From NCBI GenBank assembly GCA_946541575.1, contig CAMNJQ010000032.1, positions 1-32,409 of the forward strand: a DNA stretch of 32,409 bases, given 5' to 3'. The notes beneath the pieces were generated by a model, which saw only the letters and a program-made list of their open reading frames with translations, searched no databases and was not told the origin of the DNA. Within the stretch, counting starts at the first letter, position 1; each line of letters opens with the position of its first letter. The DNA is from an uncultured Clostridium sp. (GTDB lineage: Bacteria; Bacillota_I; Bacilli_A; RF39; UBA660). Shown here in pieces: positions 1 through 32,409 of this stretch. The position numbers and the translations under genes are program-made.

Positions 1-408
<408 letters not shown>

Positions 409-508
409 AATTTATCAAGTTTGATTTACATATTAATTTCCTGACTTAATGTAATTGACGTTTTGCTTAGTTTTCAAAGATCATTTACACTTTTTGCAGT
501 GCATAAGT

Positions 509-537
509 AATATATCAAATTTTATTTTTTTTGTCAA
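509..537 (-). promoter_or_regulatory. rrn promoter P4 (closest to 16S)
   Basis: On the minus strand: TTGACA (532-537), a 17-nt spacer ending in TGA, then TATATT (509-514). The TG one base before the -10 makes it an extended -10 promoter. Predicted start is near 502, about 95 nt before mature 16S. Confidence 0.8.
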
Positions 538-605
538 CATATTTTTTAGATTTATTTTTTTTAAAATTTGATTTACACTTTTTTTACTGAAAAAGTTCGA
601 TTATT

Positions 606-634
606 AATGTATCATTTAAATACATTTTTGTCAA
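606..634 (-). promoter_or_regulatory. rrn promoter P3
   Basis: TTGACA (629-634), a 17-nt spacer ending in TGA, then TACATT (606-611) on the minus strand. It is a weaker -10 than P4 but has the same TGA extension and the same spacing. Confidence 0.6.
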
Positions 635-682
635 CAGCTTTTTTTACTTTCTATACACATCTCTGTGCATTTCTTTTTTTTG

Positions 683-708
683 TGTCAACGTTTAATAGAA
701 TATCAAAT
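683..708 (-). repeat. 26-bp direct repeat in rrn promoter region, copy A
   Basis: Identical over 26 bp to 769-794, 86 bp away. It contains a TTGACA hexamer at one end and the TATTCT -10 plus ATTTGA of a promoter at the other. Eleven bases beyond each copy comes the functional TTGACA -35 (720 and 806). A shortened version (ATTTGATAT, N11, TTGACA) recurs in P4. The 409-788 stretch holds no gene; it is rRNA leader plus this tandem promoter array. Confidence 0.9.
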
Positions 709-725
709 TCATTCTTTTTTGTCAA
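697..725 (-). promoter_or_regulatory. rrn promoter P2
   Basis: TTGACA (720-725), a 17-nt spacer ending in ATTTGA, then TATTCT (697-702) on the minus strand. The -10 region lies in the left copy of a 26-bp direct repeat (683-708). Confidence 0.7.
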
Positions 726-768
726 CATATTTTTACATTTTTTTTATTTGTTTTTTTATTGAATTTCC

Positions 769-794
769 TGTCAACGTTTAATAGAATATCAAAT
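769..794 (-). repeat. 26-bp direct repeat in rrn promoter region, copy B
   Basis: Second perfect copy of the repeat at 683-708; it overlaps the last two codons of the DUF402 gene. Spacing to the downstream TTGACA is the same in both copies (37 bp between hexamer starts), which points to duplication of a whole promoter cassette. Confidence 0.9.
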
Positions 795-811
795 AGTAAT
801 TTTATTGTCAA
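783..811 (-). promoter_or_regulatory. rrn promoter P1 (most upstream)
   Basis: TTGACA (806-811), a 17-nt spacer ending in ATTTGA, then TATTCT (783-788) on the minus strand. It is laid out like P2. Its -35 lies inside the last codons of the upstream DUF402 gene, so there is no room for a terminator between that gene and the rRNA promoters. Confidence 0.7.
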
Positions 812-1352
812 CTCTTTTTTTACTTTTTTTTATTTTTTCATATTTTTCTTTCATTTTAACTATATTTCCCCTATCAAAAGGTCCATTTTTTTCTTTAACT
901 AACATTATTAAATTTTTTAATTCTTTGTTTAATATATTATCTATTTCTTTAGGATATTCCATTTTTTCTTTATGATGCTTGTATTCTATTTTGTCTAATA
1001 TTTTATAACTATTGTCTGCAAATACTCTTAAATCTAAATCATAGTCAATATATTTTATTGTTTCATCCTCAATTATAAATGGTGAAGCTATATTACAATA
1101 ATAATAAATTCCGTCACTTTTGAATTGAGATATTATATTAAACCATCTATTTTTATAAAAAAATAAAATTGCTGGTTCCTTAGTCCTCCATGTTCTCCCA
1201 TCTGATTCTTGAACAAGAGTCCTATCATTACCAAATACTAAATACTCTTCATTCTGTTCTATTAAAACAGCCTCATCCCACGATCTATGAATCGATCCAT
1301 CATGTTTATAGCTGTGTATTTGATACTTTTTTCCTATAATGTATTCTTCCAT
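789..1352 (-). CDS. ntdP: DUF402 nucleoside tri/diphosphate phosphatase
   Basis: 187 aa. It matches the DUF402 family of Bacillota (YgaC/SA1684), which hydrolyses nucleoside tri- and diphosphates. Recognisable blocks are IQ/IHSYKHDGSIHRSW near the start, NDRTLVQESDGRTWRTKEPAI around residues 43-62, DGIYYYCNIASPF around 80-92, and IKYIDYDLDLRVF around 99-111. The acidic cluster YIDYDLD is typical of the metal site. Length is close to the usual ~180 aa; the last residues (KRVDNKITI) extend into the rrn promoter array. Start ATG at 1352 has an AAGGAGATAATAA leader. It follows the glycosyltransferase by 25 nt and is probably co-transcribed with it. The function is from family knowledge. Confidence 0.88.
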   Translation of the reverse strand: MEEYIIGKKYQIHSYKHDGSIHRSWDEAVLIEQNEEYLVFGNDRTLVQESDGRTWRTKEPAILFFYKNRWFNIISQFKSDGIYYYCNIASPFIIEDETIKYIDYDLDLRVFADNSYKILDKIEYKHHKEKMEYPKEIDNILNKELKNLIMLVKEKNGPFDRGNIVKMKEKYEKIKKSKKRVDNKITI

Positions 1353-1377
1353 TTATTATCTCCTTATTAATATGTTT

Positions 1378-2295
1378 CTATTTCCTTTTTAATTTATAGT
1401 AAAATTTTGGTGATATTTTTATTAATCTATTTTTTATTTTTCTACTTATAGTATCATTCAATAGATAGTCAAATACCTTTTTCTCTTTTATTTCTTTTAA
1501 ATACTTTTTATAATCTTTTCCATTAAGCTCAGTAATTTTTAATATTATTGAATTTGAAACAAAACTATTATATATGCTTGTATCTTTTTTAGTTTTCTTT
1601 GCACCATCAATTAGATATTCATAATGGGCTAATGTGTCGTCTATTTTCTTTAAAGTCTTTTTATAATCTTTAGTTGTTATAATACTATTTTCCCTTTTAA
1701 CATAACAATAACCACAATAATTTATTATGTTCACTTTATTGCTTTTAAAAATTACAAGTGGCATTAGTCCAAAATCTTCATGATAAGCATTTTTCTTAAA
1801 TGAAAATTTGTTTTTATTGTAGTAATCTCTTTTTATCGCATAAAGCCATGCTGGTTCTACATAATAACATTCTATAATTTTTTTAAATGCTTCTTCTCCC
1901 GATAAATTAGTATATTCTTTTTCTTTATGTTCTATTTCTTTTCCATCAATTATATTTTTAACTTGAAATCTAACTAAATCTGGATTATTATCTAAGCTTC
2001 CATTTATTCTTTCTAAAAGCTCTCTTTCTATATAATCATCACTATCTATGAATATCAAATATTGCCCAGTTGCTTTTTTTACACCATTGTTTCTTGCTTC
2101 ACTTAAGCCCTGGTTTGTTTGTTCTACAATTTTTACATCATACTTTTTTACGATATCCATGCTATTATCCTTTGTTCCATCATTAACTACTATTACTTCA
2201 AAATCTTTAAAAGTTTGATCAAAAATACTATCAAGGCATTTTTTTATGTATTTTTCTACGTTATATACTGGTACTATTATGCTAAATTTCGGCAT
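1378..2295 (-). CDS. Family 2 glycosyltransferase
   Basis: 305 aa from the chosen ATG at 2295, which has a near-perfect AAAGGAGG site 5 nt upstream. An upstream in-frame ATG at 2379 would add 28 residues without a ribosome site and is rejected. The GT-A fold is clear: FSIIVPVYNVEKYI (4-17), EVIVVNDGTKDNS (33-45), SEARNNGVKKATG (65-77) and the DXD metal/nucleotide-sugar motif FIDSDDY (82-88; D84, D86). The C-terminal half (KNAYHEDFGLMP, then lysine-rich helices) is typical of capsule or teichoic-acid side-chain transferases. No membrane segment is seen, so it acts at the cytoplasmic face. The sugar donor and acceptor cannot be told from the sequence. Confidence 0.9.
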   Translation of the reverse strand: MPKFSIIVPVYNVEKYIKKCLDSIFDQTFKDFEVIVVNDGTKDNSMDIVKKYDVKIVEQTNQGLSEARNNGVKKATGQYLIFIDSDDYIERELLERINGSLDNNPDLVRFQVKNIIDGKEIEHKEKEYTNLSGEEAFKKIIECYYVEPAWLYAIKRDYYNKNKFSFKKNAYHEDFGLMPLVIFKSNKVNIINYCGYCYVKRENSIITTKDYKKTLKKIDDTLAHYEYLIDGAKKTKKDTSIYNSFVSNSIILKITELNGKDYKKYLKEIKEKKVFDYLLNDTISRKIKNRLIKISPKFYYKLKRK

Positions 2296-2313
2296 ACTTA
2301 CCTCCTTTAATTG

Positions 2314-2332
2314 AATATGCTCTTTGCATATT
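2314..2332 (-). other. Small hairpin in the glycosyltransferase leader
   Basis: AATATGC-AAAGA-GCATATT forms a perfect 7-bp stem just upstream of the strong ribosome binding site at 2301-2307. It could be an operator or an mRNA stability element; nothing identifies it. Confidence 0.45.
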
Positions 2333-2413
2333 ATTTTAATTATATATCTATAATATACCTTTATATTACTACTATACATTCTTTTTTCATTTTATTTAAT
2401 ATTTAAAAATTAA

Positions 2414-2452
2414 AAAATGTAAGTTAATTACTTTTTTTATAACTTACATTTT
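2414..2452 (-). terminator. Rho-independent terminator after the YugP-like paralogue
   Basis: A perfect 13-bp stem (2440-2452 with 2414-2426) and a 13-nt loop, followed on the minus strand by a T-rich tract. It lies 18 nt past the stop of the gene at 2471 and ends the cysS transcript. Confidence 0.85.
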
Positions 2453-2470
2453 ATCTTTTTGTCAATATCA

Positions 2471-3136
2471 TTAATTACTATTTCCAAATTTTATTATTCT
2501 CTTTATCAATTCTATAATAGGATATGTAATGCTAGCTAGTCCTATATATTTCATAGAATCAAATATCTTGCTAATGTTTTTAATTTCTAAACTTGATAAC
2601 AACTTTGATTGTTTTAATTCTATTAGTGATAAGTCATTGGCATTTTTTTCGACTTTTAAAGTAAATATATTAAATAATAATACAGAATAAACTAATGCAA
2701 TACCAACATAAATTGTCTTTATGTGCCCAAATAGTGCCCCACAACTTATAATTATATAGCCTCCATATAATAAAGCATTAAGTAAAGGAGAAAAGCTTAG
2801 ATATAATAAATATGTTTGATTCTTTTTTTTATGCATAATAGCCTTAGCTGCTTCTCGAGATGCAATCGCACAACTTTTTAAATCATCTCCATTAAATATT
2901 TCTTTTTTTAATCTTACTACTTTTCTTTTACTATCATAATTACTTATTATAATTTCATTTGATTCAGTTATATATATGTTTTCTAATTCATTTTCATCTA
3001 ATATTTTTCTAGCTACTTCAAAACCGAAAACTTCTTTTTTTGTTTTAAGTTTCCCATATTTATTCAGATTAACTGAAATAAAAATTGTAACTAAAAATGG
3101 TAATATAACTAAAATACAAATTAATACCAAATCCAT
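2471..3136 (-). CDS. YugP-family membrane protein, predicted inactive (pseudo-peptidase)
   Basis: 221 aa. The whole length aligns by eye with the intact YugP-type zinc peptidase at 10255-10938: N-terminal membrane helix (about 2-22), ARKILDEN/L block (42-51), YDSKRKVVRLK (67-77), the helix that should hold HExxH, two hydrophobic segments (about 108-158), and a VExNA block (162-166). Where the homologue has HECGH, this protein has R94-E95-A96-A97-K98, so both zinc-binding histidines are gone, while E163 (third ligand position) remains. The reading frame is intact and the start has an AGGTGAAGT leader overlapping the end of cysS, 7 nt away, so the two are probably translationally coupled. Catalysis is unlikely; a regulatory or decoy role is inference. 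Confidence 0.75.
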   Translation of the reverse strand: MDLVLICILVILPFLVTIFISVNLNKYGKLKTKKEVFGFEVARKILDENELENIYITESNEIIISNYDSKRKVVRLKKEIFNGDDLKSCAIASREAAKAIMHKKKNQTYLLYLSFSPLLNALLYGGYIIISCGALFGHIKTIYVGIALVYSVLLFNIFTLKVEKNANDLSLIELKQSKLLSSLEIKNISKIFDSMKYIGLASITYPIIELIKRIIKFGNSN

Positions 3137-3143
3137 ACTTCAC

Positions 3144-4544
3144 CTACATCATTTCATATGTTGTTCCATCTTTACCATCTATTAATCTAATACCATCATC
3201 AAATAATTCCTGTCTAATCTTATCAGCTGTTGCAAAGTCTTTAGCTTTCTTAGCTTCATTTCTTTCTTCTATTTTCTTTAAAATCATAGATTCTGTTGCT
3301 TCATCAATTTTTTGTTCTTCGTCATCATCTATTAATCCAAGTGAAAGAACTTTATCAAAGTCTTCGATTAAGTATAGCTTTGTGAAATCTGATAGTTCAT
3401 CATCTTTTAATACATCAAATAGAACTGTTAACATTAATGATGTATTTAAATCATTTGAAATAGCATCTTTAAAATTATTTTTATAAAAATCCACTTTATC
3501 ATCATGTAAATCAGGAGTTCTATCCAACTTTTTTATTTTATTTTTTATTCTTTTATATAGTTTTTGAGCTTCATCTAATGATTCATATGTAAAAATTAAT
3601 TGTTTTCTATAATGGCTTTGCAAGCATAACAATCTATATGCTTTTGGATTATAGCCTTTTGATTCTAAAGTTGATACTGTTATAAAATCGCCATTAGACT
3701 TACTCATCTTTCCGTTTTTATCATTTAAATGCTCCACGTGTACCCAATAATTACACCATTTATGCCCTAGAAATGCCTCAGATTGAGCTATTTCATTGGT
3801 ATGGTGAGGAAATATATTATCTACTCCTCCGCAATGAATATCAAGGTACTCTCCTAAGTATTTATAAGACAAACCTGAACATTCAATATGCCATCCTGGA
3901 TATCCTACTCCCCATGGTGAATTCCATTTCATTTCTTGATTTGCAAATTTTGAGTCAGTAAACCATAGTCCAAAATCATTAGGATGTCTTTTATTTGTAT
4001 CTTCATTAACCGTTTCACGTACTCCAATTAACTGTTCATCTTGTGTTCTGCCAGATAATTGATAGTAATTATTTGCCTTTGAGATATCAAAATATATATT
4101 TCCATTTGATTTATATGCAAATCCTCTATCTAATAATCTTGTTATTATTTCAATATATGTATCTATATGTTTAGTTGCAGGAACCACTACTTTAGGTTTT
4201 CTAATATTTAGTTTTGCACAATCTTCAAAAAATGCTCTTTCATAAAATTCTGCAATTTCATAGGCAGACTTATGTTCTCTTTTTGCACTTTTTAACATTT
4301 TGTCTTCGCCATCATCAGAATCATTCTCTAAATGTCCAACATCTGTTATATTCATAACTCTTAATACATCATATCCAAGATATTCTAATCCTTTTTCTAA
4401 AACATCTTCAACAATATATGATCTTAAGTTTCCAATATGAGCATAGTGGTACACTGTTGGTCCACATGTATACATTCTTACAGTATTTGCTTCATTTGGA
4501 GTAAATGTTTCTATTTGTTTTGTTAATGTGTTATAAATTTTCAT
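3144..4544 (-). CDS. cysS: Cysteinyl-tRNA synthetase
   Basis: 466 aa, the normal length. It charges tRNA-Cys with cysteine in the cytoplasm. Class I signatures are present: TCGPTVYHYAHIGNLR (26-41, with zinc ligand C27 and the HIGH-type HIGN at 36-39), WHIECSGLS and HTNEIAQSEA supplying further zinc ligands, and the KMSKS loop (GKMSKSNGDF). The C-terminal DALR-type helical region and the EERNEAKKAKDFATADKIR block are also present. Start ATG at 4544 has a GAAGGTG site. The leader (4545-4660, minus strand) has no T-box core; it contains a 6-bp hairpin (4580-4599). The downstream partner is the degenerate YugP protein. Confidence 0.98.
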   Translation of the reverse strand: MKIYNTLTKQIETFTPNEANTVRMYTCGPTVYHYAHIGNLRSYIVEDVLEKGLEYLGYDVLRVMNITDVGHLENDSDDGEDKMLKSAKREHKSAYEIAEFYERAFFEDCAKLNIRKPKVVVPATKHIDTYIEIITRLLDRGFAYKSNGNIYFDISKANNYYQLSGRTQDEQLIGVRETVNEDTNKRHPNDFGLWFTDSKFANQEMKWNSPWGVGYPGWHIECSGLSYKYLGEYLDIHCGGVDNIFPHHTNEIAQSEAFLGHKWCNYWVHVEHLNDKNGKMSKSNGDFITVSTLESKGYNPKAYRLLCLQSHYRKQLIFTYESLDEAQKLYKRIKNKIKKLDRTPDLHDDKVDFYKNNFKDAISNDLNTSLMLTVLFDVLKDDELSDFTKLYLIEDFDKVLSLGLIDDDEEQKIDEATESMILKKIEERNEAKKAKDFATADKIRQELFDDGIRLIDGKDGTTYEMM

Positions 4545-4660
4545 GAATACACCTTCTTTGAATTTAATTTTATCATAAAACTCTTCATAAAAAAAGAGTG
4601 TTATAACTAAGTTTTTTGCGACTTATATTATAAATTATTCATATTATTTTAATATATTAA

Positions 4661-4692
4661 AAAAGATAAATCATAATCATGATTTATCTTTT
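4661..4692 (-). terminator. Terminator after surface protein 1
   Basis: A perfect 13-bp stem, AAAAGATAAATCA with its complement, 6-nt loop, and TTTTTTAATA following on the minus strand. It lies 12 nt past the stop of the gene at 4704. Confidence 0.9.
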
Positions 4693-4703
4693 AAATTTTT
4701 TGA

Positions 4704-6443
4704 TTAAATTGCAATTGTCCATGGGCTATTTTTTAATCCATTACCACCAGTTACATATACATTTGCTTTTAAAACTACTACTGGTCTTATACCATTTGTA
4801 AAGTTATTATTACCAGTCATTCTACCGTACTTTGAAACTGCCCACATAGTATTTGTACTTTTTGCTGATCCTAGATAATAGTGTGTTGTTATATTTAATA
4901 ATCCATCACTTGGTATAATCTCTTTAACATTTTGTCCATTAATGCATCCACCAGAAATATGCTCGCATGACATATTTGTAGCTGATTCAGCAAACTTTCC
5001 ATTAATATATTGTTTAGCTCTATTATTTAGCTCTGAAACAGCTTTTGATGATGTTTGATTGCTACTATGGAAATAGCATTCAGGTGTTCCAGCATGAACT
5101 AGTACGACTTTATTATTTGTAACAGATAATACACGCCATCCTTTTTTCGTAGTTCCAGTGCCATCACCTCTACACTCTATTCCATTGTTTTTTGAAACAC
5201 CATTTTGGGCTCCCCAAAAATAATTTGTTGATTTTGATTTATCCTCTTTAATTGTTTCATTCCAAGTTCCAGCATCATATGAAACATAATCCCCAACTTT
5301 TACTTTGGAGTTTAAATAAGTAACTGTCGGTTGTGTTGGTTGCGTTGGTTGTGTTGGTTGTGTTGGCTGTGTTGGTTGTGTTGGTTGCGTTGGTTGTGTT
5401 GGTTGCGTTGGTTGTGTTGGTTGTGTTGGTTGCGTTGGTTGTGTTGGTTGTGTTGGTTGTTGAGTTTTAGCTTTTTCAATTATTAAACTACAAGTTCCCT
5501 CATTTCCTGCTTTATCTTTTACATATCCAACGACTTTAGTTCTTCCCTCTACAGTTACTGTATATTTTTCTTGAGTATAATTCTTTTCATTCTCAGTTCC
5601 TATTCCTTTTGTAGCCACCCCTGAAGTTTCATCTTCTGCTTTAGATATTACTACAACTGGATTATCTGTGTATTGTCCTAAATTATTTAAACTTCCTTTT
5701 TCCACAGATAAAGAACATGTTGGTTTATCAGAATCTTTTTTAACTGTTATAGTACACTTTCCTTCAGTTCCATTTTCATCAATTACATATCCTATTAAAG
5801 TAGTTTCTTTATTTTCTGAAATCTTATACTTATCTATATTACCGCTTGGAGCTCTAACAATTTCGTCGTCTATGATTTCATTATTTACTTCTTCTATATA
5901 TATTTTCTCAAAACTTATCTCACTACTATTTGTTTTATATTCTTTAAAGCCAACTTCAATACTCTCCGAAACATACCAATCGTTATCTCCCAATTTACCA
6001 CTTGATACTTCTAGTTCACATTCAGGAGTACTTATATTAACTTCTATATTTAATGAACAAGTCCCTTTGTTTCCTGCTGCATCTTGAACATATCCATTTA
6101 AATTAAAAAGTCCTGATTTAAATATTCTAAAAACATCTGTATTTCTTGCGTTATCTGTTGTTCCTATTGTTTTTTTGACTATAGGATAATCATTTGATAT
6201 TGGATTAGCAGATTTAAATACTACTTCTACTGCTTGATAATATACTCCATCGTTTGAAGGCTGTACACCTCCATTAACTTCTAACTCGCAAGATAATTCA
6301 CCAGTAGCTACAGTTTTTGTCTTTTTTGAAAAAACGCGTGATGCTAAAAATATAAGCAATATTAATAAAATGCATGTGGAAATTCCTACTATTATAATTA
6401 ATCTTTTCCTTTTTTGTTTTATTTCGTCATCAGTGTCATACAT
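4704..6443 (-). CDS. Membrane-anchored Ig-like surface protein 1 with (PTQ)n linker
   Basis: 579 aa from ATG 6443 (the GTG 9 nt earlier is part of the ribosome site). Layout: acidic then basic cytoplasmic tail (1-14), one membrane helix (about 15-35), and an ectodomain predicted outside because KQKRKR precedes the helix. Three Ig-like repeats follow, each with a Cys pair expected to form a disulphide (C52/C129, C142/C230, C243/C318) and each ending in a GYVxDxxGxxG(T/K)C pattern. Then come a 14-unit Pro-Thr-Gln stalk (about 330-372) and a C-terminal domain (373-579) of the WRVL...GIRPVVVLK...GGNG type seen in many uncharacterised Firmicutes proteins (DUF6273-like; uncertain). No LPXTG or choline-binding motif is present. 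It is a paralogue of the next two genes; adhesion or sensing is a guess. Confidence 0.85.
5329..5454 (-). repeat. 9-bp minisatellite, 14 units, encoding the (PTQ)n stalk
   Basis: Fourteen head-to-tail units of GGTTGTGTT (plus strand). The variants are GGTTGCGTT (four units) and GGCTGTGTT (one unit); all are synonymous (Thr or Gln third positions). Length change by slippage would keep frame in steps of three residues. Confidence 0.97.
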
Positions 6444-6483
6444 AATTATCACTCTTTTCTAACGTTTTCGTATTATATATTAT

Positions 6484-6512
6484 ATTTTATCTTAGCATTG
6501 AAACTATGTCAA
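6484..6512 (-). promoter_or_regulatory. Promoter of surface protein 1
   Basis: Minus strand TTGACA (6507-6512), 17-nt spacer, TAAAAT (6484-6489). The same elements and flanks (AATAATTGACAT, GCTAAGATAAAATA) precede the second paralogue, and a slightly diverged form precedes the third. Confidence 0.85.
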
Positions 6513-6525
6513 TTATTCAAAAGAA

Positions 6526-6543
6526 AAAGAGCATGCGCTCTTT
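6526..6543 (-). terminator. Terminator after surface protein 2
   Basis: AAAGAGC / GCTCTTT stem with a 4-nt loop, then TTTCTTTT on the minus strand. The TAA stop of the gene at 6542 lies inside the stem. Confidence 0.85.
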
Positions 6544-8323
6544 AATATGTTGTCAATATCCACTTTCCATTTTTAAATCCAGTGGTTATAACATTTTTAT
6601 TAAGTGTTATAACGATTCTTATTCCTGCTTTCATATTAACTACCTTTTCTGGTATTCCAGTTGGGCTTATTGCCCACATTTCGGTATCACTAGCTCTACT
6701 TCCTAATATGTAATATCCATTAGTAATATGTATTGGCCTATTTGCTAGTGAGAACTTGCACCCTTCCACTCCAAAACTATTGCACGATAAAACATCGGCG
6801 GATACTGCATAGTTTTTGTTAATATAATTTTTTGCCTTTGATTTAATATCTGTCAATGTTGTCATAGATGATTTTTGGTGATCTACACATTCTGGGCTTC
6901 CTGCTGATACCAATATGACTTGCTTATTTAAATAATCAAAATCTAAAACTCGCCATCCACCTATAACAGTTGTATCAGACTCGTTACAAATTTGTCCTGT
7001 GTTTCTTCCACTTCCAGCATCATATGCAACATAGTCTCCAAATTTTACTTGTGTATAAAGTAAGTCTCCTTCTTTCACAATTAATTCAGGAGTTTCACAT
7101 TTTACTTTTACTCCATGAGAATTTTGAGCATATCCAATTATTTTATACTTTCCTTCATTTGTTATTACAAATTCATTTCTACCATTATAGTTTTCACTAT
7201 CTCCCATTCCATATGCTGTTGCATTTTTTGTAGTCATTGTTATAGATATTTTCTTTTCTCCTTTACTATTAGTTGGCATTAACACTATATTTTCTTTATC
7301 TAATTTATATGCTGAAGAAATATGTAACGTACAACTTAGCTCTCCATTATTTTGCATTGCACTTCCCGGCTCTGCTTTTACAACATCTATGCTACACTTT
7401 CCTTCATTTCCTGCATTATCTTTTACATAGCCATACACAGTTGTTTTTCCTACTGTTGTTACCGAATATGAATCTTCTGTATAATTATTTGTTATGCCGA
7501 TTCCTTTATTTGATATTCCTGATAAATTATCTTCTTCTTTTTCAAATCCAACCACAGGATTATCCATATATTTTCCACTAGAATCAGAGTTCCCTTTAAT
7601 CACACTTAGTGTACATTTTGGTGGAATACTATCTTTTTTAACAGTTATATTACATGTTGCTTGTTCTCCATTTGTGTCGACAATATATCCAGTCAACTTT
7701 GTTTCACCATCTTCGGAAACAATAAATTCATTTGAATTACTATGAGTTGATATATTTACTTGTTCTCCAGATTTTTCAATGAAATATTTAACTACTCCTG
7801 CACTTGCATTATTTGCATTTACGTTATCGAATGATACCACTACATCAGAATTATACCATCCTTTTTCTTTTTCTACTCCTTTTGCAACTTTTAATGTACA
7901 GACAGGATGAGTTAATTCCACTTCAACATCTAATTTACATGTTGCAGCATTTCCTTTTGAATCTTCAACAAAACCATATACTATATATTCTCCTGGTTTT
8001 GTTATTCTAAAGCTTTCAGAATTAGCACTTGAGTCTTCAATACCTATTGTTTGTTTAGTAAGTGATACTTTGTTTTTATCATAACTAATTTCTTTAAATC
8101 CTATTTCTATTTCTTCTTCATATATTCCCTCATTATTTGGAATAGCATTATTTAAAACTTCGAGAGTACAAGAGATTTTTTTATCTTTTGATGATGCTTT
8201 ATTCTCATTGCTTATCTTTACTAATAATATTAGTATTATTAATAAAATCAAGAATACAACTACACCAATTATCATATATAATAATCTTCTTTTTACTCTG
8301 GCATTGTCCTCATCACTATACAT
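6542..8323 (-). CDS. Membrane-anchored Ig-like surface protein 2 (no stalk)
   Basis: 593 aa from ATG 8323, chosen because MYSDEDNARVKRR lines up with the starts of both paralogues and sits after the same AAAAGAGTGAT leader; the ATG at 8347 would break this match. Layout: short cytoplasmic tail, membrane helix (about 14-36), three Ig-like repeats ending in GYVKDNAGNEGKCS-type blocks, then a fourth, more divergent Ig-like unit (LSCTLHIS ... GYAQNSHGVKVKC) in the place where protein 1 has its PTQ stalk, and the same C-terminal domain (VKFGDYVAYDAG ... GGWRVLDF ... AGIRIVITLNKNV). The product is predicted to be anchored in the membrane with its bulk outside. Function unknown. Confidence 0.85.
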   Translation of the reverse strand: MYSDEDNARVKRRLLYMIIGVVVFLILLIILILLVKISNENKASSKDKKISCTLEVLNNAIPNNEGIYEEEIEIGFKEISYDKNKVSLTKQTIGIEDSSANSESFRITKPGEYIVYGFVEDSKGNAATCKLDVEVELTHPVCTLKVAKGVEKEKGWYNSDVVVSFDNVNANNASAGVVKYFIEKSGEQVNISTHSNSNEFIVSEDGETKLTGYIVDTNGEQATCNITVKKDSIPPKCTLSVIKGNSDSSGKYMDNPVVGFEKEEDNLSGISNKGIGITNNYTEDSYSVTTVGKTTVYGYVKDNAGNEGKCSIDVVKAEPGSAMQNNGELSCTLHISSAYKLDKENIVLMPTNSKGEKKISITMTTKNATAYGMGDSENYNGRNEFVITNEGKYKIIGYAQNSHGVKVKCETPELIVKEGDLLYTQVKFGDYVAYDAGSGRNTGQICNESDTTVIGGWRVLDFDYLNKQVILVSAGSPECVDHQKSSMTTLTDIKSKAKNYINKNYAVSADVLSCNSFGVEGCKFSLANRPIHITNGYYILGSRASDTEMWAISPTGIPEKVVNMKAGIRIVITLNKNVITTGFKNGKWILTTY

Positions 8324-8359
8324 ATTAATCACTCTTTTCCCTAGCATCCCTTTTATTAT

Positions 8360-8388
8360 ATTTTATCTTAGCAATAACACGATGTCAA
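8360..8388 (-). promoter_or_regulatory. Promoter of surface protein 2
   Basis: Minus strand TTGACA (8383-8388), 17-nt spacer ending GCTAAGA, TAAAAT (8360-8365); nearly the same as the promoter at 6484-6512. Confidence 0.85.
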
Positions 8389-8404
8389 TTATTCAAAATA
8401 GAAA

Positions 8405-8420
8405 AAGAGCTTGCGCTCTT
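8405..8420 (-). terminator. Terminator after surface protein 3
   Basis: AAGAGC / GCTCTT stem with a 4-nt loop, then TTTTTCTATTTTG on the minus strand. The stop codon of the gene at 8419 overlaps the stem, as in the terminator at 6526-6543. Confidence 0.8.
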
Positions 8421-10176
8421 AATATCTTGTAATCTTATATGGATTACTGCTTGTTCCATTACCACCTGTAGTAACAACTTTTTCATTCAATGTTACAATT
8501 ATCTTTATTCCTGCAGTCACATTTGTTACTGCCTCTGGATTTCCATCAGGATGTATTACATATACTTTGTTATTATCCGCTTTAGATGCAGCAAAGTAAT
8601 TATCACTTTGAACAAGAAGTCGGTTATTTGGCAACAAATTATATGCACAACTAGCTAAGTCTGAACAAGTTAATGATCTTACAGAATCAGCATATGTTTT
8701 GTTAAAATGCTTATTTGCTTTTGAATTAATATCATTAATTGTAGCAGTGGCATCTGTTTTATGTGTTACTTTTTCAGGGCTTTCAGCTGAAAGTAATATA
8801 ACATTTTTGCCATTTACTGCATATACTATCCATTTAGTATTTTTACCAGCTTCATATTCAACAAAATCGCCTTTATTTACTTTATTAAATAACCATTCTC
8901 CTTTTTTTACTACATAATATGTTTCTGGTTCTGTAATACATCTTTGGGTTGCATTTTTTGCATATCCTCTAAATCTATATGTACCTTCTTTATCTATTAC
9001 ATACTCTCTTTGTCCATTATATGTTTCTGTTTCCCCAATACCATATGCTGTTGCATTTTCTACACTCAAAGTAAATACTATCTTTGAATTTGGAGGTAGA
9101 AGAATTGTGTTTGAATCAAGTAAATATGCTTCATTTAGAGTTGAAAGATTACATCTAAGAGTACCTACTGGTGTTGGTGGAGTTGGTGGTGTTGGTGGTG
9201 TTGGTGGTGTTGGTTGTCCTCCTTGTGATGCTTTAGTTACTGATATGCTACAAGTTCCTTCATTACCAGCTTCATCTTTGACATATCCATTTACTGTTAT
9301 AGTACCCTCTGTACTTACAGTAAATGAATCATTTGTATAATTTTTGCTTGTCCCAATTCCTTTTTCTTTAATTCCAGAAATTTCATCTTTAGCATCTACA
9401 AATCCTATTTTTGGATTATCTGTATATTGTCCATTTGAATCTGTTGTTCCTTCTATAACTTTTAGTGTGCATGATGGTTTTGTATTATCTTTTTTTATTA
9501 CAATATTACAACTTCCTTGTGTGCCTGCTGAATCAACAATATATCCAGTTAAACTTGTTTCTTTATTATCACTTACTACAAATTTATCTGAATCAGCATG
9601 TGCATTTATGTCAATTGCAGTACTTGATTTTTCTATAAAATGTTTTACCACTGTAGTATTAGGATTATTTGTATTACTATCTTTAAATGATACTACTACA
9701 TCTGATTTATACCATCCGTTTTCTCCAGCTACTCCTTCAGTAACATCTAATTCACAAGTTGGATAATTTAACTCTACTATTAAATCTAAGTCACATGTAG
9801 CTTCATTTCCATTAGAATCTTGAAGATAGCCATGCATTTTGTAATTTCCTGACTTTGTAATTTTAAATGTTTCTGTATTTCTAGGCGAATCAGCGGTTCC
9901 TATGGTCTGCTTAATTAGTGAAGAGTTTTTATTATCATAATTGATTTCTGCAAATCCGATCTCCAATTCTTCCCTATAGATACCATTTTCATCTGGTTTA
10001 GAATCATTCATTACTGTTATTTTACAAGACAAATCATTACTTTTTCCTGAAGATCCTTTGTTCCACATTCTTATTAATAAAAACAAAATAATTAATACAA
10101 TTAAGAATACGACAATTCCTATTATTATATATAGTCTTCTTCTTTTTCTGCTTATTTCTTCACTATCATCATACAT
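8419..10176 (-). CDS. Membrane-anchored Ig-like surface protein 3 with (PPT)n linker
   Basis: 585 aa, ATG 10176 preceded by AGGAGTGATTACA. Layout: tail MYDDSEEISRKRRR, membrane helix (about 15-36), three Ig-like repeats (for example [16 protein letters not shown]), a short Pro-Pro-Thr linker, a fourth Ig-like unit (LRCNLST ... GYAKNATQRC) and the shared C-terminal domain (VNKGDFVEYEAG ... NVILLSAESPE ... AGIKIIVTLNEKVVTTGGNG). It combines the stalk idea of protein 1 with the fourth Ig-like unit of protein 2, so the three genes look like one family that has gained and lost modules. The C-terminal domain lacks the GWRVL wording of the others (TKWIVYAV instead). Function unknown. Confidence 0.85.
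   Translation of the reverse strand: MYDDSEEISRKRRRLYIIIGIVVFLIVLIILFLLIRMWNKGSSGKSNDLSCKITVMNDSKPDENGIYREELEIGFAEINYDNKNSSLIKQTIGTADSPRNTETFKITKSGNYKMHGYLQDSNGNEATCDLDLIVELNYPTCELDVTEGVAGENGWYKSDVVVSFKDSNTNNPNTTVVKHFIEKSSTAIDINAHADSDKFVVSDNKETSLTGYIVDSAGTQGSCNIVIKKDNTKPSCTLKVIEGTTDSNGQYTDNPKIGFVDAKDEISGIKEKGIGTSKNYTNDSFTVSTEGTITVNGYVKDEAGNEGTCSISVTKASQGGQPTPPTPPTPPTPPTPVGTLRCNLSTLNEAYLLDSNTILLPPNSKIVFTLSVENATAYGIGETETYNGQREYVIDKEGTYRFRGYAKNATQRCITEPETYYVVKKGEWLFNKVNKGDFVEYEAGKNTKWIVYAVNGKNVILLSAESPEKVTHKTDATATINDINSKANKHFNKTYADSVRSLTCSDLASCAYNLLPNNRLLVQSDNYFAASKADNNKVYVIHPDGNPEAVTNVTAGIKIIVTLNEKVVTTGGNGTSSNPYKITRY
9170..9214 (-). repeat. 9-bp repeat, 5 units, encoding the (PPT)n linker
   Basis: Five units of GGTGTTGGT with one synonymous variant (GGAGTTGGT). 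It is related in sequence to the 14-unit array at 5329-5454, and like it can change length without a frameshift. Confidence 0.92.
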
Positions 10177-10208
10177 TTGTAATCACTCCTATTATTACTT
10201 ATAAATCT

Positions 10209-10237
10209 ATTTTAGCTTACTAATTTTATGATGTCAA
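10209..10237 (-). promoter_or_regulatory. Promoter of surface protein 3
   Basis: Minus strand TTGACA (10232-10237), 17-nt spacer, TAAAAT (10209-10214), with the same AATAATTGACAT flank as the promoters of the two paralogues. Confidence 0.82.
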
Positions 10238-10254
10238 TTATTACAACGAATTAT

Positions 10255-10938
10255 TTATTTACTTTTTCTATTACCATATATCAAAATTAATCTTAAAATC
10301 TGAATCAATGTAGTTGCAACACTTGCAACATAAGTAAGTGCCGCTGCTGTAAGAACTATTTTGCCATCGGATAGTTCAGAATTACTAAACATTTCTGATT
10401 TTTTTAATTCATTAATTCCTCTTTTAGAAGCATTAAATTCTACTGGTAAAGTTACAACTTGAAAAAATAAAATAATTACTTCTGCTATAACTCCAAGCCA
10501 TATTAATCCAATCGCGCTTAATATGCTTCCTAAAATAATTGCTAAATATCCTGCAGTTGAACAAAAATTTACAATTGGAACTAAACTACTTCTAATTCTT
10601 AAAAATGTGTAACCATCTTTATCTTGTATAGCATGTCCACATTCATGACATGCAACTGATACTGCTGCTATTGAACTCTTATTATAATTATCGCTAGAAA
10701 GACGAATTACTTTATTTTTAGGGTCATAATGATCTGATAGATATCCATTTGTTTCCACAACTTTTATATGTCCTAATCCATTTGTATCTAAAATCTTTCT
10801 TGCGGCATCCTTACCTAAAATTCTATTATTATTCATTATTTTTGAATATTTACTATAGCTGCTACTTATAAATGCTTGTGCTCCTAATGTTATTAATAAA
10901 GATATTATTGTAAGACCATAAACTATAAATATTTCCAT
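10255..10938 (-). CDS. YugP-type membrane zinc metallopeptidase
   Basis: 227 aa from ATG 10938, which has an AGAGGA site; the longer reading from 11001 has none. An N-terminal membrane helix (about 3-22) is followed by the peptidase core with the zinc motif ACHECGHAIQ (H98, E99, H102) and a likely third ligand E167 in LPVEFNAS. Three more hydrophobic segments follow (about 119-165 and 195-220). Length and order match the neutral zinc peptidase family (YugP, Zn_peptidase_2) of Bacillota, whose substrates are not well known. It lies upstream of surface protein 3 with no clear terminator between. Its inactive paralogue is at 2471-3136. Confidence 0.88.
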   Translation of the reverse strand: MEIFIVYGLTIISLLITLGAQAFISSSYSKYSKIMNNNRILGKDAARKILDTNGLGHIKVVETNGYLSDHYDPKNKVIRLSSDNYNKSSIAAVSVACHECGHAIQDKDGYTFLRIRSSLVPIVNFCSTAGYLAIILGSILSAIGLIWLGVIAEVIILFFQVVTLPVEFNASKRGINELKKSEMFSNSELSDGKIVLTAAALTYVASVATTLIQILRLILIYGNRKSK

Positions 10939-11043
10939 AAAATCCTCTTTTCTTATATATATTATAATACGTAAATTAATTTTATTTAATTTTTTTCTCA
11001 ATTAAAATTTTTAAAATAATGATATACTACTAATGAAAGGATA

Positions 11044-12567
11044 GTGATTTATATAAAAAAAATTCTCAAATATTTTTTATTATTTATATTATTATTTAGT
11101 AATACATTAGTTAGTGCTAGTGAAAAGCAAAAACTTAAGGTTTTAGTAATTGAGATAAATCCTATTCTTTATAGTGTAAAAAATAATGAATTATATAAAA
11201 ATAATGATGGGCATCCTTTTGTTAGTGAATATTTCAATCAGAACAATGAAGCCTCTATTAATGAAATAGTTGAAGATTTAGAAGAAATGTCCCATAATTA
11301 TCTAGATGTAGAAATAGTGAAAAAAGAGTATTTAAATGAATTTCCTACATATAAGCATGATATTGAACTTATCGATGGAAATAAATCTAAAAGATATGAC
11401 GAAAATACATATATAGCAATTTCAAGATCTAGAGCATCTAAAGATGTAGGTAGTTGGATTGATATGATATATTATCCTAATAATAAGCCAACAGATTATA
11501 CATTTGACTATGATTATATTATTGAAAAATTTGATTTAATTAATAGAAAAAATAATGGAGAATTTGATCAGGTATGGTTAAATACTATAGATCCTGCAAG
11601 TACATATGAAACAATAATGGTTGGATATAAACCTTATTGGGTAAATGGTGCTCCTCTTACATATAATTGTGATAATTTTATTATTTTAAATATTTCTATC
11701 TCGCGAAGAGACGCAAACTTGCATGCTTTAAGCCATTCCTTTGAAAGTATATTGAATATTGTTTTTAATAGAGAAAATACTAACTATTCTAAAAATTACT
11801 ATAACTTAACTGACGAAGAATATAATAAACTTTCATTATTCGAGAAATTTACTTTATCTAGCTATCAGGGTGCTGGAAATTATTCTGGAGTAGGAAATGT
11901 TCATTTCCCATTTAATGCAACAAAAGATTATGATTATAATAATGATTCAAATGTTATGTCTAATTGGGAAGCATGGATTGATTATCCAGATTTATCTAGC
12001 AAGCCAAAATTGAGTAATTCTTCTAGTTGGTTAAATTTCCCTGTAAATAAAAATTTAGGAGATAACGAGAATAAAGATCCTAATAGGTTGTATATAAGAT
12101 TTTGGTTGTATTTATTTCCACATGTGGGTGGTTATACTGATGAAGGATTTTATAATAATTGGTGGAAATATATATATAGTATGGATTACGTTGAATCAAT
12201 TACTTCAAATATTGATAATAAAGTTGACTTGAGAATAAATAATGACTTTGAAGTTAATTATTTATTAAATTATTATTCTGGAAGAACAGAGTTAGTAAAA
12301 ACAATTGGAAATACCGATAATGTTCATCTAAGTGGAAATAGTATTAAAATAGAAGATAATAAAATTGTTGGAGTTAATTATGGTACAAGTATTGTTACTA
12401 TATTTCATGATGGAAGTTATATTTCTTATACCATTAATGTTGTTCCAAATACTATATCTAGTAAAACTTTATTTATTGTGATAATAATTTCATTATTTAT
12501 CATTTTGGGAATATTTGTAATTTTTATAGTTAACTATAAAATAAAAGAAAAGAAGGCAATGTCATAA
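11044..12567 (+). CDS. Secreted, C-terminally anchored protein of unknown function
   Basis: 507 aa with a GTG start at 11044 behind AAAGGA (rather close, 2 nt). An N-terminal signal peptide (about 1-26, KKILKYFLLFILLFSNTLVSA) is followed by a large ectodomain. This carries FDQVWLNTIDPASTYETIMVG (about 175-195) and an HALSHSFESI block (about 227-236) with an H-x3-H pair. Near the end is a BIG2-like stretch (GNSIKIEDNKIVGVNYGTSIVTIFHDG), then a C-terminal membrane helix (about 475-497) and a basic tail, so the protein should be anchored with its body outside. The VW...ES..G and LH..GH..ES layout recalls a family of secreted bacterial proteins of unknown role (from memory, not certain). It is divergent from the YugP gene. 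Confidence 0.8.
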   Translation: MIYIKKILKYFLLFILLFSNTLVSASEKQKLKVLVIEINPILYSVKNNELYKNNDGHPFVSEYFNQNNEASINEIVEDLEEMSHNYLDVEIVKKEYLNEFPTYKHDIELIDGNKSKRYDENTYIAISRSRASKDVGSWIDMIYYPNNKPTDYTFDYDYIIEKFDLINRKNNGEFDQVWLNTIDPASTYETIMVGYKPYWVNGAPLTYNCDNFIILNISISRRDANLHALSHSFESILNIVFNRENTNYSKNYYNLTDEEYNKLSLFEKFTLSSYQGAGNYSGVGNVHFPFNATKDYDYNNDSNVMSNWEAWIDYPDLSSKPKLSNSSSWLNFPVNKNLGDNENKDPNRLYIRFWLYLFPHVGGYTDEGFYNNWWKYIYSMDYVESITSNIDNKVDLRINNDFEVNYLLNYYSGRTELVKTIGNTDNVHLSGNSIKIEDNKIVGVNYGTSIVTIFHDGSYISYTINVVPNTISSKTLFIVIIISLFIILGIFVIFIVNYKIKEKKAMS

Positions 12568-12577
12568 TTGTCTTCTT
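12550..12577. terminator. Bidirectional terminator between convergent genes
   Basis: An 11-bp stem (12550-12560 with 12567-12577, one G-U) and a 6-nt loop, followed by ATTTTTT on the plus side and TTTTCTTTTATTTT on the minus side. It serves the secreted-protein gene and the S51-like gene; both stop codons touch the hairpin. Confidence 0.85.
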
Positions 12578-13361
12578 ATTTTTTATATAAATCTTTAATA
12601 GGTTTCAAATTATCCGATAAGTCTAAAAACTTTTCTATATATTTATTGTTATTCCAATATACCTTTTTCGCATAAGCCTCTATGTTATGGTTACTTGCAT
12701 CACTAGTTATAATTCGATAATTATCATCAACTATTTCTAGTGCTGAACAATTTGAGAATAATAAACCAATCTTATCTGTTCCTTTTAATAGATCTTTAAT
12801 TGATTCTTCTCTACCTTTCTCATCACAATGCGGTACAAAAACACCTTTAGCAAAACCTAAACAATCTACTAAAATAAAAGGTTGATTTGGTCCATATTTA
12901 ATTTTTAAAGAATCTGATGAGCAAGATTCAAACCAACAATTTCCACCAGCTGATACACCACACATAACTTTTCCTGATTTCCATGCTTTTTCTAGCTTTT
13001 TATCAAAGCCACTACTTTTCCACATTTCAATCATATCAAGGGTATTTCCTCCACCTTCATAGATTATATCTGCCCATTCTATTAATTTATCTACTTTTTC
13101 TTCATTATCTAATTCATCGCTTCTAATTGTTTTGTATGCACATCCATATCTTTTATTATATATATCTCTCATACATTTGAAGTATTGTTTTTGATGATCA
13201 ATTGGTTGAGCATGTCCTAAGAATAAAAAGTTTGGATGTTCTTTTCCAGTTAACTTAATTATTTCTTCATCTATTGGTCCAGTTTCATATTTAGCATATG
13301 TTCCATCTTTTAATTTTCTTCCATTTTCTCCGCCACCAATAGCAACAATTTTTTTAGTCAT
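12576..13361 (-). CDS. Peptidase S51 / type 1 glutamine amidotransferase-like protein
   Basis: 261 aa from ATG 13361 with GGAG six nt upstream; the TTG four codons earlier overlaps this site and is rejected. Family signs: IVAIGGGENGR (5-15), FLFLGHAQ (46-52), YEGGGNTLDM (101-110), the nucleophile elbow CGVSAGGNCWFE (134-145; predicted S137), and GVFVPHCDEKGRE with a candidate catalytic His. This is the S51 group (peptidase E, cyanophycinase-like), cytoplasmic Ser-dependent hydrolases. The particular substrate is unknown; N-terminal Asp dipeptides are the best-known substrates of the group. It lies 13 nt downstream of the exporter ATPase gene, probably in the same transcript. Confidence 0.85.
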   Translation of the reverse strand: MTKKIVAIGGGENGRKLKDGTYAKYETGPIDEEIIKLTGKEHPNFLFLGHAQPIDHQKQYFKCMRDIYNKRYGCAYKTIRSDELDNEEKVDKLIEWADIIYEGGGNTLDMIEMWKSSGFDKKLEKAWKSGKVMCGVSAGGNCWFESCSSDSLKIKYGPNQPFILVDCLGFAKGVFVPHCDEKGREESIKDLLKGTDKIGLLFSNCSALEIVDDNYRIITSDASNHNIEAYAKKVYWNNNKYIEKFLDLSDNLKPIKDLYKK

Positions 13362-13374
13362 ATTGTTCTCCAAT

Positions 13375-14217
13375 TTATGATGATTTTTTAGTTTTTTTCT
13401 TTTCCTTAGAGGAAGCTTTGACTTCTTCTTTTTTTTCTTCTTCTATTCTTTTTTTTGCATCTTCAATTGTTTCACCCATTTGGAAATAATAATATGCTGC
13501 ACATACTTCTTCTGGATCACCAATCATTTTTATATTTCCATGTTCTAGCCATACTACTTTTGTGCATAATTCTTTGATACTATCTAATGAATGAGATACG
13601 TATAAAACCGTTGTTCCACCTTTTATCATACTCATCATTTTTGCTCTACTTTTTTCTTGAAACTTTATATCTCCTACTGATAGAATTTCATCTACAATTA
13701 ATACTTCAGGATCTACAATAGTAGCAATTGAAAAGGCAAGTTTTGCAGTCATTCCAGAAGAATAATTCTTTATTGGTGCATCTAAGAAGTCTTTTAACTC
13801 TGAAAACTCTACTATCTCATCAAACTTTTGATCAATAAGCTCCTTTGAATATCCTAGTATTGCTCCATTTAGATATATATTTTCTCTAGCAGTCAATTCT
13901 GAATCAAATCCCGCACCTAATTCAATCATTGGTGCAACTGTACCATTTACTGTTATTTTTCCTTTGGTTGGTTTCATTACTCCGCTAACTATTTTTAATA
14001 ATGTTGATTTTCCTGCACCATTACTTCCAATTAAACCAACTACTTCTCCTTTTTTTATTTCAAAAGAAATATTCTCTAATGCCATGAAATAACTTTTTTT
14101 ATGTTTATGTTTTTTTCTTTTTCTTGGGTCTAAAAGGTCTACAAATAACTGCTTGAATGATAAGCCTTTTTCTATCCCCATATTAAATTTCATAGAAACA
14201 TTCTCTATTTTTATCAT
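13375..14217 (-). CDS. ABC exporter ATPase, polysaccharide/teichoic acid type (TagH/Wzt-like)
   Basis: 280 aa. Walker A GSNGAGKST (64-72), signature YSSGM (152-156), Walker B VLIVDE (172-177) and the H-loop VSHS are present. The APMIELGAGFDSELTARENI block (95-113) is characteristic of ATPases that drive export of O-antigen, capsule or teichoic acid. An insertion of basic residues (PRKRKKHKHKK, 31-41) precedes the core. The C-terminus lacks a carbohydrate-binding domain of the Wzt kind and instead ends in a Lys/Glu-rich tail. It pairs with the permease 11 nt upstream. Together they should move a lipid-linked glycan across the membrane; the family 2 glycosyltransferase elsewhere in the window may contribute to it (inference). 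Confidence 0.92.
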   Translation of the reverse strand: MIKIENVSMKFNMGIEKGLSFKQLFVDLLDPRKRKKHKHKKSYFMALENISFEIKKGEVVGLIGSNGAGKSTLLKIVSGVMKPTKGKITVNGTVAPMIELGAGFDSELTARENIYLNGAILGYSKELIDQKFDEIVEFSELKDFLDAPIKNYSSGMTAKLAFSIATIVDPEVLIVDEILSVGDIKFQEKSRAKMMSMIKGGTTVLYVSHSLDSIKELCTKVVWLEHGNIKMIGDPEEVCAAYYYFQMGETIEDAKKRIEEEKKEEVKASSKEKKKTKKSS

Positions 14218-14228
14218 AACATCACCTC

Positions 14229-15020
14229 TTATGCATAGTATACAAAGTTGTCTTGGTGTCTTCTAAATACTATTGCACCAACAAATAATGTAACAACTCC
14301 ATATAATACTACTAATAATAATTGTATTGCAGATGGACATTTACCATATAGAATTATATCCCTAGCACTATTTATATAACAATATAAAGGATTTAGTTTA
14401 AAAATTGTTTGTAAAGAATCTGGAATAATTGCGATGTCATAAAACACTGGAGTAGCATAGTTCCATATAGTCAATATGATTCCATAAATATAGAACATAT
14501 CTCTAAAAAATACTGATATTGTTGAGAGAATGAAACTTATACCAGTTGTAAATAAAAAACCGAAGAAAAAAATAATTGGTAAAAGCAAATAATAAAATGA
14601 TATATCTTTAATTGTTCCGGTAAAAATAATTACTGCAAATAACGGAATTAAAGTTAATAAAAAGTTGATTCCACAAAACAAACATTTAGATAATGGAAAA
14701 ATATATTTAGGTATATATACTTTATTAAGTAAACTAAAGTTTGCAACTATAGATGACATACCAGTATTAGTTGCTTCACTAAAGTAATTGAAAATAATAA
14801 ATCCAATCTCAAAATAAACAAAGTAATTAACACCTGTTACACTAATTCTAAACATCTTAGAAAACACTACTGCCATAACAAGCATCATTAATATAGGGTG
14901 TAGTAAGCTCCAAAGAACTCCTAAAGTACTTCTTTTATATTTAACTTTAAAATCTCTGGATATTAATTCATGCATTAAAAATTGATATCTTTTGAAATTG
15001 TGAGCAATATTTTTTATCAT
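14229..15020 (-). CDS. ABC-2 type polysaccharide export permease (TagG/Wzm-like)
   Basis: 263 aa, ATG 15020 with a GGAGG site. The N-terminal cytoplasmic stretch FLMHELISRDFKVKYKRSTLGVLWSLLHP is the hallmark of ABC-2 exporters of polysaccharides. About six membrane segments follow, with the conserved region YIPKYIFPLSK near 115-125. It is the membrane partner of the ATPase at 13375-14217. An extended -10 promoter (TGATATAAT) sits upstream at 15050-15058, so this gene probably starts the three-gene operon. Confidence 0.93.
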   Translation of the reverse strand: MIKNIAHNFKRYQFLMHELISRDFKVKYKRSTLGVLWSLLHPILMMLVMAVVFSKMFRISVTGVNYFVYFEIGFIIFNYFSEATNTGMSSIVANFSLLNKVYIPKYIFPLSKCLFCGINFLLTLIPLFAVIIFTGTIKDISFYYLLLPIIFFFGFLFTTGISFILSTISVFFRDMFYIYGIILTIWNYATPVFYDIAIIPDSLQTIFKLNPLYCYINSARDIILYGKCPSAIQLLLVVLYGVVTLFVGAIVFRRHQDNFVYYA

Positions 15021-15049
15021 AAAATCCTCCGCAAATAAATCTATTTAAC

Positions 15050-15058
15050 ATTATATCA
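15050..15058 (-). promoter_or_regulatory. Extended -10 promoter of the exporter operon
   Basis: TGATATAAT on the minus strand (TG one base before TATAAT), about 30 nt before the ATG at 15020. No good -35 is seen. Confidence 0.55.
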
Positions 15059-15178
15059 CATTTTTAGTTATTTTTTTATTAATATTTTTTGAACAAGTAA
15101 TATAATATCTTCTTTTTACTTTTTTTCAATAGAAATTTATAAAATTAGATTTATATTTCATTGTTTTATCAAATTTAT

Positions 15179-15184
15179 TATAAT
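15179..15184 (+). promoter_or_regulatory. -10 element of hpt
   Basis: TATAAT, 22 nt before the hpt ATG; the -35 region is weak (TTTCAT at a 17-nt spacing). Confidence 0.5.
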
Positions 15185-15206
15185 ATTTATATAACAGGAG
15201 GCTATT

Positions 15207-15788
15207 ATGAATAATATTGAAAATCTAATTAGTAATGAAACATTACAAAAAAGAATTAATCAATTGGCTGATGAAATAAATAACGATTATAAAGGAAAAG
15301 ATTTAATTGTAGTGTGTGTATTAAAAGGAGCTTTTTACTTTTTTTCCGATTTAACAAGAAAATTAACTTCAAATATTCAACTTGAATTTATGCGTGTTTC
15401 AAGTTATGAAGGAGAAAACACTACTGGAAAGATTAAAGTAAAGCTTGATCTTGATTGTTCAATAGAGGGGAAAGACGTTTTAATAGTTGATGATATAATT
15501 GATTCAGGTTTTACGACATCATTTCTAATGAAACATTTAGCTAGTAAAAATCCAAAAACTATTAAGTTATGTGTATTACTAGATAAATTAGAAAAAAGGA
15601 AAAATGATATGAAAGCAGATTATGTTGGATTCACAATTTCTAATCATTTTGTTATTGGATATGGATTAGATTTAGATGAAAAATATCGTAATATTCCTGA
15701 AATAAGTTGTATTATAAAAGATAAAAATGAAGAAGAAAAAGTAAAGAAAGATAAAGATATAATTATAAAACAATTAAAAAATCATTAA
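15207..15788 (+). CDS. hpt: Hypoxanthine phosphoribosyltransferase
   Basis: 193 aa, ATG 15207 with a CAGGAGG site. It salvages hypoxanthine (and usually guanine) with PRPP to IMP/GMP in the cytoplasm. Motifs: VVCVLKGAFYFFSDL (35-49), FMRVSSYEGENTTGKIKVKL (61-80) and the PRPP loop VLIVDDIIDSGFT (91-103; D95, D96). The fold ends near residue 172; a charged tail (NEEEKVKKDKDII) extends it beyond the usual ~180 aa. It is a single-gene unit, ended by a shared bidirectional terminator. Confidence 0.96.
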   Translation: MNNIENLISNETLQKRINQLADEINNDYKGKDLIVVCVLKGAFYFFSDLTRKLTSNIQLEFMRVSSYEGENTTGKIKVKLDLDCSIEGKDVLIVDDIIDSGFTTSFLMKHLASKNPKTIKLCVLLDKLEKRKNDMKADYVGFTISNHFVIGYGLDLDEKYRNIPEISCIIKDKNEEEKVKKDKDIIIKQLKNH

Positions 15789-15808
15789 CTGAAAATTAAT
15801 GATTTTTT
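15776..15808. terminator. Bidirectional terminator between hpt and znuB
   Basis: A perfect 13-bp stem AAAAAATCATTAA with its complement and a 7-nt loop. T runs on both sides make it work for both convergent genes, and the stop codons of both lie inside the stem. Confidence 0.9.
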
Positions 15809-16611
15809 ATATATGTAAATGTTTTAAGAATAATTAATACTATTAGATTAATTATTACTATTGTTGCTCCTGTAGGAGTAGAATTTAAATACGAAGCAAT
15901 TAATCCAACAACGAAACATAAAATAGAAATAATAACACTCGAAATTATAACACTTTTAAATTTCTTAAATATTTCCATTGAACTTAATGTTGGAAATATT
16001 ATAAGGCTTGATATTAATAATGCTCCCATTAGTCTCATTCCTAAAACAATTACTACTGAGCAAAGGCAAGAAAAAATTGCATTATATAAATTAGTATTTA
16101 TTCCTATTGATTTTGCAAATTTTTCATCAAATGTTATTGCAAATATTTTGTTATATGTTAAGACGTATAGTAAAACAATTATTATAGAAAGAATAATACT
16201 TAATATTAAGTCAGTTTGATTAATTGAAAGTACACTCCCAAATAAATAATTATTTATATCTATATTCACTCCAGACATTGAAATTGCAAATGTTCCAATA
16301 GCAAGAGAAGATGCAGAAATAAGAGCAATCATTGCATCTCCATGAATTTTACTATTTTCATTTAATCTTAATATTAAGAATGATACAATAACAACTATTG
16401 GTATTGAAAATTCTAATGGAGCAAGTCCAAGAATTGTAGCAATGGAAAAGGCTCCAAATCCAACGTGTGATAAGCCATCTCCTATCATAGAGTTTTTCCT
16501 TAATACAAGAGATACTCCAAGTAATGAAGAACACAATGAAATAAGTATTCCTACTATAAAAGCTCTTAACATAAATGAATAAGAAAACATTTCTATTATT
16601 TCGTTAATCAT
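15796..16611 (-). CDS. znuB: Zinc-type ABC transporter permease
   Basis: 271 aa, ABC-3 family with about eight membrane helices. Typical blocks are LGVSLVLRKNSMIGDGLSHVGFGAF (31-55) and the hydrophobic run GMRLMGALLISSLIIFPTLSS. It forms the membrane channel for a metal taken up with the ATPase and the lipoprotein encoded just upstream. The start overlaps the ATPase gene by 8 nt. The metal is taken as zinc from the His-rich loop of the binding protein, but manganese cannot be excluded. Confidence 0.92.
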   Translation of the reverse strand: MINEIIEMFSYSFMLRAFIVGILISLCSSLLGVSLVLRKNSMIGDGLSHVGFGAFSIATILGLAPLEFSIPIVVIVSFLILRLNENSKIHGDAMIALISASSLAIGTFAISMSGVNIDINNYLFGSVLSINQTDLILSIILSIIIVLLYVLTYNKIFAITFDEKFAKSIGINTNLYNAIFSCLCSVVIVLGMRLMGALLISSLIIFPTLSSMEIFKKFKSVIISSVIISILCFVVGLIASYLNSTPTGATIVIINLIVLIILKTFTYIKNH

Positions 16612-17284
16612 TATGTATCCTCCTTATAAAGTCTTCAACATCTCCAAAATATATTTCATCTTCTCTTAACGAAAGAATCTTATTACCAATTAAGTTATTA
16701 TGATCTAAATCATGGGTAATCATAATTATAGTAATTCCATAATTTTTATTTAACTCAGTTATTGTTTTATATAATTCTTTTTTAGATTTACTATCAAGAT
16801 TATTTGATGGCTCATCTAATATTAGCATTTTACTTGTTGCACATAAACTTCTTGCAAGTAATACTTTTTGTCTTTGTCCTCCTGATAAATCACAAAAATT
16901 TCTATTTTTTAATTTTTCTATGCCTAACAATTTTAATGCTTGATTTGCTTTTTCTTTTTCATTACTTTTATAGAATGGTCTAAGTCCAGAACCATTTAAT
17001 GTACCAGATAATACTATTTCCATAACAGAAGCTGGAAAATTTGAATCCACTTTTGTTTCTTGTGGCATGTAACCAATAAAATTTTGTTTTAATCCATTAT
17101 AAATAACTTTGCCTTTTATTGGTTTGATAAGTCCTAAAATCCCCTTAACAAGTGTTGATTTTCCACTTCCATTTGGTCCAACAATACAAATAAAATCATT
17201 TTCTTCGATATTCATATTTATGTTTTTTAAGATAATATGCTTATCATACCCAAGAGTTAGGTTTTTAATTTCTATTAAACTCAT
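16604..17284 (-). CDS. znuC: Zinc-type ABC transporter ATPase
   Basis: 226 aa. Walker A GPNGSGKST (36-44), Q-loop in FIGYMPQETKVDSNFPASV, signature LSGGQRQKV, Walker B MLILDEPSNNLD and H-loop ITHD are all present. The PQ...D..FP.SV wording is typical of ATPases for Zn/Mn uptake (ZnuC, AdcC, MntB group). Its ATG overlaps the stop of the binding-protein gene by one base (TAATG). Confidence 0.94.
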   Translation of the reverse strand: MSLIEIKNLTLGYDKHIILKNINMNIEENDFICIVGPNGSGKSTLVKGILGLIKPIKGKVIYNGLKQNFIGYMPQETKVDSNFPASVMEIVLSGTLNGSGLRPFYKSNEKEKANQALKLLGIEKLKNRNFCDLSGGQRQKVLLARSLCATSKMLILDEPSNNLDSKSKKELYKTITELNKNYGITIIMITHDLDHNNLIGNKILSLREDEIYFGDVEDFIRRIHND

Positions 17285-18213
17285 TAGTTTAGGGCCTCCC
17301 TTAATACATCTATATTTTTCTTCATTAAATCAGTATAAGTTATCCCATCATCAAAATCTTTTTGGCTTATATTATGTACTGAATGAAATTCTAATACTTT
17401 TGCTCCAGTCTCACTAGATATTGTTTCTGCAATTTTTTTGTTTGACAATTCAATATGAAATATTACTGGTATATTATCATCTTTAACTTTCTTTATTAAG
17501 AAAGCGATTGTTTTTGCACTTGCTTCTGTTTGTTCTGAGCATCCAGGGAAAGCAGCAAAGTATTTTAAACCATATTGTTTAACAAAGTATCTTAGTGGAA
17601 ATCTATCTCCAAAAACTATTTCTTTTCTTTTCGAATTTGAGACAATATCTTGAATATTTTTATCGATTGTTTCTATTTCTTCGATATATTTGTTAGAATT
17701 ACTTTCTATTTTTGATATTTCATCATTGTCTATATTTTTTATTTCTTGTGTTAATTTTTTTATTATTGTAATTGCGTTTTTAGGGCTTGTCCAAATATGT
17801 TCATCATATTCTTCATGCTCATGTTCAGCTGATTCCATTCCTTCAACAATCTCTTCTTCTAATACTTCAACATAATCCATTAATTTTATTACTTTAGTTT
17901 TACTTGTATCAATATCTTTTAAAACATCATCAATCCATGCATCTGATTCTCCTCCGACATAAATGAAAATATCACTTTTTTGAATATTAATTATATCTTT
18001 AGGAGTTGGTTCAAAATGATGTATTTCACTTCCAGGCTTTAATAACATTTCTACGTTTATGTCTGTATCTTTTGCTATAGCTCTTGCAAAGTCATATCCT
18101 GGGAAATTAGTAGCTATAATGTTATATTTTGCATTTTTTTCTTCTTTTCCACATCCAGAAAATAGTAATACACATAAAAGTATTACAAGTATTCTTATTT
18201 TATTATTTTTCAT
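17284..18213 (-). CDS. znuA: Zinc-binding lipoprotein of the metal ABC transporter
   Basis: 309 aa from ATG 18213, which starts a clear lipoprotein signal (lipobox FSGC, C21); a longer reading adds 10 residues with no signal logic. Cluster A-I binding protein: IATNFPGYDFARAIA, PGSEIHHFEPTPKDI (first His ligand), then a His/Glu-rich loop MESAEHEHEEYDEHIWTSP with the second His ligand in DEHIW, and VHNIS near the end. The His-rich loop favours zinc. The protein sits outside the membrane and passes metal to ZnuBC. Its ATG lies inside the last codons of the Fur-family gene (11-nt overlap), so it is translated with the regulator. Confidence 0.92.
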   Translation of the reverse strand: MKNNKIRILVILLCVLLFSGCGKEEKNAKYNIIATNFPGYDFARAIAKDTDINVEMLLKPGSEIHHFEPTPKDIINIQKSDIFIYVGGESDAWIDDVLKDIDTSKTKVIKLMDYVEVLEEEIVEGMESAEHEHEEYDEHIWTSPKNAITIIKKLTQEIKNIDNDEISKIESNSNKYIEEIETIDKNIQDIVSNSKRKEIVFGDRFPLRYFVKQYGLKYFAAFPGCSEQTEASAKTIAFLIKKVKDDNIPVIFHIELSNKKIAETISSETGAKVLEFHSVHNISQKDFDDGITYTDLMKKNIDVLREALN

Positions 18214-18607
18214 ATTTTTTTCCACATTTATTACATATTCCATTTATTATTATATTTTTTTTATTCAAATTAAATTTATGATTTTTATTTATGTGGTTTG
18301 ATAGCTCATTAATGCAATTACAATCTACATGTTCCATATATCCACATATATCACATTTTAAAAAGAAATGATTTTCACTAGAACAAGATTCTAAATACTG
18401 GTAATACGTAATATTATCCTTTCCTATATTTTTATTAACTTGTCCTTCTTTTACTAATTTATCTATAAAACGATAAATAGTTGTTAATCCAATTTCTTTA
18501 TTTAAGGAAATATAAACATCTTTAATAGTAAATTCATTATTATATGTTTTAATCATTTCTAATATTTGTTCTTTTTGTTTTGTTTTATATTGTGAACTTC
18601 TATTCAT
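18203..18607 (-). CDS. zur: Fur-family metal regulator, probably Zur
   Basis: 134 aa from ATG 18607 with GGAGG 5 nt upstream; the longer reading starts inside the operator and is rejected. A winged helix (1-75) with the recognition segment IGLTTIYRFIDKL (39-51) is followed by the dimerisation domain with HFFLKC (80-85) and two Cys pairs, C85/C88 and C125/C128, forming the structural zinc site. The metal-sensing residues (H80, H93, H105, H110 region) are plausible but not assigned. Being first in an operon with znuABC argues for Zur rather than Fur or PerR; this is context only. Confidence 0.85.
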   Translation of the reverse strand: MNRSSQYKTKQKEQILEMIKTYNNEFTIKDVYISLNKEIGLTTIYRFIDKLVKEGQVNKNIGKDNITYYQYLESCSSENHFFLKCDICGYMEHVDCNCINELSNHINKNHKFNLNKKNIIINGICNKCGKKYEK

Positions 18608-18621
18608 TACTTCCTCCAATT

Positions 18622-18636
18622 TGAAAATGATTTTCA
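18622..18636 (-). promoter_or_regulatory. Fur/Zur-type operator, perfect 7-1-7 palindrome
   Basis: TGAAAAT-G-ATTTTCA, a perfect 7-1-7 inverted repeat like the Bacillus Fur/Zur/PerR boxes. It begins at the predicted transcription start, 15 bases before the ATG of the regulator gene, so binding should block transcription of the whole operon. Confidence 0.88.
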
Positions 18637-18643
18637 TATTACA

Positions 18644-18671
18644 ATTATATATTATTTTTTTATAATTGCAA
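18644..18671 (-). promoter_or_regulatory. Promoter of the zur-znuACB operon
   Basis: Minus strand TTGCAA (18666-18671), 16-nt spacer, TATAAT (18644-18649). The predicted start near 18637 is at the edge of the operator. Confidence 0.75.
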
Positions 18672-18673
18672 TA

Positions 18674-18699
18674 AAAAACTGATTATTTAATCAGTTTTT
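18674..18699 (-). terminator. Terminator upstream of the zur operon
   Basis: Inverted repeat AAAAACTGATTA with its complement around a very short loop, with T runs on both sides. It probably ends transcripts from the DUF218 operon. The 18700-18862 stretch between holds only a 10-bp direct repeat (TCACTGTAAA at 18730 and 18759) and no gene. Confidence 0.65.
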
Positions 18700-18862
18700 A
18701 TTTTATCAGCTGTTTATTTTAATCAAAAGTCACTGTAAAAAGCTTTTATTATTATCTATCACTGTAAACTTATAAAAAGTGTTTTATTCTTTACATTTTT
18801 ATAACTTATATCACGTCTTTACTATCTAAATTGACTTAAGTTTTCTTTCACTTCTCTATTAT

Positions 18863-19519
18863 TTACTTTTTCTCATTATATTTTTTATTAGAGTAAATAA
18901 GTAATCTAGAAGCAAAATAAGTTATTAAATACAAAACTATCATTATGATGATAGCAGCAACAATACCATTTGCAAAGAAGCCATACCAATCATTCTTTGG
19001 TATAATCTTGCCATTTTCCATATTTATTACAGCATTGGTTATATAAAAAACTGAATATAGTATTAGTGGAATTAGAGCATACAAAGCATCTTTGATAGTT
19101 AAATTTTCTGATTTTGCATTTAGGATAAAGTTTATTATACTTAATATTGGTACAATTAAATGGAAAAAGAAATTACTATTATAAAAGAAAGATAAATATC
19201 CACTATTAGAACATGGGGCTAAATATAATACTACTGTTAAAAACGTTAGTGTGACCGATGTCGTTGATATTAAATTTAGTCTATCAATCCATTTCTTTTT
19301 TTCTTTTTTAAATTCAGTTATTACAATTAATAATGAAGTAATTCCCATAAGAATATTGGATTCTACAGTGAAAAACTTTAATAGATATATTCCATTTGTT
19401 TCCAATGCGATATCTACTTTAGTAAATTGTATTCCTAAAAACATTAAAAGAGTTGCTAATAACACTAATATAAAAATTATTAAATTTAATATGATGATTT
19501 GGTTATTTTTTTTATTCAT
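18863..19519 (-). CDS. Six-helix membrane protein, Pr6Pr/DUF1600-like
   Basis: 218 aa, ATG 19519 with an AGGAG site. About six membrane segments: 8-30, 47-68, 84-102, 117-134, 145-165, 182-205. FFTVESNILMGI (near 49-60), NSNFFFHLIVPILSIINFIL (near 114-133) and NDWYGFF match the pattern of Pr6Pr-type integral membrane proteins of unknown function (F.T..SN, H...P, DWYG). It follows the DUF218 gene by 26 nt and is probably co-transcribed. No function is proposed. Confidence 0.75.
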   Translation of the reverse strand: MNKKNNQIIILNLIIFILVLLATLLMFLGIQFTKVDIALETNGIYLLKFFTVESNILMGITSLLIVITEFKKEKKKWIDRLNLISTTSVTLTFLTVVLYLAPCSNSGYLSFFYNSNFFFHLIVPILSIINFILNAKSENLTIKDALYALIPLILYSVFYITNAVINMENGKIIPKNDWYGFFANGIVAAIIIMIVLYLITYFASRLLIYSNKKYNEKK

Positions 19520-19545
19520 TTCATTTACTCCTACTACTTAAGCCT

Positions 19546-20766
19546 TTATATAATATTTAAGAAATTATAATACTTTCCGATAAAAATTAATAGTAATAAA
19601 GATATATTTATTATTAATAGTAAAATTAAATGGCTTTTCTTTTCTTGAACAATATTTGCAAAGAACTCTCTAATTAAAGCATTGGAATAAAAATACCACT
19701 TTGTTTTGCTTCCTATTCCTTCACAATTAATTCCTTGATTATTTGCTATTACTCCACTTCTAAATACATGATAATTTGTTGTAGAAAAAATTATTTTTCC
19801 ATCTTTATTTATTTCATCAATTTTACTTTTTGAAAATTTCATATTTTCATTTGTATTTTTTGATTTGTTTTCTATAATTATTTGTTTTTCTTTTATTCCT
19901 TTTGATAATAAATACTTTTTAATTGCTTCTGCTTCTGCAATTACTTCATCTTTTCCTTTTCCTCCAGATGCAACATATACAATTTTCTTTTTTGATATTT
20001 CATACTGTTTATTTGCAAAAGCAATTGCTCTATCTACTCTACCTTTTAACAATGGTGTTAAAGTTCCATCACTTTTTATTTTGGATCCTAGTATTATGAT
20101 AAAGTCTTTATCATAACTTGGAATATGTTTTCCTGCTCTTATATTACAATATAAAGTAGCAATTAATAAAGTATAAAAATAAGATAGTGTTGCATTAATA
20201 CAAATATCTAAAGCATATTTTATAAATTGTTTATCTGTTCCAACCAGTAAATTTGAAATTAAAGTATATATTAACTGACTTCCAAATAATCCGATTAATG
20301 CTAAAATTCCAATTATAAACCCTAGTAATCTTTTAGTACTAAAACCTTCTTTTTTTATTAAAACAATATTTGTAATAATACTATAAAGAGAAATAATTAC
20401 AATACATGGAAGAGTTAACATGATGAAATATGAAAATGATTTTAAAGTATTGTTATATATATCTATAATATTTACGGCATTCCAACTTTGTATTAACAAA
20501 TTTATATGTCTTAAAATATTAACATTAATAAATATTAATAATCCTAAATTCATAATAATTCCATAAGAATATTTTTTCATTTCATATTGTTTTTTTATAT
20601 ACATTGTACATCCAATTGATATTCTTATTAGATATAAAATAATGATAATTTGAATTGATTTACTTAGTATTACGTTGTTAGATAAATTCGTTTTTCTTAA
20701 AATTAACATTGATATTAGTAAAAAAATTATAGTAATTATAAAATAAACTTTTTCTCTTTTTTTCAA
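19546..20766 (-). CDS. Membrane protein with DUF218 (ElyC/SanA/YdcF-like) domain
   Basis: 406 aa with a probable TTG start at 20766 behind GGAGAGTGATATT. The N-terminal half has about six membrane helices (between 10 and 210). A DUF218 domain follows (222-375): FIIILGSKIKSDGTLTPLLKGRVDRAI, VYVASGGKGKDEVIAEAEAI, ENKSKNTNENMKFSK and FSTTNYHVFRSGVIA. A last membrane helix closes the protein (about 383-402). DUF218 proteins act at the cell envelope (ElyC and SanA affect envelope integrity and vancomycin sensitivity), but the reaction is not established. Confidence 0.87.
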   Translation of the reverse strand: MKKREKVYFIITIIFLLISMLILRKTNLSNNVILSKSIQIIIILYLIRISIGCTMYIKKQYEMKKYSYGIIMNLGLLIFINVNILRHINLLIQSWNAVNIIDIYNNTLKSFSYFIMLTLPCIVIISLYSIITNIVLIKKEGFSTKRLLGFIIGILALIGLFGSQLIYTLISNLLVGTDKQFIKYALDICINATLSYFYTLLIATLYCNIRAGKHIPSYDKDFIIILGSKIKSDGTLTPLLKGRVDRAIAFANKQYEISKKKIVYVASGGKGKDEVIAEAEAIKKYLLSKGIKEKQIIIENKSKNTNENMKFSKSKIDEINKDGKIIFSTTNYHVFRSGVIANNQGINCEGIGSKTKWYFYSNALIREFFANIVQEKKSHLILLLIINISLLLLIFIGKYYNFLNII

Positions 20767-20813
20767 AATATCACTCTCCGACTTTATTATATAACATTAT
20801 TTTGTTTTTTAAA

Positions 20814-20847
20814 AAAAATCTCATTATATTTTATAAATGAGATTTTT
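20814..20847 (-). terminator. Terminator after phosphofructokinase
   Basis: A 12-bp stem AAAAATCTCATT with its complement, 10-nt loop, and a TTT run on the minus strand, directly after the stop at 20851. Confidence 0.88.
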
Positions 20848-20850
20848 ATT

Positions 20851-22083
20851 TTATTTCTTTAAAACGATATGTTGTGGAAGTCCATCTTTATATATTTGTT
20901 TTACTTCTCCTTGTATTAATGGCCTTATATATTCTATTAAATCATCTTTTACATAATTATTTTCTACATCAATCCAGTCAAGAGGGACTTTCTTTTCAAC
21001 ATTTGCGATTTTATGCATATCATCAAATACTTTATATTCAACTTTATATGGATTAGTTGATACTCTTTCCATATAAACCATTTTTCCAGATTCACCATTG
21101 TATGCTAATTCAGCACCTTTTCTTCCACAATTATAGGCTTCTTCTAAGTCTGTCTTAGATGCTAAATGAGCTGCTGCTCTTTGAAGAGTTGCTAAAGTTA
21201 TTGGTCTAGTTTTTATAAATAATCTATCTCTTAAAAGTTTACTTAAGAATTCAGCACATCCAACTAATTCTTTATGTCCAAAAGAATCTACCATTAAATT
21301 TGAATCTATAAGTTCACATAGATATTTACCTTCTTCATTTCTAATTCCTTCTGAAACAGCAATTACAACAGATGATTTTTTCTTTAACAATTCACTTGTT
21401 TCTTCTATAAATGAATCTAAGTTAAATGGTACTTCTGGTAAATATATGGCATCTACTCCTTCGCATGTATCATCTTTTGCAAGAGCACTTGCAGCTGTTA
21501 ACCATCCTGCATGTCTTCCCATAATTTCTACTATTGCTACTGTTTGTTTTGTATCACCATAACAACTATTATCTAAAATTATTTCTTTTAATGTAGTTGC
21601 GATGTACTTACATGCACTTCCAAATCCAGGACAATGATCAGTTATTGGTAAATCATTATCTATTGTTTTAGGTACTCCAATAAAATTTTGTTTCTTATTA
21701 TTTGCCTTTGCATAATCTGATAAAGATTCAACTGTATCCATTGAATCATTTCCACCTATATATATAAATGAATCAATTGAATGCTTATCTAGTATCTCGA
21801 ATACTTTTTTATAGGTATCTTCATTTTTTTCAATACTTCCTAATTTAAAACGACATGTTCCTAAAAAACTAGAAGGAGTTCTCTTTAATAATTCTAAATT
21901 ATTCTTATCTTGAAAGTAATCGTCAAGATCAACTATATGATCATGTAATAGTCCTTCTATTCCATTAACCATACCATATACTTTATCATATCCTCTTTTT
22001 TTTGCTTCGTAATATACTCCTGCAAGACTTCCATTGATTACAGAAGTTGGACCTCCTGATTGTCCTACTATTAATTTTTTCAT
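20851..22083 (-). CDS. pfp: 6-phosphofructokinase, probably pyrophosphate-dependent
   Basis: 410 aa from ATG 22083, best placed behind GGTGA; in-frame starts at 22089 and 22095 lie in the ribosome site. PfkA family: VGQSGGPTSVINGSL (6-20), GGNDSMDTVE (110-119), GVPKTIDNDLPITDHCPGFGSA (136-157), MGRHAGWLTA, AVSEG. Two residues decide the phosphate donor: D113 in GGNDS (ATP enzymes have Gly here) and K139 in PKTIDND (ATP enzymes have Gly); both are the PPi-type choice. It converts fructose 6-phosphate and PPi to fructose 1,6-bisphosphate, reversibly. It is a single gene ended by its own terminator. Confidence 0.92.
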   Translation of the reverse strand: MKKLIVGQSGGPTSVINGSLAGVYYEAKKRGYDKVYGMVNGIEGLLHDHIVDLDDYFQDKNNLELLKRTPSSFLGTCRFKLGSIEKNEDTYKKVFEILDKHSIDSFIYIGGNDSMDTVESLSDYAKANNKKQNFIGVPKTIDNDLPITDHCPGFGSACKYIATTLKEIILDNSCYGDTKQTVAIVEIMGRHAGWLTAASALAKDDTCEGVDAIYLPEVPFNLDSFIEETSELLKKKSSVVIAVSEGIRNEEGKYLCELIDSNLMVDSFGHKELVGCAEFLSKLLRDRLFIKTRPITLATLQRAAAHLASKTDLEEAYNCGRKGAELAYNGESGKMVYMERVSTNPYKVEYKVFDDMHKIANVEKKVPLDWIDVENNYVKDDLIEYIRPLIQGEVKQIYKDGLPQHIVLKK

Positions 22084-22159
22084 TTTCATCACCACTTAAC
22101 ATTATTATATATGATTTATTTATAAAAGTATATTTTAAATCACTTTAAATAATGAATTT

Positions 22160-23071
22160 TTATCTATTACTATTTATTAGTTCAATAATATTATCATTAA
22201 ATATTCTTTTCTTTTCTATATTTGTTAATGGAAGTAAATCTATTGCTTCTTCTATTTCTTTAGTAGCACCATTAGGCATTATTCCAAAAGGGGCATCTGT
22301 TCCATATAGTACATTATTTATTCCAAAATAACTAATTGCTAACTCTAATGCTTTTGAATTACCTAATATAGCAGTATCAACAAAAAACTTTTTAAATTCA
22401 TTTTTCTTTTCCTTCAAAATATTGTCTATTCTTCCTGCAAAAAATGGTATCATTGCTCCTGCATGATGCACTATTATTTTAATATTAGGACAGTCTTTAA
22501 ATATGTTTGTTTCCACTAATTGAAGCATTGCTTGAGATAATTCATATTCCCAACTGAATATTATATTATTATCTGGTTTTCTTTCATCAAATACAGGATG
22601 TAACAATACTAATAGGTTTAACTCTTCACATTTTTTTAATATTGGCCTAAATAGAGGGTCTGCAATTGATTTACCTAAATGCCTTGTAAAAACTTGAATA
22701 CCTATTAATTCTTTAGATGTGTTTATTTCATCTAATATTTTTAATGCCTCTTCAATATTATTAAATGGGAGCATTCCTATTCCATATATAAACATATCAT
22801 TATTATTATTTATACATTCAATAAGCTCTTTATTTGCTTCTCTTACTAATTGTGCTGATAAAGATGGATTACAATAATCTTCTGCATTTATATTTGCATA
22901 GCTTATTATTTGCTTAGTTTCTTTATTCCAATAATTTCTTCTTATAGTCATATCTTTTAGTGAATCTATATTCGTAAAAGAATATGATTTTGGAATAGTA
23001 GGATCTATACTTAGCATTCTATTATAATATTTTGGTAAAAGTACATGAGCAAATACATCTATTTTTTCCAT
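22160..23071 (-). CDS. Amidohydrolase-2 family TIM-barrel protein (ACMSD-like)
   Basis: 303 aa. Metal-dependent hydrolase/decarboxylase fold: IDVFAHVLLPKYY (4-16), IGIQVFTR (123-130), LLVLLHPVF (153-161; H158), IIVHHAGAMIPFFAGR (199-214; H203) and VLYGTDAPFG (254-263; D259). The usual HxH metal motif near the start reads F7-A8-H9, so the first His is replaced by Phe while H9 stays. It is the last gene of the TetR-led operon and overlaps the preceding monooxygenase-like gene by one base. An acyl- or aromatic-acid substrate is plausible from the family; none can be named. Confidence 0.85.
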   Translation of the reverse strand: MEKIDVFAHVLLPKYYNRMLSIDPTIPKSYSFTNIDSLKDMTIRRNYWNKETKQIISYANINAEDYCNPSLSAQLVREANKELIECINNNNDMFIYGIGMLPFNNIEEALKILDEINTSKELIGIQVFTRHLGKSIADPLFRPILKKCEELNLLVLLHPVFDERKPDNNIIFSWEYELSQAMLQLVETNIFKDCPNIKIIVHHAGAMIPFFAGRIDNILKEKKNEFKKFFVDTAILGNSKALELAISYFGINNVLYGTDAPFGIMPNGATKEIEEAIDLLPLTNIEKKRIFNDNIIELINSNR

Positions 23072-23364
23072 TATTTAACCTCTGTATATTTTTCTACTTT
23101 CATACTTAATTTATATTTTTCCCTTAGTTTTGCTATTTCTTCCATCATTGGAGATTTGTGATGAAAATCAAGTGATTTTTCATCTTTCCATCTATCAATT
23201 AGCATTACAGTTTCAAAGTCATCCATTGGGAAAAAGTATTCATATTTTAGATTTCCTTCTTCAGCTCTTACTCTATCAACAATTCCACTAGAAACCATTT
23301 CTTCAGCAAACTTTCTTGCGTTACTATTTTCACCTTTATAATAAATATTAATTGTTAAGCTCAT
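23071..23364 (-). CDS. Antibiotic biosynthesis monooxygenase (ABM) family protein, quinol monooxygenase-like
   Basis: 97 aa, the typical ABM single ferredoxin-like domain: an N-terminal strand TINIYYKG, helix NARKFAEEM, GNLKYEYFFPMDDFETVMLIDRWKDEKSLDFHHKSPMM (38-72) holding the W and H residues common in YgiN-type proteins, and a C-terminal strand. YgiN acts on quinols; others in the family differ, so the role is inferred from the flavin- and quinone-linked neighbours. It lies 2 nt after the flavodoxin gene and overlaps the amidohydrolase gene by one base. Confidence 0.88.
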   Translation of the reverse strand: MSLTINIYYKGENSNARKFAEEMVSSGIVDRVRAEEGNLKYEYFFPMDDFETVMLIDRWKDEKSLDFHHKSPMMEEIAKLREKYKLSMKVEKYTEVK

Positions 23365-23366
23365 AA

Positions 23367-23792
23367 TTATAATCTTCTTCCATTTTCAATTAAAGCATTT
23401 GGATATGTTTCTTGTAAATCTTTTGTTGCTGGTGGAAGAGATGAACCGCCTGAAGTGCAGAATGTGATTATTTTTTTATTAGATAAATCTATTTTATCCA
23501 TAAATGTTTTTACTATATTTGGAGCTATTCCCCACCATATTGGAAATCCAATATAAATTGTGTCATAAGAATCTAAATCAATTGTAATATCTTCCATTTC
23601 TGGTCTAAAACTTTTGTTTTTAATTTCTATTGATGATCTACTATTTGAGTTTGTCCAATCTAAATCTTCCTTTGTATATAATTGTTTTGGAACTATTTCA
23701 TATAAATCCCCATTTACTTCATTTGCTAATTCTTGTGCCTTTCTTTTTGTTACTCCACTTGCTGAATAATAACTTACTAATATTTTACTCAT
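23367..23792 (-). CDS. Flavodoxin, soluble, short at the C-terminus
   Basis: 141 aa. FMN P-loop YYSASGVTKRKA (8-19), then YDTIYIGFPIWWGIAPNIVKTF (75-96) and FCTSGGSSLPPATKDL, all typical of flavodoxin-4 proteins that carry FMN. It is closely similar to the membrane-anchored flavodoxin encoded just before it (KQLYTKEDLDW against KEKYTSADLNW; GRRL against GKRL), but stops right after the NGRRL strand, about 17 residues earlier, so the last helix of the fold is missing. It lies 10 nt after that gene. Electron carrier or quinone reductase is the likely role. Confidence 0.87.
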   Translation of the reverse strand: MSKILVSYYSASGVTKRKAQELANEVNGDLYEIVPKQLYTKEDLDWTNSNSRSSIEIKNKSFRPEMEDITIDLDSYDTIYIGFPIWWGIAPNIVKTFMDKIDLSNKKIITFCTSGGSSLPPATKDLQETYPNALIENGRRL

Positions 23793-23802
23793 TATTTTCC
23801 TC

Positions 23803-24411
23803 CTAATAATTTATATTATTTACCCAACTTTTAATTTCATTTTCTGATGATCCTAATCTTTTTCCATCTATCCAATTAACATTTGAGTTGTATTTTTTTA
23901 ATGTTTTCATACTTTGGATAATTCCAGTTCCACCTGATGTACAAAAAGGTATTATTGTTTTACCATCTAATCTATAAGTATCCATAAATGTTAATATGAT
24001 GTGTGGTACATCTCCCCACCAAATTGGATAACCTAAATAAATAACATTAAAATCATCTACATTAATTGTATTTTCAATTTCTGGTCTTGATTTTTGATCG
24101 TTACATTCTATTGAGGTTCTACTCTTTGAATCATTCCAATTTAAGTCAGCGCTTGTATATTTTTCTTTAGGAATTATTTCAATTAATTCTCCACCAGTTT
24201 CACTTGATATAGTTTCTGCAACTTTTTTTGTTGTTCCAGTTGCTGAAAAATAAACTACTGCTATTTTGTTATCATTGCTTAAATTGTTATTCTTACTATT
24301 ACTATTTGATTTTTCATCATTATTAGATTTTGAACTTATTGTCCAAATTCCAAATCCTAAAATTGTCATAACTACTACTGCTATAATTAAAGCTATTATT
24401 TTCTTATTCAT
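23803..24411 (-). CDS. Membrane-anchored flavodoxin, predicted outside the membrane
   Basis: 202 aa. One N-terminal membrane helix (5-25; NKK before it suggests the N-terminus is inside) with no lipobox Cys, then an Asn/Ser-rich spacer (28-49), then a full flavodoxin domain: VVYFSATGTTKKVAE, YTSADLNW, VIYLGYPIWWGDVPHIILTF and CTSGGTGIIQS, ending in the helix NEIKSWVNNI. The topology puts the FMN domain on the outer face, unusual for a flavodoxin. The start overlaps the b561-like membrane gene by 8 nt, suggesting the two products work together, perhaps passing electrons across the membrane (inference). Confidence 0.87.
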   Translation of the reverse strand: MNKKIIALIIAVVVMTILGFGIWTISSKSNNDEKSNSNSKNNNLSNDNKIAVVYFSATGTTKKVAETISSETGGELIEIIPKEKYTSADLNWNDSKSRTSIECNDQKSRPEIENTINVDDFNVIYLGYPIWWGDVPHIILTFMDTYRLDGKTIIPFCTSGGTGIIQSMKTLKKYNSNVNWIDGKRLGSSENEIKSWVNNINY

Positions 24412-25066
24412 TATTTTCCTTCTTTCTTTTAAACTTTATACAACTTATTAAATATATTATTAAACCTATAAATATACTAGATGATAATACATTGAGATAA
24501 AAAATTATAGGAGATTCACTAAAGTCATAATATTTAAATGCATTTAATAGAAACATATCACTTATGAAGTTTAACTTTATAAAACTATAAATTCCATAAA
24601 TAAAAATTAATATAAGTATTAAATAATAAACATATTCAAAAGTATTATTTTTCATTTTTTTATTTAACTTATTAATTAATATATTTATGTGTAATCCAAT
24701 ATGAATTGACATAAATATAAATCCCCAACTAGTACTTAACATGTGTAGTTTTCTTCCCCATATTTTTGATTCTATGTTTAAGAATGAAAAAACTTCACTT
24801 GATATATTAATAGCACTAATTATCATACAAATCATTGATATTAATAAAAGTAAGTCAATAATCAATATTATCGTTCTTTTAATTGTATATTTTCCTTTAA
24901 AAATTGTTTTATAAAAACGATAATTTAAAATGTTATGAATAATAAATAAAACAAATAATAAAGTCCCAAGTATTTCATGAATTAAATTTTCTGTTATGTG
25001 ATGCCCCATTAGAATTATGAACAAAATATACATTAATATATCAATTATTATTTTTTTCTTTTTCAT
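24404..25066 (-). CDS. DUF4405 / cytochrome b561-like membrane protein
   Basis: 220 aa with about five membrane helices (6-22, 31-48, 64-86, 110-130, 140-165) and one near 190-212. Histidines are placed as in four-helix b-type cytochromes: H30 and H44 (IHEILGTLLF, FIIHNILNYR) and H108, H122, H126 (GRKLHMLSTSWGFIFMSIHIGLH). DUF4405 proteins match this pattern and may bind haem, which is not shown. The start overlaps the FMN reductase stop (ATGA). Placed between two flavoproteins, it is a candidate electron conduit through the membrane. Confidence 0.8.
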   Translation of the reverse strand: MKKKKIIIDILMYILFIILMGHHITENLIHEILGTLLFVLFIIHNILNYRFYKTIFKGKYTIKRTIILIIDLLLLISMICMIISAINISSEVFSFLNIESKIWGRKLHMLSTSWGFIFMSIHIGLHINILINKLNKKMKNNTFEYVYYLILILIFIYGIYSFIKLNFISDMFLLNAFKYYDFSESPIIFYLNVLSSSIFIGLIIYLISCIKFKRKKENNE

Positions 25067-25593
25067 ATGTTTTTACCAAGATTATATGCTTCTTCATAAT
25101 ATTTATTAGGCATCATAGAAATACTTCCACATCCTTTACCATATATTCTTCCAGAATCAATAAAGTGCATATAATCAAACAATATATCAAAATATTTATC
25201 TATTGCTCCATAAGTCCAATCATCATTATTCCAAGATGTCATAATAACTCCTGCTTTTAAGTTTTTATTCGTTATTTTCATGGTTTTAGCATAGAACCTA
25301 TCTATCATCATTTTAAGTTGTGCACTAACATTGTAATAGTAAACCGGAGAAGCAAAAATTACAGTATCAGATTCTATGATTTTATTTAGTATTTCATTAC
25401 CTTTATCCTTTTGAATACAATCGCCATTCATTCCACATGCATCACAACCCATACATGGATGAATAGAGATATGCGCTAAATCAATTATTTCAACTTCTTT
25501 CCCTGATTCTTCAGCTCCTCTTTTAAATTCATTTACTAGAGTATTTGAAGTTCCATTGACATGTGGGCTTCCTGCTAACACAGTTATTTTCAT
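25063..25593 (-). CDS. NAD(P)H-dependent FMN reductase-type flavoprotein
   Basis: 176 aa. Flavodoxin-like FMN_red fold: ITVLAGSPHVNGTSNTLV (3-20) holds the FMN phosphate loop, and VIFASPVYYYNVSAQLKMMIDRF (75-97) the isoalloxazine-side segment. Between them is a four-Cys cluster, CMGCDACGMNGDC (47-59; C47, C50, C53, C59), common in this subfamily (ISF-like) and able in some members to bind an iron-sulphur cluster. It should take electrons from NAD(P)H for the other flavoproteins of the operon. GGAGG lies before the ATG, which overlaps the TetR stop (ATGA). Confidence 0.9.
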   Translation of the reverse strand: MKITVLAGSPHVNGTSNTLVNEFKRGAEESGKEVEIIDLAHISIHPCMGCDACGMNGDCIQKDKGNEILNKIIESDTVIFASPVYYYNVSAQLKMMIDRFYAKTMKITNKNLKAGVIMTSWNNDDWTYGAIDKYFDILFDYMHFIDSGRIYGKGCGSISMMPNKYYEEAYNLGKNI

Positions 25594-26204
25594 TTTTTAC
25601 CTCCTAATATATTTATTAATCCCATTTTTATTAATTCTTCAATATTATAATAATTATATTTAAATTTTAATTCATCAAGTGCTTGCTTTTGTTTTGGTGT
25701 AACTGCTGAATAAGGATAAATTCCAATCATAAATGGAAAGAAAGTAAATACTATTGTTGTAGCTTCTTCAAAATCTTTGTTTAAGAATTTAACTAAACAA
25801 TTTCTAAATAAATTAACAGAATTGGTATATGCAATCTTATACTTTTTTACCATTTCATATGAACTATTTTCTTCCATTTCATACATATTCATTGATATTA
25901 ATTTCAATAGTACTTTTCTTTTTGATAAAGAAGATGTTATTCTTTCTATTAATTCATCTTTCGATAATTTGACTTCATTATATATATTAGATAAATCTTT
26001 ATTCCATTTGTTGTATTCTCTTTCTACCAATGCCAAAAATATTTCTTCTTTTTTTTCAAAATAATTATAAATTGACGTCCTAGAACAACTTATATTGTCT
26101 CCTATCAATTTAATACTTACTTTTTTAAATCCTACTTCTTTATAAAGTTTTTCACAGGCATCAATTATTTCTTCTCTTCTAGTATCTATTAAATTCTTTT
26201 CCAT
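25590..26204 (-). CDS. TetR/AcrR family regulator
   Basis: 204 aa from ATG 26204, which has GGAG six nt before it; the ATG at 26216 has no ribosome site. The N-terminal HTH is clear: RREEIIDACEKLYKEVGFKKVSIKLIGDNISCSRTSIYNYFEKKEEIF with a typical TSIYNYF recognition helix (about 46-52). The C-terminal ligand domain is specific to this protein. It is the first gene of a seven-gene operon and most likely represses it through the two palindromes at 26220-26234 and 26258-26272. The inducer is unknown; a quinone or aromatic compound would fit the enzymes. Confidence 0.92.
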   Translation of the reverse strand: MEKNLIDTRREEIIDACEKLYKEVGFKKVSIKLIGDNISCSRTSIYNYFEKKEEIFLALVEREYNKWNKDLSNIYNEVKLSKDELIERITSSLSKRKVLLKLISMNMYEMEENSSYEMVKKYKIAYTNSVNLFRNCLVKFLNKDFEEATTIVFTFFPFMIGIYPYSAVTPKQKQALDELKFKYNYYNIEELIKMGLINILGGKK

Positions 26205-26219
26205 ATTTAGCTCCATTTA

Positions 26220-26234
26220 TTGACACAGTGTCAA
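26220..26234 (-). promoter_or_regulatory. TetR operator O1 (at the transcription start)
   Basis: TTGACAC-A-GTGTCAA, a perfect 15-bp palindrome just downstream of the predicted start (near 26237) and 15 nt before the TetR ATG. Confidence 0.85.
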
Positions 26235-26243
26235 TCTATGTTC

Positions 26244-26272
26244 ATTATTTCACTATTCTGACAGAGTGTCAA
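26244..26272 (-). promoter_or_regulatory. Promoter of the TetR-led operon
   Basis: Minus strand TTGACA (26267-26272), 17-nt spacer, AATAAT (26244-26249). The two operators flank the -10. Confidence 0.72.
26258..26272 (-). promoter_or_regulatory. TetR operator O2 (over the -35)
   Basis: CTGACAGAGTGTCAA, the same palindrome with minor changes (TGACA and TGTCA arms around GAG). Its centre is 38 bp from O1. It covers the TTGACA -35 hexamer. Confidence 0.8.
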
Positions 26273-26303
26273 TATCTAATTATAGATTTTTTATGCATTT
26301 AAA

Positions 26304-26325
26304 AAGCAAGATTATTTTCTTGCTT
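26304..26325 (-). terminator. Terminator after the cation diffusion facilitator
   Basis: AAGCAAG / CTTGCTT stem, 8-nt loop, TTTTT on the minus strand, just after the stop at 26331. Confidence 0.8.
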
Positions 26326-26330
26326 AATAT

Positions 26331-27443
26331 TTAATCACTTATATCAACATCTAATGTAATATTTAGACTATAACCTTTAAATTTGTTTTCTATTTCGTCA
26401 TATATTTTTTGATATATTTCTTTTTTATTTTTAATTTTAAAATCAATTATTATATCGAAACTTATATATTTTTCTTTTTTATCGATATAAAATCCATGCA
26501 TTTGTAATATTCCATCATGTGAAAAAACTATTTTTGTTATGTCTTTTTTTGCATCAATTACTTCTTTATCTTTTGTATTTATTGAATACACTCCAATTGT
26601 ATGTAATATTACTCCATATTTTTCTTGTACTCTTTTAGTTATATTTCTTGATATTTTGTCTATTTCAGATACATTTAGTGTATCAGCAACTTCTATGTGT
26701 ACTGACCCTAAATACTTATCTGGTCCATAGTCATTAAGAATTAAGTCATATGCTCCTTGTACATTTTTTTCTTTTGCTATCTCTTTTTTTATTGATCGTG
26801 CAAGATTACTTTCAATTCTTACTCCTAGCATATTATCTACTGATTCTCTAATTAATTCTATTCCAGCTTTAACAATGAATAATGATAATAAAACACCTAT
26901 ATATGCTTCAATATTTACTTCAAATACCATGTATATTACAGCTGAAGCTAAAACAGATATGGAAAGTACTCCATCATTAAATGCATCTGTACCACTAGCT
27001 ACAAGTGAGTCAGAGTTTACTTCTTTACCTTTTTTCTTAACATAAATACCTAAAATAAATTTTACAAATATACCTGCAATTAAAATGATTAATGTAATAA
27101 CACTATAATCTACACTTACTGGATTAAAGATTTTCTTAATTGATTCTATTAATGCAGTAATTCCTGCATATAGTACAATTGCAGATACAATTAATGAAGT
27201 CATATATTCTATTCTTCCATGACCATATGGATGCTTTTTATCAGGTTCTCTTTCTGCTAACTTTGTTCCAATTATTGTTATTATACTTGATATTGCATCA
27301 CTTAAATTGTTAACAGCATCAGATATAATTGCAATAGAATTTGCAATTAAACCTACTGAAGCTTTAAATATTGCTAATACTATATTAGAAATAATACTTA
27401 TTATACTTGTCTTAATAACTGTCTTTTCTCTTTTACTTTTCAT
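26331..27443 (-). CDS. Cation diffusion facilitator, manganese-type
   Basis: 370 aa. An efflux antiporter with six membrane helices (about 12-32, 38-60, 83-103, 115-133, 152-172, 178-198), then a cytoplasmic domain that is longer than usual, seemingly with a second small module (about 290-370). The metal-site residues at the positions of YiiP D45, D49, H153, D157 read N45, D49, D153, D157 (NNLSD in helix 2, DAFND in helix 5). NxxxD with DxxxD is the signature of Mn-exporting members such as MntE, in contrast to the HxxxD of zinc transporters. HPYGHGRIEY (71-80) is conserved. It has its own terminator and a possible TGTTAGAAT -10 upstream. Confidence 0.92.
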   Translation of the reverse strand: MKSKREKTVIKTSIISIISNIVLAIFKASVGLIANSIAIISDAVNNLSDAISSIITIIGTKLAEREPDKKHPYGHGRIEYMTSLIVSAIVLYAGITALIESIKKIFNPVSVDYSVITLIILIAGIFVKFILGIYVKKKGKEVNSDSLVASGTDAFNDGVLSISVLASAVIYMVFEVNIEAYIGVLLSLFIVKAGIELIRESVDNMLGVRIESNLARSIKKEIAKEKNVQGAYDLILNDYGPDKYLGSVHIEVADTLNVSEIDKISRNITKRVQEKYGVILHTIGVYSINTKDKEVIDAKKDITKIVFSHDGILQMHGFYIDKKEKYISFDIIIDFKIKNKKEIYQKIYDEIENKFKGYSLNITLDVDISD

Positions 27444-27486
27444 TTTATACCTCTTCTACATCATTCTAACACACATAAATAAAAAA

Positions 27487-27510
27487 CTCATTTTTTTAAT
27501 TTTAAATGAG
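27487..27510 (-). terminator. Terminator after the flavodoxin of the peroxide operon
   Basis: CTCATTT / AAATGAG stem with a 10-nt loop and TTTTTTATTT on the minus strand. It overlaps the last codons of the gene at 27502. Confidence 0.82.
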
Positions 27511-27903
27511 CTTAATTATTTCTTTTACTTTTCTTTCTACTTCTTTTAATTCATTATCACTTGGTTTATTTTTATAATAAATATAATCTTCAACTACTTC
27601 GATTCCTTTGTCTCTTAATATTTTTTTCATTAATGTAATGGAATGCTTTGAAATCCATGAAGTAGAAAATACAACTGCTTTCTTAATTTGCTTTGGATCT
27701 AGTTCCTTAATATATATTTTTAATTTATTATCAAGTCCATATGCATATAGTGCTCCTCCAATAAATAAGATATCTGTTTCTTCTTTTATAATAGAGTCTT
27801 CACTATCAATTGATATTGCTTTTGTATTCAAACTTTTTGCTATTTCTTCTGCTAAAGTTTTAGTATTACCACTTCTTGAATAGTATCTAACTTGTATTTT
27901 CAA
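27502..27903 (-). CDS. Flavodoxin-domain protein (probable TTG start)
   Basis: 133 aa if started at TTG 27903, directly after the trxB stop with AAAGAGA upstream; an ATG at 27927 (141 aa) is possible but has no ribosome site and would overlap trxB. FMN loop YYSRSGNTKTLAEEI, then DILFIGGALYAYGLDNKL and VVFSTSWISKHSI fit a flavodoxin, different in sequence from those at 23367 and 23803. It is the last gene of the peroxide operon, so it may be an electron donor or flavin-linked reductase there. Confidence 0.82.
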   Translation of the reverse strand: MKIQVRYYSRSGNTKTLAEEIAKSLNTKAISIDSEDSIIKEETDILFIGGALYAYGLDNKLKIYIKELDPKQIKKAVVFSTSWISKHSITLMKKILRDKGIEVVEDYIYYKNKPSDNELKEVERKVKEIIKLI

Positions 27904-27904
27904 T

Positions 27905-28825
27905 TTATCTCTTTTTTGATACTTCATTAATATATTTTATTGCCGAAGTTGCAGCAATAGCACCATCACTTGTTGCAGTAACTAATTGTCTTACTTCTTT
28001 AACTCTATTATCTCCTGCAACGTATATTCCTTCTACATTTGTATGGCAGTTCTCATTAGCAATAATATATCCAGCTTCATCAATATTTATTAATTTAGCA
28101 AAGTTTTGATTTTCAGGAATTCTACCTACTGCGACAAATAGACCATCCACTTCTATATTTTTAATACTTCCATCTTTATTTGTTACTTCAATACTTTCTA
28201 ATTTATCATTAGCATTTAGTTTAGTAATATTGCTATTATAAATGAATTTAACATTATCTTTTTCTTTCAATAAATTTATTGTAGACTCTTGTCCTCTAAA
28301 TTCATCTCTTCTATGAATAAGATATACACATGCTGCTATATTAGAAAGATAAAGTGCATCCTCTAACGCAGTATTTCCTCCTCCTACTACGGCAACATTT
28401 TTCTTTTTATAAAAAGCTCCATCACAAGTTGCACAATAAGAAACACCTTTTCCTACTAATTCATCTTCATTAGGTAAATTTAATTTTCTATTTTTAGATC
28501 CTGTTGCAATTATTACTGTCTTGGCTTTGTAATTATTCTTTGTAGTTATAACTTCTTTTATTTTTCCTGTATCATTAATATCAACAACTTTTTCAAATAT
28601 TATTTCTGTTCCTAAATTTTTAGCTTGATTATATAATCTCGTTGCAAAATCAAATCCAGATATGTGTTCTTCTGTTGGATAGTTTTCTATATCAAGTGTA
28701 TTTATAATTTGTCCACCATAACTATTAGCTTCTAATACCAATGTTTTTTTTGATGCTCTTCTTGCATAAATAGCTGATGTTAATCCAGCAGGTCCTGCTC
28801 CTATTATTATTATATCGTATAGCAT
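27905..28825 (-). CDS. trxB: Thioredoxin reductase
   Basis: 306 aa, usual length. FAD-binding GAGPAG (9-14), redox-active CATC (C131, C134 in CATCDGAFY), NADPH-binding VGGGNTALEDA and C-terminal FAD block GIYVAGDNR are present. It passes electrons from NADPH to thioredoxin, whose gene ends directly next to it. The ATG follows the trxA stop with no gap. Confidence 0.96.
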   Translation of the reverse strand: MLYDIIIIGAGPAGLTSAIYARRASKKTLVLEANSYGGQIINTLDIENYPTEEHISGFDFATRLYNQAKNLGTEIIFEKVVDINDTGKIKEVITTKNNYKAKTVIIATGSKNRKLNLPNEDELVGKGVSYCATCDGAFYKKKNVAVVGGGNTALEDALYLSNIAACVYLIHRRDEFRGQESTINLLKEKDNVKFIYNSNITKLNANDKLESIEVTNKDGSIKNIEVDGLFVAVGRIPENQNFAKLINIDEAGYIIANENCHTNVEGIYVAGDNRVKEVRQLVTATSDGAIAATSAIKYINEVSKKR

Positions 28826-29137
28826 TTATTCTCCTATTAATGTTTCAATATCTTCTTTAGATATAAAACCTATATTTCTTTTAATTTCTTTTCCGTTTTC
28901 AAATAGTATCAAACAAGGAATAGATGATATCTCATATTTTTCTGCTAATTCTTCTTCATCATCTATATTAATGGATACAATTTTTATTTTGTCATTATTT
29001 TCTGCTATTTCTTCTATTATTGGTTTAAGCATTCTACAAGGGCCACACCAATTAGCATTGAAATCTGCAAGAACTTTAATATTATTATTTAAAACTTCTT
29101 TTTCAAAACTATCTTTATTTACTTCAATAACACTCAT
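28826..29137 (-). CDS. trxA: Thioredoxin
   Basis: 103 aa with the active site NWCGPC (C31, C34) after FNANW and the cis-Pro in ISSIPCLILFENG. It reduces disulphides in the cytoplasm and probably feeds the thiol peroxidase encoded in the same operon. The ATG overlaps the OhrR stop by one base (TAATG). Confidence 0.96.
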   Translation of the reverse strand: MSVIEVNKDSFEKEVLNNNIKVLADFNANWCGPCRMLKPIIEEIAENNDKIKIVSINIDDEEELAEKYEISSIPCLILFENGKEIKRNIGFISKEDIETLIGE

Positions 29138-29583
29138 TAATCATCGCTCCTTTCAATATTTTCTAATATTTTATATAAAATATTATGTAATTCAGCTGCT
29201 TCTTTTTCTGTTAGGCCTATGCATTCTCCTACTGCTTTAGGAATATTTATAGCTTCTTCTTTTAAATTTTTACCTTTTTCTGTCAATTCAACTTCTAAGT
29301 TTCTTTCATCTGAAGTTGATCTTTTTCTTGTAATATATCCTTTTTTTTCTAATTTTTTTAATAATGGTGTTAAGGTACTAGAATCTAATAAAAGTGTATT
29401 ACCAATTTCTTTTACATTACTATATTCTTTTTCCCAAAAATACATCATAACAATGTATTGGGTATAAGTTAAGTCTAATTTATCTAAAAATGGTGTATAT
29501 TTTCTAATTATTTCTTTAGAACATAAATATAGTGGAAAGCACAATTGATTTTTTAGTTTTAATGTATCTATATCTTTTTTCAT
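29137..29583 (-). CDS. ohrR: OhrR-type MarR-family organic peroxide sensor
   Basis: 148 aa. A winged-helix MarR fold with the OhrR signature NQLCFPLYLCSKE: C15 is the peroxide-reactive residue, and Y29 and Y40 line up with the tyrosines that stabilise its thiolate in B. subtilis OhrR. DSSTLTPLLKKLEKKGYITRKRSTSDER (67-94) holds the recognition helix and wing. Extra cysteines C21 and C121 are present; C121 is close to the position of the resolving Cys in two-Cys OhrR. Predicted to repress gpx-ohrR-trxA-trxB-flavodoxin until oxidised. GGAG precedes the start, 9 nt after gpx. Confidence 0.92.
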   Translation of the reverse strand: MKKDIDTLKLKNQLCFPLYLCSKEIIRKYTPFLDKLDLTYTQYIVMMYFWEKEYSNVKEIGNTLLLDSSTLTPLLKKLEKKGYITRKRSTSDERNLEVELTEKGKNLKEEAINIPKAVGECIGLTEKEAAELHNILYKILENIERSDD

Positions 29584-29592
29584 TTTATACTC

Positions 29593-30132
29593 CTATAAAA
29601 GTTCTTTTAAATCATTTTCTATATCTTTTGGATCGAAAGTAGGATTATATCTTTTAACTACATTTCCTTCTTTATCTACTAAAAATTTAGTAAAGTTCCA
29701 TGCGATGTCTCCTTCTTTAACGCATGTCTTACTTATTTTTGAAATTGCTTTCATTGCCATTTTATTTTTAAGTCCTTTAACTTCTTCTTTTGGTTGTTGT
29801 TCTTTTAGAATTGTAAATATTTGACTTTCATTTTCTCCATTTACTTCTATTTTTGCAAATTGATCAAATTGAGTCTTGTATTTTGCAGTACAAAATTCGT
29901 GTATTTCATCATTACTACCAGGAGCTTGATGTCCAAATTGATCACATGGAAAATCTAATACTTCAAACCCTTTATCATGATATTTTTCGTAAAGATTTTC
30001 TATTGCTTCATATTGTGGAGTGAACCCACATCCTGTTGCAGTATTAACTACTAATGATACTTTTCCTTTTAATGTACTTAAATCAAAATCTTCACCTTTT
30101 CTTGTTTTAGCTTTTAAATCGTATATATTCAT
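29593..30132 (-). CDS. Glutathione peroxidase-family thiol peroxidase
   Basis: 179 aa. The peroxidatic Cys is C35 in NTATGCGFTPQY, followed by FPCDQFGHQAPGSNDEI (about 61-77, with the second Cys and conserved Gln nearby) and WNFTKFLVDKEGNVVKRY (about 145-162). In bacteria lacking glutathione, these enzymes use thioredoxin, and both thioredoxin genes lie in the same operon. The start has AAGGAG. It is the first gene of the operon under the candidate OhrR operator. Confidence 0.95.
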   Translation of the reverse strand: MNIYDLKAKTRKGEDFDLSTLKGKVSLVVNTATGCGFTPQYEAIENLYEKYHDKGFEVLDFPCDQFGHQAPGSNDEIHEFCTAKYKTQFDQFAKIEVNGENESQIFTILKEQQPKEEVKGLKNKMAMKAISKISKTCVKEGDIAWNFTKFLVDKEGNVVKRYNPTFDPKDIENDLKELL

Positions 30133-30154
30133 ACTAAATCATCTCCTTAGTTTA

Positions 30155-30166
30155 TTTGTATGCAAA
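30155..30166 (-). promoter_or_regulatory. Candidate OhrR operator
   Basis: TTTGTATGCAAA, a near-palindrome like the TTGTATACAA core of OhrR sites, lying over the predicted start of the gpx operon. A related half-site TTGTATCACAA is at 30171-30181 across the -10. It also sits in a TAGTTT ... AAACTA inverted repeat (30149-30170). Confidence 0.6.
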
Positions 30167-30169
30167 CTA

Positions 30170-30199
30170 ATTGTATCACAATGATTTAAATAATGTAAA
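30170..30199 (-). promoter_or_regulatory. Promoter of the gpx-ohrR-trxAB operon
   Basis: Minus strand TTTACA (30194-30199), 18-nt spacer, TACAAT (30170-30175) with a TG one base upstream (extended -10). Confidence 0.7.
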
Positions 30200-30206
30200 T
30201 ATATTT

Positions 30207-30788
30207 TTAAAATAATTTATCCTGTTCACTTAATACTATTTCTGCTTTTTTTACAAAAAAGTTTGATGTATCTATCGGAAGGTTATATCTTAGTAAGTCT
30301 TCTTTCAATTCTTGAATTGATTCATACTTTTTATTTATATAGTCACAACAAGATTCCATCTCTATAAAAATATGATTATTATTAACTAATTGAACTATTA
30401 ATTCTGTTTCGTCATTAGCATATACTATACACTTATCATATATTTTAAATAGTTTTCTGTAATTAATTGCTTCCATAAATTCTAAAGCTTTGTTAATATC
30501 AGTAATTGGACATTCTATTTTCCCTTGTTCAATAATGTCACCATTAGAAGCATACTTTTTATACTTATAAAGAAGTTCTTTTTTGATATTTACTATATCT
30601 CTAACTAAAATACAATTTTTTAAAATTTCTAGCTTTGATAATTTAGATAAATCTATATCATTCCTAATCATATAATAATCATTTAATTCATATTCTTCTT
30701 TTTTCACAAAGTTATTTTTATGTAATTCTTCTTTTAAAGTATTATAATCACTTTTTACTAATACTGTTATTTCCATTTCCATTTTCAT
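30207..30788 (-). CDS. CYTH-domain protein
   Basis: 193 aa from ATG 30788 with AGGTGA upstream; the reading from GTG 30797 begins inside the ribosome site. The opening EMEITVLVKSDYNTLKEEL, the strand DYYMIRNDIDLSKLSKLEIL, CILVRDI, and YKYKKYASNGDIIEQGK follow the CYTH pattern (ExExK-like start, charged strands lining a tunnel). The fold binds triphosphates (thiamine triphosphatase, class IV adenylate cyclase, polyphosphatases). The classical EXEXK is replaced by EMEITV, so activity is uncertain. It is a single gene. Confidence 0.72.
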   Translation of the reverse strand: MKMEMEITVLVKSDYNTLKEELHKNNFVKKEEYELNDYYMIRNDIDLSKLSKLEILKNCILVRDIVNIKKELLYKYKKYASNGDIIEQGKIECPITDINKALEFMEAINYRKLFKIYDKCIVYANDETELIVQLVNNNHIFIEMESCCDYINKKYESIQELKEDLLRYNLPIDTSNFFVKKAEIVLSEQDKLF

Positions 30789-30930
30789 ATTCTTCACCTA
30801 TAAAATTATAATATCTAATTTGTAAATTTGACATATGTTAGAAAAAATGTGCTTACTCTTCATAATTTTGTCTATATATAGCAATATTACACATTTTTAA
30901 TTACATGTAAGTTACATATTTATAAAAATT

Positions 30931-30953
30931 AAAAAACGGATTACCCGTTTTTT
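30931..30953 (-). terminator. Terminator after the flavin reductase-like gene
   Basis: AAAAAACGG / CCGTTTTTT perfect 9-bp stem, 5-nt loop, TTTTTT on the minus strand; just after the stop at 30959. Confidence 0.92.
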
Positions 30954-30958
30954 TACGA

Positions 30959-31510
30959 TTATTTTAAATCTAATCCATCTTTAAATGCATTTCCTACTCT
31001 TTCTTCAACTTTATAATATCCATGAGTATATGGATCAAAAGCTATTGCAGATACTTTAGTAATGTCTACATTTTCTCCATTCATTACACTTTCAAGAGCA
31101 CTAGTATTAACTACTTTTCCTAAAACTCCACAATCATTATATTCTATAAATTCACATTCTAAGCATAATGGAAATTCATTTATTATAGGTGCATCAACAT
31201 ATTCTGACTTAGTAGCAGTTAACCCACTTTTTTCAAACTTATTTGGAGTATTATTTCCAGATACTACTCCAAAATAATCTGCTTCTTTTACATGATTACT
31301 ATCCGCAATACTTACTGTAAATGCTTTTCTTTCTTTAATATTCTTTACTGTTTTATGAGATTCAGTTAAATTTAAAAGTACTTGATCTCTTTCATACATT
31401 GTTCCCCATGCTGCATTCATTACATTAACTGTTCCATCTTCGTTATATGTAGCAACCATCAATACTGGCATTGGAAAAATTCCTTCTGTTGTCTTAATGT
31501 TTTTTCTCAT
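30959..31510 (-). CDS. Flavin reductase-like FMN-binding split-barrel protein (flavoredoxin type)
   Basis: 183 aa. MPVLMVATYNEDGTVNVMNAAW (14-35) and NLTESHKTVKNIKERKAFTVSI (47-68) are standard blocks of the FMN-binding split barrel. Late FEKSGLTATKSEYVDAPIINEFPLCLECE and the C-terminal AFDPYTHGYYKV match the flavoredoxin/reductase branch of gut Firmicutes. It binds FMN and passes electrons; the partner is not evident. GGAGGATGATTAA leads the ATG, and an extended -10 (TGTTATAAT) lies upstream. Confidence 0.9.
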   Translation of the reverse strand: MRKNIKTTEGIFPMPVLMVATYNEDGTVNVMNAAWGTMYERDQVLLNLTESHKTVKNIKERKAFTVSIADSNHVKEADYFGVVSGNNTPNKFEKSGLTATKSEYVDAPIINEFPLCLECEFIEYNDCGVLGKVVNTSALESVMNGENVDITKVSAIAFDPYTHGYYKVEERVGNAFKDGLDLK

Positions 31511-31530
31511 TTAATCATCCTCCAATATAT

Positions 31531-31539
31531 ATTATAACA
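31531..31539 (-). promoter_or_regulatory. Extended -10 promoter of the flavin reductase-like gene
   Basis: TGTTATAAT on the minus strand (TG one base before TATAAT), about 21 nt before the start at 31510. No good -35. Confidence 0.6.
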
Positions 31540-31554
31540 CAAAAGAAGATTAAT

Positions 31555-31707
31555 TTACTTCTTATAGCTTCTTAATTTTTTACTATTTTGTTTTACTAAT
31601 ACTGAATAAAATGTATTTGATAGTATTTTTTTATCTTCACCAACAACTATGTCATATAAATAATTAAAATCTAAAGAATTATTAGTGCTTTCTTTTATTG
31701 AAATTAT
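31555..31707 (-). pseudogene. Remnant ORF without a start codon
   Basis: A 50-codon open frame on the minus strand, ending in TAA at 31555-31557, with no ATG/GTG/TTG in a useful place and an in-frame stop just upstream (31708-31710). The reading ISIKESTNNSLDF ... YDIVVGEDKKILSN ... NSKKLRSYKK looks like real coding sequence (globular, charged C-terminal tail) rather than random AT-rich DNA. Most likely the 3' end of a lost gene. It is followed by an AAGAAG / CTTCTT hairpin (31544-31564) with TTTTG, like a surviving terminator. No family is recognised. Confidence 0.45.
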
Positions 31708-31723
31708 TTATTACTCTTAAACT

Positions 31724-32206
31724 TTATATTTTTTTTATCATTGTTTCCATTCTAGTATGGTAATTTTTCTTAGTATAAAAGTTCTTACCAATATGATTGT
31801 AAGCAAATACATCTACTATTACATATTCACATCCAACTGATTTAAAATATTCTTCCATCTTGTTTATTAGTTTTTGTCCAATGCCTTTACTTCTAATTTT
31901 GTTTGTAACAATTAATTCTGTAATTTCTCCTCTTTTTGGGCACTTATAGTCTAGATAGTCATATTCATCATATGGAAATACACATCCCATAATTAATCCA
32001 ATTGCTTTATTATTTTCTAATGCCAAATAACATTTGCCATTATTTTTGTTAACTTCTTCTAAATCTAAAATTGCCATTTTTTCTCTATATTCAGGATGAA
32101 CTTGATCTAAATTATCTTTATCTATTGATACGATATATTCTTCAAGTTCAACTAATAAGTCTTTAACATCTTCTAGATATTTATCTTTATATTCTACTAT
32201 TTCCAT
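31724..32206 (-). CDS. GNAT family N-acetyltransferase
   Basis: 160 aa, ATG 32206 with an AGAGGTG site. GNAT fold: central ALENNKAIGLIMGCV (62-76), ITELIVTNKIRSKGIGQKLI (95-114) with the acetyl-CoA pyrophosphate loop R105-x-K-G-I-G110, and CEYVIVDVFAYNHIGKNFYTKKNY near the end, with the conserved N and Y. It moves an acetyl group from acetyl-CoA to an amine; the substrate cannot be told. A weak TATAAT lies upstream. Confidence 0.93.
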   Translation of the reverse strand: MEIVEYKDKYLEDVKDLLVELEEYIVSIDKDNLDQVHPEYREKMAILDLEEVNKNNGKCYLALENNKAIGLIMGCVFPYDEYDYLDYKCPKRGEITELIVTNKIRSKGIGQKLINKMEEYFKSVGCEYVIVDVFAYNHIGKNFYTKKNYHTRMETMIKKI

Positions 32207-32278
32207 AAATAAACACCTCTATATAGGTTATATTATAATTTATCCTATATCATCTAGTTACATATTTAACTTTATAAA

Positions 32279-32409
32279 CTACTTTATTAATTTCTCTAAT
32301 GCATTTGCATTTAATATTGTATTTGAAACAAATTTTCCTTTATAAAAGTTTGCCCAGTTATTAAATACACATGGAGCATTCTTTGCTTTTTCTAATGAGT
32401 CTATTTTTA
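32279..32409 (-). CDS. C-terminal end of a YoaP-like (GNAT-associated) protein, partial
   Basis: An open frame runs in from the right edge and ends in TAG at 32279-32281, giving about 43 residues: SLEKAKNAPCVFNNWANF, then YKGKFVSNTILNANALEKLI. The A(Q/K)xxPc...(F/L)Y.GKF...L pattern recalls the C-terminal YoaP domain found behind some acetyltransferases, recognised from memory and from a short stretch. It lies upstream of the GNAT gene on the same strand, 72 nt away. Confidence 0.55.
   Translation of the reverse strand, partial: KIDSLEKAKNAPCVFNNWANFYKGKFVSNTILNANALEKLIK

What the first reader, a model, noticed from the sequence alone, without database searches (positions are those of the whole stretch)
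4661..10237. Three tandem Ig-like surface proteins with near-identical promoters and shuffled modules
The promoters (TTGACA-17-TAAAAT, with shared flanks), leaders (AAAAGAGTGAT), terminators of two of them, and protein layouts show tandem duplication. Modules differ: protein 1 has three Ig-like units and a PTQ stalk; protein 2 has four units and no stalk; protein 3 has four units with a PPT linker. All share a type-II orientation (N-terminal anchor, C-terminal domain outside) and no sortase signal, unlike classical adhesins. The repeated order suggests a variable surface set that may recombine.
Basis: partly seen in the sequence, partly recalled or inferred. Interest (0 to 1): 0.65.

Follow-up and report, generated by a model that had tools for sequence, protein, structure and literature searches.

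The report
Membrane-anchored Ig-stalk proteins with lectin-fold tip
These are three neighbouring copies of a surface protein that every sequenced relative carries in at least one copy; it is probably a membrane-anchored arm of immunoglobulin-like beads ending in a lectin-like binding tip, and the tip belongs to the same domain family that a related bacterium hypermutates on purpose, although here it is left un-mutated.

Summary
The interpretation "shuffled modules / recombining variable set" is not supported. All 12 genomes of the genus carry the gene (1 copy in ten, 2 in one, 3 here). Module order is constant: anchor, Ig1-3, low-complexity linker, Ig4, C-terminal domain. The only module-level departure is loss of Ig4 in TIG1. 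The copies share no exact DNA run above 20 nt, and N- and C-terminal trees agree. The promoter is conserved across species. The C-terminal domain has no Pfam or NCBIfam match. Its confident model is closest to the C-type-lectin-like DUF6273 domain of Thomasclavelia IgA peptidase (Z 10.7). Its nearest sequence relatives (35-42%) are a family of at least 25 genes in another genus, one of which is the target of a diversity-generating retroelement (DGR; TR/VR: 14 mismatches, all at template adenines). The window's genome has no detectable DGR. Best reading: fixed-specificity adhesins, built like invasin/intimin, with a DGR-type lectin tip. Ligand unknown. New variant of a known kind.

The parts
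8419..10176 (-). TIG3 CDS, 585 aa: basic cytoplasmic tail, TM, Ig1-3, PPT linker, Ig4, C-type-lectin-like domain (reduced: lacks the W..GGY..SKN..C insert)
   Evidence: ORF; genus homologues E down to 1e-103; AlphaFold model pLDDT 81.8
6542..8323 (-). TIG2 CDS, 593 aa, four Ig-like units with a very short linker, partly reduced C-terminal domain
   Evidence: ORF; 49% identical to TIG3; HYR Pfam hit 31.5 bits, cut-off 21.7
4704..6443 (-). TIG1 CDS, 579 aa, Ig1-3, PTQ stalk in place of Ig4, full-length C-terminal domain; the copy most like the single-copy orthologs of other species
   Evidence: ORF; up to 49% identity to orthologs; groups with them in the tree; HYR 23.5 bits, cut-off 21.7
4707..5306 (-). 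TIG1 C-terminal C-type-lectin-like domain (200 aa)
   Evidence: model pLDDT 92.7, pTM 0.90; best fold match 9qa6 IgAse residues 35-304, Z 10.7, rmsd 3.0, 153 aligned
6545..7051 (-). TIG2 C-terminal domain
   Evidence: alignment A3
8422..8883 (-). TIG3 C-terminal domain
   Evidence: alignment A3
5325..5460 (-). PTQ repeat stalk of TIG1, 15 x 9 bp
   Evidence: TRF
9163..9231 (-). PPT-rich linker of TIG3 between Ig3 and Ig4
   Evidence: TRF, low pLDDT 320-337
10209..10237 (-). promoter of TIG3, TTGACA-17-TAAAAT
   Evidence: conserved in orthologs
8360..8388 (-). promoter of TIG2
6484..6512 (-). promoter of TIG1
8405..8420 (-). terminator hairpin after TIG3 (overlaps its stop codon)
6526..6543 (-). 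terminator hairpin after TIG2
4660..4693 (-). A+T-rich inverted repeat with T tail after TIG1, probable terminator
   Evidence: sequence read directly; not scored by the scan because it has few G-C pairs

Best explanation
TIG1-3 are paralogous type II (N-in, C-out) membrane proteins. A short basic cytoplasmic tail (MYDxEEEIKRKRR) and one uncleaved TM segment anchor each protein. Three or four Ig/HYR-like units, each with a Cys near both ends, and a low-complexity hinge form a stalk. A C-terminal C-type-lectin-like domain of the DUF6273/DGR-target kind is presented at the tip and binds a ligand, probably a glycan or protein of the gut surface, of diet or of another microbe. In this genome the tip is encoded by ordinary genes without a diversity-generating retroelement, so binding specificity is germ-line fixed. 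Diversity comes instead from gene duplication and ordinary divergence, with each copy transcribed separately from a conserved strong promoter. Shown: paralogy, architecture, genus-wide conservation, promoter conservation, homology to DGR-target domains, predicted fold, no detectable DGR here. Inferred: surface exposure, disulphides, ligand binding, adhesion.
For: Present in 12 of 12 genomes of the genus, in the cysS / Zn-peptidase / NtdP neighbourhood wherever the contig is long enough. Constant architecture and conserved promoter. HYR Pfam hits over cut-off for TIG1 and TIG2, TIG3 just below; Ig-chain matches for the full-length model. C-terminal domain model pLDDT 92.7, with IgAse DUF6273/CTLD Z 10.7, Legionella Lcl CTLD Z 6.8 and many C-type lectins below. 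Sequence homology to a DGR-target domain in the same bacterial family: E 5e-54 for the target itself, 35-42% identity to TIG1 across most of the G145 set. That DGR has RT, Avd and a TR/VR pair with 14 of 14 mismatches at template A. No DGR RT or Avd in the window genome: its one RVT_1 hit is a retron RT. TR-A columns in the TIG orthologs are only mildly diverse: 0.67 vs 0.52 elsewhere, against 0.83 vs 0.43 in the DGR-bearing genome.
Against: No ligand, localisation or expression data. The C-type-lectin assignment is by fold; no sequence search of Pfam, NCBIfam or PDB gives it. The core single-copy status and synteny also fit a housekeeping envelope role. TIG3's tip has lost an insert and several cysteines, so not all three need bind. 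The genome is 93.6% complete in 77 contigs, so a DGR could lie in a gap.
Confidence: 0.68

Rival explanations
1. One reading: a variable surface set whose modules are shuffled by recombination between tandem copies, giving strain-to-strain antigenic variation.
For: Tandem copies; near-identical intergenic terminator-promoter segments (54 nt, 87% between the TIG1 and TIG2 promoters); copy number 1-3 across species; TIG1 lacks Ig4.
Against: Module order constant in 15 proteins; N- and C-terminal trees agree on the TIG2+TIG3 pair and on TIG1 lying with the orthologs; longest exact DNA run between copies is 20 nt, in the promoter, and coding blocks are 37-72% identical.
Confidence: 0.08
2. The TIG genes are targets of a DGR that was lost from the assembly or acts in other strains, so the tip is hypervariable within the species.
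For: The C-terminal domain is homologous to a DGR target; DGRs with adenine-specific TR/VR pairs occur in the same genus, at other target genes; TR-A columns are slightly more variable than the rest in TIG orthologs.
Against: No DGR RT or Avd in a 93.6% complete genome; no TR-like DNA for the TIG1 domain elsewhere in the genome; VR-equivalent residues nearly identical among close orthologs (e.g. G006/G010/G011); genus DGR loci show no convincing TR match to TIG.
Confidence: 0.07
3. A housekeeping envelope component (wall or polysaccharide organisation, sensing, or scaffold), not an adhesin; the lectin-fold domain holds wall glycan or a partner protein of the same cell.
For: Core gene of the genus with conserved neighbourhood and strong conserved promoter; flanked by two membrane Zn-peptidase paralogs (PF04298); E. 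coli YeeJ, of the intimin-like inverse autotransporter class, is reported to bind peptidoglycan (PMC5595812, title as listed).
Against: Fast sequence divergence (33-49% identity between window copies and orthologs within a genus), variable linkers and copy-number change are more typical of outward-facing binding proteins.
Confidence: 0.15

Closest known systems
DGR variable proteins with a C-type-lectin-fold variable domain (Mtd, TvpA, TaqVP; DUF6273 targets of Faecalibacterium prophages, PMC11792537; survey PMC8144416)
   Same: Homologous C-terminal domain in a relative carries an adenine-mutagenised VR at its C-terminal end, as reported for DUF6273 targets; N-terminal anchor and stalk, C-terminal variable-type tip
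   Different: No detectable DGR in the window genome and no strong hypervariability signature at the VR-equivalent residues
N-terminal C-type-lectin-like (DUF6273) domain of Thomasclavelia ramosa IgA peptidase (PDB 9qa6; PMC12237041, PMC12402451)
   Same: Best structural match, Z 10.7 over 153 residues
   Different: There it is an N-terminal accessory domain of a peptidase; here it is the C-terminal tip of an Ig stalk and no peptidase domain is present; about 18% identity
Intimin / invasin (inverse autotransporters; PMC7718877)
   Same: Anchor, chain of bacterial Ig-like domains, C-terminal lectin-type binding domain at the tip
   Different: Outer-membrane beta-barrel anchor and type Ve export there; a single N-terminal TM helix here; no sequence relationship shown
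Legionella collagen-like protein Lcl (PDB 8q4e; PMC11162425)
   Same: Stalk plus C-terminal domain that matches the TIG tip by fold (Z 6.8); Lcl binds host glycosaminoglycans
   Different: Collagen-like stalk, 12% identity, ligand of TIG unknown

Membership tests
DGR target (variable protein) | TR elsewhere in the genome matching the target with mismatches at template adenines | tested here: not met
   DNA search of own genome with the TIG1 domain found no TR-like copy; 93.6% complete draft
DGR target (variable protein) | DGR reverse transcriptase and Avd in the genome | tested here: not met
   Only RVT_1 hit is retron-type; no PF05635 hit
DGR target (variable protein) | C-type-lectin-fold domain homologous to a VR-bearing domain | tested here: met
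   35-42% identity to most of the DGR-bearing family of G145, including the target itself; fold
Pfam DUF6273 (PF19789) | Score over the curated cut-off | tested here: not met
   Scan of 15 domains and whole-genome search: TIG genes not hit, although other loci of the same genome are; two G145 loci overlapping homologues of the tip family hit weakly, E 0.005-0.006
Pfam DUF6273 (PF19789) | Same fold as a structurally solved DUF6273 domain | tested here: met
   9qa6 residues 35-304, Z 10.7, rmsd 3.0; domain called DUF6273 in PMC12402451
[quoted passage not shown]
   pLDDT 92.7; nearly all listed matches are CTLDs, though most at Z 5-7, which alone would be weak
HYR / Ig-like repeat protein | Pfam HYR over cut-off | tested here: met
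   TIG1 23.5 and TIG2 31.5 bits against 21.7; TIG3 19.1, just below
Sortase-anchored surface protein | C-terminal LPxTG-like sorting signal | tested here: not met
   No motif, no C-terminal hydrophobic segment; sortases do exist in the genome
Intimin/invasin family | N-terminal inverse-autotransporter beta-barrel | tested here: not met
   Single TM helix only; analogy of layout only
Adhesin | Demonstrated ligand binding | not testable with these tools
   No experimental data

The most novel reading that the evidence does not exclude
A conserved, un-mutated core adhesin family and a DGR-diversified multigene family of the same lectin-fold domain (at least 25 members and a DGR in one 1.2 Mb genome) coexist within one uncultured Bacilli family, so that domains which retroelements hypermutate arose from, or decayed to, ordinary fixed surface receptors. 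The TIG genes are then the fixed counterpart of an expanded, retroelement-diversified receptor repertoire.
Probability: 0.4. Interest if true: 0.6.

Novelty: new variant of a known kind. Interest (0 to 1): 0.42.

Why it matters
It gives a sequence-defined family of lectin-tipped Ig-stalk proteins in an uncultured gut lineage. It also offers a natural comparison: the same domain under retroelement hypermutation in one genus and under ordinary constraint in another. That comparison can show which tip residues define binding and how a DGR target is gained or lost. For the scan, it turns an apparent 'recombining cassette' into a conserved core gene with local duplications.

Tried and rejected
Module shuffling: rejected. 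Recent duplication or gene conversion: no exact tract above 20 nt between copies. DGR in the window genome: looked for RT, Avd and a TR; the single RT is retron type III-A-like. Named family for the C-terminal domain: Pfam and NCBIfam scans of all 15 members at E up to 10 gave only unrelated single hits; a profile search of PDB sequences gave nothing. Phage origin: 84 pattern hits in viral contigs, none confirmed as a relative; in predicted viral structures the matches are weak and include several DUF6273-annotated phage proteins. In the full-length Foldseek run the listed rows are Ig- or cadherin-like chains matched over the stalk, so the tip was modelled and searched alone.
Full report
What is there. 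Three minus-strand ORFs occupy 4704-10176, between a PF04298 membrane Zn-peptidase (10255-11001) and cysS (3144-4544). I call them TIG3 (first transcribed), TIG2 and TIG1. The conserved MY[DS] start codons put the likely starts at 10176, 8323 and 6443. Each has its own sigma-70-like promoter, TTGACA-17-TAAAAT. The extended pattern ATTGACAT-N16-TAAAATA has exactly three perfect matches in the 1.6 Mb genome, these three. TIG3 and TIG2 are followed by near-identical GAGC..GCTC hairpins with T runs and TIG1 by an A+T-rich one (read). So the genes look like three separate transcription units. The 'leader' AAAAGAGTGAT is the ribosome-binding region.

The gene family. Searching the whole genus with TIG3 finds the N-terminal part of the same protein in all 12 genomes: one copy in ten, two in G005, three here. 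In seven of the eleven relatives it is directly upstream of cysS. In two it lies in the same neighbourhood, with a Zn-peptidase paralog and NtdP but without cysS next to it. In two the contig ends close by on the downstream side, where cysS would be. The alignment of all 15 proteins shows one fixed order: basic tail MYDxEEEIKRKRR, one TM segment, Ig1, Ig2, Ig3, a low-complexity linker that differs in every species (PTP, GGSQ, PTQ, PPT), Ig4, C-terminal domain. TIG1 is the only member without Ig4; a 15-copy 9-bp PTQ array stands in its place. TIG2 and TIG3 keep Ig4 but have a reduced C-terminal domain.

Duplication and recombination. TIG2 and TIG3 form a pair with strong support and TIG1 lies with the single-copy orthologs; trees of the N-terminal part and of the C-terminal domain agree. 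Copies are 36-49% identical. The longest exact DNA match between copies is 20 nt, in the promoter, and coding blocks are 37-72% identical. This speaks against recent recombination or domain swapping. The promoter is kept in single-copy orthologs of other species: TTGACA in all 15 genes and TAAAAT in all but one, where it is TACAAT. Promoter similarity therefore reflects constraint as much as duplication. Variation between strains of one species could not be tested.

The stalk. Pfam HYR is over its cut-off in TIG1 and TIG2 and just below in TIG3. The full-length model (pLDDT 81.8) shows a helix followed by beta-sandwich units, and Foldseek returns Ig-chain proteins. Ig1-3 each have one invariant or nearly invariant Cys near the start and one near the end, which would suit a disulphide (inference).

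The tip. The C-terminal domain (TIG1 4707-5306) has no credible match in Pfam or NCBIfam or in PDB sequences. With 35 homologues its model is confident (pLDDT 92.7, pTM 0.90). The best solved match is the N-terminal domain of Thomasclavelia ramosa IgA peptidase (9qa6 residues 35-304, Z 10.7, rmsd 3.0, 153 residues; Foldseek E 1.4e-4), well above the next rows: Legionella Lcl C-terminal domain Z 6.8, then snake, mammalian and sea-cucumber C-type lectins at Z 5-6.4. The literature calls that IgAse domain C-type-lectin-like (PMC12237041) and DUF6273 (PMC12402451). It hits other loci of the same genome strongly (E 1.6e-19, 9e-14) and two G145 loci of the tip family weakly (E 0.005-0.006).

The DGR link. 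In a family-wide search the tip domain has its closest relatives in G145, another genus. There at least 25 ORFs, typically 260-300 aa, carry the domain (17 listed, which was capped, plus 8 more), with an N-terminal TM segment and a coiled-coil-like or Ig-like spacer in several of those read in full. One of these ORFs (L095:4982-5890) is followed by a MutS-N-like ORF, an Avd homologue (NF033474, E 2e-12, below the curated cut-off) and an RT. A 100-nt template repeat between the Avd ORF and the RT matches the 3' end of the target with 14 mismatches, all at template adenines. This is a textbook DGR. Its VR aligns with the TIG1 segment [33 protein letters not shown]. Reports that VRs map to the C-terminus of DUF6273 in Faecalibacterium prophages (PMC11792537), and that DGR VR regions with annotation adopt C-type-lectin folds (PMC8144416), fit this.

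Is TIG itself a DGR target? The evidence says no, for this genome. The only RVT_1 hit in G000 is a retron III-A-like RT, there is no Avd-family hit, and no TR-like copy of the TIG1 domain (other hits are about 50 nt or shorter). Columns that are adenine codons in the G145 template have mean diversity 0.83 against 0.43 elsewhere among G145 paralogs (0 of 20,000 permutations). Among TIG orthologs of different species the contrast is 0.67 against 0.52 (193 of 20,000), a mild effect expected for exposed binding loops. The two sets differ in kind (paralogs in one genome, orthologs between species), so this comparison is supporting, not decisive. DGRs do occur in the genus, with 14 of 14 and 16 of 16 mismatches at template adenines, but at other target genes, and their loci show no convincing TR match to the TIG gene.

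Function. The layout (anchor, Ig chain, terminal lectin-type domain) parallels intimin/invasin (PMC7718877) and, with another stalk, Legionella Lcl, which binds glycosaminoglycans (PMC11162425). I therefore favour a surface binding protein with a fixed specificity per copy. Surface exposure, ligand and adhesion are inferred. The main rival is an envelope role, given the core status and conserved neighbourhood. Sortases exist in the genome, so a membrane anchor rather than a sortase signal appears to be this family's own solution.

Verdict. The proteins are a new variant of a known kind: Ig-stalk, lectin-fold-tipped surface proteins with a DGR-type tip but no detectable DGR.

Noticed in passing
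L095 (G145:C1:50000-64000), L096, L108-L112: One 1.2 Mb genome of another genus holds at least 25 copies of the tip domain and a complete DGR (target, MutS-N-like ORF, Avd, TR, RT) with 14 of 14 mismatches at template adenines: an unusually large receptor repertoire around one retroelement.
   Followed up: partly
L100:6307-10559 (G006:C3): A DGR in the same genus whose neighbouring target ORF begins with a type IV prepilin-like N-terminus; TR/VR 142 nt, 14 of 14 mismatches at template adenines. A DGR-diversified pilin-like protein.
   Followed up: partly
L099:4487-8392 (G009:C31): Another DGR of the genus, TR/VR 150 nt with 16 of 16 mismatches at template adenines; 515-aa target with a hydrophobic N-terminus.
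   Followed up: partly
L097:8042-9097 (G000:C56): The window genome's only detected reverse transcriptase is a retron RT of type III-A by PADLOC (E 2e-105).
   Followed up: no
L102:7641-9419 (G000:C51): Prepilin-like N-terminus joined to a DUF6273-type C-terminal region in the window's own genome.
   Followed up: no
L018-L032: A second genus-wide family (mostly 760-980 aa) with several units closely similar to Ig2-Ig3 of TIG but apparently without the lectin-fold tip.
   Followed up: no
window:11044-12567 (+): 507-aa protein with hydrophobic N- and C-terminal segments next to the TIG cluster, no credible Pfam or NCBIfam match; not seen at the corresponding place in the relatives read.
   Followed up: no
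window:2471-3136 and 10255-11001 (-): Two paralogous PF04298 membrane Zn-peptidases flank the TIG/cysS block; paralogs lie near TIG in most relatives.
   Followed up: partly
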